DNA from: an uncultured Clostridia bacterium
Lineage (GTDB): Bacteria; Bacillota; Clostridia; Oscillospirales; Ruminococcaceae
Direction of reading: 5' to 3'
Assembly (NCBI GenBank): GCA_945829235.1
Contig: CALZUA010000021.1
Coordinates: 1-55,852, forward strand
DNA: 55,852 nt
Within the stretch, counting starts at the first letter, position 1. Each line of letters starts with the position of its first letter. Shown in pieces: positions 1 through 55,852 of the stretch. Both the position numbers and the translations under genes were made by a program. The notes below the pieces were generated by a model. That model saw nothing but the letters and a program-made list of their open reading frames with translations. It had not been told where the DNA came from and searched no databases.

Positions 1-791
1 GCTTGTACAGCCTGCCGTTCTCCTCCTTGATTTCGGGATAGAACATCTTGTCCTCGTCGCACCAAATCTGCTTGATTTCTGCCATTGTCAATCGTCCTCC
101 TTTGCAAAGTTATATCGTGAATGGATTTCTCCATAGATAACAGTACCGATTTACCCGAAAGCTGAACGAACTCACAGAGCTTTTCTTTTTCTGCCTTGCT
201 GTGGAGCATATCGAGTGCGGATAAATCAACGTTTCCGCTGTATTTGAACGAGCCGCCCAGCTCACACCTAGCCGCTATGAAATACTGCGTCATCGAGATA
301 TAGGATTTTTCAAACGCCGCACGGTCTTTTTCCGAGATATTCAGCGACCTTATCACGCTGTCGAGGTTTTCACGAGCCTTTTCCGAGCCGAGATAGTTTA
401 CACAGCCCGAAAATGAACTGAAATGCTTGCCCTCGTTCTCAAAAGTTTCGGCGATTATCGCATTAGCGGTTTCCTTGTCGAGCGTCCACTGATACGGGAC
501 AGTTGAGCCGGTTGTCTGCGATATGTCGAAATAATGCTTCAGACTGCCGTTGTCAAGAACAGCTATCGAGTTTGTGCCACGCTTCACACGGCGGCTGAAT
601 TTCTTCCAAGTGTCGAAATCCGCAACCATTGTGGCTTTGGGATTAGTGCCGTAGATTGTCATTGTCTGCTCCGAGGACAGTTTGAAGAACTTTCCTGCGA
701 ATTTGAGGTACTGCTCAAACGCTGTCTTATCGCTGAAAAGCCGTTCGGTAATAGCCTCGTAGCTTTCACGAACTCTGTCAATTCGTGCCAT
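1..791 (-). CDS. Large ICE-encoded protein, N-terminal part only
   Basis: The reading frame opens at ATG 791 (MARIDRVRES) behind a GGAGGAAAC-type ribosome site and stays open to the left edge, so the C-terminus is missing. The first 200 residues resemble the N-terminal region of the very large polyvalent helicase/methylase proteins of Tn1549-like elements (motifs such as FKLSSEQTMTIYGTNPKAT and a short RRVKRGTNSIAVLD segment), an ArdC-like look. That assignment is from memory of the family and is tentative. From about residue 210 the frame becomes Arg/Gln-rich linker. Inside it, in another frame, an ATG at 85 (MAEIKQIWCDEDKM) has its own excellent AAAGGAGGACG site. So either a second gene begins at 85 and this one is frameshifted near its end, or the ATG is fortuitous. 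It lies downstream of the SpoVG-like gene, separated by a terminator. Confidence 0.55.
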   Translation of the reverse strand, partial: MARIDRVRESYEAITERLFSDKTAFEQYLKFAGKFFKLSSEQTMTIYGTNPKATMVADFDTWKKFSRRVKRGTNSIAVLDNGSLKHYFDISQTTGSTVPYQWTLDKETANAIIAETFENEGKHFSSFSGCVNYLGSEKARENLDSVIRSLNISEKDRAAFEKSYISMTQYFIAARCELGGSFKYSGNVDLSALDMLHSKAEKEKLCEFVQLSGKSVLLSMEKSIHDITLQRRTIDNGRNQADLVRRGQDVLSRNQGGERQAVQ

Positions 792-878
792 TCCGTTTCC
801 TCCTTACAATTATAGTTTATCACATTAAAGCGTAAAAGTCAAGTGTTTTTTTGCTGTTGCAATAACTTTTGCACAAAA

Positions 879-910
879 ATATCCCCCGACCGCTTAAAAT
901 CGGGGGATAT
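879..910 (-). terminator. Rho-independent terminator after the SpoVG-like gene
   Basis: A perfect 11-bp stem (ATATCCCCCGA / TCGGGGGATAT) with a 10-nt loop is followed, in the minus direction, by five T residues at 878-874. It lies just past the stop of the SpoVG-like gene and ends the transcript before the large gene at 791. Confidence 0.85.
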
Positions 911-921
911 GGTAGTAGTTA

Positions 922-1779
922 TCAGTGGAAACTATGCTTCGGCGGCTTGTTCTCAACTTTGGGCTGTTCGGGATTGAGCTTTGCCGTGAGAGCCTTGTTA
1001 ATGCTGTCAAGGCGAGGTTTGTCCGCAGCGTTCACCGAGATAGTCGTGCCGCTGTTTGAGCCGATACGGGCTTGGTAAACCACACCAGCCTTGTCAAGCT
1101 CATTCATCAGTTTCTCGGCATAGGTGTTGTTCTGTCGGGGCAGTGAAGCGATTTGGCTCTTGTCGCCGAGTTCAGCGTACTTAACGCCACGGTACTCCAC
1201 CTGTTCAAGCGACTTGAATTTGCTGATAACGGCTTCGTTGAGCTTCTCGTGCATTGCCGTTGTAATGGGATTAGCAATATCCACATACTTGCCGTTCTGA
1301 TTTTGGTAGGACGGCATAGCCGCAAATTCAGGCTTGCCCTGTGCCTTAACGACCTTGACATCTTTGATAACAAAGCACTCGTCAATGCTTACCTGTCCTG
1401 CCGCCACCACGCTCTTGCCGCCTGTTACGGGACGGAGCGAAACGTCAATATCCGAGGTGACGGGCTTGGTCTTGTCCGTTGCAAGCTCGTTTCTCATCGT
1501 TCTCTCGCCGGACGATACGAGTTTGGCATAGTCGGTCAGGACCGCATTGCTAATCTGCTCGTAAGCCTTGTCAGTAATCGGGTGAGCAATATCGACAAAC
1601 TTGCCGCCGACCTTCTTACTCGGCATTGCGACGAATAAGCCCTTTTCGCCCTCCATAACCTTAACGCCGTTCACGGCAATCTCGCCGTTGATAACCACAT
1701 TTGCAAGAGCCTTGACATTGCTGTTGTTATCAAGCTGTGTCATACTTGACACCTCAAAAGTAGTGTTGTGTTCAGCCAT
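922..1779 (-). CDS. Tandem SpoVG-domain protein
   Basis: This 285-residue protein holds two SpoVG folds in series. The first (about residues 18-90) has the signatures GLFVAMPSKK and DIAHPIT. The second (about 110-192) has FAAMPSYQNQNGKYVDIANP. Classical SpoVG is a single-domain RNA/DNA-binding regulator of about 95 residues, so this is a fused duplicate. Residues 195-270 form an extra domain (YAEKLMNELDKAGVVYQ) of a type seen in mobile-element polyvalent proteins. The start is the second in-frame Met (MAEHNTT) because AGGAGGTTTTACT precedes it; an upstream Met at 1803 lacks a site. It follows SSB and a small acidic protein in the same orientation. Role by inference: a nucleic-acid-binding regulator or establishment protein of the element. 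Confidence 0.85.
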   Translation of the reverse strand: MAEHNTTFEVSSMTQLDNNSNVKALANVVINGEIAVNGVKVMEGEKGLFVAMPSKKVGGKFVDIAHPITDKAYEQISNAVLTDYAKLVSSGERTMRNELATDKTKPVTSDIDVSLRPVTGGKSVVAAGQVSIDECFVIKDVKVVKAQGKPEFAAMPSYQNQNGKYVDIANPITTAMHEKLNEAVISKFKSLEQVEYRGVKYAELGDKSQIASLPRQNNTYAEKLMNELDKAGVVYQARIGSNSGTTISVNAADKPRLDSINKALTAKLNPEQPKVENKPPKHSFH

Positions 1780-1799
1780 AGTAAAACCTCCTATTAAAA

Positions 1800-2069
1800 T
1801 CAATCACAGAGCGAATATTCGTCTGCGTTATCGAGCCAAATCTGAATTGTGTTGTTCTCTGTAAACTTTATGCTTATTATTTTGGCATTACAGAATTTCT
1901 CCGACAAGTATTCCTCCGTATCAAGCACACGGGGAATAAATGCGAAAATAGTCGTTGTTACAGTTTGGATTTCATCCCATTCGGGCGAATAAATGTAATC
2001 ATCAACGCACACAGCAATCGTCACAGAGCTGTCCTCGTCGATTGTATTCACAAATTCCGATAAAGTCAC
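1800..2069 (-). CDS. Small acidic protein of unknown function
   Basis: 89 residues starting at a GTG (MTLSEFVNTIDEDSS) with TAGGAGGTTTGTT upstream. It is acidic, without membrane segment, cysteine cluster or recognised motif. It lies between SSB and the SpoVG-like gene, 20 bp before the latter's start, in an apparent operon. Similar small proteins are frequent filler genes in Tn1549-like elements, but I do not recognise a family. Confidence 0.6.
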   Translation of the reverse strand: MTLSEFVNTIDEDSSVTIAVCVDDYIYSPEWDEIQTVTTTIFAFIPRVLDTEEYLSEKFCNAKIISIKFTENNTIQIWLDNADEYSLCD

Positions 2070-2117
2070 AACAAACCTCCTATCCGCCCGTAAAGTCGAT
2101 AGCGCAGCTTATTTATA

Positions 2118-2615
2118 TCAGAACGGGTAATCGTCCACAGGCGGTACATTGAAACTCTGCTGTCCGTTGTAAGAATTGTTGCCGCAGCTGTTCTGCCTGT
2201 TTCCGTAAGAACGCTTGCCGCCGTTGTAACCGCTGTTGCCATAGCCGCCGTTGCCGCCGCTTCTGTTATAGCCGCCGTTGTTGCCGTTTTCCTTTTTCGG
2301 CTCTCCCGTGAAGCAAACACGGTCAACCGCCACATCATACCAAGTAGCAGGATTTCCGTTTCTATCCTCATACTGCTGTGTCTGCATTTCACCGTCAAGC
2401 ATAATCATACTGCCCTTGCCGAAATACTTGCAGATAAATTCTGCCGTGCTTCTCCAAGCGGTTGCATTGAAGAAATCGACCTTATTTTCCTCGTCCTTGT
2501 TGTGGAAACGGCGATTTACGGCAATGCGAAATCTTGTGTAAGGAATACCGTTCTGCGTGGTTTTGAGTTCGGGGGCGGCTACGAGCCTGCCCATAAGCGT
2601 AATCTTGTTATACAT
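2118..2615 (-). CDS. ssb: Single-stranded DNA-binding protein
   Basis: 165 residues. The N-terminal OB fold runs to about residue 108 (MYNKITLMGRLVAAPEL, FRIAVNRRF, VDFFNATAWRSTAEF), followed by a Gly/Asn-rich low-complexity linker of about 45 residues and the acidic tip PPVDDYPF that in bacterial SSBs docks replication and repair partners. The start is the Met at 2615 because GAAAGGAGTTACATA precedes it; a Met 7 codons upstream lacks a site. Conjugative elements usually bring their own SSB to coat the strand transferred to the recipient and to support its complementary synthesis. A typical, complete member. Confidence 0.95.
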   Translation of the reverse strand: MYNKITLMGRLVAAPELKTTQNGIPYTRFRIAVNRRFHNKDEENKVDFFNATAWRSTAEFICKYFGKGSMIMLDGEMQTQQYEDRNGNPATWYDVAVDRVCFTGEPKKENGNNGGYNRSGGNGGYGNSGYNGGKRSYGNRQNSCGNNSYNGQQSFNVPPVDDYPF

Positions 2616-2632
2616 TATGTAACTCCTTTCTC

Positions 2633-2890
2633 TCAAACCGAGGGCATACCGCAGTTTTCCTCAATATCGGGAATATCGGGGTCTGTATACTCATCATCGG
2701 GGATAAACATATCCTCAATATAAACCTCGCCGCTGACGATAGAGCTGATAGCCTGCAGCTTCATACGCAGACGGAGATTGTCAATCTCCATATTCTTTGC
2801 GTGGCTGATAGCCTCGTCACGCTCCACCTCTGCCGTGCGGAGCTTCTCAATGAGCCATTCCGTATTGTTCTTTCTGTTTTCCGTTGCCAT
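2633..2890 (-). CDS. Small coiled-coil protein of unknown function
   Basis: 85 residues, ATG behind CAGGAGGTAAAACTT. Residues 8-50 are heptad-rich (WLIEKLRTAEVERDEAISHA) and predict a coiled coil; the C-terminus is acidic with several prolines. It ends 17 bp before the SSB start, so it is likely co-transcribed with ssb. No family recognised. Confidence 0.65.
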   Translation of the reverse strand: MATENRKNNTEWLIEKLRTAEVERDEAISHAKNMEIDNLRLRMKLQAISSIVSGEVYIEDMFIPDDEYTDPDIPDIEENCGMPSV

Positions 2891-2905
2891 AAGTTTTACC
2901 TCCTG

Positions 2906-5626
2906 TTAAAATGTGATTTTTGACGGATAAGGATAACCGCCGTTTTTATTTTCAGAACGCTCCCAATTATCAAAGCCGCTTCCCGAAGCGTTTAATACCG
3001 AAAGCACTCCGTCAACCGTAAGTCCGCTGTCTGCCGGAACGGACAGCACCATTCTCTTGCTTATCGAACGCACTCTGTCGCCGCCGACAACCGCATAACC
3101 GTTTGCATTATCGACAAGGCAATAGACAATTCTGTGAGCCTTGTATTTTCCGTCAGCTCCGACTATGCCGCCGTTGTTCTCGCCGTTAAGGTAGATATTC
3201 GCCGCATAACAGCTCTTGATATAAGCCGAGTTTGTGTCTGCGGTTGCTGTTCCGACTATGCCGCCGCTGTTCGTTGCCTTTGAGGTAAATGTGCGAACAC
3301 CGCAGCCTATAATCGTGCCGCCCGACATATAGGATTTTTCGCCGTCATCGAATATCTCCGTTCCGTAAGCCGTGCCGCATATACCGCCTGCCGATGAGAT
3401 ATTACCGCTTGTTGTTATACCGTTTGCAAGACAGCCGCTTACCGTACAAGCGTTTCCGACAATGCCGCCGACGCTCTTACCGCCCTCAATGGAAACCTCG
3501 CTTGCATAGCAGTATGAGATAGAGCCGCCGTTTCCGACCAAACCGCCGATATTCTCTGCGCCCTCTCCCTCAATCTTGCTGTTGCGGACGGTGCAATTCT
3601 GTATTCTACTGTTGCCCGTACCGAAACTATCGTTTCCCTCGGAAGATTTGAACGAGTAGGAAATAACCCGATTTACAAGCACTCCCACATTGTCGTAATC
3701 GCCGGACTTGATTTTCGCACCGTCAATCACGACATTCTTAATGGTTGAGCCTGCAATATAGCCGAACAGACCGCCGTTGCCGTAGAGATTTTTTATAGCA
3801 AAGCCCTGTCCGTCATACACAAAGAAATCGTAGGACTTGTTTTCATATCCACGGGAGATTTTCTTTGTGTCAATGGGAATACGCTTGACATCAGACGGAA
3901 ACTTAATATCCGCTGTCTGAATGAAATAGCCGCTTGCCTTTTCCTCCGACAGCCGAATGAGTTGGTCGTAATAGCTGATGATAAAGGGATTTTCTTTTGT
4001 ACCGTTGCCGCCGCCGTACTCGTTCAGCACTCTGTAAAGCGTAGTGTCCTTTGTAAATTCACACTCCGTACCGCCGAAATACTTGATTGTGCCAAATTCG
4101 CCCGTCTGCTTCTTGTCGGAAAAGCCGTAGGTACAGCCGAAAACGCTGTTATAAATATCTCCTTTATCATCAACCGTGGGGAGCTTCAGCGTTGCTGTTC
4201 CTGTCATATCGCACGGTACTTTGAAAGTTTCCGCTTTCTTGTTGAGATAGCTTCGGTCAATGGTAATTGTGATGTACTTTGCTGTCTGCCACTTTGCGTA
4301 AACATCGCAGTCCTCGCTTAAATACAGGCTTTCAAGCCGTTCGGGAGAGTTTTCCAAGTACCAGCCCTCAACCGCATAACCGTCCTTGAATACCCCGAAA
4401 CTGTCGAGCATATCCACGGTTGAGCCTATTTCCTTTTCGACAATCTGCACCTTATCATCAAAGTGGAGAGTTATTTTCGCCGTAGGCTTTTTCTCACTCC
4501 AAACGGCATAAAGCGTAAGGTTTTCGGCGGGCATTGCAAGCGTTTTAAGTGCCGTTTTAGCACCGTCTGTTTTCGCCCAGCCCGTCAGATACAAACCGTC
4601 TTTATACACCGAAATATCCGTTGGCAGCGGAACATCTGCGCCGTACTTAACCGCCGCTTTGGAGAGCTGTCCCGTGCCGCCGTTGGAATTATAGGTGACA
4701 TAGAACGTGTCAGGCTCCCAAACAGCGAACAGAGTTACATTTTCATAGGGCATTTTGTAGTGATAAAGCGGATATGCAATCTCCGTGTTGTCGGAGAAGC
4801 CTATGAGCTTGTAACCCTTTTTTGAAACGGTTTTAGCCGCTTCTTCGGCAGACGGAAGAACAACATACTGTCCTGCATTTTCGGAAATGCTGTCAAGTGT
4901 TCCCGTGCCGCCGTTCAGATTAAACGAAATGGTGTATATCCCACTCCCACCGCTTGAAGAAGATGAGCCGCCACTGTATCCGCTGTCGGTATATCCGTCC
5001 TCGTTGGCTTCGTCGGTTGGCTCGCTTGTGGTATCTGTCGGCTCGTCAACATATTCCGAATTTTCGGTACTGCTCGTTGTAGTTTCGGACGGTTTACTCT
5101 CGCTTTCTGCCGGAGAGCTTTCGCTCGTTTCGGGAGCGTCCGTGCTTTCCGTTTCCTCCGTCGAGGTAGTTTCAACGGTTTCGGTACTCTCTGTTGTTTC
5201 GGAAACATCACTCTTACCGCCGCCCGACATAGACGAGAAAATCAGCAGAGCAATCAGCACTATTGCCGCACCGCCGATTATAAGGAGCGTCTTGAAATCT
5301 TTCTTGCCGCCGCCCTTTTTAGGCGAGAAGCCCGTGGAAATCGAAAACGAATTGCTGTCGAGTTCCTCAACCTTTCCCTCGACTTTGAGCTGTTCAAACT
5401 GCTGTTCGGTAATGCTTTCAAACACACCGTCGGTCTTGTACTGCGTGTATTTTCCGTCAACCATACAAGTCTGCGTTGACTTTACAAACTGCTTGAAATC
5501 GGCGGTCTGCGTGAGCATTTTATCCTCAAAGGGAACGCCCTGCTCGTCCGTGTGCTGTTCGGGAACAATGAACAACGTTTTGGCAGCGTCATCAAAACTT
5601 GATATTTCTACCTTAAAGAAAAACAT
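2906..5626 (-). CDS. Membrane-anchored surface protein with B-repeats and GLUG motifs
   Basis: 906 residues. Residues 1-100 are cytosolic, then one membrane helix (LLIIGGAAIVLIALLIF) with no signal peptide or LPXTG, which predicts an N-in/C-out type II anchor. A Thr/Ser/Glu-rich stalk follows, then three Listeria-Bacteroides/InlB B-type repeats (NLNGGTGTLDS, YNSNGGTGQLS, each ending in LFAVW/LYAVW/VYAKW), then about 250 residues of GLUG-like repeats (GGLVGNGG, GGIVGNAC, GGICGTAY, GGIVGTAT, GGIVGADG). These are extracellular binding modules. The start at 5626 has AAAGGTGGAAAATA upstream; in-frame codons further 5' would overlap the toxin-antitoxin genes. Inside a conjugative element it may mediate donor-recipient contact or host adhesion (inference). 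Confidence 0.85.
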   Translation of the reverse strand: MFFFKVEISSFDDAAKTLFIVPEQHTDEQGVPFEDKMLTQTADFKQFVKSTQTCMVDGKYTQYKTDGVFESITEQQFEQLKVEGKVEELDSNSFSISTGFSPKKGGGKKDFKTLLIIGGAAIVLIALLIFSSMSGGGKSDVSETTESTETVETTSTEETESTDAPETSESSPAESESKPSETTTSSTENSEYVDEPTDTTSEPTDEANEDGYTDSGYSGGSSSSSGGSGIYTISFNLNGGTGTLDSISENAGQYVVLPSAEEAAKTVSKKGYKLIGFSDNTEIAYPLYHYKMPYENVTLFAVWEPDTFYVTYNSNGGTGQLSKAAVKYGADVPLPTDISVYKDGLYLTGWAKTDGAKTALKTLAMPAENLTLYAVWSEKKPTAKITLHFDDKVQIVEKEIGSTVDMLDSFGVFKDGYAVEGWYLENSPERLESLYLSEDCDVYAKWQTAKYITITIDRSYLNKKAETFKVPCDMTGTATLKLPTVDDKGDIYNSVFGCTYGFSDKKQTGEFGTIKYFGGTECEFTKDTTLYRVLNEYGGGNGTKENPFIISYYDQLIRLSEEKASGYFIQTADIKFPSDVKRIPIDTKKISRGYENKSYDFFVYDGQGFAIKNLYGNGGLFGYIAGSTIKNVVIDGAKIKSGDYDNVGVLVNRVISYSFKSSEGNDSFGTGNSRIQNCTVRNSKIEGEGAENIGGLVGNGGSISYCYASEVSIEGGKSVGGIVGNACTVSGCLANGITTSGNISSAGGICGTAYGTEIFDDGEKSYMSGGTIIGCGVRTFTSKATNSGGIVGTATADTNSAYIKSCYAANIYLNGENNGGIVGADGKYKAHRIVYCLVDNANGYAVVGGDRVRSISKRMVLSVPADSGLTVDGVLSVLNASGSGFDNWERSENKNGGYPYPSKITF

Positions 5627-5657
5627 TATTTTCCACCTTTCTTTTTCAAAAATGGTA

Positions 5658-5686
5658 TTGACAAAGTATGCTTTTTGATGTACAAT
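5658..5686 (+). promoter_or_regulatory. Consensus promoter of the toxin-antitoxin pair
   Basis: TTGACA at 5658-5663, a 17-nt spacer, and TACAAT at 5681-5686. It reads into the antitoxin gene 44 bp further on. Confidence 0.85.
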
Positions 5687-5695
5687 ATAGGTACA
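5679..5695. promoter_or_regulatory. Candidate RelB operator
   Basis: Inverted repeat TGTAC-N7-GTACA overlapping the -10 box. RelB/DinJ antitoxins autorepress through such palindromes; the assignment is inferred from position only. Confidence 0.5.
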
Positions 5696-5729
5696 AAGTA
5701 AATATACTGTTATTAAAGGAGATGATTTT

Positions 5730-6014
5730 ATGGCAACAACAAGCGTAACTATGCGTGTGGACTGCGATGATAAGGCTAAAGCGGAGCAGATTTTCAGCGC
5801 ACTTGGTCTGAATATGTCAACAGCGTTCAATATGTTCATCAAGCAGACAATTCGCTGTGACGGAATTCCCTTTGAGGTAACTCTGCACAACAAATCCGAT
5901 GATGATTATTTTTACAGTCCCGCAAACTTGGCTCACCTTAATCGTTCGATTGCCCAGCTTAATTCGGGGAAATTCTCTAAACACGAGCTTATCGAGGTAG
6001 AGGACGATGATTAA
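5730..6014 (+). CDS. RelB/DinJ family antitoxin
   Basis: 94 residues, AAAGGAGATGATTTT then ATG. The N-terminal ribbon-helix-helix (TSVTMRVDCDDKAKAEQIF, LGLNMSTAFNMFIKQ) is typical of RelB/DinJ antitoxins, which bind DNA as dimers and wrap the partner toxin with the C-terminal tail (here residues 60-94, ending in an acidic EVEDDD). It overlaps the toxin gene by 8 bp, giving translational coupling with antitoxin first. It is one of the few plus-strand genes in the left element and has its own promoter, as expected of an addiction module. Confidence 0.93.
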   Translation: MATTSVTMRVDCDDKAKAEQIFSALGLNMSTAFNMFIKQTIRCDGIPFEVTLHNKSDDDYFYSPANLAHLNRSIAQLNSGKFSKHELIEVEDDD

Positions 6015-6264
6015 AATCTGGACTGATGAAGCGTGGGAAGATTACCTTTATTGGCAGGGTGAGGACAAGAAAACTCTCAAACGCATAAACCTGCTCATAA
6101 AGGATATTGAACGAAACCCTTTTGACGGAATAGGGAAAGCCGAGCCGTTAAAGTACAATCTGCGTGGCTATTGGAGCCGCCGCATTGACGATGTAAACAG
6201 GCTTGTGTATAAGGTTGAGGACGAACAGCTCTATATTATTTCCTGTCGTTACCATTACGAATAG
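6007..6264 (+). CDS. YoeB/Txe-type mRNA interferase toxin
   Basis: 85 residues, full length for YoeB. Motifs: WTDEAWEDYLYWQ, LKRINLLIKDIERNPFDGIGKPEPL-like (here GKAEPLKYNLRGYWSRRI), DDVNRLVYKV and the C-terminal SCRYHYE. The Glu of the AEPLK segment, the Arg of WSRRI, and the terminal His-Tyr are the family's ribosome-dependent RNase residues. It is translated from an ATG inside the antitoxin's last codons. With the antitoxin it stabilises the element by killing or arresting cells that lose it (family knowledge). Confidence 0.93.
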   Translation: MIKIWTDEAWEDYLYWQGEDKKTLKRINLLIKDIERNPFDGIGKAEPLKYNLRGYWSRRIDDVNRLVYKVEDEQLYIISCRYHYE

Positions 6265-6267
6265 GCA

Positions 6268-6296
6268 AAGCTCCGCTTCTATCGCAAGCGGAGCTT
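6268..6296. terminator. Bidirectional terminator between yoeB-like toxin and topB
   Basis: AAGCTCCGCTT / AAGCGGAGCTT, 11-bp perfect stem, 7-nt loop, T-rich on the plus side. The convergent topB stop codon lies in its right arm, so one hairpin serves both genes. Confidence 0.8.
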
Positions 6297-8388
6297 ATTT
6301 CTTCTTATTCTCAAACTCCATAGCAAAGCCGACTTTCTTATTGCCGTTCTTGTCCGTCCTGTCCGTAAATGAAACGATAGCGTCGTATTTCTTTCCCGTG
6401 CGTTCGGACTTAAAGCCGCTTACCTTTGCCTTACCGCAGAGCAGGAGCTTTTTCAGAATATCTTCCGTGAATGTTTTGCCCTTTGAAGTAAAGAAGAAAT
6501 CGTCCTCGTAAATCCGAAAAAAGCAGCTCTTTGGCGAGTTTTCACAGTAGAATACCGCCTTGTTGTCCTTGACGAATTTATAGACATTACCGCCGCACCT
6601 CGGACACTTGCCCACAGGCTCACGAGGCGGCGCAAGGGATATGTGTTCCTTGCTGTTCTCGGCGGTGATTATCGACTTTATCTTGCCGATAATTCCCGAA
6701 ATAACCTCATCTGCGGCGATAGTGCCGTTTTCGATTGCACTTAACTGAAGCTCCATAGCGGCGGTCATTTCAACGGACTTGACCTCATCGGGCAGAAGCG
6801 AAATAACCTTTTTGCCCTTATCGGTAGAAATAAGCTGTTTTCCCTTGCGTTCGATATATCCGACCTTGATAATGCGTTCGATAATCGCCGCCCGTGTAGC
6901 AGGAGTACCAAGTCCTCGCTCCGAAACATATTCCGAAAGCTCCTTATCCTCAATTCTCCTGTCGATATTCTCCATAGCTTTAAGGAGCGTACTTTCGCTG
7001 AAACGCTTCGGCGGCTGTGTTTCGCACTCCGAAATGGTGAGATTTTTCGCTTCAAAGCTGAAACCCTCGGAGAAATTCAGCAAAGCAGAGTTTTCTTCGT
7101 CATTATCAGTGTAAAACTGCTTCCAACCGAGAACTCTCGGAGCTTTTGTCCTGCACTTGAAACGCTCTCCGCTAACCTCAAAGACATAATCCGTTTCGGT
7201 GTATTCATACTGTGGTGAGAGAGCCGCAAGGAAACGGGTAATAACCATATCCAAAATCGCTTTCTCGTTCGCCGATAACTCCATACTTGCCGCACCGCCG
7301 ATATTTTCGGTTGGGATAATAGCGTGGTGGTCGGATACCTTGCTGTCGTTGATAATGCGGCTGTCTATGTTAAGTCCTGCCGCAAGCACCTCGTCAGCCG
7401 CTTCGTTCATCACACGGAGCATTGAAACACGTTCTTCAAGAATAGCAGCCATATCCTCGGTCAGATAGTTGCTGTCTGTTCGGGGATAGGTAAGCAGCTT
7501 CTTTTCGTAGAGCGACTGCATAACGGCAAGCGTTGTAGCCGCAGAAAAGCCGAGTTTGTCGTTCGCTTCGACCTGCAGCGAGGTAAGCGAAAAAAGCAGA
7601 GGACGATTTTCTTTTTTCTGCTTTGCATTGACGAAAACCACTTTACAAGGCGAGTTTTCACACTTTGCCTTTACTCTTTCGGCTTCGGCACGGGTGGGAA
7701 AACTCTCACGCTCATCGTCAAACCATTCCGCCCCGTTGTCAAGCTTCAGCTTGAAATACGGTTTCTTGGTAAAATGGTCTATCTCGTTGTCACGTTCTGC
7801 AATCATATTGACAACGGCGGTCTGAACTCTGCCGACGGAACATAACGCTCCGAAATGCTTTGTATAAAGCCTTGTCATATTCATTCCCCACAGCCAATCA
7901 ATCTTGGCACGGGTAATTCCTGCGCTGAACATATTGTCCTTTTCGGCGGCAGGGAGCAGATGATTAAAGCCGTTTCTGATACTTTCAGCGGTAAGAGAAG
8001 AAATCCACAAACGCTTGAACGGCTTTTTGCAGCCTACATAGTTGTATATGTAGCGGAATATGCACTCTCCCTCTCGCCCTGCGTCGGTTGCACAGATAAT
8101 CTCATCAACCTCTTTGCTGTTCATCAGCTTGTCAAGCCGAGCGAGAACGGGCTTAACATTCTCAATCGGGACAAACTCAAACGAGGGAATAATCGGCAAA
8201 TCCGCAATACTCCACTTGTCGTACTTGCTGTCATACTCCTGCGGCTCTTTCAGGCGGACTAAATGCCCCTGTGCCGAAGTAACAAGATAACCATTGCCAC
8301 GCAGAACACCGTCCACATTCTCGCTTGCGCCAATTACGGCGGCAATATCACGAGCCACGGACGGCTTTTCAGCTATCACTAACTTCAT
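6295..8388 (-). CDS. topB: DNA topoisomerase III (type IA)
   Basis: 697 residues, complete. The Toprim domain is at residues 1-140 with catalytic Glu in IAEKPS and the acidic ATDAGREGE cluster (about 100-107). The active-site Tyr is Tyr301 in LLTYPRTDSNYL. A single four-Cys ribbon (CPRCGGNVY...FYCENSPKSC) ends the protein. The enzyme cuts one strand and passes another; Tn1549/Tn916-type elements carry their own copy, believed to help resolve transfer or replication intermediates. The ATG at 8388 has AAGGAGGATATAG and overlaps the end of the upstream DUF4315 gene by 20 bp, so it is translationally coupled to the transfer operon. Confidence 0.96.
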   Translation of the reverse strand: MKLVIAEKPSVARDIAAVIGASENVDGVLRGNGYLVTSAQGHLVRLKEPQEYDSKYDKWSIADLPIIPSFEFVPIENVKPVLARLDKLMNSKEVDEIICATDAGREGECIFRYIYNYVGCKKPFKRLWISSLTAESIRNGFNHLLPAAEKDNMFSAGITRAKIDWLWGMNMTRLYTKHFGALCSVGRVQTAVVNMIAERDNEIDHFTKKPYFKLKLDNGAEWFDDERESFPTRAEAERVKAKCENSPCKVVFVNAKQKKENRPLLFSLTSLQVEANDKLGFSAATTLAVMQSLYEKKLLTYPRTDSNYLTEDMAAILEERVSMLRVMNEAADEVLAAGLNIDSRIINDSKVSDHHAIIPTENIGGAASMELSANEKAILDMVITRFLAALSPQYEYTETDYVFEVSGERFKCRTKAPRVLGWKQFYTDNDEENSALLNFSEGFSFEAKNLTISECETQPPKRFSESTLLKAMENIDRRIEDKELSEYVSERGLGTPATRAAIIERIIKVGYIERKGKQLISTDKGKKVISLLPDEVKSVEMTAAMELQLSAIENGTIAADEVISGIIGKIKSIITAENSKEHISLAPPREPVGKCPRCGGNVYKFVKDNKAVFYCENSPKSCFFRIYEDDFFFTSKGKTFTEDILKKLLLCGKAKVSGFKSERTGKKYDAIVSFTDRTDKNGNKKVGFAMEFENKKK

Positions 8389-8728
8389 CTATATCCTCCT
8401 TATCTGATACATTGTTTATTTTGGTGCTATATGTAGCACCTTCTGTTTCTGTCGGTGTTGGTGTCGGAGAAACAGGGGGCTTGTCAAACAAACCTGCTTC
8501 AATAGCCGCCGTTACCTCCGATAAATCAATGCCTTTTTTGCGGAGCGTATCCGAAAGAATACGCCCCTCAAATACTGTCATTTGCTCCGTAATATCCGTA
8601 AGTTCGGCATTAAGCTGTTGAATTTTAGCACGAGCGTCCGAAATGGTTTTATTCTGCTTGTCAATCTCATTCTGTTTCTCAACAGACTGCTTTTTCAAGC
8701 TGTTTAACCTTTGCAAAAAACTTGGCAC
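8369..8728 (-). CDS. DUF4315-like coiled-coil protein of the transfer operon
   Basis: 119 residues. GTG at 8728 follows GGAGGTTATA and opens VPSFLQRLNSLKKQS; a longer frame to 8812 overlaps the neighbour and lacks a site. Residues 8-55 are a coiled coil, then LSDTLRKKGIDLSEVTAAIEAGLF, which matches the small DUF4315 proteins usually found between the CD1108 protein and topB in these elements. The C-terminal Pro/Thr tail is encoded across a perfect palindrome (8423-8440) that recurs elsewhere in the element. Function unknown. Confidence 0.7.
   Translation of the reverse strand: MPSFLQRLNSLKKQSVEKQNEIDKQNKTISDARAKIQQLNAELTDITEQMTVFEGRILSDTLRKKGIDLSEVTAAIEAGLFDKPPVSPTPTPTETEGATYSTKINNVSDKEDIDEVSDS
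8423..8440. repeat. Dispersed hairpin GGTGCTA-TATG-TAGCACC, copy 1
   Basis: Perfect 7-bp stem with a 4-nt loop, lying inside the 3' coding region of the DUF4315-like gene (encodes GATYST). The same palindrome occurs near 15702, 20269 and 26903. Confidence 0.75.
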
Positions 8729-8729
8729 A

Positions 8730-9071
8730 CTATAACCTCCCTTGTTTCCGCTTCTCACGGAATTTATGAATACAGTAGGCAGTAACGACCACAAGCAGAA
8801 CTCCCACATCAATCAGGCTGATATGAAACTGCGGCGGTTCACTATTTGCGGGAACATTCCCGCTGTTTTCGCCCTCGCTCGTTTCAATGCTCTCGGAGAT
8901 TTCCGTCTGCGGATTATCCACAGGTCTGTCAAAGAAATTAGCTTTAACCGTGAACACAAGCAGCGTTATCATAGCGGTTGCCACAATACAAATGCAAATA
9001 CGCTGTTTAACGCTCTTTCCCGTGATATAGGCATACAGTTTTTTAATTGCTACCACCCTCCCAATAGTCAA
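8730..9071 (-). CDS. Small two-helix membrane protein of the transfer operon
   Basis: About 113 residues; start uncertain (TTG 9071, or a GTG near 9056), because the gene begins inside the last codons of the CD1108-like gene. Two membrane helices are visible (ICICIVATAMITLLVFTV near residue 27 and VGVLLVVVTAYCIH near 88), separated by an acidic, Ser/Glu-rich loop of about 45 residues that would face outside. The ending KFREKRKQGRL is basic. Its place, between the CD1108-like protein and DUF4315, is where Tn1549-like elements carry small accessory membrane proteins. Family not recognised. Confidence 0.6.
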   Translation of the reverse strand: MTIGRVVAIKKLYAYITGKSVKQRICICIVATAMITLLVFTVKANFFDRPVDNPQTEISESIETSEGENSGNVPANSEPPQFHISLIDVGVLLVVVTAYCIHKFREKRKQGRL

Positions 9072-11097
9072 TCATTCCTTGAATTATTGCTTTCGACGCT
9101 TCATAGCGTTTTTTCTCGTTCTCGGTGAAATTATAGATTTCGGGGTACTCCTTGCCGTAATAGTCCTTGACGGTATAGATTTTAACCGTGAGCTTGGTAT
9201 GATTTTTCGGGCAATACGGGTGTCCCTTGCAATATTCGTGGACTTTGCCCTCCTCATCGGTATAAGAAGCACACTTGCAGCCCGGCTTGGTCTTGGTTTT
9301 ACAATCCTGTCCCGGACAGTATTCGGGGGAAGTTTCAACCGCTGTTTTGATGACAAAGGTATCACCCCAGCGGCAGGAGTTTTCGTTGACCGTTTTCATA
9401 AACTCCTCGAAATCCTCTTTTTCAAAATCAAAATCGTAAATCGTATCATCGGGAACACCGTCTGCCTGTTGCTTTTCCCGTGTCATTAACACAAAAAGCA
9501 GCGACATATAATCTGCATAATCGTCCGTTCCGAATTGCTCAATAATCGGATTTATCGTACTGTCCGCACCCGAAGCGGGATAGCGCAGGATATTATGGTC
9601 TTTGTCGATATACTGAATAATCTTCCTCGGAGCTGTTGTATCGCTGTTGCAGAAAGCGGAAACCTTATCTTTCAGAGCGTCCTTTGCTTGTGTTTCCATT
9701 ACCTCTTTTGCCTGTTCCACGAACTTTTTGTACCCCTCGTAGATTTCTTCGGGAGTTTGCGAGGAATTATCGTCCACAAGCCACGCACCGCCGCCGGCTA
9801 CCGAGCCGCTTGCGCCGCCGAGCAAAGAGCCGAACATCAATGCGATAATCAGAATAAGCAGAATTGCACCGATTACGATTAAACTCCACGGCATTGTTTC
9901 AACGATAAGACCAACAATCTTTGAAACGGCGCTTGCAATCGCTTTTGCGGCAGCTTGTGCGGCTTTATATGCGCTTTGAGCCGCTTTCTTTGCGGCATTT
10001 GCCGTTGCTTTTCCAGCCGCCTTTGCGCCTTTGCGGACAGCCTGTTTCGCCATATAGTTGACCTGCGTTTTCAGTTTGTTTCTGAAAACTCGTTTTCGCA
10101 GCGTTCGCTTCAATTCCGCTGATGTGGTTTTGTGGAGCTTGTGATAAACACGCTTTGTCAGGCGAGTGCCTTTTTTAACAGTTTTAACACCTGTTTCAAC
10201 GGCGGTTTTCACCCCACGCTCCGCATAGTCATAGGTTTTAAGACCGAGCTTCGCCGCTTCAATTCCTGTTTCGTTTTTGTCGCTCTTGGAGTAAAACTCC
10301 TGTTTAAGCACCTCCACAGGCTTTTGGGCTATACGGTAAACCTTTTTTGCACCCGATATTCCCATAGGAACGAGCTTTTTCAGCTTGCCGCCCGAACTAA
10401 CAGAGCCGCCCATAGCCATTTGCATTAACTCGGCTTGGCTCTTGTTTATCTTGAAACTGCGCTTCTGAAGCCGTTTCAGCTTCATCTTCTTTAGCTTTTC
10501 GGGGACTTTGTTGTAAATGGTTCTTGCTTTCCTCTTGGTAAGAGTACCGTTGCTGACAACACCATTATTCAGGACCTTGTATTTCTTCCGTGGAGCGAGC
10601 TTCAAACGCTTATTCTTTAAGCGGTTTTTCCAATGAGCCGCCGCAGACGCAGAAGATTGCGGCTTGCTGATTTTGACTGCCTTTTCGCCTTTGGGAGCAA
10701 GCGGCTTCTGCTCTATCGTTCCGCTTTTCGGAATTGATGTGGTTTTAGGAGTTAAGGGGGCTGTATCGCCTTTTATAACAAAAGACGAGTTTCCCTCAAC
10801 CGTACCGCTTTTCGAGATTTCAACGACTTTAGGTATTCCGTGAGCCGTATCGCTAACGCTTTTTTGTGAGCCTTTGGCGAAATGTTCACGCTTCTGTGCC
10901 GCCACAGACGGAGTGCCGTTCGGCACATCTGCTTTTGCGGCTTTATCCGTGCCGCCTACGGTGCGGACTTGCTGTTTTTCAAGCCTGCCGCCGCTTTTCT
11001 TGGAAAGCTCCGTCTTTTGAGCAATTCCGTGAGAAATAACCGCTTTATCGTTTACGGAATGAGCATTTATTCCGTTTTTCTCAATGATAACTTTCAA
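9043..11097 (-). CDS. CD1108-like transfer-apparatus membrane protein
   Basis: 684 residues from a TTG behind AAAGGGGTGATTTACC. Residues 1-330 are strongly basic and low complexity (Lys/Ala/Gly-rich, including an Ala/Lys helix KAAGKATANAAKKAAQSAYK), then one membrane helix near 410 (WSLIVIGAILLILIIALMF), then an extracellular part of about 250 residues with a Cys-rich segment (CPGQDCKTKTKPGCKC, HPYCPKNH). This layout fits the CD1108 family next to VirB4 in Tn1549-like elements. Relatives often end in, or are followed by, a NlpC/P60 or CHAP hydrolase; none is seen here, so the cell-wall-cutting part of the machine is missing or encoded elsewhere. The Cys pattern could bind metal (inference). 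Confidence 0.75.
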   Translation of the reverse strand: MKVIIEKNGINAHSVNDKAVISHGIAQKTELSKKSGGRLEKQQVRTVGGTDKAAKADVPNGTPSVAAQKREHFAKGSQKSVSDTAHGIPKVVEISKSGTVEGNSSFVIKGDTAPLTPKTTSIPKSGTIEQKPLAPKGEKAVKISKPQSSASAAAHWKNRLKNKRLKLAPRKKYKVLNNGVVSNGTLTKRKARTIYNKVPEKLKKMKLKRLQKRSFKINKSQAELMQMAMGGSVSSGGKLKKLVPMGISGAKKVYRIAQKPVEVLKQEFYSKSDKNETGIEAAKLGLKTYDYAERGVKTAVETGVKTVKKGTRLTKRVYHKLHKTTSAELKRTLRKRVFRNKLKTQVNYMAKQAVRKGAKAAGKATANAAKKAAQSAYKAAQAAAKAIASAVSKIVGLIVETMPWSLIVIGAILLILIIALMFGSLLGGASGSVAGGGAWLVDDNSSQTPEEIYEGYKKFVEQAKEVMETQAKDALKDKVSAFCNSDTTAPRKIIQYIDKDHNILRYPASGADSTINPIIEQFGTDDYADYMSLLFVLMTREKQQADGVPDDTIYDFDFEKEDFEEFMKTVNENSCRWGDTFVIKTAVETSPEYCPGQDCKTKTKPGCKCASYTDEEGKVHEYCKGHPYCPKNHTKLTVKIYTVKDYYGKEYPEIYNFTENEKKRYEASKAIIQGMIDYWEGGSN

Positions 11098-11103
11098 GGT
11101 AAA

Positions 11104-11814
11104 TCACCCCTTTCCCGCCCATTGATTTGCCATAGCTTTAGCCACGCCCATAAAGGTTTTTGAGCGCAGCTTCGCACGTTCGGCTTGACTTTTTCCACTT
11201 ACTTTCATAGCCCAGCAAATACCCTTTACCTTGCCGCACTTTGCAACATATTTGCCGTAAGGAGCAGGCCGAGGAAGTTGGCTTGTCGGCTTTAGCAGTG
11301 GCAAGCCTTTTAACCAAAGACAAGTCCGCTTTGTAACATAGTTTTCGCTGTCCTCGACACTCTCTGCAAAGAAATACGGCTCAATAATCTGCGTTGGCTT
11401 TTTATAGTGCTTTGACATATATCCAACAGGATTTTCTATCGCAATCTTTTCACAATCAGCGTTTGCAAATTTGAGAAAAAAGTCGGCGGCACTCTCCCGC
11501 AGCTTCTCACGATTAGCAATGCGTTCGGGCGGATTGCATTTCGGGGAGAAATGACGAGTGCCTGCTATCGTGAGGTAGGTACACGGAGGAAATGCGATAA
11601 TCATATCCCACTTTCCGTAGAGTATGTGAGCTTTTCTATCCATAGTTGAGAAAGTACAATAACCATTCAGCAGAGGAAGGACATCGCCCTGTATGTGCCA
11701 TTCGGGGAAACCGCCCGAACAAGGAACAAGGTCACAGCTGTATGCACTGTGACCCAATTTCCGTAATTCGATTGTTACCCTTTGGCTTTCCTCGCAAGCA
11801 ACCAATATTCTCAT
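11104..11814 (-). CDS. Putative DNA cytosine-5 methyltransferase-like protein
   Basis: 236 residues. It opens MRILVACEESQRVTIELRKL, as in the small phage/ICE methyltransferase-like proteins. IIAFPPCTYLT (Pro77-Cys78, the motif IV PC of C5 methyltransferases) and AIENPVGYM (like the ENV/ENP motif) are present, but the canonical FxGxG motif and a clear target-recognition domain are not. A modified-base or hypermodification role is also possible. The ATG at 11814 overlaps the virB4 stop region (GAGTGACAATG), so the two are translationally coupled. In mobile elements such proteins are thought to help evade restriction on entry (inference). Confidence 0.7.
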   Translation of the reverse strand: MRILVACEESQRVTIELRKLGHSAYSCDLVPCSGGFPEWHIQGDVLPLLNGYCTFSTMDRKAHILYGKWDMIIAFPPCTYLTIAGTRHFSPKCNPPERIANREKLRESAADFFLKFANADCEKIAIENPVGYMSKHYKKPTQIIEPYFFAESVEDSENYVTKRTCLWLKGLPLLKPTSQLPRPAPYGKYVAKCGKVKGICWAMKVSGKSQAERAKLRSKTFMGVAKAMANQWAGKG

Positions 11815-11816
11815 TG

Positions 11817-14216
11817 TCACTCTCCGAATTTCGTTGTCATTAGCTTGTATAGCTTGGTATCTGTCGGGAAATCGTCCTTAAAAGGCAGAGAGCCGTTAAG
11901 ACCGCAGTAAATCAAGCCCGAACCTGCGGGTGCGCCCGTGACGAATTTCATCATAGCGTCGGGGATTTTGAGTATTCGTGCAAGCTGTTCACGGTCAGAA
12001 GCGGCTTGATTTAACATCAAGATAAACTCCGAGTTGGAGAGCATAGAACGAGCCGTGTCGGATTTGAGCAAGTCCTCAACATTTTGCGTAATACCTGTCG
12101 GAATACCGCCCCACTTTCTCGCTCGCTTGTAAAGCTCAAACAGGAAGTTGGCGCTTTCCTCGTTACGGAACAGGAGATAAATCTCGTCAATGTAAATACG
12201 GGTACGAATGCCACGCTCACGGTTGCGAACGATTTTATCCCAAAGGTTTTCAAGCACGACCATCATACCCAACGGCTTCAACTGCTTTCCCAAATCCTTG
12301 ATGTCATAGACAACAACACGGTTGTTTACATCGACATTTGACGGATAGGCAAAGGTTTTCATCGAGCCGTTAACGTACAATTCAAGCGACATATACAGCG
12401 GCTTTGCTTCTTCGGACTGCTGTTTGCAAAGAATATCGTAATAGTCTTTGAGCGTGGGCATTTCCGTGGTATTGCCGAGCAGAAAATCTCTGTAAACCTC
12501 GTGTAAGCAGTTGTCGATGATTGTTTTCTGTTCGGGAGAAATGCCCTGTTTTCCCATAATCGTTTCAAAGAACGAGAGGAAGAAATCGTACTTGGACGAT
12601 ACAACATCTTCACCCTTGTTGTACTCCTCAATGGAGATTTCAAGCGGATTAAGGTGTGTATCACTGCTCTCGGAGATATACAGCAGCTCACCGCCGAGAG
12701 CCTTGACGAGATTTGTGTATTCTCGTTCGGGGTCAACGATGATTATTTCGTCATTCGTGGCAAGGAACACATTAAGCATTTCACGCTTTGCCGAGAATGA
12801 TTTACCGCTTCCCGGACATCCGAGTATAAAGCCGTTTGCGTTAATCAGGCTTGCACGGTTGAAGATAATCAGATTGTTGGTGGTCTGATTTAAGCCATAG
12901 TACACGCCGCCCTCCTGCGATAACTCTTTTGAATTAAAGGGCATAAACACACACGCACTTTCGGTTGTGAGTGTTCGGCGCACTTTTAGGCGGCAGTTTC
13001 CGAGAGGTAAACAGCTTGCAAGTGCGTCCTCCTGCTGATAATTCGCACGGCTTGTGGTGCAGACTTTCTTTCGGAAAACGGCTTCAACCTTTTCGGTGTT
13101 GTTGTCAAGTTCATCAAACGATGTTCCCGTTACCATAACCACAAGGTTAAGCAGAAACATCTTCTGATTTTTGCTCTGTAAATCATTGAGCAATTCTTCG
13201 CCTTCTTCAAGCGACTGCTTCAAATCGTCGGAAATGACATCAGTAAACACACCGTTCTGCGCCGCCTTACGCTCTTTCTGCATTTTGTTGGAACGCATTG
13301 CGGTGAGCTGTCGCTTAACTACCTTAATAGCCTCGCTCGGCTCTACGGGAGCGATATTCACCGTTGCAACTATCGGTAACGAGGTTTCGCAAAGCTCCTT
13401 TAACAAATCGTCCACAAGCGACGAGGGCAGGTGTTTCAGATAGACCATTCGTGCGTACTTATCGTTGTACAAAAAATAGTCTTTCTTAAACTCAAAGTAG
13501 TCGGGACAGCAAAGGCTCTTTTCCGCACCACGCATAAACTGCGAGGTGTTTATCGGGCGTATCTCTTGGTTTACGCCACGGAAAATATCGGCGATAATAC
13601 GGATACGCTGATTAGCCTGCAGCTTCTCGATATTTGAGCCGATTTTCTGAAAACAAGTTCTCATAGCCAGCTCGTGAGCCGAAATCTTCTGCTGTGCTAA
13701 CTCCAAATTCGCCGCCGTGACGGTAATTGTGATGTACTTTTTTGTGGTAATACCATTTTGCCCCTGCTGCATTTTGTCTAACAGCATATCGTTGTACTCC
13801 TGCCGATACTCGTCAAACCCGTCACCAGCGGGCTTCAGGAGTATCTTGTGAGCAAACTCACGCTGATTGATGACATTATTATGCAGCGTTATCTGAATAT
13901 CATCGCTTGTATCAAAGCTGTTGAGCAAATCCCCGTATGCGAGGAAAATACGCTCCTGTTCCGCACCGTCCGCAGCGTCGTATGTTACATCGGTAAACGA
14001 GTAGGTGACGGAGTAGTGGTTGGGGCTTACCTCAAAAATGTACTTGCCGCAAACGTGTTCGTAAGGGATAGTATCCTGCACCGAACGAGCGACCTTGCGG
14101 ACTTCGTTCTTAACCTTTGGCTTTTTAGCCTTTTTCTGCTTTGCTGTGCGTACTTTGTCTATATCCTTTGCGGTGCTTGCCGCAACAGGCTTTTTAGATG
14201 AGAATAAACTACTCAT
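11817..14216 (-). CDS. VirB4/TraE-type conjugation ATPase
   Basis: 799 residues, complete. The N-terminal CagE/TrbE/VirB4 domain spans about 45-430. Walker A GCPGSGKS is at residues 466-473. Walker B is RIYIDEIYLLF near 690, followed by the motif GIPTGITQNVEDLL. This is the motor that energises the type IV secretion channel at the membrane. The start is the Met of MSSLFSSKKP, with AAAGGAGCGTGTCA upstream. It overlaps the prgI stop by 8 bp. Order prgI-virB4 is conserved in Tn1549-like elements. Confidence 0.96.
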   Translation of the reverse strand: MSSLFSSKKPVAASTAKDIDKVRTAKQKKAKKPKVKNEVRKVARSVQDTIPYEHVCGKYIFEVSPNHYSVTYSFTDVTYDAADGAEQERIFLAYGDLLNSFDTSDDIQITLHNNVINQREFAHKILLKPAGDGFDEYRQEYNDMLLDKMQQGQNGITTKKYITITVTAANLELAQQKISAHELAMRTCFQKIGSNIEKLQANQRIRIIADIFRGVNQEIRPINTSQFMRGAEKSLCCPDYFEFKKDYFLYNDKYARMVYLKHLPSSLVDDLLKELCETSLPIVATVNIAPVEPSEAIKVVKRQLTAMRSNKMQKERKAAQNGVFTDVISDDLKQSLEEGEELLNDLQSKNQKMFLLNLVVMVTGTSFDELDNNTEKVEAVFRKKVCTTSRANYQQEDALASCLPLGNCRLKVRRTLTTESACVFMPFNSKELSQEGGVYYGLNQTTNNLIIFNRASLINANGFILGCPGSGKSFSAKREMLNVFLATNDEIIIVDPEREYTNLVKALGGELLYISESSDTHLNPLEISIEEYNKGEDVVSSKYDFFLSFFETIMGKQGISPEQKTIIDNCLHEVYRDFLLGNTTEMPTLKDYYDILCKQQSEEAKPLYMSLELYVNGSMKTFAYPSNVDVNNRVVVYDIKDLGKQLKPLGMMVVLENLWDKIVRNRERGIRTRIYIDEIYLLFRNEESANFLFELYKRARKWGGIPTGITQNVEDLLKSDTARSMLSNSEFILMLNQAASDREQLARILKIPDAMMKFVTGAPAGSGLIYCGLNGSLPFKDDFPTDTKLYKLMTTKFGE

Positions 14217-14619
14217 TGACACGCTCCTTTCGCTTGGATTTTCTGCTGTTTGTCTTTATTGCCGCAAGCTGATGAGCGATTTCGCTCTCGATTATTTCCT
14301 CACGGCACTCCCAAAAGACGGGGAGTTCCTCATATTTGCGTTTCTGCGGCTCGACCCATTTCTGCCGATAGAGTATAGCGAGAAATTTCTCAAACGGCAT
14401 TCCGTCATATCTGAAAAAGCCAAAGGCGAAAACAGGGATAGCAACGAGAATGATTATCCACCCCACCATATCCTCGCCGAGATAGTCCTTTCCGAATATA
14501 AACAGCGGAACACAGATTGCGAGAGCCACAACCGCCGAAACCAACTGCCGTACCGTCAAACCAAACAGAAATTTTTCTTTGTAATCCGTGATTTCTTTCG
14601 GAATTTTAATTTCAATCAA
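14209..14619 (-). CDS. prgI: PrgI family (VirB3-like) membrane protein
   Basis: 136 residues from TTG, with GGAGGTGTGAGCA upstream. The opening MIEIKIPKEITDYKEK, two adjacent membrane helices (about 27-43 and 50-68) and FEKFLAILYRQKWV are diagnostic of PrgI. The basic C-terminus is cytosolic. PrgI partners VirB4 in the inner part of Gram-positive type IV secretion systems. It is packed between the TrbL-like gene (12 bp away) and virB4 (overlap). Confidence 0.93.
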   Translation of the reverse strand: MIEIKIPKEITDYKEKFLFGLTVRQLVSAVVALAICVPLFIFGKDYLGEDMVGWIIILVAIPVFAFGFFRYDGMPFEKFLAILYRQKWVEPQKRKYEELPVFWECREEIIESEIAHQLAAIKTNSRKSKRKERVNE

Positions 14620-14631
14620 TGCTCACACCTC

Positions 14632-15492
14632 CTACATTGCTCCGCATATCTTCTTTGACCACGCTCCCGACTGCATAACGCCCATAGCCAAAGTGAGAGT
14701 TGTTACAAGTCCCATTATTCCGCTTAAAGTCAGGTTGGTACTGCCTATTCGACCGCTTATAAGTGCGGTGTTTACTGCGGAGTAGGCTACGAACATAATC
14801 GCCAAGACGATTGCCTGCAAGCTAACGGCGGCGTATGATTTCAGGAAACCCTTTCCGACATCGGAAAGTCCTTCACACGCAAATGTTGACAGCGGTACAG
14901 GTGCTATCAGAGTGTAAACCGTCAGCTCAAAGAGCCTTGCGATAACAACAACGTTAGCAAGTATCATTATGATTTTCATAATCAAGCCTTGAATTGAAAT
15001 CTGCAAATTCAGCAAAATCGGCTGAAAGTTCAGGAAACCTGCGTCCACATTATTCACTATCTGCGAAGCCTGCGACGCTGATACGAAATACTGCGCTTTC
15101 GTCATATCATCGCCCGAAATGAAACTGTACTGCGTAATCGTTCCGCTGATTGCGTTTATAAAGCTGTTGAAACCACGATACAGCATTGTCGTGAAAAGTT
15201 CGGCATTATCAACACAGACCTTTGCCACCACCAGCTTGATAAACAGCATCAAGACATTCTCCCAAGTCACCCACTGCAAGTGGAGCGATTTTGTGAAAAA
15301 GTCTATCAGGAAGAACATAACGCACAGAGTAAGTGCGGTTGCCTTTATCGCCGACATAAGAGAGGGCAAGGACGTTGTAGTTGTTTGGAGCAAACTGTCG
15401 TTTGTGAGCAGTTCGATAAGCATTGAGAACATTGAGTTTAATTCGTTAATAATGCCCTTGATGTTGTCCATACACTGCCCATATCCCCACAT
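14632..15492 (-). CDS. TrbL/VirB6-like polytopic channel protein
   Basis: 286 residues. The start is Met of MWGYGQCMDNI, because AGAAAGGAGGTCTTTAT precedes it; an upstream in-frame Met lies within the structured spacer. Six or so hydrophobic segments occur (for example ALTLCVMFFLIDFF, VLMLFIKLVVAKV, GLIMKIIMILANVVVIARL, AIVLAIMFVAYSAV, IMGLVTTLTLAMGVM), as in TrbL/VirB6 and the CD1107-type proteins that line the transfer channel. It follows the Maff2 gene after a 250-bp structured spacer. Confidence 0.88.
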   Translation of the reverse strand: MWGYGQCMDNIKGIINELNSMFSMLIELLTNDSLLQTTTTSLPSLMSAIKATALTLCVMFFLIDFFTKSLHLQWVTWENVLMLFIKLVVAKVCVDNAELFTTMLYRGFNSFINAISGTITQYSFISGDDMTKAQYFVSASQASQIVNNVDAGFLNFQPILLNLQISIQGLIMKIIMILANVVVIARLFELTVYTLIAPVPLSTFACEGLSDVGKGFLKSYAAVSLQAIVLAIMFVAYSAVNTALISGRIGSTNLTLSGIMGLVTTLTLAMGVMQSGAWSKKICGAM

Positions 15493-15523
15493 ATAAAGAC
15501 CTCCTTTCTGAAAAAAAGGAAAA

Positions 15524-15717
15524 GGCGGCAAGACGGAGCTTGCCGCCGTTTGCCCAAAAGCCGACAAGGACGTCGGCAATTAAGGCAAACAGGCGGTACA
15601 ATCAGCCGCACCGCCCAATCCAACAAAAAAAGGTGCAACACGATGTTGCAAAGTGTTCGCCAAAAATGCGGCAAGGACGCCGCATAACCAAGCGAACACA
15701 ATGCTACATATAGCACC
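15524..15717. repeat. Structured spacer with hairpin units A and B
   Basis: The maff2-trbL spacer is built of hairpins. 15524-15547 is GGCGGCAAG/CTTGCCGCC with loop ACGGAG. Unit A (15548-15590): outer stem GTTTGCC/GGCAAAC enclosing inner stem GCCGAC/GTCGGC with loop AAGGAC. 15634-15650: TGCAACA-CGA-TGTTGCA. Unit B (15653-15699): outer GTGTTCGC/GCGAACAC, inner TGCGGC/GCCGCA, loop AAGGAC. 15702-15715: TGCTA/TAGCA hairpin. Stems differ between units but stay paired while the AAGGAC loop is kept. No coding frame fits. Confidence 0.85.
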
Positions 15718-15741
15718 AAACGGAAATTATGCGAGGAACGA

Positions 15742-16161
15742 TTAAGCCGTAATACCGAACAGGTCGAGCGAGAGCGTAAGCGCAAACACTACAAAGCCCG
15801 AAGCCAGCGTCATAAGTCCTCTTGTCTTTGCTTCTGCGTCGTCGTTCTTGATTGCGAGAGCAAACATAACACCGCCGACAAACGCAACCACAAGACCGAT
15901 ACGACCTATCCAAGTTGCGAAGAACCCGATTACCTGATTAAAGGCGGCTTCACCGTCAACAGCTCCACCGCCGCCCTCGCCCTCGGCAAAAGCGGGAACG
16001 GCGGTCATAATCGCCATAGTCACCATAGTCGTTACGGTTGTGATAACCTTCTTGCACTTGCTCTTTGCCGCAGAGAAGAAACGTGCAAGCGGATTTCTCT
16101 CGGCGTTCTGCTTCTTACCCTCAGCAGCGGGGCTTGTTGTGATGATGTTGTTGTTTTCCAT
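15742..16161 (-). CDS. Maff2/VirB2-like pilin-type membrane protein
   Basis: 139 residues, ATG behind AAGGAGGGTTTTCTT. It has a positively charged N-terminus, a first hydrophobic helix ending in a signal-peptidase-like site (TAVPAFAEGEGG, about residue 68), then two more helices (VIGFFATWIGRIGLVVAF and LMTLASGFVVFALTLSLDLF). This is the layout of VirB2 pilins and of the Maff2 family in Firmicutes ICEs. It is expected to be the abundant subunit of the transfer channel. It is flanked on both sides by the covarying hairpin units, which could set its higher expression relative to neighbours (inference). Confidence 0.85.
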   Translation of the reverse strand: MENNNIITTSPAAEGKKQNAERNPLARFFSAAKSKCKKVITTVTTMVTMAIMTAVPAFAEGEGGGGAVDGEAAFNQVIGFFATWIGRIGLVVAFVGGVMFALAIKNDDAEAKTRGLMTLASGFVVFALTLSLDLFGITA

Positions 16162-16201
16162 AAGAAAACCCTCCTTGAAAAAATAGTGTATATGTATAAA
16201 C

Positions 16202-16268
16202 TGTTTCGCTTTGTTGGCGCAGCGTCCTTGCTGCGCCTTTGGGCGAAACAATTCAACATCGTGTTGAA
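16202..16268. repeat. Hairpin unit C upstream of maff2
   Basis: Outer stem TGTTTCGC (16202-16209)/GCGAAACA (16243-16250), inner GGCGCAGC (16216-16223)/GCTGCGCC (16230-16237), loop GTCCTT (AAGGAC on the minus strand), then TTCAACA-TCG-TGTTGAA (16252-16268). Same architecture as units A and B, in opposite orientation, with compensating stem changes. Confidence 0.85.
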
Positions 16269-16290
16269 CCGCCGAATGCGGCTATATCCG

Positions 16291-18355
16291 TTAGAAAAGT
16301 TCTGCGCTTTGCACAAAAGCGTTATAATCTTCCTCACCAAAGACTTTAGGCTCGGACAAATCCATAGGGATTATATCTTCTGCGTTCGGGAGTTCCTCAT
16401 CGGTGAAATCCAAACGCTGATTAAGGTCATAGACTTGTACGCTTGACAAGTTACGCTCCTGTTTCTCGTGCCTTTCGATAGCGGCGGCAAGCTCCTGCTC
16501 GTCCTCCTCGTAAAACTCGTTGTCAATGTTGTCGGTATCCATTTCGTACACCTCCTCGGCTTTGTTTTCATCATCGGGAATATCCACATCGGTAATCGCT
16601 TCTTCATCGTCAATCGGCTTTGAAACCGCTTTCGGTGGGATTTTCTCGGTGTAATTTGCGGTCATATCGGGAGCTTTCTCCGTGACAAGACCGTCAATCA
16701 GGTAGGCATAGTTTTTGTTGCTGTCCTCCAAAAACGGATAATTCTTAAATGGTTTCCTTGCCAAGCGATTTTGAGATAGCTTCAAGCGTACTCGCTTCTT
16801 GACCGCCCAAAAATAAAAGACTGTCGCAGTTACCCGTGACAATCTCCCAAGATTTATCATACATTTTTTTGAGCTGTGCCAAGTTCTGAATGATGATGTT
16901 TGCGCTGATTTCCATTGAACGCATTGTTGCAAGAAGCTTGTCGAAATCGGGGATAGTACCGATGTTGGCAAACTCGTCTAACAGGCAGCGAACGTGGACG
17001 GGCAGCCTGCCGCCGTACTTAAAGTTGGCGGTGTCGTAAAGCGTATCAAACAACTGCGTGTACATCATCGCCGCCAAGAAATTGAACGTTGCGTCCGAGG
17101 ACGGTATGATTACAAACAGAGCCGTTTTCTTATCACCAAGCGTGTCAAGGTGAATGTTGTCGGTATGCGTTAAGTCCGCAACTTCGGGCAGATTAAACGC
17201 CGCAAAGCGCACCGCCGCCGAAATCAGGATTGACTTTGCCGTTTCCGCAGGAGCCTTTTTGAAATCCGCATAATAGGAAACCGCCATACTCATAGGATTT
17301 TCCTCACGCAGCTCGTCCATCATATCATCAAGCGGAGAGCGGTGGTTTTCGTCCTGTTCGGAGATTTCCGCTAATCTCATCATCTTCATAACGGTGGAGA
17401 AATTGCGGTCAAGGGATTTTCCGCTTGCGTCCTTTGCGTCCTTCTTCTCCAAGAGATAAAAGGCAATCGCAAGGGTAAGAGCTTTCGTGCTGTCGTCCCA
17501 AAATTGGTCGCCGCCGGACGAGCCTTCCTGTTTGGTATTCTTCATAAGGCAGTTGACCATTTTCATAACATAGGTTTTGTTTACATTCCCGTCCTTATCG
17601 TAGATATAATTAAACGGGTTGTAGTTGTTGCTGTGGCTCATATCAATAAGATTGAACACACGAATTTCATAGCCCGCCTTTTGAAGCAGCTTGCCGCAGG
17701 AACGGAGTAATTCGCCTTTTGGGTCGGTTACAACATAGCTCGTATTCAACTGCATTATGTTCGGCTTTACATAAAACCTCGATTTGCCCGAACCCGAACC
17801 GCCTATTACCAAAACATTGAGGTTTTCACGGTGCTGTCGGGTATTCACCGACATTCTGACCTCCTGCGTAAGCAGAATGTTATTGTCCGTCTGAAACGGC
17901 ACTACCTTTAGCGGCGGCTTTTTCAGTATCTTACGAATGGGAGTTGCAAGCCAATTCGGGAGATTGTCGGGAAACGGCTTTTTCTTGTCGGCGTTATCCC
18001 GTAAGAACTGTTCTTCCTTTGGGGTAGCCCACCTCGCCGAGCCGTGTTCCACGCCCTTGCGGTGAAGCCGCTTTTTTGAGGTTGCTTTCAGCAAAGCGTA
18101 TATGCCGAGAGCAAAGGCAACAATCAGCGTAATCTTTGCACTGTAACCCGAAAAGTCGGTGAAATGCTCCCAAATGGTATCTGTTGAGGTAAGCACCGTT
18201 TCAAACTGCGACATAAGCAGAGTGAAATCAAGCACACCCTCATCGTCAACAGACAAGTCCATAGCCGCACCGAGAGCCGCCGAAACATACAGGACCGCAA
18301 ACACGATAATCACATAGAGCATAATCGTGAGCAAGTCAGGTTTACGCTTTTTCAA
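16291..18355 (-). pseudogene. VirD4/TcpA-type coupling protein, broken near the C-terminus
   Basis: The intact first 536 codons (18355-16745, TTG start overlapping the pcfB-like stop) encode two membrane helices (10-30, 73-90), Walker A GGSGSGKS (185-192), the TDPKGE segment, Walker B CLLDEFANIG and the QNLAQLKKMY motif: a coupling ATPase that feeds the relaxase-DNA complex to the channel. The frame stops right after SKSLGKETI. The usual tail continues in another frame (16757-16291, NYPFLEDSNKNYAYLIDGL, acidic end). Relatives have roughly 60-80 more residues between these points, including the last strand of the ATPase core, so an internal deletion with frame change is inferred. The shortened product may be inactive and the element transfer-deficient unless another coupling protein helps. 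Confidence 0.8.
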
Positions 18356-20217
18356 CGCTTCTTCAACCCCTTATCAACGCTGATTTTCGGCATTTCGGGA
18401 GCGTTCTGCTTCTTTTTCTTCGATACAGCGTTGTTGATTTTATTCTGAATAACGCTCTGCTTCTTTGCCTTTGCAACAGCGTTCCGAGCGTTCTCAAGCG
18501 GAATATCAAAATTCCTTGCGATTTTCTCCTCAACACCCACGGTTGAGAAATTATAGGTGCGGGATTTGCCGCCCATTGACACGCTAAAGACATTATCGCC
18601 CGTGCGTTCAATGTGCATTTCCTTTGAGATACCCTGTTTGTTGACGGTGCGTTCCTCGATTTTGGAACGAGTTTGGCTCTCGATTTTGACCGCCTTTGAA
18701 ACCGCCTTGTCAGCTTGATACTCCGACATTCCGAGCTTTGAAACACAGAGCGTTTTCATCTCGTCTTGGCTCATTTTCGCAGGAGTTAAGCCGACCACAT
18801 TATCGCCGTGGCGAATAACTATATGTGTGTCTTGACCGTCCTTGAAATTCACAGCATCAAACCTTGTGTCACGCAGCGTTAAATCATCGCTCTGATAGCG
18901 GATATTCGTGCGTAGAGCGTCCAAATTCTCAATCTGCGTTGGCTTTGCGAAATATGCTTCTCGGTCAAGGCTTAAATCATAGCAGACCTTATTTGCGGCA
19001 ATATCCGCTTTCGCCGCCGAGTAGCCGAGGTTTTCCTGCAAAGCCTGCGACACCTGTTCTTTGGTGAGCTTATCGGCAGGGAGCGTAACGCTCTTTCCAC
19101 TTAAATCATCTGAAACAACAATCTCCTTTGTTTCAGATTGAGCAAAAGCCGCAGCTCGTTCCTCGGCATACTCATTCCGCAGAGCGTTCACCTCGTCTTG
19201 AATAGCCAAATCATAAGCGTTGGTTTCGGAAATGTCATAGACAGTAACCGAGGTAAATGCTTGTTTGCCGTTATCGTCAAGAACGGGATTTCCGCTTTCA
19301 TCAACCTGCGGAGCGAGGATTTCAACGCCCTTTGCGTTCTCGTTCAGAGTGTACCCCTGCTGTTCCCAAAAGGCTTTTCCTGCCGCCTGTTTCGCATACG
19401 GCATTTCTCTCTCGATAATCTGCATATTGTGTTCGCTGTACTGCGGAATATCGACATTCCTGTTCTGCATATCGGAAAGAATACTGTCGTAAACGTTGGA
19501 ACGCTGTTCAGAGCCGATTTCCGCATTTGTAAGAGCGTCTATCCGTGCCGAGATTTCCGTTTGCCTTTCCGTTTCGGGAACATTGGCGATAATGGAGCAA
19601 TTCTCCGCAACCTCGTCATAAGTCCGCTTGTAGTCTGCTTTGATTACAGCGACCTGTTCGGCACATTCGGCGGGATAGATACACGAGATTTTTCCGTCTT
19701 TACCACCAACGAATTGGCACTCAATACCGTTTTCCTCAAAGGCGGTTTTCAGCGTGGAAACATTGTTTTCGCTGACGGAAAAGCACTTAACGCTCTGCGG
19801 TGCTTCTTTGAGCCTGTCCTGCATAACCTCGTTGGTGATTTGCTGTATTGCTCCCTTGTCACGTTCAAGAAACTCAATCGTCCGCTTTTCGCCGTTACCG
19901 ATTATAGCAATAGGGATTTTGTATTGCTTTGCTTTTGCGGCAATCTGCTCTGCATCACGGGCAAGGAAATTGCTTGTGGTGGAAATCGGGGAGTTAGCCT
20001 TTTGTGCTTCAACAACAAGGTTTTTCGCCGATACAGTACCCAGCGACCTTGCATTAGCGATTTTGCCGCCGACATCATTTATTCCGTCAACGGACTTGTG
20101 ATAGACCTCCGACAGCAGCTTTTGAGCAAGCGGAGCAAGCATTTTTATTAACTCCAATGCGACCTCAATAGCTTTTTGGCTCGTTTGCAGCGTCGCAGAA
20201 GCTATTTCGTCAGACAT
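18352..20217 (-). CDS. PcfB/DUF3801-like relaxosome accessory protein, extended
   Basis: 621 residues, ATG behind ATGGAGGTAATTCT. The N-terminal region (about 5-150) resembles DUF3801/PcfB: a helical segment (ALELIKMLAPLAQKL), then IAAKAKQYKIPIAIIGN and ERDKGAIQQITNEVM. PcfB-type proteins sit immediately before the coupling protein and help dock the relaxosome; here the stop overlaps the coupling gene start by 4 bp. Residues 150-621 are an unusual extension of several alpha/beta modules of about 60-70 residues, including the related pair LTKEQVSQALQENLGYSAAKAD and MSQDEMKTLCVSKLGMSEYQAD, then a very basic tail. Family call moderate, extension unrecognised. Confidence 0.6.
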   Translation of the reverse strand: MSDEIASATLQTSQKAIEVALELIKMLAPLAQKLLSEVYHKSVDGINDVGGKIANARSLGTVSAKNLVVEAQKANSPISTTSNFLARDAEQIAAKAKQYKIPIAIIGNGEKRTIEFLERDKGAIQQITNEVMQDRLKEAPQSVKCFSVSENNVSTLKTAFEENGIECQFVGGKDGKISCIYPAECAEQVAVIKADYKRTYDEVAENCSIIANVPETERQTEISARIDALTNAEIGSEQRSNVYDSILSDMQNRNVDIPQYSEHNMQIIEREMPYAKQAAGKAFWEQQGYTLNENAKGVEILAPQVDESGNPVLDDNGKQAFTSVTVYDISETNAYDLAIQDEVNALRNEYAEERAAAFAQSETKEIVVSDDLSGKSVTLPADKLTKEQVSQALQENLGYSAAKADIAANKVCYDLSLDREAYFAKPTQIENLDALRTNIRYQSDDLTLRDTRFDAVNFKDGQDTHIVIRHGDNVVGLTPAKMSQDEMKTLCVSKLGMSEYQADKAVSKAVKIESQTRSKIEERTVNKQGISKEMHIERTGDNVFSVSMGGKSRTYNFSTVGVEEKIARNFDIPLENARNAVAKAKKQSVIQNKINNAVSKKKKQNAPEMPKISVDKGLKKR

Positions 20218-20249
20218 AGAATTACCTCCATTCTGTTTTATTGCGGTCA

Positions 20250-20357
20250 GGCGGTGCTGAAGAAAAAGGTGCTACATATAGCATCGTGTTCGCTTGGTTG
20301 TGCGGCGTCCGTGCCGCACTTTTGGCGAACACTATGCAACATCGTGTTGCACCGCCG
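20250..20357. repeat. Hairpin unit D with flanking hairpins
   Basis: From left: TGCTA-CATA-TAGCA (20272-20283 region); outer stem GTGTTCGC (20286-20293)/GCGAACAC (20325-20332); inner GTGCGGC (20300-20306)/GCCGCAC (20313-20319) with loop GTCCGT (ACGGAC on minus); TGCAACA-TCG-TGTTGCA (20335-20351). GCGGTGC and GCACCGC close the whole. It is close to the reverse complement of unit B, lying between the PcfB-like gene and the next upstream gene. Confidence 0.85.
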
Positions 20358-20369
20358 CCGCAAGGTAGT

Positions 20370-20645
20370 TTATTCGGCTCTCGATACATAGCCGTACTTT
20401 TCCAAATCCAACAGATTTGCGGCGGCTACGCACTCGCCCTCGTAGGTGTATTTTCTGAAATTCTCGGCTGTGAACTTCATCTCGGTGGTGAAATAGGTGA
20501 GAAGAATAGCGAGCAAGCCGAGATGACTGAAATTAAGCCGCTTATCGGGGATAACCTCCGAGAAAGCAACATTGTTGGTAAGCCTGTAAACAACAGGCTT
20601 TGCGTTGCCCTCGTCAGATGTTCTGCGAAACTTTCCGTAATTCAT
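20370..20645 (-). CDS. Small winged-helix-like protein
   Basis: 91 residues from MNYGKFRRTS; an upstream Met at 20720 lies within the neighbouring gene. The C-terminal half (LGLLAILLTYFTTEMKFTAENFRK ... AANLLDLEKYGYVSRAE) matches the helix-turn-wing pattern of the N-terminus of the DUF6017 protein at 25078 (LLSVILSLPPDW...LEQYGYVSRTQ). It could bind DNA as a replication or transfer regulator. The ribosome site is weak (GGGGGCTTACGGA). Function not established. Confidence 0.55.
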   Translation of the reverse strand: MNYGKFRRTSDEGNAKPVVYRLTNNVAFSEVIPDKRLNFSHLGLLAILLTYFTTEMKFTAENFRKYTYEGECVAAANLLDLEKYGYVSRAE

Positions 20646-20661
20646 TCCGTAAGCCCCCAAA

Positions 20662-20892
20662 TCAGCGGTGGTGCGTTTTCTTCGGCGTGGGCGCAACACA
20701 CTCAAAGCCCATTTTCGCAAAGTTTTCTTTCCACTTGCCGTAGATAGAGGTTTCGCTCATCGGGGAGTGTTTGTCGATATTTTCAAAGTCGATAGAGAAC
20801 TCGCCGTTTATAGCGGTTACTCTCCAAGTTATTCCGTCGTTCTTGTTCTTAACCAAGTCACCGACCTTGAGATTGTCAAGCATATTTGCCAT
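20662..20892 (-). CDS. Small protein of unknown function
   Basis: 76 residues, ATG with AACAGGAGGAATTATT. MANMLDNLKVGDLVKNKNDG and TWRVTAINGEFSIDFENI suggest a small beta-barrel (SH3/KOW-like look), but no family is recognised. It lies between the PAPS-reductase-like gene and the small winged-helix gene in the same direction, 15 bp after the former. Confidence 0.6.
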   Translation of the reverse strand: MANMLDNLKVGDLVKNKNDGITWRVTAINGEFSIDFENIDKHSPMSETSIYGKWKENFAKMGFECVAPTPKKTHHR

Positions 20893-20907
20893 AATAATTC
20901 CTCCTGT

Positions 20908-21711
20908 TTAATCAATAAGTTTGTGCAGCTCGTTGAAAAAGGCTCTATTCCTTATCGACAAGCCGTTTGCGAGGTATTTATCCTCTAAATCAAAGCGTGT
21001 TTCAAGCTGTTCGACAGAGAAATCTGCACGGAAATTTCTCCAAGTGCGGTTATCCCAATCTTTGAGCTTTGCCCACAAATCGGGGAAATGCTTGTATAAC
21101 TGCCGCAACTCATCAAGAGATTGCAAAGGACAGCACCAACAAGATACCCTATGGAAATGCTCGTAAAGACCGCCCCAATCAAAGCCTTTTTCATAGCAAT
21201 ATTTCAGGCAGTCGGCTTCGGTCATATTCCAATCGACAAGTGGGTGAATGTGTGTTGCCGATTTATTTCGCTTGCGTTCAAGGCGGTACTGCTCATCGGC
21301 AGCGATACCGACATACTCCAAAACATTGTAGTTTTCACGAAGCGGCTTCAGGAATTTCTCACGGGGAGCGTCCTTTAGCCGAGAGGTACACCAGCGCATT
21401 TTTGGTCCTGCCCAGCTATATCCATTTGAGCTGTTGCCGCCTTGCTTGGTGGATAGCGAATTGTCCTTGCGTTCAATCGGGCATTCCAACATCAAGTATT
21501 CATAGCTAAAATCGGACATCACACGGGTAATCGGTATTCCGACAGCTTCTTCGACCTTGCGAATATGCTCGTACATCTGCGGAAATTCAATGCCCGTGTC
21601 ACAGAACAGAACGCAATCAATCGGCATTTTCCGTTCCACCATTCCGAGCAGCATAGCCGTGCTGTCTTTGCCGCCCGAAAAGGAAACGAGGTTAAATGTA
21701 GGCTTGTTCGT
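20908..21711 (-). CDS. PAPS-reductase-family protein with apparent ACG start
   Basis: 267 residues when read from 21711. The PP-loop SFSGGKDSTAM at residues 11-20 binds ATP or PAPS-like substrate. A four-Cys-like cluster (RWCTSR; SCWCCPLQS) probably binds metal or an Fe-S centre. Such proteins are common in ICEs and phages, where substrate is unknown; sulfur chemistry on DNA or tRNA is possible. The first ATG in frame (21654) would delete the PP-loop. The expected start, MNKPTFNLVSFSGG by homology, is at 21711, where the codon is ACG, well placed after GGAGGTGATAGAA. So the ATG seems to have mutated to ACG, reducing translation or silencing the gene. Confidence 0.75.
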   Translation of the reverse strand, partial: TNKPTFNLVSFSGGKDSTAMLLGMVERKMPIDCVLFCDTGIEFPQMYEHIRKVEEAVGIPITRVMSDFSYEYLMLECPIERKDNSLSTKQGGNSSNGYSWAGPKMRWCTSRLKDAPREKFLKPLRENYNVLEYVGIAADEQYRLERKRNKSATHIHPLVDWNMTEADCLKYCYEKGFDWGGLYEHFHRVSCWCCPLQSLDELRQLYKHFPDLWAKLKDWDNRTWRNFRADFSVEQLETRFDLEDKYLANGLSIRNRAFFNELHKLID

Positions 21712-21746
21712 TTTCTATCACCTCCAATCGTGCCGGAAAACACAAA

Positions 21747-21775
21747 AAGCCGACTGCTTTTTCTGCAATCGGCTT
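21747..21775 (-). terminator. Terminator after the zeta-type gene
   Basis: AAGCCGATTGC / GCAGTCGGCTT (one mismatch) followed in the minus direction by a run of T. It separates the zeta-type gene from the PAPS-reductase-like gene. Confidence 0.8.
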
Positions 21776-21795
21776 AATGGTTTACATATTCAATT

Positions 21796-22809
21796 TTATT
21801 TGTGCGGCGGCTTCGGCTTATGCGTTAAACCTTTTGATTGACGGTGTTCGTTGCGCCTTTGAACATACATCTGCGACAAGTCGGGATTTTCTCGGAGAAT
21901 GTCGTTCACCTCGTCGATTTTTGCACGAAGAACACGGCAGTTGGTTTCTGCCTGTTGTAAGCGTTCGGTAAGCGTGGGCTTCAGAGCGGTAGCCAAGTCC
22001 TCGCAGGAGCCGCTGTACTCAATCAGTTTCGGGCGGCAGCCTAACGGAACATCGTTGTTCCACTTGCTGAAACCGTCAACGAGTTCAGAACGGTTTTTAA
22101 GCGTTTCATAGGTTGCGCTGATACCGTTTCCGTATTTGGTGACAAGCTCAGGCTTAATGTATCTGCCTGTTTCAAGAAAGCGGTTAATCATTCTGCCGAG
22201 AGCCTTGTTTCGGTCTAACTCGTTGAAATGTATATAAACGGAGTAGCCCTGTTTCTTAACGGCGGCGATAATATCCGTAAGCTCATCGCAATCGCCACCA
22301 ACACGGGGATATGTAATGTTCTCTCCATTCCGCACCGCCGCCTTGAACTGCCTGTCGGCAATGAGTTGGCTTTCCTTGTGGACTATTCCCGCACCCCAAC
22401 CGTCATTGTATTCGGGGAGAAGTTTCTTTGCTTCATCGCTGTCAATTATCCGAGAATGATACATCTCGGAAATAGGCTCAACAAGTGCGGAAGATTTTCC
22501 CGACGCAGGTAATCCGATAACAATATCAAGCCGCTTTTCTCTGCGGATTTCACCCGTGAGAGAAACGTGACCGCTATCGTCCGTGACCGCACTGCCGGAC
22601 TTTTGCAATCGGTTATACACACCGTTCTGAATACCCTCACGGTCTTTCAGTTTGACGGTTGGAACACCGTTTCCCAAGCAAGAATTAGCTTCTCGGATTT
22701 CCTTGAGCTGCCCGATTTCCGCTTCGGGAACATTCTCGCCGTTCGCAAGCCGTTTCAGAACGCTTTGCATTTCCTCCGAAACAGGCTCGCCCGTCAGCTT
22801 GTTTATCAA
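21796..22809 (-). CDS. Zeta-toxin-family kinase
   Basis: 337 residues, TTG start behind AAGGGGGTGATTTAA. Walker A GLPASGKSS lies near residue 105, followed by IIDSDEAKKLLPEYNDGWGAGIVHKES (the substrate-binding Asp/Glu region of zeta kinases) and a later Arg-containing lid (LGRMINRFLETGRYI). Zeta kinases phosphorylate UDP-GlcNAc or related substrates. The N-terminal 90 residues and a C-terminal coiled coil (TERLQQAETNCRVLRAKID) are additions. No epsilon antitoxin is recognisable; the small acidic proteins upstream (82 and 65 residues) are candidates by position only. It may be a toxin or simply an ICE-associated P-loop kinase. Confidence 0.8.
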   Translation of the reverse strand: MINKLTGEPVSEEMQSVLKRLANGENVPEAEIGQLKEIREANSCLGNGVPTVKLKDREGIQNGVYNRLQKSGSAVTDDSGHVSLTGEIRREKRLDIVIGLPASGKSSALVEPISEMYHSRIIDSDEAKKLLPEYNDGWGAGIVHKESQLIADRQFKAAVRNGENITYPRVGGDCDELTDIIAAVKKQGYSVYIHFNELDRNKALGRMINRFLETGRYIKPELVTKYGNGISATYETLKNRSELVDGFSKWNNDVPLGCRPKLIEYSGSCEDLATALKPTLTERLQQAETNCRVLRAKIDEVNDILRENPDLSQMYVQRRNEHRQSKGLTHKPKPPHK

Positions 22810-22832
22810 TTAAATCACCCCCTTAACGCAAA

Positions 22833-22862
22833 AAAGCGGAGAACTTTTACATTCTCCGCTTT
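22833..22862 (-). terminator. Terminator before the zeta-type gene
   Basis: AAAGCGGAGAA / TTCTCCGCTTT, 11-bp stem, then a run of six T in the minus direction. It lies after the 82-residue gene and directly before the zeta-type ribosome site, so it may act as an attenuator for it. Confidence 0.85.
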
Positions 22863-22879
22863 GCGTATATTCAGTTGTA

Positions 22880-23128
22880 TCAGATGTCGGCAGCGGTTAT
22901 CACACCGTCCTCAATCATCAGCCGTTCCTGTTCCTCAAACGGCATATCCCGTATCATATCCTTGTGAGCAAAAGCCCAATTCAGAACATCAACGAATTTA
23001 GGATTAAAGTCCTTGTGGTACTTTCTGTCCTCCAGCTCAACCATAAACTTGATTGACCAAGAAGATGTAAACTCACCCCACTCGACCTCCTCAATACCGA
23101 TTGCGCTGAAACCCTCGATTTTCTCCAT
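22880..23128 (-). CDS. Small acidic protein of unknown function
   Basis: 82 residues, ATG behind AGAAAGGAGCTTCTT (MEKIEGFSAIGIEEVEWG). It contains the pattern WSIKFMVELEDRKYHKDFNPKF and an acidic end. An in-frame longer reading to 23257 lacks a ribosome site and crosses the upstream gene. No motif recognised. It is upstream of the zeta-type gene behind a terminator and could be its partner, though nothing shows this. Confidence 0.6.
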   Translation of the reverse strand: MEKIEGFSAIGIEEVEWGEFTSSWSIKFMVELEDRKYHKDFNPKFVDVLNWAFAHKDMIRDMPFEEQERLMIEDGVITAADI

Positions 23129-23165
23129 AAGAAGCTCCTTTCTGCCGCATTGTTTCCTGTTTCCA

Positions 23166-23360
23166 TTATACAACATAAGCGGCGGCATTGTCAAGGAGAA
23201 CACGAATATCCCGCAGCTCGTCAATAGTGGAAAGCTCCTTGTTTTTCTCCCGAACATCGTGTTTCAGATTACACAAGGCATTTTCCACATCTTCGTAGTC
23301 TATGCCGCTGTTCTCCATATCCTCCACAACTGCGGCAAGCACCGTTGACAAACTCACCAT
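23166..23360 (-). CDS. Small acidic helical protein
   Basis: 64 residues from the Met at 23360 (AGGAGAATGGTT upstream; a Met two codons earlier is too close to the site). MVSLSTVLAAVVEDMENSG and VLLDNAAAYVV look helical; net negative. It begins 10 bp after the XRE regulator stop and is likely co-transcribed. Function unknown. Confidence 0.55.
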   Translation of the reverse strand: MVSLSTVLAAVVEDMENSGIDYEDVENALCNLKHDVREKNKELSTIDELRDIRVLLDNAAAYVV

Positions 23361-23370
23361 AACCATTCTC

Positions 23371-23982
23371 CTAAATGAAATCGGCTACAAGAGCGTTGCG
23401 GCAGAGAACATAAAGTTCGGTAGGGAGTATGTTCTTGTAATGCAGTTCGGTAAGGATTTCAAGGTGGCTTACGAATTTGAGAAAACGACATTCCTGCTCC
23501 GAGAGAAAAGGTTTGCCGAGCAAGTAGTCGGTAGTCACCCCAAAGTAGTTTGCAAGACACTCAAGCACGACAATATTCGGATAATTATCTTCGTTCTCGA
23601 AGGTTTCAAGCAAATCCGCCGGAATGTCTGTCGCTTCGGCAATATCATCAAAGGATAATCCACCTTCTTCACGCAGAAATCTGAACTGCTCCGCAAATCG
23701 GTGGAGAGTATCGGGCGGCACATTGTTTTCGTAAGGAATATCTGCCGTATTTTCCTCGGCGGCAGCTTCGCTGTCGGCTTTGTCTTTCTCATCGTTGTAG
23801 AGCGTGGTAATCTTCACATCAAGAGCGTCCGCAAGTTTGTTGAGCGTGGTGTATCTCGGCATCATCTTGTTTTCTTCGTACTTGCCGATATGCCTGTTAT
23901 CGACACCCGAAATAGACGAAAGCTCGTCAATGGTAAGACCTTTTGCTTCTCTTGCAGCTCTTATTTTTTCGCCAATAGTCAT
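23371..23982 (-). CDS. XRE-family regulator with two HTH domains
   Basis: 203 residues from MTIGEKIRAAREAKG (GAAAGGACGTAATT). First HTH at 4-60 (LTIDELSSISGVDNRHIGKYE). After an acidic linker, a second XRE-like domain at about 115-170 (LSFDDIAEATDIPADLLETFE, then YFGVTTDYLLGKPFL). The frame also contains a TTG at 24051 behind a very good AAAGGAGGGCG site, which would add 23 residues in frame; both starts may be used. It is likely the element's master regulator or a replication-region repressor, judging by its position next to the DUF6017 and Par genes. Confidence 0.88.
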   Translation of the reverse strand: MTIGEKIRAAREAKGLTIDELSSISGVDNRHIGKYEENKMMPRYTTLNKLADALDVKITTLYNDEKDKADSEAAAEENTADIPYENNVPPDTLHRFAEQFRFLREEGGLSFDDIAEATDIPADLLETFENEDNYPNIVVLECLANYFGVTTDYLLGKPFLSEQECRFLKFVSHLEILTELHYKNILPTELYVLCRNALVADFI

Positions 23983-24094
23983 AATTACGTCCTTTCTGAA
24001 AAAAGAAAATGTGGTGAAAGCCGAAACCCTCGGCAAACGGGTATGTAACGGCAATAACGCCCTCCTTTCGCATAGCCTGTCGGGAAAACGCTTC

Positions 24095-25078
24095 TCAAAT
24101 AACGCCCTCACGAATGTCGTTGTAAGCCATATTCGCAAAGAAATTGCTTACCGTTGACTTTGAGTTATAGAGCGTTGTGATGAGATACGAGCGTATATTC
24201 CCGATACGGCTTGAATTGTGATGTAAAGCGTACAGAACGTAGTCGATTTCTTCGTCCGTGAGCTTCAGGAAACGGCTCTTAACAACCTCTTGCGATACCG
24301 CTTCGCCGTTTACACGGATAGTCGGCGAACTTGAACATACCACGTCCGTCATAATCGAAACCAACTCGTCCACTTGCTGTCTTTCGCCGATATTACGAGC
24401 ATATTTATCCTCGTAGGAGATGTTTTCACGGATTATCTCGCCGTACAACTCCCGTTCGGCAATAGACGAAAACGAAATATTCTTGCCTTTGTCTATCAAT
24501 TCAATCCTGTCCTCACGCTCCTGCGCCTGCGCAGGAGTGAATGAGTGAATTGATTTGTCGGTATTTAATATATTTATATTTAATTTTTCAATGGTGTCCG
24601 CTTGTGTTTTATCCGCTGTCGGAGTAACCGTTGACGGATTTTCCGCTGACGGACAAACAGAAAAATTACGCTTTCTCTTAATCTTTGGCGCAGAACTGTT
24701 CGGCTTACGCTCCGCAGCGTTATCATCGGGAGCGTCCTTTTCGGGCGAGTCCTGTTCGGACGGAACATAGTCGGGGTTGTCGGTGGGATTTTCGTACACT
24801 CTGTACTCGTTCTGTGCCATTCGTCCACGCTCGTCACGGAGCTGTGTTCGGGAAACATAACCGTACTGCTCAAGCTCCTTGATAGCGGTCTTTACGCTGT
24901 CAATACCGTCTGCGGCGATAACAGCCAAGCCTGTGATTGTGTAGTCCCAATCGGGCGGCAAACTCAAAATAACGGACAGCAGCCCCTTTGACTTGTAGGA
25001 GAGCCGCCTGTCCTTTAGGTGCGTGTTCGACATAACCGTGTAATTAGCGGTTTTCTCAACTCTGAATACTGTTGACAT
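24095..25078 (-). CDS. DUF6017 replication-initiator-like wHTH protein
   Basis: 327 residues. The N-terminal winged helix (FRVEKTANYTVMSNTHLKD, LSYKSKGLLSVILSLPPDW, AIKELEQYGYVSR) is as in Firmicutes element replication initiators. It is followed by a Ser/Pro/Lys linker and the C-terminal DUF6017-type domain (about 215-327: YEDKYARNIGERQQVDELV ... SYLITTLYNSKSTVSNFF). In Tn1549-like elements this gene sits beside parA/parB, as here, and may start plasmid-like replication of the excised circle (inference). ATG has GAGGAATTGAT upstream. Confidence 0.85.
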   Translation of the reverse strand: MSTVFRVEKTANYTVMSNTHLKDRRLSYKSKGLLSVILSLPPDWDYTITGLAVIAADGIDSVKTAIKELEQYGYVSRTQLRDERGRMAQNEYRVYENPTDNPDYVPSEQDSPEKDAPDDNAAERKPNSSAPKIKRKRNFSVCPSAENPSTVTPTADKTQADTIEKLNINILNTDKSIHSFTPAQAQEREDRIELIDKGKNISFSSIAERELYGEIIRENISYEDKYARNIGERQQVDELVSIMTDVVCSSSPTIRVNGEAVSQEVVKSRFLKLTDEEIDYVLYALHHNSSRIGNIRSYLITTLYNSKSTVSNFFANMAYNDIREGVI

Positions 25079-25124
25079 ATCAATTCCTCTTTTCCTCTTT
25101 CAGCGCAGCTAACGCCAATAAAAA

Positions 25125-25151
25125 AGCCGACCACCCCTACGGCAGTCGGCT
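25125..25151 (-). terminator. Terminator after parB
   Basis: AGCCGAC / GTCGGCT stem extended by partly paired bases around CCACCCCTACGGCA, then six T in the minus direction. It separates parA-parB from the DUF6017 gene. Confidence 0.8.
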
Positions 25152-25161
25152 GAACGTACTA

Positions 25162-26142
25162 TTAAATTGTGCTTCTTCTCCGAAGCTTTTCTGCAAGACC
25201 GTTGATTACCTCAAAGTCGTTGTCGCTTGCTATTTCAAGAAGCTGCGTGGTGTATCGTGCAAGGGCGGCGGCTTCGCTGTCCGAGAGCAGAAGCGGCTCG
25301 TAACTCTCCGAAACAATCTCAACATCGTCATTGTCGGGAACATCGCCGCCTGTAATTTCCTCCTCGGTGTCCTCAATCTCATCGGCGATTTCATCAACCT
25401 CTGAAACGGGCGGAGGTGAGGATTTTTCTTTTTTCGGCTTTGGAGGAGATTTCTTCTGTATCTCCTTAACCTCTTTATGAGAAATATCGGGCTTGTTCTC
25501 GATAATATCCCTTTGCTGTTCGGGAGCGAGCTTTGCGACCTCGTTTGCGGTGGATATAGACATCTCGCCGGACTTGACCGCCTGTTCAATATCGGGAATA
25601 GCGTTATGCTTGATATTATCAATCTTTGCGACTTGTGCAGGGGACACATTCAGGACCTTTGCGATATTATCCCTCATTTTGCCCTTGACGGGCTTGCCGG
25701 CTTCGTCAAGAGCCTTGAAGATACGCTCCAGCTCCTCGTATTCACGCATAGTGTCTGCGTCCGAATACTTACGCTGTGTAGCGTTCATCATTATTAGGTC
25801 TAACTGCGTTTCCTCGTGAGATTTCGCACTCTTGACATAGCAGGGAACGGTAGTTGATTTGTACCGCCCCTCATCAACAAGCCGATTTATAGCCGTTAGC
25901 CGCCTGTGACCGCTTATAAGCCGATACTGTCCGTTCTCTGCCGTTTCCACGATAAGAACGCTCATAAGCCCCTGTCGTTCAATATCCTCGGCGAGTTCCT
26001 CAATATCCGACATCTCATAGAAATTGTCCTCGTTCGGCTGAATATCCTCTATCTCAATCATCTTCAGGCTGTCGATAAAGCTGTCAGAAGCCGCTGTTTT
26101 CAAATCCTCGGCTATTGCGTTGGTGAGTTTAAGTTTAGCCAT
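25162..26142 (-). CDS. parB: ParB/Spo0J-family partition protein
   Basis: 326 residues. Residues 30-120 are the ParB nuclease-like/CTPase domain (IQPNEDNFYEMSDIEELAEDI, LISGHRRLTAI with the GxRR-type motif), followed by a KorB-like HTH (DNIAKVLNVSPAQVAKIDNI), an acidic Pro/Glu linker and a C-terminal dimerising helix. It starts 4 bp after the parA stop behind GAAAGGGTGTGATTGA. With ParA it segregates the excised or replicating element. Confidence 0.93.
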   Translation of the reverse strand: MAKLKLTNAIAEDLKTAASDSFIDSLKMIEIEDIQPNEDNFYEMSDIEELAEDIERQGLMSVLIVETAENGQYRLISGHRRLTAINRLVDEGRYKSTTVPCYVKSAKSHEETQLDLIMMNATQRKYSDADTMREYEELERIFKALDEAGKPVKGKMRDNIAKVLNVSPAQVAKIDNIKHNAIPDIEQAVKSGEMSISTANEVAKLAPEQQRDIIENKPDISHKEVKEIQKKSPPKPKKEKSSPPPVSEVDEIADEIEDTEEEITGGDVPDNDDVEIVSESYEPLLLSDSEAAALARYTTQLLEIASDNDFEVINGLAEKLRRRSTI

Positions 26143-26146
26143 TCAA

Positions 26147-26881
26147 TCACACCCTTTCTCTAATCTCGGCGGCTAAATCTGCGTAGCTTTTCGCCGCACT
26201 TGTCCAACCCATATATTCACCAGCGGTCAGACCGCCGCTTAATGAGTTCTTGATGACCTTGCTATACGGGATTTTGCTTTTCAAAGTTTTATTTCCAAGC
26301 GTTTCATTGAGCAACTCAAGGAGCTGTGCGTCTGCCGAGTTCTTCTTGTCGTACTTATTTATAATGCAGCCGCCGAATTTCGCTCCGCATTTCTTCACGA
26401 TACCCGTAACGGTAGGAACACCTTGAATTGAAAATATGCCGAGTTCTATCGGTATAAATACCACATCACACGCTCCGATGAGCCGTTCGGTAACTTTGGT
26501 AAGCGCAGGGGGTAAGTCAAGGAGAACATAATCGTATGCAGAGCCGAAAGAAAGAATATTCCGAGCGATAGCCGCCTGTTCCTCGTCCGTAAAGCTGTCA
26601 AACTCTGATGTAATGCCGTTCAGCTTCTGTGTTGCCGTGATTATGTCGATATTATCGTACCGAGTGTGGCACAGAGCAGTTTCAGGCGATACCTCGGTAT
26701 TCACGAGAGCCTTATCCAACCCCTCTTTCAGTTCCTCGGTGAAAAAGCGTGAGCATTTAGCCTGTCCGTCCACGTCGATTATGAGGACTTTGCTGTTCTT
26801 CGCCAGCTCGTAAGCTATGTTGATTGCCGAGGTTGTCTTTCCGACACCGCCCTTGTTGTTATAAAACGCTATTGATTTCAT
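26147..26881 (-). CDS. parA: ParA/Soj-family partition ATPase
   Basis: 244 residues, full length. Deviant Walker A YNNKGGVGKTTSAINIA at 7-20, Walker A' VLIIDVDGQ, Walker B YVLLDLPP. ParA forms ATP-dependent dimers on DNA that move ParB-bound cargo. Start ATG behind AAAAGAGGTTTACTT. The untranslated region upstream holds a dispersed hairpin and a three-way-junction fold. Co-transcribed with parB. Confidence 0.95.
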   Translation of the reverse strand: MKSIAFYNNKGGVGKTTSAINIAYELAKNSKVLIIDVDGQAKCSRFFTEELKEGLDKALVNTEVSPETALCHTRYDNIDIITATQKLNGITSEFDSFTDEEQAAIARNILSFGSAYDYVLLDLPPALTKVTERLIGACDVVFIPIELGIFSIQGVPTVTGIVKKCGAKFGGCIINKYDKKNSADAQLLELLNETLGNKTLKSKIPYSKVIKNSLSGGLTAGEYMGWTSAAKSYADLAAEIRERV

Positions 26882-26902
26882 AAGTAAACCTCTTTTCTGT
26901 GT

Positions 26903-26920
26903 GGTGTTACATATAGCACC
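26903..26920. repeat. Dispersed hairpin, copy upstream of parA
   Basis: GGTGTTA-CATA-TAGCACC: the same palindrome as at 8423, with one G-T change in the stem, 22 bp from the parA start codon. Confidence 0.7.
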
Positions 26921-26948
26921 TTTCTGACCTCTTTTTTCACCTATATTT

Positions 26949-27006
26949 GTACGGCGAGGGTGAGGAAAGAGGAAACCTCACCCCAAAGGAGCTACCTTTG
27001 CCGTAC
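26949..27006. promoter_or_regulatory. Three-way-junction fold in the parA leader
   Basis: Closing stem GTACGGC (26949-26955)/GCCGTAC (27000-27006) encloses two hairpins: GGGTGAGG/CCTCACCC (26958-26983) and AAAGG/CCTTT (26985-26999). It is the only content of the DUF6075-parA spacer besides the short hairpin. It may be a terminator-like or regulatory leader; no known riboswitch is recognised. Confidence 0.6.
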
Positions 27007-27027
27007 TGTTAAATCCTTTGGAGGAGT

Positions 27028-27396
27028 TTAACCGTTATAATCGTGTTCGGGGTATCTCAATTTGATTGCTTCAAAGTAGTAGTTAGCGTAGGTAGAGGTG
27101 AATATCTCATCGGGAGTAAACCGCTTTTCCTCGCCCTTTTCAATGAAGCCGTTCCAAAGGTTGAACGCAAGCCGTGTTGTCTGAACTGATGTGCCTGTCT
27201 GCCAACCGCTGTGCAGACCGTCGGTATTGATACCGTCCCCTCTAAAGTCGATCACATCGTCAATGTGCCTTGCACAATCCCTGTCGAGCGTGAACAGATA
27301 CGCAACCGCACGGTGATAGCAGTCGGTTGATTTCATCTTGGCGAGTGCAGCGTAGTATCTTTCCTCGTGTTCGTCGTTCTTGAAAATGATTTTCAT
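27028..27396 (-). CDS. DUF6075 family protein
   Basis: 122 residues from MKIIFKNDEHEERYYA (GGAGGTTATT upstream). Motifs YHRAVAYLFTLDRDCARHI and TGTSVQTTRLAFNLWNGF, then FTPDEIFTSTYANYYFEAIKLRYP, match the DUF6075 proteins common in Clostridia elements. Function unknown. It is the first gene of the left element's minus-strand block, just inside the tRNA-fragment boundary. Confidence 0.8.
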   Translation of the reverse strand: MKIIFKNDEHEERYYAALAKMKSTDCYHRAVAYLFTLDRDCARHIDDVIDFRGDGINTDGLHSGWQTGTSVQTTRLAFNLWNGFIEKGEEKRFTPDEIFTSTYANYYFEAIKLRYPEHDYNG

Positions 27397-27455
27397 AATA
27401 ACCTCCATTCTATCAATCCACACATAGTGGAGTAGATACAAAGCAATTACAGATA

Positions 27456-27484
27456 TTGACAATTCGCAATAAATGGTGTAAAAT
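27456..27484 (+). promoter_or_regulatory. Consensus-like promoter facing the boundary
   Basis: TTGACA (27456-27461), 17-nt spacer, TAAAAT (27479-27484) on the plus strand. No plus-strand gene follows; it would give an RNA running through the attachment region. Confidence 0.55.
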
Positions 27485-27602
27485 AAAGGGATAAAGGGGA
27501 TTTTGTCCGTTGGGGTGCTCTGTCAAAAGAACATCTAAAGCACATCTAAAGCACAGCGATTTTTCATTTCTTTTTGCATTTTTTTGTCAGAAAACGCAAA
27601 AA

Positions 27603-27645
27603 AACCGTGCAATATCCAGCAAAAAGCACTGGATATTGCACGGTT
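27603..27645 (-). terminator. Strong terminator near the element boundary
   Basis: A 17-bp perfect stem (AACCGTGCAATATCCAG and its complement) with a 9-nt loop, followed in the minus direction by a T run. It would stop transcription arriving from the integrase side. Confidence 0.88.
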
Positions 27646-27711
27646 GAGAATAAAATATGTGGTTTTATCAACTATAACGGAATAAAAAATAGCGGTTTTT
27701 CTTGGGGTGGT

Positions 27712-27746
27712 AGAGGCCGCAGGTTCAAATCCTGTCACTCAGACCA
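27712..27746 (+). other. 3' tRNA fragment, probable attachment site
   Basis: A T-arm (GCAGG-TTCAAAT-CCTGT, 27719-27735), a 3' acceptor strand CACTCAG, discriminator A and CCA (to 27746), with no 5' half upstream. This is the classic scar of integration into a tRNA 3' end. A 5' strand CTGAGTG would be expected in the intact tRNA. It lies between the conjugative element and a tyrosine integrase gene. Confidence 0.75.
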
Positions 27747-27750
27747 AATT

Positions 27751-27791
27751 AAACCGCTTTGCAAAGCCGTTTGTGGCAAGCAAGGCGGTTT
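27751..27791 (+). terminator. Terminator directly after the tRNA fragment
   Basis: AAACCGC / GCGGTTT with a long partly paired loop, then a T-rich tract. Placed like a native tRNA terminator. Confidence 0.7.
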
Positions 27792-27815
27792 TTGTTTTTC
27801 GGGGGAAATCGGAGA

Positions 27816-27837
27816 TAGTGCGACATTAGTGCGACAT
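27816..27837 (+). repeat. Tandem 11-bp repeat near the integrase
   Basis: TAGTGCGACAT occurs twice head to tail. Tandem short repeats beside att sites are typical arm-type binding sites for the N-terminal domain of tyrosine integrases (inference). Confidence 0.6.
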
Positions 27838-27868
27838 TCAAATTAAACGAGATTAAACAAGGTGAAAG

Positions 27869-27902
27869 CAAGAGGGCATTTCCGTTTGGATTTGCCCTCT
27901 TG
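27869..27902. terminator. Terminator at the integrase 3' end
   Basis: CAAGAGGGCA / TGCCCTCTTG, 10-bp stem, followed by TTTT on the plus strand; adjacent to the integrase stop at 27905. Confidence 0.7.
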
Positions 27903-27904
27903 TT

Positions 27905-28947
27905 TTATGCTTTCTTTTTGTCCTTTTCGGCGGGTGTGGCGGTTGGCAGCAGCATAGCGCCGAGAACATTTGCCGCCTCAACATCTGCCTCCTCAAGAAC
28001 GTGCAGATATTTGTTGGTGGTTTCGATGTCGCCGTGTCCGAGCCTGGTCTGCACTTGCTTGACATTTATGCCGCCGTATAACAGCAAGGTCGCTGATGTA
28101 TGCCTGAGGCTGTGAAATTTGCGGTGTCTTAACCCGTTTTTCGAGAGAAATTTGTCGAATTGCTTTGTAGGTGTCTGGGGGTTCATAATCTCGCCGTTCC
28201 ATTTGGTGAAAAGCCAATCGCCGCCGATATGCCATTATGTTCCAATTCGAGCGGCTTGCCGTAACTTTTCCTCTCGAAGCCGCTCGATAAGGTCAAGACA
28301 TTCGCGATTTACTGTCACAGTTCTGACTTCATAATCTTTCGGCGGCTTTATCTGTACAGGCTTTCCCTTGAGCTTAACAGCCGCTCGCTCTATCGTTATT
28401 TTCGACTGTTCAAAGTCAACATCGGAGAATTTGAGAGCCACAAGCTCACCGCGCCGCGCTCCCGTAAAGATAGCCAGCTGTATAAGTGTCTGAAATTCGA
28501 GCGGCTCATTCTCCAGATAGGCGAGCATTTCCGCTGCCTCTGATTTACTGAATATCTCGATTTTCGGCGTTTGCGCTTTCGGAAGTGTGAGCTTTTCGGC
28601 TTTGGCTGGCGTTTCGGGTATTATCCCCAGCTTTACCGCCTGTTTCAGAATGGACTGCAACACTGTGAGATATCGGCGCACGGTGGACGGTAAGAGCGTT
28701 TCATTTGTCGGCTCTCCCGCGCGGTTGCTTTCGGGATAGATGCAAGCTGTTGAATATAGGCTTGTATATGCGCTGTGGTGAGGTCTTTCATCTTGTGATG
28801 TCCGAGAGCGAGAATAATATGCTCATCAATCTGCGAGCGATAGAACTGCATAGTAGCCGGTGACAGGCGGTCTTTCATTATTTCGAGGTAAATAGGGCAG
28901 AAATCCGCAAGCTTCATCGTAGGATTTGCCGCGCCGCCGTGGAGACC
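27905..28947 (-). pseudogene. int: Tyrosine integrase, multiply inactivated
   Basis: Read across its breaks this is an ICE/phage-type tyrosine recombinase: SAM-like core-binding domain (LADFCPIYLEIMKDRLSPAT, ALGHHKMKDLTTAHIQAY), then the catalytic domain with ArgI in TGARRGELVALKF, HSLRHTSAT (HxxR) and LGHGDIETTNKYLHV (His and nucleophile Tyr). Three lesions: the 5' end is removed at 28948 by an IS256-family element; a frameshift lies near 28735 (IQQLASIP then ESNRAGEPTNE in the next frame); an in-frame TAA interrupts at 28235 between ARIGT and WHIGGDW. Its 3' end faces the tRNA-fragment att site. It cannot make an active enzyme, so the element that used it is immobilised. Confidence 0.92.
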
Positions 28948-30438
28948 ATCCCAAATCTTGTGTAAACTCCAAAAATAGTGTATAATAAAAGCAAACAAAT
29001 GGAGGAAAAGAAAATGGGCAGAAAAAGAACACCGGAGGAAGAAGCAAGGCGGGAGCTAATCCGAGAGCTCTTGAGCAAGGCAAACGTTACGGGCATGGAG
29101 GATATCCAAACGCTGTTCAAGGATACAATAGCAGAGTTTATGGAGGACAGCCTTGACGCGGAGCTTGAGGAAACGCTGGGCTATGGGAAATACGACCATA
29201 CCGCCAGAAGCGAATCAGGAACAACAAACAGCAGAAACGGTCACAGCCGGAAAACTCTGAAAACAAGTGCCGGAAAGATAGACATCAATATTCCGCGGGA
29301 CCGAAACGGCGAGTTTGAACCGAGGATACTCCCCAAGAACCAGACCAGCGTCTCAACAGAAATTGAAAGCAAGATAATCTCAATGTACGCCAAGGGAATG
29401 ACGACTTCGGATATCCAGGCACATATTAAGGATATTTACGGCATGAATATTTCGGACACAACGGTCAGCCGGATAACAGACAAAATTCTTCCCGAAGCCC
29501 GGGAATGGCAGCAGAGACCGCTTGAAAGCGTGTATGCAGTCGTGTTTATGGACGCGATCCATTACCATGTGCGCAGCGAGGGTCAAATCGTAAAAAAGGC
29601 TGTTTACATAGCGATTGGTATCAATCTGGAGGGCAAAAAATCGGTGCTCGGAATGTGGGTCGGCGAAAATGAAAGTGCAAAATTCTAGGCTTCCGTTCTG
29701 AATAATCTGAAAAACCGAAAGATCGAGGACATTCTCATCGCCTGCACGGATAACCTTACAGGATTCAGCGAGGCAGTAGCGGCGGTATTCCCGAAAACGG
29801 ATATTCAGAATTGTATAATCCACCAGCTTCGGAACTCCGGCAAATACGTTTCGTACAAGGATATAAAGGCTCTGATGGCAGATTTGAAACGGGTTTATCA
29901 GGCTGTTGACGAGCAGTCCGCGCTGGCTGCTCTGGACGATTTCGCTGCTGTCTGGGACAAAAAATATCCGAAAATCTCGAAATCATGGCGGGAAAATTGG
30001 GCAAATCTCAGCACATATTTCAAGTTTCCGGAGGAGTTTAGGCGGCTTATTTATACGACTAACGCCATTGAGGGCTTCAATCGGCAGCTGCGAAAAGTGA
30101 CTAAATCCAAGTCGGTTTTCCCGACAGATGACAGCTTATTCAAGATGCTTTACCTGGCTATGCTGGACATCACAAAGACGTGGACGGGACGGCGACAGGA
30201 CTGGGGTCAGATATATCCTCAACTCGCGTTATACTACGGCGACCGCATACCCGAGTGACCGCCGCGCCAGAACTGCTGTTTCCGTTACGGGCTTCGCCCT
30301 CCACTTCAACAGCAGTTCCTATTGACAACTTAATATTTTTGTGATACCATAAATTCAGCTCTGAATGCATCGAAATGCACCCAGAGCTTACAGATTTCAC
30401 TTGTTGCACATTTGTGGTTTACACAGATTTTGGGATAG
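28948..30438 (+). mobile_element. IS256-family insertion sequence
   Basis: Imperfect terminal inverted repeats of about 24 bp: left ATCCCAAATCTTGTGTAAAC from 28948, right end complement ATCCCAAAATCTGTGTAAAC ending at 30438. They enclose a MULE/IS256-type transposase. No matching 8-bp target duplication is evident at the flanks (TGGAGACC versus AGAACCAA), so one end may have been rearranged or a deletion followed insertion. Left side cuts the tyrosine integrase; right side abuts unrelated DNA, which supports an IS-mediated deletion. Confidence 0.85.
29014..30258 (+). pseudogene. IS256-family transposase with an amber stop
   Basis: 414 codons from MGRKRTPEEEARRE (GGAGGAAAAGAAA upstream). DDE residues: Asp in VVFMDAIHYH, Asp in ACTDNLTGF, Glu in TTNAIEGFNRQLRK. 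A TAG at 29686 splits it: GENESAKF then ASVLNNLKNRKIED, where relatives have Trp (TGG). So a single G-to-A change truncates the protein between the first and second catalytic Asp. All else is intact, suggesting a recent lesion. Confidence 0.93.
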
Positions 30439-30543
30439 AACCAATATCATTTCTGTAAATGTTTTTCACCCTCTGCTTTGTACGGCAGAGGGTGATTTGT
30501 TTATGACGTGGGGTGGTTTGGCGGATATGTTCCTTTGTCAGGT

Positions 30544-30612
30544 TTAGATGTATTTGATACCCTTAGCTTTTGCGTATTCTATTGCATAGGAGCCTTTCGG
30601 TGCAGTACTCTC
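30544..30612 (-). pseudogene. 3' remnant of a gene
   Basis: The minus strand reads ESTAPKGSYAIEYAKAKGIKYI then stop, without any start. It looks like the last helix of a Rossmann/SLOG-type protein (a nucleoside-binding family by appearance only). Upstream, sequence no longer codes, so it is a scar next to the IS right end. Confidence 0.4.
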
Positions 30613-30679
30613 ATTATATCACGAGGTGCTTAATGTGTTAATTCTTTCGAGTGTTGCAATTAAATTATAAATCTATTTC

Positions 30680-31558
30680 TCAAATAATTTCAATTACACC
30701 TCCGGCGATTTTCTCTGCAAATTGCACGATACGCTCATTATCCCAATCAAGAGCGTATTTTTCAGCATAATCGCGGACAAGCTTTTCGGCTTCTTCCCGC
30801 CCGGCGATCTGTCGTTGTTCGCTGAATACAGACGGCGGCGACAAATTCTCGATCATATCCGAAATGCGGTTGGTGTTGGTCACAACCACCTCATACGCTT
30901 TTTCCTCGCCGAGATATCTGAATGTGCTAAGCATATCATCGGTTTCACGCAGCGAAAGTCCGACAGCGCATTCTCCGTCAATATACCGCGGCTCGTCACC
31001 GAGAAGAATGTGATAAATTATTTCTTCATCCCGACAATAATAGACGTTCCCCGCCGCACAAACAGGAATATCCAGCTGTGTTCCCAGGCGAATAATCTTC
31101 AGGACGGTTTCCCTCGGCATAGTGTGACAAATCTCCAGATAATCATAAAATCCCGCGATTTCGACAAGCTCTTTCTCCGATTTTCCGGCGGCAATTGCTC
31201 GGAAAAGCTCGCCTGTTTCGCTCCCGCTCCCGACTATCAGACCGTTTCGCAGCTCTGAAATCTTCTTCTTCGTGAGATATGCCGCGCCGCTGATTTTATA
31301 CAGATTTTCCAGCCCGATTTGGTTTTTCACGATTACAACAAGCATTGTCTGCATATCGGGCAAATTGCACTCCATACCATAAATGAGTTTTATCGGCTTG
31401 TTCCCGCAAGCTGTGCGGTAAGCCTCGGGAAAAGCCTGTACAGTGGAGTTGTCGGTGATGGCAATAGCTGTTTGTCCGTATTCCGCCGCCTGCAATATCA
31501 GTTCCTCTGCCGAAGAAACTCCTGCTGCGGACATATTTGTATGAAGGTGAAGCTCCAC
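30680..31558 (-). CDS. Stand-alone PolC-type PHP domain protein, metal ligands altered
   Basis: 292 residues from a GTG (MELHLHTNMSAAG) behind AGGTAGGAACGT. It follows the PHP domain of DNA polymerase III PolC closely: VQAFPEAYRTAC, IKLIYGMECNL, GAAYLTKKK, GLIVGSGSETGELFRA, FRYLGEEKAYEVVVTN. The palm, exonuclease and fingers are absent. HxH (4 and 6) and Glu63 are kept, but the TDH motif is TDN (residue 37) and GDVHY is GNVYY, so metal binding and phosphoesterase activity are doubtful. It lies 6 bp after a Cys-phosphatase-like gene, an apparent two-gene operon. It may be a polC-derived regulator or a phosphoesterase with changed chemistry. Confidence 0.85.
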   Translation of the reverse strand: MELHLHTNMSAAGVSSAEELILQAAEYGQTAIAITDNSTVQAFPEAYRTACGNKPIKLIYGMECNLPDMQTMLVVIVKNQIGLENLYKISGAAYLTKKKISELRNGLIVGSGSETGELFRAIAAGKSEKELVEIAGFYDYLEICHTMPRETVLKIIRLGTQLDIPVCAAGNVYYCRDEEIIYHILLGDEPRYIDGECAVGLSLRETDDMLSTFRYLGEEKAYEVVVTNTNRISDMIENLSPPSVFSEQRQIAGREEAEKLVRDYAEKYALDWDNERIVQFAEKIAGGVIEII

Positions 31559-31564
31559 ACGTTC

Positions 31565-31999
31565 CTACCTGTGATTCAGCGCATTCAGAATCTTGTGGTA
31601 TATCAACAGATTGGGATAGCAGCCATAATCCGAAAAAACGGAAATCCCGTTATGATAATAATGCTTCAGAATAGCTGCCGCGCAGCCTGCGCTTCGTCCC
31701 TGACCATACTCGCACTGGCAGATGATATTCAGCCCTCTGTTATAGCAGTCGATAATAAACTCCGCTGTTTGGTTTGCTTCGGGGAAGAATGTGTCAAAGC
31801 TACCGCCGCTGTCATACAGTTCTTCTCTGTCGATGTCATTGATTGCGATATACATAACCCTGCTGCAAACACCGCTGTAATCCACACGGTTCTCATCGTC
31901 ACCGACATCATAAAAGCTTATTACCGCCCAATCCTTAAACGACATTCCGCCGGCAATAAGATTCTCAATGCTTTTACGCGAATAAAATGCTACGCACAT
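31565..31999 (-). CDS. Dual-specificity-phosphatase-like protein
   Basis: 144 residues from MCVAFYSRKSIENLI (AAAAGGAGAAGAAAT). The signature CEYGQGRS (Cys96-X5-Arg102) is the P-loop of Cys-dependent phosphatases, within NIICQCEYGQGRSAGCAAAI, with a helix after it as the fold requires. A general-acid Asp could be in the loop SGGSFDTFFPEAN (uncertain). Small proteins of this type occur in Firmicutes genomes, phages and plasmids with unknown substrates. Downstream partner: PolC-like PHP protein. Confidence 0.78.
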   Translation of the reverse strand: MCVAFYSRKSIENLIAGGMSFKDWAVISFYDVGDDENRVDYSGVCSRVMYIAINDIDREELYDSGGSFDTFFPEANQTAEFIIDCYNRGLNIICQCEYGQGRSAGCAAAILKHYYHNGISVFSDYGCYPNLLIYHKILNALNHR

Positions 32000-32741
32000 A
32001 TTTCTTCTCCTTTTCATTTCGTTTTTTAATTAGTCCCTGCTCATACCTATAACCGTTTTTCAAACGCAAAGTTAGTCCAAAAAGAGAAGAAAATTTTCAA
32101 TAGGATTTTTGGCGAATATGACCAACCGTTTTTTACATCTCTTGTGATTCGTTCGTCTATTAATACATTATTGCCCAAAACGCTCTCCGCGCACAGCAGA
32201 TGGTGTATCTTATTCCTATAATATAGGTTATGGGTAACCATGAGGTTTTTCATATAAAATGATACAAACCAAAATAAAATCGGATTTCTCGAAAATGTAA
32301 TCACTTGCGTTTAAAAACTGAATTGCTAAACCAATTATTTATGCGATTTTTTTCCAGGCTTATTCAACGATTAATTTGGTTTCATCAATGCAACCCTAAA
32401 CCAAGAAATGCAACCAAATGCAACCCTATGCAACTTGTATCAAAATATGCGTTTGTAGCCAGCCGGTGCGACCGGCAACGTTTTCGTCCCTGCTATTCGG
32501 TAGGGGCGATTTTTTTTGCTCGGAAATGAGAAATCTTTTTGCTCACGATACCGCATTAGAGGGCGCTCCGTTGGACCGTCCTCTAATGCGTTTTCTCCGT
32601 TTTCGCAGGTGACAGAATGTCACACTTGCACGAAAACGGAGAAAGCCGCGGTTTCTGCGAAAATTTCACTTTAATATATTACATTTCGCCTCCGGTAAGT
32701 ACTTGGGGCGATTTACTTAGAAACAAATGTCACTTATTGTC
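32000..32741. other. Gene-poor stretch with phased repeats and large hairpins
   Basis: No convincing gene between the phosphatase start and 32777. Content: ATGCAACC motifs starting at 32388, 32408, 32418 and 32428 (last one ATGCAACT), three of them spaced exactly 10 bp. CCGGTGCGACCGG at about 32463 is followed by a T-tailed hairpin, the same combination as after tRNA-Gln at 38871. Hairpin 32552-32590 has an 11-bp stem (CGCATTAGAGG). Hairpin 32592-32644 has a 14-bp stem (TTTCTCCGTTTTCG) with an inner GTGAC/GTCAC. Confidence 0.6.
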
Positions 32742-32770
32742 TTGACATTTTCGCCAGAATATGATATACT
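32742..32770 (+). promoter_or_regulatory. Near-consensus promoter of a candidate small RNA
   Basis: TTGACA (32742-32747), 17-nt spacer, TATACT (32765-32770), plus strand, with no gene with a ribosome site behind it. Confidence 0.75.
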
Positions 32771-32776
32771 GTCATT

Positions 32777-32930
32777 ACAGCAGATGAGTGTTTCAAACTT
32801 GGGCAACTGTCGCCCTATGTTTGTCGAGAAATTCAGAAAACACTTATCCGCTTTTTATTATCGAAACACAAATCGTTTGCAACGTTGCCCTCATACAACA
32901 AACCCGCTGTCTTTTCAACAGCGGGTTTTG
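32777..32930 (+). ncRNA. Candidate small RNA antisense-facing the bioA end
   Basis: About 150 nt from the predicted start of the promoter above to the hairpin-plus-T terminator at 32901-32930. The ATGs within lack ribosome sites and the frame runs on as an antisense shadow of bioA. It converges on the biotin operon's 3' end. Inferred from promoter and terminator only. Confidence 0.45.
32901..32927. terminator. Bidirectional terminator below bioA
   Basis: AACCCGCTGT / ACAGCGGGTT, 10-bp stem, 7-nt loop, TTTTG on plus side. It ends the bio operon transcript (minus) and the candidate small RNA (plus). Confidence 0.82.
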
Positions 32931-32934
32931 CATT

Positions 32935-33105
32935 TACTCTACGAGCACGTCTATATTTGCTTTCACGCAACGCTTGACCGTTGCGAAAAACTACTCTCCG
33001 AGAACATCCAAAATCGCTCCCGCGCAACGGTTGACTGTTGCGCAAAACTATTCTCCGAGCACGTCCAAAATTGCTCCCGCGCAACGGTCTATCGCTTCGT
33101 CAAGC
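32935..33105 (-). repeat. 57-bp tandem repeats at the bioA 3' end
   Basis: The last 57 bp of bioA (coding RCAGAILDVLGE plus stop and following bases) are repeated twice more downstream, units starting near 33049, 32992 and 32935, with the outermost most diverged. The period is 19 codons and each unit keeps its stop codon. Confidence 0.85.
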
Positions 33106-34400
33106 TCACCTTCGGTTATCGTGAGAGGCGGGTTGAAATACAGCACATCGCCCAACGGTCGCAACAAAAGCCCGCGTTCCAGTGCCTTTTTGTAGATTTG
33201 ATAACCCGTTCTCAGCTTGCTGTCAAAGCTCTCCTTTGTGCGCGGATTTTTCACCAACTCAATCGCGTTTATCAATCCGATGTGTCTTATCTCACCTATG
33301 TGCTTATAACCGCCAAGCCGCTCGTTCAGCCGCTTGTTGAGGTAAACAGCACGTTTTTGCGCGTTCTCCAAAATGTTCTCCTCACGGAAAATCTTCTGCA
33401 CCGCGAGCGCACACGCACAGCCAAGCGGGTTGCCCGAATAGGTGTGAGAGTGCATAAAAGCCTTGCCCTCGGAGTAATCCGCGTAAAATGCGTCATAAAT
33501 CGCTTGCGTGGTGATGGTTATCGCCATCGGCATATATCCGCCCGTCAAGCCCTTTGAGATGCACATAATATCGGGCGAAACTTCCGCGTGCTCAAACGCA
33601 AACATCTTCCCCGTTCGCCCAAAGCCTGTTGCTATTTCATCGGCTATCAACAGCACGTCATACCTGTAGCACAATTCACGCATTTTCTTCAAATACAACG
33701 CAGGGTAAATCCGCATACCCGCGCTTCCCTGCAACAACGGTTCCACGATAACCGCCGCTGTTTCCTCCGCGTACCGCTCAAACGCTTTCTCGGCGTGTTC
33801 AAAGCACTCGCATGAGCAATTATCGCGGTTTTTCCCGTATGGACAGTGATAACAGTCGGGGGCTTCTATTCTTATCGTGTCCATCAACATCGGTCGGTAA
33901 ATCTTCGCGTACAAGTCCATTGTACCAACCGAAAGCGCACCGATTGTTTCTCCGTGATAACCCTCGGTCAGGCACATAAAACGCTGTTTCTTCGGCTTGC
34001 CCGTTTGATACTGAAACTGAAAAGCCATTTTCAGCGCACACTCAACAGCCGCCGAGCCGTTGTCCGAGAAGTTGAACTTGCACAAGCCTTTCGGTATTAT
34101 CTTCATCAACTCGCCGCAGAGCTTTATTGCCGGCTCGTGGGTGAAATTCGCGAAAATGACGTGCTCGAGGCGGTCTATCTGCTCCTTAACGGCGGCGTTT
34201 ATTTTTGGGTTGCAGTGGCCGAGCAAATTGCACCACCAGCTCGATACAATGTCAATGTACTCCTTGCCGTTCTTATCGAACAGCCGCACGCCCTCGCCGC
34301 GCTCCACCACTATCGGCGGGAGCGTTTCATAATCCTTCATCTGCGAGCAAGGGTGCCAGATGTACCGCAAATCCTGCTCAACCAAATCGTTGTACGTCAT
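33048..34400 (-). CDS. bioA: Adenosylmethionine-8-amino-7-oxononanoate aminotransferase
   Basis: 450 residues, full length. It makes diaminopelargonate from KAPA with SAM as amino donor, PLP-dependent. Visible: LVEQDLRYIWHPCSQMKDYE at the N-terminus, GSAAVECALKMAFQF, GYHGETIGALSVG, LLIADEIATGFGRTGKMFA (PLP-binding Asp), and the Schiff-base Lys in CISKGLTGGYMPMA. Start chosen at 34400 (AAGGAGATTTGAG); the frame could extend 29 codons into bioD's end without a site. Last gene of birA-bioY-bioB-bioD-bioA. Confidence 0.97.
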   Translation of the reverse strand: MTYNDLVEQDLRYIWHPCSQMKDYETLPPIVVERGEGVRLFDKNGKEYIDIVSSWWCNLLGHCNPKINAAVKEQIDRLEHVIFANFTHEPAIKLCGELMKIIPKGLCKFNFSDNGSAAVECALKMAFQFQYQTGKPKKQRFMCLTEGYHGETIGALSVGTMDLYAKIYRPMLMDTIRIEAPDCYHCPYGKNRDNCSCECFEHAEKAFERYAEETAAVIVEPLLQGSAGMRIYPALYLKKMRELCYRYDVLLIADEIATGFGRTGKMFAFEHAEVSPDIMCISKGLTGGYMPMAITITTQAIYDAFYADYSEGKAFMHSHTYSGNPLGCACALAVQKIFREENILENAQKRAVYLNKRLNERLGGYKHIGEIRHIGLINAIELVKNPRTKESFDSKLRTGYQIYKKALERGLLLRPLGDVLYFNPPLTITEGELDEAIDRCAGAILDVLGE

Positions 34401-34416
34401 CTCAAATCTCCTTATA

Positions 34417-35091
34417 TCAAAGCGTCTTGTAAAGCTCCACAAGCGTTTTTTCGTCAATATCAAGCTCGGTATCGTTCTCGCGAACAACCGCGATTACACG
34501 CACTCCCGTAAGCTCCTCAATCATCGCAAGATTATCACGTTGCATTGTGTCGCCGTTCCACTTGTTGAGGATAATCCCGTTCACCGTGAGCTTTCGCGCA
34601 CGCATATACTCAACCGTTGTCACAACCGCGTTTATTGTCCCTAGCCCCGCGTCCGCGACAACAACCGACGGCAAGCCGAGTTCTCTAATTATGTCTTCGA
34701 GGAAAATTGTGGCTTTCGCGTCCTTTCGTATCGGGCAGACAATACCACCGCTTCCTTCCATTGTCACAAATTCAAACTGCTCACAAACCCGCGCGAATGT
34801 TGATTTTATCACGCTCATTTCAGCAGGATTTCCCTCAATCCGTGCGGCAAGGTGCGGCGAAACCGCCGTTTTGTACAGATACGACAGCAAAAGCTCCTCG
34901 CTTTCACCGATTTGCGCGAACCTGTTCACATATCCCGCGTCACTCTCGGAAACACTCTCCGCGCCGCTCACCGCCGCCTTGTAATATCCTGCGTTAATCC
35001 CAAAGCTCCGCAGTTTCTTGACAATCAGCGCGGTAACGTAGGTTTTTCCGATATCCGTGCCGGTTGCCGTAACAAAAAGTCCCTTTGGCAT
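34417..35091 (-). CDS. bioD: Dethiobiotin synthetase
   Basis: 224 residues from MPKGLFVTATGTDIGKTYV, with GAGAGGAGCATTGAA upstream. The P-loop GTDIGKT binds ATP; TMEGSGGIVCPI and VADAGLGTINAVVTT are typical. It closes the ureido ring of dethiobiotin from DAPA, CO2 and ATP. Sixteen bp separate it from bioA. Complete. Confidence 0.97.
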   Translation of the reverse strand: MPKGLFVTATGTDIGKTYVTALIVKKLRSFGINAGYYKAAVSGAESVSESDAGYVNRFAQIGESEELLLSYLYKTAVSPHLAARIEGNPAEMSVIKSTFARVCEQFEFVTMEGSGGIVCPIRKDAKATIFLEDIIRELGLPSVVVADAGLGTINAVVTTVEYMRARKLTVNGIILNKWNGDTMQRDNLAMIEELTGVRVIAVVRENDTELDIDEKTLVELYKTL

Positions 35092-35137
35092 TTCAATGCT
35101 CCTCTCCAAATTTCTCACGATAAACTCCGTGCAAAAG

Positions 35138-36109
35138 TTACCTCTCGGCAAATTTTACGCGATAACCAAGCTCAGCGCACATTTTCATATCGTTGTCAAT
35201 CGATATCCCGCGCGTTGTCAGCATATCGCCGGATATCGCCGCGTTTGCTCCCGAGTGGAAAAGAGCCTTGCCCATATCGCCGAGCAAGCCCCTGCCGCCC
35301 GCAAGCCGAATTTGCCCGTCCGGTATTATAAAGCGGAATATCGCAACAACTCGCTTCGCTTCTTCCTCGGTAAGCGTGGAGTTGTGCTCAAACGGAGTGT
35401 TCGGGATTGGGTTGAGCAGGTTCACGGGAATTGACTTTACACCAAGCTCCCGCGCGGTCAACACCATATCAATCCTGTCCGTCATCGTTTCGCCAAGCCC
35501 CATTATTCCCCCACTGCACACCTCAAGTCCCGCCGATTTCGCCGCGTTTATTGCCGCTATTTTGTCGTCAAAAGTATGCGTTGTGCAAACCTCGGGGAAA
35601 AATCTGCGAGAGCTTTCAAGGTTGTTGTGAGCACGGTCAACGCCTGCTTCTTTCAGCTTGCTGAAGCTCGCCTCGTCCAACAATCCCACGGAAACGCACA
35701 CCGATATCGGGCACGCTTTCTTTATCGCGCGAATACTCTCGCAAAGGCTGTCAACCTCGCTCTCCGAGAGCCGTTTCCCCGAGCAAACTATTGAATAGCG
35801 CAACACTCCGCGCTTGTAGTTGTACAACGCGCCCTCGACAAGCTCCTCGGTTGACAGAAGCGGATACTCCTCGCAATGCGTGTTGTAGTGAGCGGACTGG
35901 GCGCAGTATTTGCAGTTCTCCGAGCACCGCCCGCTTTTGCCGTTGATTATCGTACACATATCGAAAGTGTCCCCGCAAAAGTGCGTCCTGATTTCATCTG
36001 CCGCCGCACAAAGCTCACCGAGCGGCGCGTCAATCAGCGAAATTGCTTCTTCCCGCGTGATTTTGCCGCCGTTCAACAGATTGGTTTTCAGTTGCTCAAT
36101 ATTGTTCAT
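35138..36109 (-). CDS. bioB: Biotin synthase
   Basis: 323 residues from MNNIEQLKTNLLNGG (CGGAGGTGTTGCGAG). Radical-SAM cluster ligands Cys62-X3-Cys66-X2-Cys69 in RCSENCKYCAQSAHY. Later conserved parts: AHNNLESSRRFFPEVCTTHT, CSGGIMGLGET, PVNLLNPIPNTPFE, RLAGGR. It inserts sulfur into dethiobiotin, sacrificing an auxiliary 2Fe-2S cluster. Overlaps bioY by 4 bp. Confidence 0.98.
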   Translation of the reverse strand: MNNIEQLKTNLLNGGKITREEAISLIDAPLGELCAAADEIRTHFCGDTFDMCTIINGKSGRCSENCKYCAQSAHYNTHCEEYPLLSTEELVEGALYNYKRGVLRYSIVCSGKRLSESEVDSLCESIRAIKKACPISVCVSVGLLDEASFSKLKEAGVDRAHNNLESSRRFFPEVCTTHTFDDKIAAINAAKSAGLEVCSGGIMGLGETMTDRIDMVLTARELGVKSIPVNLLNPIPNTPFEHNSTLTEEEAKRVVAIFRFIIPDGQIRLAGGRGLLGDMGKALFHSGANAAISGDMLTTRGISIDNDMKMCAELGYRVKFAER

Positions 36110-36687
36110 CTCGCAACACCTCCGCGGTATTTTTGGGCAATCGGGATAAGACGTTTGCCGAGAATTGCCGCCAAAACGCACAGCAAAATATCCCCCGGCA
36201 CCGCCAGCACAAAGCAATACCACAAGGTCATCGAAAAGCTGATTGCGCCGCCCTCTATCCAGAGATTTTTCGCGAAATAAAAGTACAAAATCCCGAGGAA
36301 GTACACAATCCCAAGTCCCGCGAAATTTGCCGCAAGGAGCCGCTTTAAAGACGGGTTTGGCACGGCGTTTGCAATTTTCCCCGTGACAAATGTACCGATG
36401 ATAAAGCCAATAAGATAGCCGAAGGTTGGCTTCAGAACATAGAAAAATCCGCCGCCCTCAGCGAAAATCGGTACACCGATTAGTCCGAGCACAACATACG
36501 CGCCAACGCTCGCCGCACCCCATTTCGCGCCGAGAAGCAGTCCGGCAAGCGTTGTGAAAAGGAACTGCAAGGTGAACTCCATATACGGAATGGGGATTTT
36601 AATGAACGCGCCTACCGCCGTGAGCGCCGTAAAAACCGCGCACATACAAAGCATAAGCGCAGTGTTTTTGGTTTTTGTGTTTGTCAT
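36106..36687 (-). CDS. bioY: Biotin ECF transporter substrate-binding subunit BioY
   Basis: 193 residues, about six membrane helices. The BioY signatures are FIKIPIPYMEFTLQFLFTTLAGLLLG, VYVVLGLIGVPIFAEGGG-like (GAYVVLGLIGVPIFAEGGG) and LKPTFGYLIGFI. It binds biotin in the membrane and works with a shared ECF ATPase module encoded elsewhere. Start ATG has AAGGAGAAATTT and overlaps birA's stop by 4 bp. So the operon supports both uptake and late synthesis; bioF/bioH/bioC are not in the window. Confidence 0.96.
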   Translation of the reverse strand: MTNTKTKNTALMLCMCAVFTALTAVGAFIKIPIPYMEFTLQFLFTTLAGLLLGAKWGAASVGAYVVLGLIGVPIFAEGGGFFYVLKPTFGYLIGFIIGTFVTGKIANAVPNPSLKRLLAANFAGLGIVYFLGILYFYFAKNLWIEGGAISFSMTLWYCFVLAVPGDILLCVLAAILGKRLIPIAQKYRGGVAR

Positions 36688-37661
36688 AAATTTCTCCTTA
36701 TCGTTATTTCACCAGATGTTAATGTACCGCAGCTACCGTCTTCATAGCGCACTTTTAATGCACAATTGTTGTCAATGTCAACCAAAACCGCGGGTGTTTT
36801 ATCCTTACCGTCTATGCCCGATAACACGAAAATCTGCTCCCCGCGCCACATCAGCCGCTTTCGGTATTCATCAAGATAACCGGTGTTGGGAAGAAGCGCG
36901 TAAAGTAGCATAAAATTCTCGTAAACCGTTGCCGCAAGCCGATTTCTCAAGTCACCCGCGCGTTGCTCAAGAACAGCTCCCGCGATGTCCGAAAGCTCCT
37001 CGGGGAAACCGTTTTCGGACGGGTACACGTTTATCCCGATACCAAGCACAGCGTAGTCAAGCGCGCCGTTTTCCATATCAAATGCCGCTTCCGTGAGGAT
37101 ACCCGCAACCTTTTTCCCGCTGATGTAGATGTCGTTCACCCACTTGATTTCAGGCATCGCGCCGCACGTCTTCTCCAACGCAATGCAAACGGCAACCGCC
37201 GCTACCGAGGTGATTTTCATCGCCTTGTTCACCGCAACACGCGGTCTGAGCAAAATACTCATATAAAGCCCCGTGTCTGCCGGCGAGAAAAAGCTCCGCC
37301 CGCATCTGCCCTGTCCGCACGTCTGTTCCGATGAAACCACAAACGTTCCCTCAGAAGCGTCTTTTTGTGCAAGCTCACGCATATAAGCATTTGTCGAGCC
37401 GACTGTTTTCAGTACAAAAATGTCGCGCTCACCGCAAAGATAACGCCGAATACCTGTTTCGCTGAGAACATCGGAGCTGTCCTCAAGACAATAGCCGCGA
37501 TTTGTCACCGCGTCTATCCGAAGCCCCTCCGTGCGAAGCGCTTTTATTGCCTTCCACACCGCTCCGCGTGTGCAGTAGAGCCGTTTCGCGATATCCTCGC
37601 CCGATATATAAACACCGCGGTTTTCTTCAAGCAACCCGCGAAGCTGTTCCTTTAACGTCAA
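36684..37661 (-). CDS. birA: Biotin-protein ligase and biotin operon repressor
   Basis: 325 residues from TTG 37661 behind TTAGGAGGTTGACAATA (an ATG 7 codons earlier overlaps the ribosome site). The N-terminal winged HTH (VYISGEDIAKRLYCTRGAVWKAIKAL) binds the operator; the ligase core has TVGSTNAYMRE, SSEQTCGQGRCGRSFFSP, KWVNDIYISGKKVAGILTE and the C-terminal SH3-like part. It biotinylates carboxylases and, as holo-repressor, shuts its own operon. First gene of the operon. Confidence 0.97.
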   Translation of the reverse strand: MTLKEQLRGLLEENRGVYISGEDIAKRLYCTRGAVWKAIKALRTEGLRIDAVTNRGYCLEDSSDVLSETGIRRYLCGERDIFVLKTVGSTNAYMRELAQKDASEGTFVVSSEQTCGQGRCGRSFFSPADTGLYMSILLRPRVAVNKAMKITSVAAVAVCIALEKTCGAMPEIKWVNDIYISGKKVAGILTEAAFDMENGALDYAVLGIGINVYPSENGFPEELSDIAGAVLEQRAGDLRNRLAATVYENFMLLYALLPNTGYLDEYRKRLMWRGEQIFVLSGIDGKDKTPAVLVDIDNNCALKVRYEDGSCGTLTSGEITIRRNL

Positions 37662-37695
37662 TATTGTCAACCTCCTAAGCATTTTACCGTAGACA

Positions 37696-37724
37696 ATTAT
37701 AGCACGAATTTACCGCAATGTCAA
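37696..37724 (-). promoter_or_regulatory. Consensus promoter of the birA-bio operon
   Basis: Minus strand TTGACA (37724-37719), 17-nt spacer, TATAAT (37701-37696): both boxes perfect. Confidence 0.92.
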
Positions 37725-37749
37725 CCCGTTTGACCAAAAGAGTTGACAA
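37718..37749. promoter_or_regulatory. BirA-type operator
   Basis: TGTCAAC-N16-GTTGACA inverted repeat whose one arm is the -35 box. Spacing and half-site resemble the Firmicutes biotin operator (TTGTTAACC-N14..16-GGTTAACAA). Assigned from position before birA and the match. Confidence 0.75.
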
Positions 37750-37797
37750 TCGACAATTTGTTTAAAGCAACATTTTATTAAGATATTATTAAGATTA

Positions 37798-37826
37798 TTG
37801 ACAAATGTGGAAAAATATTGTATAAT
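37798..37826 (+). promoter_or_regulatory. Consensus promoter of the MIP channel gene
   Basis: TTGACA (37798-37803), 17-nt spacer, TATAAT (37821-37826), plus strand. Confidence 0.9.
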
Positions 37827-37892
37827 TATACCAAGAAATATACTAAAATCCAAATTTTGGTGTATTTCTATACAAAAAATCGGAGGGAATTT

Positions 37893-38615
37893 ATGGTACT
37901 TTTATCTGAATTTGTGGGAAGCTTAGTCTTTCTGCTCGGCGGTTACGCTTATATGTGTAACATCAACCTGAAAAAGACGCTTGTCAGCAAGCTGAATTAC
38001 ATAGAGCTTGCGGTGGCGTGGAGCTTGGCGGTCGGCTTCGGTCTTACTGTTGCCGTGATAATGGGCGGGCCTGCCGCGCTTAATCCGGGCGTTGTGTTCG
38101 GGCAGTGGATTGAAAAGCTCATCGACCCCGCAAAGGGCTTGAATCTCGCGGACGGCGCGCTGTTGATTTTAATGGAATTCCTGGCGGCAGGCGCGGCAGA
38201 AATAATTTGTATGATTTTCTTCTGGGATTCGTTCAAGGCTTCGGGTGACGCACCGAAACGCGGTATTTTCTCGGCTTATCCCGTTAAAAAAAATATGCCG
38301 CTGAATTTTGTTCAGGAGGTTCTTGCAACATTCTTGTTCCTGTTCCTTGTTCTTGAAACGATTAAAGTTGCTCAAAATGCGATTGCAATCGGAATTGTCG
38401 GCTTTGCCGCAGTAATGCTCCTCTCGCTCACCCTGAACAGCACGGGCTTCAGTATGAACGGTATGCGCTCGTTTTTCAGCAGTATTTGGTTTGCTATTCT
38501 CCCGTTCCCGAATAAAAACGGCGAGAAGGTTGACTGGACTTATCAGATTGTCGTAAACCTTATCGGAAGCAGTATCGGCGGTATTCTCGCGGTTATTGTG
38601 GTTAACGCGATTTGA
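37893..38615 (+). CDS. Divergent aquaglyceroporin-like MIP channel
   Basis: 240 residues from MVLLSEFVGSLVFLLGGYAY (CGGAGGGAATTT). The MIP fold is clear: N-terminal EFVGS, first half-helix GGPAALNPGVVFGQ, HFKA-like WDSFKASGDAPKRGIFSAYP, NFVQEVLATFLFLFLVLETI, and the WTYQIVVNLIGSSIGGILA ending of GlpF-type proteins. But the pore NPA motifs are NPG (64-66) and NGM (189-191), with the selectivity Arg192 kept. Pore size or selectivity should differ from GlpF/AqpZ. Monocistronic, with its own promoter and terminator. Confidence 0.85.
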   Translation: MVLLSEFVGSLVFLLGGYAYMCNINLKKTLVSKLNYIELAVAWSLAVGFGLTVAVIMGGPAALNPGVVFGQWIEKLIDPAKGLNLADGALLILMEFLAAGAAEIICMIFFWDSFKASGDAPKRGIFSAYPVKKNMPLNFVQEVLATFLFLFLVLETIKVAQNAIAIGIVGFAAVMLLSLTLNSTGFSMNGMRSFFSSIWFAILPFPNKNGEKVDWTYQIVVNLIGSSIGGILAVIVVNAI

Positions 38616-38621
38616 AATGAT

Positions 38622-38656
38622 ATCAGGCACCGTTCTTGTGCGGTGCCTGATTTTTT
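38622..38656 (+). terminator. Terminator of the MIP gene
   Basis: ATCAGGCACCG / CGGTGCCTGAT, 11-bp stem, 8-nt loop, TTTTTT. Confidence 0.92.
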
Positions 38657-38748
38657 GTCCGGTACAGTTCACTTGCGCTGAATAATTGCACAAAAGCCGG
38701 TTAAAATAGAAATTGTGAGAAAAATTTTGATTTTTTTGAAAAAAGTAC

Positions 38749-38777
38749 TTGACAAAACGGATTGTTTGTGGTAAAAT
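38749..38777 (+). promoter_or_regulatory. Promoter of tRNA-Gln
   Basis: TTGACA (38749-38754), 17-nt spacer, TAAAAT (38772-38777), 17 bp before the tRNA 5' end. Confidence 0.88.
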
Positions 38778-38793
38778 ATTCATTGTTGATTAT

Positions 38794-38868
38794 TGGGGCG
38801 TCGCCAAGCGGTAAGGCAACGGACTCTGACTCCGTCATTCGGGGGTTCAAATCCCTCTGCCCCAACCA
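38794..38868 (+). tRNA. tRNA-Gln(CTG)
   Basis: 75 nt including encoded CCA. Acceptor TGGGGCG / TGCCCCA, D-arm GCC-AAGCGGTAAG-GC, anticodon arm ACGGA-CTCTGAC-TCCGT with anticodon CTG (38826-38828), T-arm GGGGG-TTCAAAT-CCCTC. Reads CAG. Intact, with promoter and terminator, so not interrupted here. Confidence 0.95.
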
Positions 38869-38893
38869 ACCGGTGCGACCGGTAGCCAATTTT

Positions 38894-38923
38894 GCCTCTA
38901 GTTTCTTCTAGAGGCGATTTTTT
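38894..38923 (+). terminator. Terminator of tRNA-Gln
   Basis: GCCTCTAG / CTAGAGGC stem, 6-nt loop, then GATTTTTT. It is preceded by CCGGTGCGACCGG, also found near 32463. Confidence 0.85.
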
Positions 38924-38959
38924 GTGCCTGCAAACAAGTTTTTATAGGAAGTGTTGCTT

Positions 38960-40348
38960 TTGAAACGGAAATTGTTCTTACTGATAACCGCTGTCGCGTG
39001 CCTTGCGGGGTGCTCAAGCGGCGCTGTTATCGAAAATCCCTCGGCAAATTCGGGTTCTTCGGTAACCGAAAATGTTGGTTCCTCGGGAAATTCGGGTTTC
39101 TCGTCAACCGCGAGCTCAAGTTCCTCGAGTTCAACGGAAAGCGCGAGCTCAACGGAAAATTCGAGTTCTTCGGAAAGCTCATCGAGTTCAACCGAAAGCT
39201 CCTCGGTGACCACAAGCTCTTCGGGTTCAGACTCGGCAAATCCCTCGGATTTGGCGCAGATATCGGGCATTGAGCTTGCGAAAATGATTAAGGTCGGCTG
39301 GAATATCGGCAACTCCTTCGACGCGTCCGACTGCACTTGGGTGAACGATGAAATGCTCTACGAATCCGCTTGGAACGGCGATATGAACACCGAAACTCAT
39401 ATCCAAATGCTCAAGGACGCAGGCTTCAACGCCGTGCGTATCCCAGTTTCGTGGCACAACCACGTTTCCGATAATTACTCGATTAGCGAACAATGGCTCG
39501 CGCGCGTGAACGAGGTTGTAGATTGGTGTCTCGAGCGCGATATGTTCGTTATCCTCAACATTCACCACGATAACAGCACTGGATTTATGTTCCCGAAAAA
39601 TCAATATCTCGAGCAGTCCAAAAGTTACATTTCGGCAATCTGGAGACAGCTTGCCTTTCGGTTCAAGGATTATGACGAGCGGCTGATTTTCGAGATTATG
39701 AACGAGCCGCGACTTATCGGTCATAACAACGAGTGGTGGATTGACGATAACAACGCGGACTGCAAAGAGGCAATTCAGTGCATTAACGAGATAAATCAAG
39801 TCGGCGTCAACACAATCCGCGCAGCCGGAGCCTACAACAAAACCCGCTTTATAATGTGCCCCGGCTATGACGCTTCCGCGGACGGTGCGCTGAACGCGGG
39901 CTACGTGCTCCCGAACGACCCCGTCTCCAACAACAACCACATTATCGTTTCCGTTCATGCTTATACGCCGTATGAGTTCGCGCTTCAAGACGGCGGCACA
40001 TCGCAATGGTCAAGCTCAAACCCCTCCGATATGCAGAATATGACCGGCTTTATGGATAGGCTTTACGAGAAGTTCGTGAGCAAAGGCACGGCGGTTATTA
40101 TCGGCGAGTTCGGTGCACGAAACAAAAACGGCAACACCGCCGCCCGCGCCGATTTCACCGCAACTTATGTTTCCGAGGCGCGAAAACGCGGTATCCCCTG
40201 CTTCTGGTGGGACAACAACGCTTTCTCCGGCAACGGCGAGCTTTTCGGTGTTCTCGATAGAAAAGCAAGTAGCTGGTATTTCCCCGAAATCAAAGACGCA
40301 CTTGTCAACAGCTGGAATTCGCAATATGGAAACTCCTCTCGCGATTGA
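38960..40348 (+). CDS. GH5 endoglucanase lipoprotein
   Basis: 462 residues from TTG 38960 (AGGAAGTGTTGCTT upstream; a GTG at 38951 is the alternative). Lipoprotein signal with lipobox LAGC (Cys18), a Ser-rich linker to about residue 98, then a GH5 catalytic domain: KVGWNIGNSFDA, FNAVRIPVSWHNH, LNIHHDN, acid/base Glu249 in FEIMNEPRL, SVHAYTPYEFAL, and nucleophile Glu383 in IIGEFGARN. The fold resembles subfamily 4 endoglucanases, which cleave cellulose, xyloglucan or mixed glucan. It is anchored to the outer face of the membrane, with no dockerin or carbohydrate-binding module. Confidence 0.93.
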   Translation: MKRKLFLLITAVACLAGCSSGAVIENPSANSGSSVTENVGSSGNSGFSSTASSSSSSSTESASSTENSSSSESSSSSTESSSVTTSSSGSDSANPSDLAQISGIELAKMIKVGWNIGNSFDASDCTWVNDEMLYESAWNGDMNTETHIQMLKDAGFNAVRIPVSWHNHVSDNYSISEQWLARVNEVVDWCLERDMFVILNIHHDNSTGFMFPKNQYLEQSKSYISAIWRQLAFRFKDYDERLIFEIMNEPRLIGHNNEWWIDDNNADCKEAIQCINEINQVGVNTIRAAGAYNKTRFIMCPGYDASADGALNAGYVLPNDPVSNNNHIIVSVHAYTPYEFALQDGGTSQWSSSNPSDMQNMTGFMDRLYEKFVSKGTAVIIGEFGARNKNGNTAARADFTATYVSEARKRGIPCFWWDNNAFSGNGELFGVLDRKASSWYFPEIKDALVNSWNSQYGNSSRD

Positions 40349-40360
40349 GCGGAGTTTTTT
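40331..40360 (+). terminator. Terminator of the GH5 gene
   Basis: AACTCC...GGAGTT stem with further pairs inside, followed by TTTTTT; the stop codon lies in the loop. Confidence 0.75.
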
Positions 40361-40501
40361 CTTGTCAAAAAACTAAACAAACAGGATGCCGAGAAAGGTT
40401 CAGCGACACGGCGGCTTGGCTTTGTGCCTTCCGAATGTGCGTTTTCTGCAAATCAGATAATGAGGCGACAGAAGTTGACGCGCCTTTATCGACAGACTAA
40501 A

Positions 40502-40527
40502 ACTCCTCCCAAATGCTCGGGAGGAGT
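40502..40527. terminator. Terminator of the amidase gene
   Basis: ACTCCTCCC / GGGAGGAGT, 9-bp stem, just past the minus-strand stop at 40534; followed in the minus direction by TTTTAG-type T-rich sequence. The 140 bp between here and the GH5 terminator hold nothing recognisable. Confidence 0.75.
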
Positions 40528-40533
40528 ATTTTG

Positions 40534-43518
40534 TTAATAGCTCAAATTACTGCGCGTGAAATATGCCTCAACGCCGTCCGAAATTGCTTCGGCGAGCAAA
40601 ACCTGATTGTCGGGATTTGCCAAAATCAGGCACTCGCGGTCGTTTGAAACAAAGCCCATTTCCAGAAGAATACACGGGAAGCCTTGCTCGCGAGTATAGC
40701 TCCAGTAGCTGTACTTGTCGCCGCGCAAGCTGTCCGTCCCATCGCCGTATATTCGGTCAAGGCAAGCCGCAACGTTCTCCGCAACTGCCTCAGCAAGCGG
40801 CTGTGACCACGGCGTGAAATAATACGCTTCCGTGCCGTGCGCGTCGGGACCCGCGGCGTTGCTATGCAACTCGATAAACAAATCCGCGTTGTAATAGGTT
40901 GCCGCACGCGGTCGCTCGCGGTTTGTTCGTCCAACCTCTTCGTTGTTCAAGCGGATAACCGTTGCCCCGCGCGACTGCAATTCCTCAACAATCATGTCGG
41001 CAACCGCGTAGTTTATCTCCGCTTCGGTTACCTGTCCGATTGCGCCCGTGTCCCATTTTCCCTCGTCATTCATACCGTGACCGGGGCTTATCACAATCGT
41101 TTTGCCCGAGAGCGTTGGCGTCGGTACCGGGAACATAAGTTGGAGATTTCTCTCCTCATCGTAGGTTGCCGTAACTCCGCTGTAAATGCCCGGCTGTCTT
41201 AACGTCAGCTTCATTCGGAATTTCGGTATTCCGTCCTGCTCAACGTGTTCCCACTCGCCTGCGCTGAACAGAGCGCAGTTCAAAAAGCTCGGGAGCGCGG
41301 TTACAGAGGTCACGTTGTCGAAGGTTATATAAATGTACTGCGCGTTAAAATTCGTCACACCAAACGGCCCGTCATAGCCCTCCACAAAGTCCTGCGAGGT
41401 GGTTATGTTGAAGCTTGTCCGATAGTCAAGAGAAAGCGTGATGAAGCTCCGTCCGCCCACGTTTCCGACAGCCTTTACATAAAGCGCGTTATAACCAAGT
41501 CCCGTGTCGTCAAACAGCGTGACGTAATCCTCGCGGTAACGCTTGCCCGAGGTTGTTATAACATAGCCGTCCGAGGAGGTTTTGTAGTAATCAATAGTGT
41601 TCGCGGGCATCTGCGAAAACTCCGGTGTCGGAATACGTCCCGTTGTTTCCGCGTCAAGAACATCGGTGTTGTTGCCGAGAACCTTGACGTAGGTCACAAT
41701 TTCGCCCGGCACATCGTCGATTATCGGGTCAATTCGTCCGACAATTTCACCTGTTCCCGCAGTAGACTGGTCGGGGATAATATCAACCTTGATGTCCTCC
41801 TTCGGCGGTTTTGGCTCGGGGAGCGCCTCAACCGTTATCGAGCCGCCTGTCATATATTTCTCGAAGCCCATGTAGTTGCCGTAGAAGCTGATGTTGCCGA
41901 GATTTTGCGTTTGCCCGACAATTCCCTTCGGTGCCGTGTAATAACCCAAAAACTCCGAGTAGGACGAGTCCTCGCCTATCTGTTCACCCGAGGCGATTTC
42001 CTTGAGGTTGACAATCTGCCCGTTTATAGACGCGGATACCGCCGAGCCGCTGTACGCAATCGCACCTATCGCAATTTTCGTGCCTCCCGCAACCGTGATG
42101 TTGTTCACGTTTTCAACCGACTTGAGCACCTCAACCCTACGCTCGATGTAATAATTGATTTTCTTGCCCTTGTGCTCGATTGTAAAACTGTTTCCGCCGA
42201 CATTCAGGTCTTTGGTGATGAGGAAGTTTCCGCGCTCGTTCAGCTCGATTTTTCTTCCATCAAAGTACACGTCAAAGTTCTCGTCAAACGTTCCCATAAA
42301 CTTTACGGTCGGGTCGTAGGTGACGAAGCTCGTGTACTGCGGCGTGACCATTTCAAGTCCCTCGAAAAGCGTTTCGGTGTTGATTTGGTCGGCAAAGTAT
42401 TTTTTGAGAGTATCCGCGGTATTGAGTATGTTTTCGCGAAGCGACTCATACGAATGGAACGCACTTCCGCCGATGTTCTTGAAATTCTCGTCCATAATTG
42501 TGAGCTGTCGAAGAAGCTGGTCCTCGTTCCAGCCGCTTCTGTTTCCTATTCGCTCGTTCAAGTGGCAAACGTAGCACTTCGCGCCGCTTTTCTCGGCAAG
42601 CTCGTACCACCACCCTACAACCTTCTCGAAATTGAGCGCGATATCCTCGGTTGAACCGTACGCTTTCAGCATAATAAAGTCCGCAAGCCCGCTCTCAATA
42701 TAGCTTTTCGTGTCGCAAAAGCCGTCAAAATACGCCTGCTTTGTGTCCGCGGTGTCCGAGCCGCCGTCCTTTGCCGAAGCGTTCGCCCACATATCCTCCA
42801 TAAGAATGCCGACAGCGGTTGTGTTGGAGGTCTTGCGGATTGCTTCGCTCACCGTGCGGATTATGTAACGGTTGGTTTCGTAGAGCCAGTTCTGGTAGCC
42901 GATGCCCGAACCCGAGCGCAGATACTCCGCGTACATTTCGGGTGTGTTCTCGGTGTAATAGTTGACGAGAATTATGCCCTCGCAGTTGTATTTCATCGCG
43001 AATTTGTGTACCGCCGCAGTAAAGCCCTCTTTCAGCCCGCCGCCGCTTTCCAGCACCTTTTTCACAAGCGAGTTTACGTCAAGCGTGAGGTACGCGCAAA
43101 GATTTGCCCCGTGCGAAGCGTCCAGCATCTTGTTCAGAACACAGTCGGTTTTGTCCAACTCAAAATCGTAAAAATCCTCATTTTCACCCGTGGAATTTAT
43201 GACAACCGCGTTCATTCCCAAGCCGATTATCTCCATACTGAGCGCGTTTAAATCGGTGTCTGCGGCGAAATCAACGTTCGGTGTAACAAAAACCGCGCGC
43301 ATATCTTTTTGCAGATAAATTTTGCTCTCGACTTGAAAGGGAGCGGTCTGCGGAGCTTCCGCACCGCCCGTTTGTGTTGTTCCCGAAGTATCCGTTGTTT
43401 CAGCAGTATCGGCAGTTCCCACGGTATCTTCGCTTGTTTCGGCAAAAGCTGTTATTGTTGACGAAAAAACCGAAATGCACAAAATCGCCGAAATTATTCC
43501 CCGTAATAGCTTTTTCAT
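40534..43518 (-). CDS. Secreted glycosidase-like protein fused to N-acetylmuramoyl-L-alanine amidase
   Basis: 994 residues, ATG with GGGGAAAAGTT. Signal peptide (ISAILCISVFSSTITAFAE), Thr/Ala linker, then a TIM-barrel-like domain at about 70-380 of the GHL10/DUF4015 type (DMRAVFVTPNVDFAA, LGMNAVVIN, GIILVNYY, ADFIMLKAYG). Beta-rich domains follow (about 400-560 and 620-780). The last 190 residues are an Amidase_3 zinc hydrolase: VISPGHGMNDEGKWDTGAIG, LFIELHSNA, ILLEMGFVSN. The amidase cuts the MurNAc-L-Ala bond of peptidoglycan. It sits next to a second GHL10-like gene in the same direction, so a cell-wall task such as septation or spore-cortex work is likely. Domain borders approximate. Confidence 0.88.
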   Translation of the reverse strand: MKKLLRGIISAILCISVFSSTITAFAETSEDTVGTADTAETTDTSGTTQTGGAEAPQTAPFQVESKIYLQKDMRAVFVTPNVDFAADTDLNALSMEIIGLGMNAVVINSTGENEDFYDFELDKTDCVLNKMLDASHGANLCAYLTLDVNSLVKKVLESGGGLKEGFTAAVHKFAMKYNCEGIILVNYYTENTPEMYAEYLRSGSGIGYQNWLYETNRYIIRTVSEAIRKTSNTTAVGILMEDMWANASAKDGGSDTADTKQAYFDGFCDTKSYIESGLADFIMLKAYGSTEDIALNFEKVVGWWYELAEKSGAKCYVCHLNERIGNRSGWNEDQLLRQLTIMDENFKNIGGSAFHSYESLRENILNTADTLKKYFADQINTETLFEGLEMVTPQYTSFVTYDPTVKFMGTFDENFDVYFDGRKIELNERGNFLITKDLNVGGNSFTIEHKGKKINYYIERRVEVLKSVENVNNITVAGGTKIAIGAIAYSGSAVSASINGQIVNLKEIASGEQIGEDSSYSEFLGYYTAPKGIVGQTQNLGNISFYGNYMGFEKYMTGGSITVEALPEPKPPKEDIKVDIIPDQSTAGTGEIVGRIDPIIDDVPGEIVTYVKVLGNNTDVLDAETTGRIPTPEFSQMPANTIDYYKTSSDGYVITTSGKRYREDYVTLFDDTGLGYNALYVKAVGNVGGRSFITLSLDYRTSFNITTSQDFVEGYDGPFGVTNFNAQYIYITFDNVTSVTALPSFLNCALFSAGEWEHVEQDGIPKFRMKLTLRQPGIYSGVTATYDEERNLQLMFPVPTPTLSGKTIVISPGHGMNDEGKWDTGAIGQVTEAEINYAVADMIVEELQSRGATVIRLNNEEVGRTNRERPRAATYYNADLFIELHSNAAGPDAHGTEAYYFTPWSQPLAEAVAENVAACLDRIYGDGTDSLRGDKYSYWSYTREQGFPCILLEMGFVSNDRECLILANPDNQVLLAEAISDGVEAYFTRSNLSY

Positions 43519-43561
43519 AACTTTTCCCCGTTTGTTTTCACGTTTTATCTTTGATTTATCC

Positions 43562-45097
43562 TCAATTCATCGCGGCTTTCAGAGCCTCAATTTCGCGGTC
43601 AACCTGACTTTGCACGGAATAATCCGCGTTGAAAACCGCGCCGTAGCTGTAAATTCCTATTCCCCCGTAGGCGGACAGCTCGCGCGATACCAAAAACTGC
43701 CGTTTCAGGATATCCTCGTCGGTTATCCACTCCCTGTTTCCGTCACCCGCCCACTTGTCCTCAAGACCGAGCTTTGCCGAGGTTATCCCGACAATCAGCG
43801 GGATATTTCCCGAATACGCGAGGTTGTTCCAAGTGTTTACGCACTCCTCAAACGGCTCGGCGGAGTTCTTGAAACCATAGTAAATCTGCGGCATTATGTA
43901 GTCGATATAGCCGCTTTCGGTACACCATTTTTTGACATCAATGTACATATAATTGTAGTTGTTGTACATACTGCCCTGACAGCTAACTCCGAAAATTGCC
44001 GAGCTGTTGCCGCGCTTCACCGCATTGTAGAGCGAAGAAACCAGCTTGTCGCAGTTCGCGAGCCTGAACTCCGAGAGTGACGACAAGCCGCTCTGCGAGA
44101 AAGCCGCACTGTCGAAATAGGTGTCGGTTGTGGGATAGAAATAGTCGTCGATGTGAACACCGTCTACGTCGTAATTTGCGGTAATTTCACGCGCACCGTC
44201 CGCGATTAGCTCGACAACCTCGCTGTACGCGGGATTTAAATAGTAATAGCTCCCGACCTGAACCAGCCGCGTTTCGCCGCCAGCCCAGTTGTACATCGGG
44301 TAACCGCTTTCGCGCTCGATATCCGATACCGCGCACCCACGAAGCGGGTTTATCCACGCTTGGAACGACAATCCGCGCGCGTGCGCTTCCTCAATCATAA
44401 CATCAAGCGGGTCATAGTAACCGCCGAGATATTTGGTTCTCGGGAAGAAATCCGAGCTGTAATACGCGTCACCGTGCGAGCGGACGTGAACGTATACCGT
44501 GTTAATTCCGAGAGATTTGCAGTTGTCATAAATGTACGAAATTCCGCTTCGGAAAGCGCTTTCCGAGCCGCTCGAAATTCCCGCGAGGTCTATGTACGAA
44601 ATCCACATTCCTTTAACCTCGCTGTAATTCAGCGCGCGGTAGTTGTTCACGCCAAAATCAGCCGGAGGAAGCGGCTGTTCCGATGATGACGATGATGACG
44701 AGCAACTTGTTTGAGATGAAGACGATGAGCTTTCAATTGAAGATATTATTGATGAAGAGCTTGAAGAAGAGTCCGAGTCGCTTTCCAAAACGCTTTCCGA
44801 AACGCTTCCCGCGGCGGAATAGCTTGACGTTTCAGAAATCTGAGTTTTTCCGCCCTCCGAAGAGCTTGGATAAACCGATGAACTTGCGGAACTTGATGAA
44901 GAATCTCCCGATGAGCTTCCTGCGGACGAATTGACGGAATAAGAGGTGCTCGAGCCGTAGGAAATCACGCCCTCGGACGAGCCGAGCGATACTCCCCCCG
45001 CGTCAATTACACTCACGGTTTCCTTCTTTTCCTGTGCCTTGCACCCGCAAAGTCCCAGTGCCGCCGCCGCTATCAAAGCAATTATTTTATTTTTCAT
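43562..45097 (-). CDS. GHL10/DUF187-type glycoside-hydrolase-like lipoprotein
   Basis: 511 residues. Lipoprotein signal ending LGLCGC (Cys19), a Ser-rich linker of about 120 residues, then a TIM-barrel domain from about 160: YSEVKGMWISYIDLAG, LGINTVYVHVRSHGDAYY, LSFQAWINPLRG, DVDGVHIDDYFYP, YIDYIMPQIYYGF. These are the hallmark segments of GHL10 proteins, thought to act on peptidoglycan-related glycans. Surface-anchored. Likely co-transcribed with the downstream amidase fusion (43 bp apart). Confidence 0.9.
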   Translation of the reverse strand: MKNKIIALIAAAALGLCGCKAQEKKETVSVIDAGGVSLGSSEGVISYGSSTSYSVNSSAGSSSGDSSSSSASSSVYPSSSEGGKTQISETSSYSAAGSVSESVLESDSDSSSSSSSIISSIESSSSSSQTSCSSSSSSSEQPLPPADFGVNNYRALNYSEVKGMWISYIDLAGISSGSESAFRSGISYIYDNCKSLGINTVYVHVRSHGDAYYSSDFFPRTKYLGGYYDPLDVMIEEAHARGLSFQAWINPLRGCAVSDIERESGYPMYNWAGGETRLVQVGSYYYLNPAYSEVVELIADGAREITANYDVDGVHIDDYFYPTTDTYFDSAAFSQSGLSSLSEFRLANCDKLVSSLYNAVKRGNSSAIFGVSCQGSMYNNYNYMYIDVKKWCTESGYIDYIMPQIYYGFKNSAEPFEECVNTWNNLAYSGNIPLIVGITSAKLGLEDKWAGDGNREWITDEDILKRQFLVSRELSAYGGIGIYSYGAVFNADYSVQSQVDREIEALKAAMN

Positions 45098-45142
45098 TGT
45101 TATTTCCCCAAAAATTACATATTTCTACTTATAGTTATAAAT

Positions 45143-45171
45143 ATTTTACCATAATAATGCAGTTTTGTCAA
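45143..45171 (-). promoter_or_regulatory. Promoter of the GHL10-amidase pair
   Basis: Minus strand TTGACA (45171-45166), 17-nt spacer, TAAAAT (45148-45143). Confidence 0.85.
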
Positions 45172-45218
45172 TACTTTATTATATTGACAACCAAAAAAAT
45201 TATCCTAAAATTTATAGC

Positions 45219-45267
45219 AAAACGCCGTGCTGTTGCCCAAAAATCAAGCGGGACAGCACGGCGTTTT
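45219..45267 (-). terminator. Native spoVT terminator
   Basis: AAAACGCCGTGCTGT and its perfect complement (15 bp), 19-nt loop, directly after the stop at 45273. Confidence 0.88.
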
Positions 45268-45272
45268 GTAAA

Positions 45273-45731
45273 TTACTCTTCCATTTGTTTGCCGAAATAC
45301 ATCGCGGCGGCTTGCACCAGCGCGGACTGCTCAGCGGTAGCGGCGTCCTTTTCGTTGTCGCCGGCAAGCATTATCACAGCGCCGTTGACATCGCCCGATG
45401 CCAAAATCGGCGAGCACACAAGCGCATAGCGGTCAACGCCCTCAATCGGGTTCAAGCGCTTATCATCGCTGTTTTTGAGAACGTAACTCTTGCGTTGCTC
45501 AATCAAATCCTCAAGCGAACCCGAAACGCGCCGCTCGATTATCTCCTTCTTGGACATTCCCGATACCGCAATAACGTGGTCGCGGTCGCAAATCACCGCG
45601 GGACACCCGCCAACCTTTGACAAAACGTCCGCATACTGCGAAGCGGTACTGCTGATTTCACCCACGGGCGAGTACTTTTTGAAGATAACCTCACCCTCGG
45701 GGCTAGTGTATATTTCAAGGGGGTCGCCCTC
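45273..45731 (-). pseudogene. spoVT: spoVT, 3' part only
   Basis: 152 codons equal to about residues 27-178 of SpoVT, the AbrB-like regulator of late forespore genes. The remaining part includes the second half of the AbrB swapped hairpin (EGDPLEIYTSPEGEVIFKKYSP) and the whole GAF-like domain (CPAVICDRDHVIAVSGMSKKE, SPILASGDVNGAVIMLAGD). The first 25-30 codons, with the start and the conserved VIPKEIRR strand, are missing from the window. If the element excises, they would rejoin at this point. Confidence 0.88.
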
Positions 45732-47432
45732 GCTGAAAACATTGACACGGATAACCTTGTCCTTTCTGCAAGGACTTTTTTGGGTGACCGTTTTTGAGAT
45801 ATTAACCGTGTCACAATTAAAATTTGCGGTAAGCCCTTTCTGCGGCTCAAGACGAAGCAGAGCGTCAATATTCGATTTCAGCTTTATCTCAACCTTGTCC
45901 TCGAAAACTAAAATCTTTTCGATTATCACTTCAAGGTCGGCACGAGTAAGAGTATCCTTTTCGATTATATCGTTGAAGATATCTATCGCGGTTTTAGCTG
46001 TTCGATTGACCCGCACAACCGCGCTCTGCTTTTCCGCCACAATCCCAATTTGGCTTTCAAGGGAGTCGATTTGCTTTGCAAGGTCATCAATCATTTCGCC
46101 GTAGGTTTCATCATAGAGAGCCTCGTTTTCAGGATTTCGGGCTATCTCCTTTATCTTCTGCCGCGCGAGCAGTTTAATCTCGGATTTCGCGTCCTCTATT
46201 CTGTCACGCAGTATCTCAACGGTTGATTTCGTCTGACTTGTTTCAACCTTTTCTTCCCTGAGCGCCTCATCAAGCTTTGCAATCATCTCCTGCGAGTTGT
46301 CGCGCACCATTCTGATGTACGCTTTCAGCGCTTCATCAAGCACGGCGCATTTAGTGTGGTGAGAAGTACAGCCCTGCAAGCCGCGCCTGTGGTAGCTTCC
46401 GCAGGTATAAGCGGGATCTCGCTTGGGGTTGCTGATAGAGAACATCGGCGCACCGCAGTCTCCGCAGAAGATAAACCCGGAATAGACATTGTCGTATTTC
46501 TTCACGCCGCGGTAGTGCCCCTCGGTGCGGCTTTCAAGCTGCTTCTGTACACTGCTGAACAGCCTGTAATCCACAATTGCTTCATGATGATTTTCAAAAA
46601 CGATATGCTCACTTTCGTCTGTCTTGAAATCCGCTCCGTTTATCTTGCGCCGCTTGTATTTTGCCTGTCGGAAGGTGCCTATATAGAAATCGTTGCGCAG
46701 TATCTCCGAAATTGTTATTATGCTCCACTCAGATTTGGCACGGCACTTAACCTCCTCACCCTCCGCTATTCGACGCTGTTCCTCGTGCATTCGCGGTGTA
46801 GGAATATTGCTGTCGGTGAGGTAGTTCGCTATTTTGCGGTAGCCGTTACCCTCTGAATACATTCGGAATATCTTGCGTACAACCTCGGCACACTCCTCCT
46901 CAACCTCAATGGTCGGGTTCTTGCCGCTCGTCATTCTGTAACCGTATGGCACAGCGCACAGCCACTTCCCTTCCTGTTGGCGGTTTTTAATAACGCTCTT
47001 GACCTTTTTGCTGGCGTCCGTGACAGGCATTTCGTTGATGAGAAAGCGGAACTGTATCTGCACCCACTCGTCGCAGGTCGGATAATCGATGCCATCGCCG
47101 ATTGCGATAATCCGCACACCTCTGTCACGCAAATCCTCCAGCTCCACAAGACCCTTGCTGTTACGGCGGGAAAAACGGCTGAAATCCTTAACCACAAGTA
47201 TCTGATGTTCGCCGCGAATGAGCTTTCGGCGCATTATCTGATAGAACTCGCGCTGGTCAAATGTGTAGCCCGAACGGTCTCTGTCCGCATAAAATGTAAG
47301 CTCCGCATCGGGGAACTTAGTCCGCACATAATCCTCAATTATAGCTTTCTGGTTCTCAATCGAAGTATTATCCCTGTCAAGCTCCTCATCTACCGAAATT
47401 CGGCAGTAGCCTGCAATACTAATTCTTTCCAA
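45273..47432 (-). CDS. Large serine recombinase fused in frame to the SpoVT C-terminal part
   Basis: 719 residues from TTG 47432 (GAAAGGATTTGATACA). Resolvase domain 1-150 with catalytic Ser in AGYCRISVDEE, EDRDRSG-like YADRDRSGY and VVKDFSRFSRR; recombinase domain about 165-275 (GYRMTSGKNPTIEVEEECAEVV, ILRNDFYIG); zinc ribbon CGDCGAPMFS...YTCGSYHRRGLQGC; coiled coil about 385-470; beta-rich end DKVEIKLKSNIDALLRLEP. At residue 568 (DNA 45731) it passes without stop into SpoVT sequence (EGDPLEIYTSPEGEVIFKKYSP) and continues to the SpoVT C-terminus (FGKQMEE). Free recombinases of this type end near residue 540-560. The simplest reading: the element's attachment site is the recombinase 3' end and integration into spoVT made the fusion. 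Whether the fused protein is active is unknown. Confidence 0.92.
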   Translation of the reverse strand: MERISIAGYCRISVDEELDRDNTSIENQKAIIEDYVRTKFPDAELTFYADRDRSGYTFDQREFYQIMRRKLIRGEHQILVVKDFSRFSRRNSKGLVELEDLRDRGVRIIAIGDGIDYPTCDEWVQIQFRFLINEMPVTDASKKVKSVIKNRQQEGKWLCAVPYGYRMTSGKNPTIEVEEECAEVVRKIFRMYSEGNGYRKIANYLTDSNIPTPRMHEEQRRIAEGEEVKCRAKSEWSIITISEILRNDFYIGTFRQAKYKRRKINGADFKTDESEHIVFENHHEAIVDYRLFSSVQKQLESRTEGHYRGVKKYDNVYSGFIFCGDCGAPMFSISNPKRDPAYTCGSYHRRGLQGCTSHHTKCAVLDEALKAYIRMVRDNSQEMIAKLDEALREEKVETSQTKSTVEILRDRIEDAKSEIKLLARQKIKEIARNPENEALYDETYGEMIDDLAKQIDSLESQIGIVAEKQSAVVRVNRTAKTAIDIFNDIIEKDTLTRADLEVIIEKILVFEDKVEIKLKSNIDALLRLEPQKGLTANFNCDTVNISKTVTQKSPCRKDKVIRVNVFSEGDPLEIYTSPEGEVIFKKYSPVGEISSTASQYADVLSKVGGCPAVICDRDHVIAVSGMSKKEIIERRVSGSLEDLIEQRKSYVLKNSDDKRLNPIEGVDRYALVCSPILASGDVNGAVIMLAGDNEKDAATAEQSALVQAAAMYFGKQMEE
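45721..45745. other. Probable attachment junction in spoVT
   Basis: The homology to SpoVT begins at GAGGGCGAC (45731) on the minus strand, just after the recombinase-specific VIRVNVFS. Large serine recombinases cross over at a 2-bp core inside such a point; the exact core cannot be fixed without the other junction. Confidence 0.6.
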
Positions 47433-47542
47433 TGTATCAAATCCTTTCGGAATAATTATATACAATATTGTACCACAAAAAATAAAGAAATGCAAGTGTC
47501 TGCGATAAAATCAGAGCGACCCGTATAGAGCCGCTCTGTATC

Positions 47543-47803
47543 TTATGCCGGTTCGGGCGTGTGTCCCGACATCATTTCCGCCTTGACCTCCTGTTCCGCC
47601 ATCTTCATACGATTCGTTTTCAAGAGGTACAGCGTCGGTTCAAATAAGTCCTCAGAACCGGATTTCATTATTATCAGCTTGTATTTCTTCTGTCGGAGCG
47701 GCGCAATTTCGCGCTCCAGCTCGTCCGGGATAGGTCGGTCGGATTCCTGCGTGGACTTCCAGACCAGTATCAGCTTCTTGTCGTGATAAATGTCCGCTCT
47801 CAA
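47543..47803 (-). CDS. Small protein of unknown function beside the recombinase
   Basis: 86 residues from TTG 47803, chosen because AAAGGAGGTGTCACT precedes it (an ATG 13 codons upstream spans the ribosome site). MRADIYHDKKLILVWKS, then DELEREIAPLRQKKYKLIIMKSG and EPTLYLLKTNRM. No motif recognised. It may be a recombination directionality factor by position, but nothing in the sequence proves it. Confidence 0.55.
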   Translation of the reverse strand: MRADIYHDKKLILVWKSTQESDRPIPDELEREIAPLRQKKYKLIIMKSGSEDLFEPTLYLLKTNRMKMAEQEVKAEMMSGHTPEPA

Positions 47804-47899
47804 AGTGACACCTCCTTTCGTTTCAAACAATATGATTTCCACCCGCTTGGCAATTTATTCCTTATAATAATATATCACCGAGCAAACGGACTTTTCCTG

Positions 47900-50311
47900 T
47901 CAATTCTGCTTGGGGACAATTATCTTTACAGGATAGTCGATACGGCATTTATCAGTGCTTATACTGCCCTTTACCACACATTCGCCCCTGTCAAGCGAGT
48001 TAAGGAGCTCTCTCAATTCCGTATTGGCAGAGCTTGAGTCCAGTTGTTTGAGCGCGTCCACGGTCTTGACGGGTTTGAATACAACCTTCGTCCGGCAAAG
48101 CGACTGCATTTTCACAGCGTCTGTGCCATTACCCTGACTGAGATACTGCGTGGAAAGAAACGCCATAATACCATGTTTCGCGCCCTGACGCAGCACTTTC
48201 ATAAGCGGAGATTTGCTGTTCATTGAAAACTCCTGACATTCGTCGAGAATTAGGATACAAGGCGTTTTGTCGTCAAGCCTGACCTTGTTAGCGAAAAATT
48301 CTGCGAGAGCGTTGTCGGCGCTTTCCTCGTATTCCACATCTATTATTGATATTCCATTGTTAGAAAACACCTCTTTCCAATCCATTCGTTTGACTTCGCC
48401 GCCGACTATTGAAAGCGAGTAGGACCGCGGTTCATTCCTGAGTTCGTCAGAGTATTTGTAAACGCTTATTTTATCACCGGAAAGCGATATCCTGCTTTCA
48501 GCCGAACCGATATTTACAACCTTAATTCCGGCGCTCACCGCCTGCCGTGCGATATTTTCCAGAAATGTACTTTTGCCCGTTCGTGTGTTACCCGTTATCA
48601 TCACATGACAGTTTTCCGAACCATCAAGCGCATCGATAGCAAAGTACACAGAAGTTGCATTGCTTTCGCCGATTTTCAGCATCAGCTGCGGCTTGGCTCC
48701 GTGAAAGCCGTTAAATTCAAACCGAATATCACCCGCCCGAAAGATATCGCTCTGCCTTAGAGTGTACATTCTTATCACCTTCTCGTTAATATTTACCGCT
48801 TTTTGAAATCCGCTTTCAGCTATAAGCAGTTTTTTGCTCTTAAGTATGTCGAATAGCTGTTTAGTCATTATTTTAAGCTGTCCCGAAATGTGCTGCATTG
48901 TCGAGCGGGTTAAATGAACATAATCGCCGTTTACAAGCAGCTGATTTTCGCTTTCGTTGAAATTATCCTTTGTCACAACTTGGAAATCCCTCACAGTACA
49001 CAAATAATTTATGAAAGCGGCAGAGGCATCGATTGTGCTGCCATCGAATATTCCGAAAACGAAATCCACAAGTTCGTTCATAAGCTTAGTGCGCCATGTT
49101 TCGTCAAGGATTTGCAGATATGACTCCGACATTGCCATAAGCAGCGCCGCTGTATTTGCAACGCTTGATTTTGCCACATCTCGGTATTTCTCCGAATATT
49201 TCCGATAACGGTTCATAAGCTCGGTCATAAAGTCCACATTATCAAGAGCTTTTACTACAAACCAGTTCCGCAAAGGGGCATATTCTTTCAGCCGGAACTC
49301 GTCGCACTCAAAGCACAAGAAACGTTCAGACAAATCATCGGAGTGGTTGCTAAAATTCTTTTCGGTAATGTAAATCGAAAATCCGTCGGGTGAATTATTC
49401 GGCTGTGTCGTCATTTTCTTTTTAAGATACGGTGAAAAAGTGTCTATCATAATAACCGGGCACTTTTCCGCGCTGTAATTGCTGTCATTGGTCTGTATAT
49501 CAACGATATCCGGCATAAGGTGTTCCAATAAAACAGCTGTTTCCGATGCATCGTTTACATGAATACAAACACTTGAAAGATTCGTTAAGCCATAGAGCTT
49601 TAACATTTGCATGAAGTCAGCCGCCAAAAGCGTTGAACCCAACAAAACAGCCTGACAGTTCGTAGTTTTACCGTACCTGATACCAAGGCACCTCGACAGT
49701 TTCGCCGAATTAAAGCCGCTCTCGAAACCGTTCCTGAATTCACACTCTTTGTCTGTAAGCAGCTTGCCGTACTCGTTTAGCCACCAGCCGAGCATTTTTG
49801 TCGTGGGAGTTAGTTCGGCTATTTTTGGAATAGCGTCCCTCAGCCAGATATCAAGATACTTTTTATTGATAAATATCCCAACTTTTTGAAGATTTTTCTG
49901 TAGAATTGAGCTGTAGCAGAAAACTTCCTCACATATTGAGATGGACGTTTTGTCTTGAGAGGGCGTTTTAACTTCCAAATTGATAAACTTATTTTTGGAG
50001 CTGGGCAGTTCTCCGTAATGAAGTCTATATTCGTAGCTACCAATCTCGAAAGTGCCTTTGCAAGCAAATCTTAACGAGGTGCCGTAGTTGTGAATCTTCT
50101 GCCGATCCGTTCCTGATGAGAAGAACATATCATGATATTTATCCGTGTCGGTTTCCGTGTAAAATTGCCTTGATTTCTTATATATCATTGCATTGCTCTC
50201 TTTGTTTGCCTCAACGACCTCGTAAACTCCGGATAAAGATTTTACTGTCTTGTCAGATCTGGTGTTACGGTTTGTATTCATTACATCGTTCCGCATTAAA
50301 AAATCGTTCAT
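47900..50311 (-). CDS. HerA/VirB4-like ATPase of the right element
   Basis: 803 residues from MNDFLMRNDVMNTNR (GGGAGGAAAAAAC). The N-terminal 540 residues match no family I recognise. The C-terminal P-loop domain has Walker A GNTRTGKST (574-582), Walker B CILILDECQEF (Asp-Glu at 690-691) and the FTSK/HerA-like LRQGAKHGIMAFLSTQYLSQG sensor region. This combination is typical of DNA-pumping or secretion ATPases (HerA-FtsK-VirB4 clade). It could move DNA for transfer or packaging, or act in defence. Transcribed away from the 633-residue gene, with a shared spacer of 150 bp. Confidence 0.75.
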   Translation of the reverse strand: MNDFLMRNDVMNTNRNTRSDKTVKSLSGVYEVVEANKESNAMIYKKSRQFYTETDTDKYHDMFFSSGTDRQKIHNYGTSLRFACKGTFEIGSYEYRLHYGELPSSKNKFINLEVKTPSQDKTSISICEEVFCYSSILQKNLQKVGIFINKKYLDIWLRDAIPKIAELTPTTKMLGWWLNEYGKLLTDKECEFRNGFESGFNSAKLSRCLGIRYGKTTNCQAVLLGSTLLAADFMQMLKLYGLTNLSSVCIHVNDASETAVLLEHLMPDIVDIQTNDSNYSAEKCPVIMIDTFSPYLKKKMTTQPNNSPDGFSIYITEKNFSNHSDDLSERFLCFECDEFRLKEYAPLRNWFVVKALDNVDFMTELMNRYRKYSEKYRDVAKSSVANTAALLMAMSESYLQILDETWRTKLMNELVDFVFGIFDGSTIDASAAFINYLCTVRDFQVVTKDNFNESENQLLVNGDYVHLTRSTMQHISGQLKIMTKQLFDILKSKKLLIAESGFQKAVNINEKVIRMYTLRQSDIFRAGDIRFEFNGFHGAKPQLMLKIGESNATSVYFAIDALDGSENCHVMITGNTRTGKSTFLENIARQAVSAGIKVVNIGSAESRISLSGDKISVYKYSDELRNEPRSYSLSIVGGEVKRMDWKEVFSNNGISIIDVEYEESADNALAEFFANKVRLDDKTPCILILDECQEFSMNSKSPLMKVLRQGAKHGIMAFLSTQYLSQGNGTDAVKMQSLCRTKVVFKPVKTVDALKQLDSSSANTELRELLNSLDRGECVVKGSISTDKCRIDYPVKIIVPKQN

Positions 50312-50339
50312 GTTTTTTCCTCCCGGTTTGTTGTTTTGT

Positions 50340-50432
50340 AAGTCGATTATAACATAACGCTCCGAAAAAAACCATCTCGAAGTTTTAGTTATTTTTTTAA
50401 AATTTGCTTTTATTTGGTAAATATGATAAAAT
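50340..50432. promoter_or_regulatory. Divergent promoters between the ATPase and the 633-residue gene
   Basis: Plus strand: TTGCTT (50404-50409), 17-nt spacer, TAAAAT (50427-50432). Minus strand: a TATAAT preceded by TTATGT near 50350, with only a weak -35. The spacer is very A+T-rich. Confidence 0.6.
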
Positions 50433-50462
50433 AAAGATACCATTGTTTTCAGGAGGACATTT

Positions 50463-52364
50463 ATGAAATATTGTGAAAAAGCAAAACTGGATGACACTTA
50501 CAGACGGATTCTTGAGTCGTTAAATTTCGCCGGCATTGGCTCTGAGTATTTAGGCATGTACCACTATACCATTCTCAAATGCATCAATCAAACATACAAG
50601 CTTGCTTGTGGCATTAAGCTTGATTCATGTTGCTTTGACCACTGTTCACTAAAAAATCGAACTCCCTTTTATGAAATAAGAAAAATTTTGTACTCCAAAA
50701 AGATAAATATAGATGAATTCATTAATTGTGCTATATTGCCATTTCTTCCGCCAAATAGTTTTGAAGTACCTTCTCAAAATAATGTAGTAGTATACAGTTC
50801 ACTTACAGCATGTTACTTGATAACTGCCACAGTTGTGTCTTTTCTATTAGATGAAGGCAAGATTGACAAGAATAACGATGGGAATACTGTGGTTTATCTA
50901 CCGATTGAACAGGATTGTACTTTGGGGTATTTTATAGGTCGCTATATTGAACATCAAGTTCTTCATCCTGAAACTACCGCTGAGTATAATGACAGAGAGA
51001 ATGCTAAGAAAGAATATTACTACAATATTTCGAAAATCAATCAGAGCGAAGATACCGATTCGATGTTTCAAAGTGAAATATATTCTCACAGCAAGAAAAT
51101 CAACGACAATATGAGGGATATTCTGAAACGACATTTAATGCTGGGCGAAAGCGAAGATTTTTCTGCGTACACCTATAATGATATTGTCCTTATGCTTTAC
51201 AAGTTAGAATCGGAAAACACAAGAGTACACAAGGTTGTTGAATCTCCGAGTTCAGAAACAATGCCTTTCCTTGGCTATTCAGCACTTAGGCAAAAGACAG
51301 CTCAAATATCCGGTGATATTTTTGAGCACCTGCCTACGAAAATAATTTATGAAATTAACAGCAATTGTTCACAGACATATTTTGAAGTCAATGAGATTAT
51401 AAGACAGATATATCTTTTTGCAGAGGCTTTATATTTTGGAAACAAACAAGAATATTTTGAGGAGTTTATTGAGCTACTTCGTTCGAACATCTCAAGCATC
51501 ACCATTGATTCAATTCCTACACTTATTGAATCTTTCACAGGGGTAATTACCGAGCCTCAAAACCCATTTGAGGAGTTGATCAACTGCACTTCTCTGCTCA
51601 AGCTGGCATCATTTGTCAAAGAAACAAGAGCTATATTACATTATATAATAGAAAACTCCAGCACTTTTACGACAAATGTACCGATAATTCACGACAAATA
51701 CTATATAGGAAAAATATTTCCTATGATTATTCAAGAAAGCAAACAATACTTGCATTCTATGATGAAAACCATTGATTATGAAATGACAACGCTTGGCATT
51801 CCCGAAAATGTTGAGGAACAAAAAAACTATATAGATAGTGTATATAGAATTTACAAAAATCTCTGGGGACCGGTAATTGATGCACCTTTAATCGATCACA
51901 TGGCATGCACTCAGATTATAAAATCAATTAAGGACAAGAGATTTAAAAATTTCAACTGTCTGAATTTCTATGGCCGCAGGACAAGAAAAGACGGCATATT
52001 CAGGGCACAGTATAACCGGGAATCGCAGAATACCCAAACTTTGTCATCTATGATAAGTCATGACAAGTTCACAACAGAAGACTGTATGTTAATTATGAGC
52101 CTTATTGACACACAGAAATACTGTTTTTTCAACATTGATATTTTTTCTGTCTACAAAGAGATTCTTAAAGTATTAGATGTCCTTGACTACGTTCTTACAG
52201 CAGATAATCTTGACTATGCAAAATCTCCTTTCAGGCATCTGAGAGCAGGCGAAGCTGTGTTAAACGAGTGGGGAAAGGTAATTCCTGGCCTTGCTGACTA
52301 TTTCAATAACACACTGAAAATACCGGTTACCGGAATGGAGGAACTTGAAAAATTGCGCTTTTGA
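50463..52364 (+). CDS. Large protein of unknown family
   Basis: 633 residues, ATG behind TTCAGGAGGACATTT. No signal peptide; one hydrophobic stretch (SLTACYLITATVVSFLL, about 112-130) could be a buried helix. A Cys/His cluster lies at 48-62 (CGIKLDSCCFDHC). Otherwise it is helical and rich in Ile/Tyr/Asn. Base composition is much more A+T-rich than that of its neighbours, pointing to a different origin. It is divergently paired with the HerA-like ATPase and followed by the structured RNA and the primase-helicase. I cannot assign a function; a transfer, scaffold or abortive-infection role would all fit. Confidence 0.75.
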   Translation: MKYCEKAKLDDTYRRILESLNFAGIGSEYLGMYHYTILKCINQTYKLACGIKLDSCCFDHCSLKNRTPFYEIRKILYSKKINIDEFINCAILPFLPPNSFEVPSQNNVVVYSSLTACYLITATVVSFLLDEGKIDKNNDGNTVVYLPIEQDCTLGYFIGRYIEHQVLHPETTAEYNDRENAKKEYYYNISKINQSEDTDSMFQSEIYSHSKKINDNMRDILKRHLMLGESEDFSAYTYNDIVLMLYKLESENTRVHKVVESPSSETMPFLGYSALRQKTAQISGDIFEHLPTKIIYEINSNCSQTYFEVNEIIRQIYLFAEALYFGNKQEYFEEFIELLRSNISSITIDSIPTLIESFTGVITEPQNPFEELINCTSLLKLASFVKETRAILHYIIENSSTFTTNVPIIHDKYYIGKIFPMIIQESKQYLHSMMKTIDYEMTTLGIPENVEEQKNYIDSVYRIYKNLWGPVIDAPLIDHMACTQIIKSIKDKRFKNFNCLNFYGRRTRKDGIFRAQYNRESQNTQTLSSMISHDKFTTEDCMLIMSLIDTQKYCFFNIDIFSVYKEILKVLDVLDYVLTADNLDYAKSPFRHLRAGEAVLNEWGKVIPGLADYFNNTLKIPVTGMEELEKLRF

Positions 52365-52487
52365 AAAAAAGCAGCCGCGAAACAAGGCAAAAGTTCGCTC
52401 TTTTCCCCTTTTTATAAAGAGTTTTTTTGAAAAAGCGCAACTTTACTAACATACAACTAATATGTGATACCCCGGATAAAGGACAGG

Positions 52488-52759
52488 CGCACTCGACTTC
52501 GAATAAAAGCTCCGAGTGCGATCTCCTCCGCTCTCATGTATGCTCAAAAAATTTTACATAAGGAATACGAGCGAACAAGGTTTTCCGTCGCAGCGTGATG
52601 TCGGAAAAGGACTTCTCCTCCATTGTGAGCGAAGCCTGCGGCGGACGGGACACTGCTTCCTGTTATTGAAGAGTGTCCCCCATCTTAGTTGCTCTCTCCG
52701 ACAGACAGATGGTTATTGTTCATCCCCCTGATTCTCAAAAGGAATCAGGGGGATTTTTT
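52488..52759 (+). ncRNA. Structured leader or small RNA before the primase-helicase
   Basis: Ordered hairpins: CGCACTCG/CGAGTGCG (52488-52520), TTTTCCG/CGGAAAA (52581-52608), GGGACACT/AGTGTCCC (52647-52679), CCATCT/AGATGG (52680-52711) and a terminator CCCCCTGATTC/GAATCAGGGGG with six T (52724-52759). No good coding frame. It may be an attenuating leader of the downstream gene or an independent RNA. Confidence 0.5.
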
Positions 52760-52774
52760 ACATTGCTGATAACA

Positions 52775-52792
52775 TTAGATAACGCTATCTAA
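52775..52792. promoter_or_regulatory. Palindrome before the primase-helicase
   Basis: TTAGATA-ACGC-TATCTAA, perfect 7-bp arms, ending 4 bp before GGAGGAG. Candidate operator or translation-blocking hairpin. Confidence 0.55.
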
Positions 52793-52809
52793 CAATGGAG
52801 GAGAAAACC

Positions 52810-55425
52810 ATGATTAAACTATGTATCAGCAACATCTGCCTGAAAAATACCCCTAAATCAGAAATCAACATTAGTGCTGTGGCAAAGGACATCGCCAAGC
52901 ATCGGGAAACAGTGAGCGTACACGAATTGGGTGAAATTATATCGGAAGGATACACTTTCTGTCCCTGCACATTTACCCAGCCCAGAAAAAAGAAGGAATT
53001 TATTGAACAAATGCAGCTTTTCGTCCTTGATTTTGACGGACCTGCCGGCACTCACGAATCGTGCCCGCTAAAAATCAACGACGCCCTGATAAGAGCGAAG
53101 AAATACAACCTGCCTGTTGTCATTGCCTATGAAACCAAATCATCTGTCGATTACGGACGGTACAGACTTATTTTCAAGTACAACGAGCCGGTTTTCGACA
53201 AAAGAATGATGGAGGTAATCAACAGGCTTTTGCTTTGCGTTTTTCCCGAGGCGGACCAATCCACCAAAGACCTCTCTAAAATGTACTTTCCCGGAAAAAA
53301 TGTAAAATATTTTTGCGATGACGCTTTCTATATAGATTCTCTTGCAATAGCCGCCGAAGCTGTCGAAAAAGAATTATTCGCAAACTCATGGAATTATAAG
53401 ATAAATACAATTATTGACAAAACGGGAATTGTCACAAAGGGGCAGAATATTCTTATTGACTTTGATTTAGAAAACGAAAATGTTGACGCATACGAGGTTC
53501 AGACCTTTTCACCATACGAATTTTCTCTGGAAAACAGCCCCGGCACACAATTAAATAATAGAATATCGGGGCTGAAAAAAAGAGAAAAGCCGTGTGTGTT
53601 TTTCGCCAAAACGAAAATCAGCCTCAAGAAATCACATCTCAAAGGAAATCCAAACTATACCCATATAATTAAATTCGACAGCTATACCACCGAATCCTGC
53701 AAACTGCTGAACGAATTTGTTTCCGGATACAGAAAGCTAGAGCACAGCGAATGGATTGGCGTTATGTCAAACCTTATTCATATTGAGGGCGGGCAAACAC
53801 AGTTTCTGAATACCATTGGCAAATACGGCGGCCTCTATGATAACCCCGATGTAAGAGAACAGCAGATGCGCTTTTTTATAAACCAAGGCTATAACCCGTT
53901 TCGATGCGAAAACTATTGCCCTTACGCAGAAATTTGCAAGCACGAAAAAAATATGATATCCACTTTGAAGAAGAATAAGCATAGCATGAAAAAGCTGCCG
54001 GGAGAACCGACATACAGTGACATTTCCGATGTCAGAAATGAGCTTTATTCAGAAATACAAAATGCCGCTCAAAAGGCAAACACTTTCAGTGTGATAAAGA
54101 CGCAGACCGGCATCGGAAAGACTTTGGCTGCGCTTAACTTTATGCTTTCCTCACCAAGGCGGGTTATTATTGCATTTCCAACACTTGACCTTATGCACGA
54201 GATATTTGAGCGGGCTGTTAGTATGGGAATTGAGGCAATGTGTACAAGCTCCATATACGATATTTACGGCTTATTAAGCCGGAATGAACGCGAAGAAATA
54301 GAGCGGTATTATACATACGGCGCTGCGATGATACCTATAAGACTGCTTGAAAAATACAGCAAATCCAACGCTTATATCGCCAACCATCTGAAACAAAACA
54401 AGCTTATTCAGAATTTTCAAGGACACATTTTTACAACTCACGCAAAACTTTTGACGATGGGTTCAATTATTTCATCAGATGATATTGTCATAATAGATGA
54501 GGATATAACCCGTCAGATGATTCAAATCAACAGCATTTCCGAAAAAGACCTTATTTCTATGATGAATTTTGCTGAACGTACAGGGAAATACAGTATTTCA
54601 TCTAAATTCAATGATTTGATTAGAAAAGCAAAGGGCAATACTTCTATAGCGCACTTCCCTTCTTTGATTATGGAATATGAAGAACAGAATAGTTTGATTG
54701 AAGATATAAAGCGAAATAACCTGACTTTTAACAGCTGTATTATTGGGGCAATCTCGGCTCAAAACTTTTACTATGACAGTTATAGCTCGAATTTCTTTTT
54801 CTCGCTGCGAAAATTTCTTCCATACTCCGGCACTTATATAATGCTTTCCGCAACTGCCAATAAAGAGATTTGCAGCAAGCTCTACGGAAATATGAGTTTT
54901 TATTTTCACGAATGTGCCAAGGTGAAATACAAAGGAAAAATCAATCTTTTCGCCGACAAGACATACAGCAGAACTTGTCTTAAAAACGAACCGGAGCTTG
55001 TTGATAAAATTGTCGAAAACCACCCTGGGAACTGCTTTATCTCGTTTATGAACGAAATGCACAAAATACCTGTTCCCGATGATAACAAGCTGTATTACGG
55101 GAAAGCTCTTGGGACAAATTCTTTTTCAGGCAAGGATATTGCAATTATTGGTACACCTCACGTTCCCGAGTATGTATATAAGCTATACGCCGCCGAGCTA
55201 TGCCATGAAACAAACTCCTCACTTGCTGTACGAAAGACGAAATACTCAAACTTTGAATTTGAGTTAATGACATTTGACGAGCCTTTTCTCAAAGAAATTC
55301 AAGCATATATTATTTCAGCCGAATTGGAGCAGGCTGTCGGCAGAGCAAGGCTTATCAGCAACGACTGCACCGTTTCCGTTTACAGTTCTTTTCCCGTGGA
55401 ACAGGCGGAAATTGTGGCGAGCTGA
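52810..55425 (+). CDS. Primase-like/SF2 helicase fusion, element replication protein
   Basis: 871 residues from MIKLCISNICLKN (GGAGGAGAAAACC). Residues about 60-190 look like an archaeo-eukaryotic primase/PrimPol core: FVLDFDGPAG (Asp74, Asp76), VIAYETKSSVDYGRYRLIF, then TKDLSKMYFPGKN. A Cys cluster (Cys366, Cys370, Cys376) follows. From about 425 it is an SF2 helicase: Walker A TQTGIGKTLAA (431-440), DEAD-type box IIDEDI, motif III MLSATAN and motif VI QAVGRARL near the end. Such fusions start and unwind replication of plasmids, phages and integrated elements. It suggests the right element replicates after excision. The primase assignment is by motif only. Confidence 0.78.
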   Translation: MIKLCISNICLKNTPKSEINISAVAKDIAKHRETVSVHELGEIISEGYTFCPCTFTQPRKKKEFIEQMQLFVLDFDGPAGTHESCPLKINDALIRAKKYNLPVVIAYETKSSVDYGRYRLIFKYNEPVFDKRMMEVINRLLLCVFPEADQSTKDLSKMYFPGKNVKYFCDDAFYIDSLAIAAEAVEKELFANSWNYKINTIIDKTGIVTKGQNILIDFDLENENVDAYEVQTFSPYEFSLENSPGTQLNNRISGLKKREKPCVFFAKTKISLKKSHLKGNPNYTHIIKFDSYTTESCKLLNEFVSGYRKLEHSEWIGVMSNLIHIEGGQTQFLNTIGKYGGLYDNPDVREQQMRFFINQGYNPFRCENYCPYAEICKHEKNMISTLKKNKHSMKKLPGEPTYSDISDVRNELYSEIQNAAQKANTFSVIKTQTGIGKTLAALNFMLSSPRRVIIAFPTLDLMHEIFERAVSMGIEAMCTSSIYDIYGLLSRNEREEIERYYTYGAAMIPIRLLEKYSKSNAYIANHLKQNKLIQNFQGHIFTTHAKLLTMGSIISSDDIVIIDEDITRQMIQINSISEKDLISMMNFAERTGKYSISSKFNDLIRKAKGNTSIAHFPSLIMEYEEQNSLIEDIKRNNLTFNSCIIGAISAQNFYYDSYSSNFFFSLRKFLPYSGTYIMLSATANKEICSKLYGNMSFYFHECAKVKYKGKINLFADKTYSRTCLKNEPELVDKIVENHPGNCFISFMNEMHKIPVPDDNKLYYGKALGTNSFSGKDIAIIGTPHVPEYVYKLYAAELCHETNSSLAVRKTKYSNFEFELMTFDEPFLKEIQAYIISAELEQAVGRARLISNDCTVSVYSSFPVEQAEIVAS

Positions 55426-55510
55426 ATTGTTATTCAGGCGTTTTTCGATTATATATTATATTCGTGTAGCTATATATAAGCTATCCGTTTATAACGGCAA
55501 ACAGAAAAAT

Positions 55511-55546
55511 CCCCATATCCGCGCTGGATATGGGGAAAATTTTTTT
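55511..55546 (+). terminator. Hairpin between the primase-helicase and DUF960 genes
   Basis: CCCCATATCC / GGATATGGGG, 10-bp stem, 5-nt loop, then AAAATTTTTTT. It lies directly before the DUF960 ribosome site, so it may act as partial terminator. Confidence 0.8.
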
Positions 55547-55559
55547 GAGGAGGTAAACA

Positions 55560-55847
55560 ATGTTTCAAAACCAGCGCTACGCCACAAGCGGCATCAACAG
55601 CGAGCTCCCGTTGATGACGCAAATTATTCTCTGGGGGCTTATAGACACAATGGAGGTAACCGAGAAAGACTACCTCCAAGTTTTTTGCCTTTCTGTTGAA
55701 GGCGGGAAACAGCGGATAATTCACGAGCAAGAACAGCCCGAGTACCGCAAGGAATACCTGTTCCCGAGCAAAAACCCCGTTACCGCAAAAGTGTACGTTA
55801 TCGACGACGAAACGCACTCGACAATGCTGCTTGCCGAGGAATATTGA
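55560..55847 (+). CDS. DUF960 family protein
   Basis: 95 residues, ATG behind TTGAGGAGGTAAACA. MFQNQRYATSGINSELPLM, LWGLIDTMEVTEKDYLQVF and EQEQPEYRKEY are the DUF960 signatures; small proteins of this family travel with plasmids, phages and ICEs. Function unknown. A further GAGGAGG at the window end indicates another gene right after it. Confidence 0.85.
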   Translation: MFQNQRYATSGINSELPLMTQIILWGLIDTMEVTEKDYLQVFCLSVEGGKQRIIHEQEQPEYRKEYLFPSKNPVTAKVYVIDDETHSTMLLAEEY

Positions 55848-55852
55848 GGAGG

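Follow-up and report, generated by a model that had tools for sequence, protein, structure and literature searches.

Elements carrying a large serine recombinase integrate into the sporulation gene spoVT of gut Clostridia

Codons 31–32 of the sporulation gene spoVT are very probably (at a rough probability of 0.92) the attachment site of a family of large serine recombinase (LSR) elements, at least some of which are integrative mobilizable elements. The window, the 55,852-nucleotide stretch analysed here, is the whole of contig C21 (ending at 55852) of a 3.23-Mb draft genome in 52 contigs (G000), and it contains an LSR that reads in frame into SpoVT codons 31–181 (45273–47432, minus strand). 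Integration into spoVT is solid. The site, both junctions, the symmetry of attP, the exact restoration of spoVT in silico, the repeated, independent insertions in different hosts and the mobilization and restriction genes of several elements are all read from sequence.

The proposed course of events is as follows. Integration at the GA dinucleotide within GGCGACCC would split spoVT; the 5′ half, comprising the promoter and codons 1–33, would acquire the native tail of the recombinase, giving mostly an open reading frame of ~60 codons, and the recombinase would lose its tail and stop and read into the C-terminal half (C-half) of the host SpoVT. The reverse reaction would rebuild spoVT exactly and return the tail to the recombinase. 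Excision presumably occurs, driven by a recombination directionality factor (RDF), perhaps the product of a small upstream gene, and working SpoVT would be missing while the element is in place.

The fused frame and the target codon

A minus-strand frame of 719 codons runs without a break through 45276–47432, with its stop at 45273–45275. The recombinase, or integrase (45729–47432, minus strand), begins with TTG and reaches no stop of its own before spoVT; by its matches to the Pfam families Resolvase (residues 6–157), Recombinase (180–302) and Zn_ribbon_recom (317–374), it has the predicted resolvase, recombinase and zinc-ribbon domains of an LSR. The remainder of the frame is the 3′ half of spoVT (codons 31–181; 45276–45728, minus strand). 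SpoVT_C (PF15714) matches residues 592–718 (E 3.3e-36), TIGR02851 profile positions 24–180 match from residue 563 on, and the B. subtilis SpoVT structure 2w1t aligns with the C-terminal 175 residues (E 1.5e-28). The TIGR02851 score of 134.9 bits lies below the curated cut-off of 235.9, as the fusion holds only part of SpoVT; the cut-off is passed by none of the 43 genomes of the genus, including 33 with a full-length spoVT match. Over 152 residues, the SpoVT half shares 98% identity with its intact counterpart in G031, a genome of the same genus.

The exchange core GGCGAC (45723–45728, minus strand) is common to the window junction and to the 5′ pieces described below on contig C25, and the sequence shared by both junctions includes codon 31 (GGC) of spoVT. 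The exchange point is most likely the GA of codon 32 (45724–45725, minus strand), which would leave 151 SpoVT codons in the fusion. On the element side, the left attP arm (attL; 45729–45746, minus strand) encodes the recombinase C-terminus VNVFSE. The first-pass annotation, which described a recombinase without its own stop running in frame to the end of spoVT, is confirmed by the unbroken frame and the profile and structure matches; its position for the site was near, and its count of 152 codons with a site at about codon 27–30 needs only the trivial correction to 151 codons and codon 32.

The 5′ half in the source genome

A SpoVT profile search of all contigs of the source genome found no complete spoVT. 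The matches comprise the fused C-half, two 5′ pieces (profile positions 1–33), both on contig C25, and, apart from these, one small AbrB protein. Both 5′ pieces, A and B, hold the promoter and codons 1–33 and leave SpoVT at the core of the window, GGCGACCC. In piece B (C25:5902–6000; L012/L013 pair) SpoVT codons 1–33 are followed by an intact tail, and in piece A (C25:26514–26612; same pair) the tail is frameshifted. SpoVT is joined to none of the genome's six further recombinase matches. No single contig spans the element, which continues past the end of C21 and, should piece B be its partner, past that of C25. A 5′ piece had been predicted to the right of the window; it exists in the same genome, on another contig. 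With a matching far junction and no complete second spoVT found in the source genome, the earlier placement of the integration site inside a sporulation gene stands.

Comparison with uninterrupted genomes, also proposed at the outset, is possible within the genus. A full-length spoVT match is present in 33 of its 43 genomes and a fused C-half in six (G000, G008, G015, G021, G022 and G024); the fused C-halves of G021 and G022 are cut by a contig end, and G022 holds both full-length and fused forms. In G031, the two genes that follow the intact spoVT, at +606 and +2204, are the two host genes downstream of the window fusion, in the same order (40534–45097, minus strand; 78% and 74% identity).

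In several genomes (G000, G008, G435, G445, G453 and G459) the unit of spoVT promoter, 5′ codons and tail is present two or three times, and the core or tail of some copies is decayed; simple attL × attR recombination does not account for the duplication. Between the two 5′ pieces of G000 lies a block of genes (C25:11771–15023; sugar metabolism, judged by eye), and a matching block directly precedes a 5′ piece in G023 C215, indicating that the upstream flank of spoVT has been rearranged. In G025 (L076), spoVT faces the opposite way with respect to the pair of genes found after it in other relatives.

The same fusion in other hosts

The recombinase part alone was used to query a collection of 84,980 species genomes, and the best 80 of 307 relatives were kept. 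Among these best 80, 72 are fused in frame to SpoVT at the same codon (DPLEIY/F), two of the 72 open frames being cut by a contig end. The hosts include Ruminococcus, Anaerotruncus, Lachnospiraceae and others; among the carriers are R. flavefaciens ATCC 19208, 007c, FD-1 and YRD2003, R. bicirculans 80/3, R. albus KH2T6, Anaerotruncus massiliensis AT3 and Eubacterium sp. MSJ-21. In three further loci (L142, L148 and L157) a frameshift before SpoVT_C separates the two halves, and in L160 the contig ends at the core, so that the same spoVT codon is used in 76 of 80 loci. A multi-target LSR of the TndX/TnpX type was considered and rejected on this use of one codon. In L153 the recombinase is apparently joined at the core, as judged by eye, to an inverted 5′ piece, which in its genome (G177) lies on the opposite strand directly after the recombinase. 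L165, in which the recombinase ends in a tail and stop with an intact spoVT 2.9 kb away, shows what we take to be the tail form of the recombinase in nature. In L102 and L117, the DNA retrieved shows no spoVT.

Within the source organism's family, 26 of 396 genomes, from 20 of 126 genera, encode a recombinase closely related to that of the window (E ≤ 1e-100). In a separate draw of 148 family genomes at least 90% complete, hand counts gave an in-frame fusion of 718–792 codons in 10, the window's own included, and a single SpoVT match starting by profile position 10 and ending at 175 or later in 115.

Contigs end at the recombination core in G023 C215 (L059), L160 and L257. Such breaks can result when an assembler meets split and joined forms side by side, and they are a weak hint of mixed populations.

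Both junctions and the reconstructed attachment sites

SpoVT pieces were searched in 28 genomes chosen by hand from the 80 loci. Twenty-seven have a fused C-half and yielded no complete spoVT, G443 being the one genome with an intact gene; a further C-half of G456, where a contig ends, is likewise joined to recombinase sequence. The far junction, carrying the 5′ half, was found in 24 of the 27 fused genomes and not in G442, G451 and G456. A fusion fixed in many genomes without any far junction, which the first-pass annotation had named as evidence against an element, is thus not the pattern seen. Thirteen of the 24 5′ pieces lie on the same contig and strand as the C-half and in the right order, about 11–57 kb off, including those of A. 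massiliensis AT3 (a single 3.03-Mb contig) and of R. bicirculans 80/3 (chromosome II); one of the others is in reversed order (G448), one is inverted (G457) and nine are on other contigs. The reversed order or inverted halves in G448, G457 and L153 (G177) are possible rearrangements by the recombinase.

Thirty-one junction pairs from 26 genomes (G444 not included) were joined in silico. The outer halves yield an uninterrupted SpoVT of 179–184 residues in all 31 pairs, in the source genome the full 181-residue protein. The joined element halves approximate the inverted repeat GTCAATGTTATCAGTnnn GGCGACCC nnnCTGATAACATTGAC, which in the source genome is centred on GA. In 30 of the 31 pairs the repeat is best centred on one common dinucleotide, which is GA, or GC in one decayed piece of G453; the exception is G455, where the recombinase codons just before the core are lost. 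The same-contig 5′ piece of G453 has a decayed core. In the 30 pairs, 15–22 of 25 positions match between the arms of the joined element halves, against 7–13 of 25 in the joined spoVT site at the same position. Serine integrases are expected to use a symmetric attP and a less symmetric attB, like the difference found here, and the reconstructed attP, with symmetric arms about a central dinucleotide and a distinct attB, looks like that of an LSR.

In 30 of 31 pairs, the recombinase ends (VNVIS and similar) within the left attP arm, and its tail, now behind SpoVT codons 1–33, is encoded by the right half; most 5′ pieces are frames of 56–68 codons, and three are of 90. The predicted attP lies inside the 3′ coding end of the LSR gene, so that integration swaps the LSR tail (about 25 residues) for the C-half of the host SpoVT. 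The heptamer AACATTG, which matches an attP half-arm, is also found near the start of the recombinase gene: 35 of 77 loci have it in the 120 bases before the recombinase match, a count that has no control set. Autoregulation is possible.

Repeated independent insertion

Across carriers, the two parts of the frame have different histories: the recombinase moves between hosts, and the SpoVT half is that of each host. In 127 of 2485 carrier pairs, recombinases more than 80% identical are joined to SpoVT halves less than 72% identical. Among the 23 pairs with a synonymous divergence of the recombinase below 0.35, the SpoVT half is the more diverged in 22, and more than doubly so in 19; between L094 and L100 the values are 0.05 for the recombinase and 0.68 for the SpoVT half. 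Such a jump in synonymous divergence at the core indicates that the hosts were hit separately.

Genes of the elements

The part of the element visible in the window extends from 45725 to the contig end. Upstream of the recombinase, a sigma-A-like promoter (TTGCAT-17-TACAAT; 47467–47495, minus strand) was read from the sequence and the alignment of relatives; of 77 relatives, 67 have the pattern TTG-N19..21-T(A/G)nAAT in the 200 bases before the recombinase, where resampled sequence gives 5.0. Just upstream lies a small gene of 99 residues (47543–47842, minus strand), which by its position is a candidate RDF gene. A profile of 11 homologues, which share seven invariant positions, detects this gene on the recombinase strand within 2 kb upstream in 59 of the 71 relatives that have at least 700 bases there; the predicted fold gave no informative match.

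Further along are a weakly TraG/HerA-like ATPase (47900–50311, minus strand; AAA_10 E 2.4e-5 and TrwB_AAD_bind E 4.5e-4, both under the curated cut-off), a gene with no Pfam or PADLOC match and no assigned family (50463–52364, plus strand), a DEAD-box helicase-like protein (52795–55425, plus strand; PF00270 E 4.9e-7) and, at the contig end, a DUF960 gene (55560–55847, plus strand; PF06124 E 1.9e-30). The helicase-like protein is 79% identical over 876 residues to one on C37 of the spoVT-split genome G021, and the DUF960 gene is 78% identical to that of G021 C37 and 71% to that of G007 C7. If piece B is the partner, the other side of the element holds a DUF5986 gene, a helix-turn-helix/IrrE-type gene, a gene without a Pfam match and, at the contig end, transposase-like fragments, judged by eye.

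No relaxase was seen in the part of the element visible in the window. Relaxase or Mob genes occur in the elements of three genomes (G433, which is A. massiliensis, G434 and G453), R. albus being among them. The 14-kb A. massiliensis element carries a type I restriction system, a GmrSD-type protein and a MobA/VirD2 relaxase, and that of G021 a type III restriction system; such elements look like mobilizable, defence-bearing islands. In G008, the nine proteins scanned between the junctions mostly resemble ordinary metabolism and signalling proteins, a point against the element reading.

Does spoVT come back?

Four other explanations and one more ambitious proposal bear on what the split means for the host. 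According to the first, to which we give slightly less than even odds, these are plain mobile elements for which spoVT is a permissive target, sporulation having been lost or reduced during residence and excision not being regulated. The signs of lateral spread, that is the mismatch of the two halves in identity and in synonymous divergence, fit such a history. Several carriers, R. albus, R. flavefaciens and R. bicirculans, are not known as spore formers, which also favours it, as does the listing of Ruminococcus albus 7 in a table within a section on non-sporogenous strains (PMC3533761, excerpt). Retention of SpoIVA, which is above the cut-off in 24 of 24 genomes tested and thus in all 22 split-spoVT carriers among them, speaks against it. 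So does the complete spoVT found beside element remains in G007 (C7:174145–193767), G077 (C27, L261), G181 (C6, L262 and L263) and L165 (11500–15300), accompanied in G007 and G077 by a 5′-tail copy upstream of the complete gene; this suggests that regaining the gene has been selected for, at loci that seem to have kept part of the island.

The second explanation, which we regard as plausible without expecting it to prevail, is a skin-like, developmentally regulated element, whose excision is triggered by sporulation and rebuilds spoVT. The exact restoration in silico and the SpoIVA retention are in its favour, and most split 5′ halves look cared for. A forespore-type motif, G(A/C/T)AT(A/G)-N14..18-(A/G)nA(A/C/T)A(A/C/T)T(A/G), modelled on the sigma F/G consensus, occurs within 130 bases upstream of 31 of 34 5′ pieces (300 resamplings gave 0.97 on average and 5 at most) and in 6 of 7 intact relatives. 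The motif was defined after inspection of the sequences, the 34 pieces include duplicate and decayed ones, and neither G433 (A. massiliensis) nor G457 has it, nor does the G007 5′ piece, all of which weakens the argument. The pooled pN/pS of the 5′ codons is 0.074, a value to be read with pS near saturation and non-independent pairs. Since insertions are repeated and often recent, the conservation of the halves may pre-date insertion. The search for the excision product returned no joined attP in 62 genomes or in IMG/VR, with a pattern that matched only 10 of the 31 reconstructed attP sites. Separately, TGTCGAA, resembling a Spo0A box, recurs at about −100 of spoVT promoters in the source organism's own genus and is absent from 29 of 29 5′ pieces of other carriers.

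The sigma-A-like promoter of the recombinase is compatible with regulated excision, as that of CD1231 in the C. difficile element skinCd is of this kind, with control exerted through an RDF (PMC5025042, excerpt). The cell in which SpoVT acts is a difficulty for it. In C. difficile, SpoVT is a forespore regulator and is required for mature spores (PMC3789822, excerpt), so the gene would need to be rebuilt either ahead of septation or within the forespore, and the spore would inherit the excised state. The forespore-type promoter kept by most split 5′ halves points the same way. Excision during sporulation would then be an event of the germ line, which, if excision is real, would set the spoVT case apart from skin.

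A more elaborate proposal, which we consider unlikely, makes the spoVT elements a reversible germ-line sporulation switch. Integration would block the forespore programme and convert the recombinase from the tail form, which integrates, into a SpoVT-C form with another activity; excision in the predivisional cell or forespore would restore SpoVT, and the element would have to reintegrate at outgrowth.

Quite improbable, in our judgement, is selection of the fusion itself as a protein of two domains, with recombination under the control of a signal sensed by the GAF-like one. In its favour, the frame is open in 72 of 80 loci (two cut by a contig end), and in 30 of 31 pairs the attP arm codes for recombinase; a single common attachment-site frame, however, would give an open frame everywhere, and in L142, L148 and L157 a frameshift parts the halves. 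The SpoVT half, moreover, follows the host and not the recombinase, the fusion being remade at each insertion, which weakens the first-pass suggestion that a fused GAF-like domain might feed a signal into recombination. An assembly artefact or pseudogene, to which a 52-contig draft genome and the decay of some extra 5′ pieces might point, is negligible, an artefact being ruled out for the family by the same junction in isolates, in the complete chromosome II of R. bicirculans and in the single 3.03-Mb contig of A. massiliensis.

Significance and comparison with known systems

Many gut Ruminococcus and relatives retain sporulation genes yet are not known as spore formers. Attachment of LSR elements within spoVT, splitting the gene repeatedly (10 of 148 family genomes), offers a testable reason for some of this non-sporulation, and such an element is a possible on–off switch. 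The predicted attP and attB sites from 26 genomes, together with their recombinases, would be useful as site-specific tools. The rewriting by integration of the recombinase's own C-terminus would be an unusual arrangement, one that bears on the control of directionality.

Among the open-licence PubMed Central papers listed by literature searches, none describes an element in spoVT in its title or the opening of its abstract. A large LSR survey names neither spoVT nor AbrB in its main text (PMC10083194), and its supplementary table may include such recombinases. Insertion in the coding sequence of a sporulation gene with both junctions present, as is usual for intervening elements, is found here, the junctions of the source genome being on different contigs.

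The closest parallel is skin in sigK (B. subtilis SpoIVCA; C. difficile CD1231 with the RDF CD1234), likewise an LSR element inside a sporulation regulator gene with junctions that rebuild the gene (PMC5025042, excerpt). Yet sigK is a mother-cell gene and skin is excised in the mother cell, whereas spoVT is a forespore gene, and the analogy does not transfer directly. The recombinase of the spoVT elements, unlike that of skin, reads into the host gene; the hosts are many gut Clostridia, and excision is here a prediction. SPbeta in spsM, vfbin in spoVFB, gin in gerE and yin in yabG also interrupt a sporulation gene and carry their recombinase in the element. Besides yabG, the yin paper names sigK, spsM, spoVFB and gerE, and spoVT is not named in the excerpt (PMC10747680); an attP within the recombinase gene, a feature of the spoVT elements, is unmentioned there for SPbeta, vfbin, gin or yin (PMC10747680).

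With relaxase or Mob genes in three of them and restriction systems in several, the spoVT elements resemble integrative mobilizable elements with serine recombinases, from which they differ in targeting spoVT and in having reconstitution of the host gene as a possible outcome. The integration-dependent mycobacteriophage BPs provides another parallel, with its attP inside a coding frame and integration altering the C-terminus of an element protein (PMC4557955, excerpt). In BPs, however, integration shortens the repressor (PMC4557955, excerpt), whereas in the spoVT elements it is the recombinase itself that gains a host domain.
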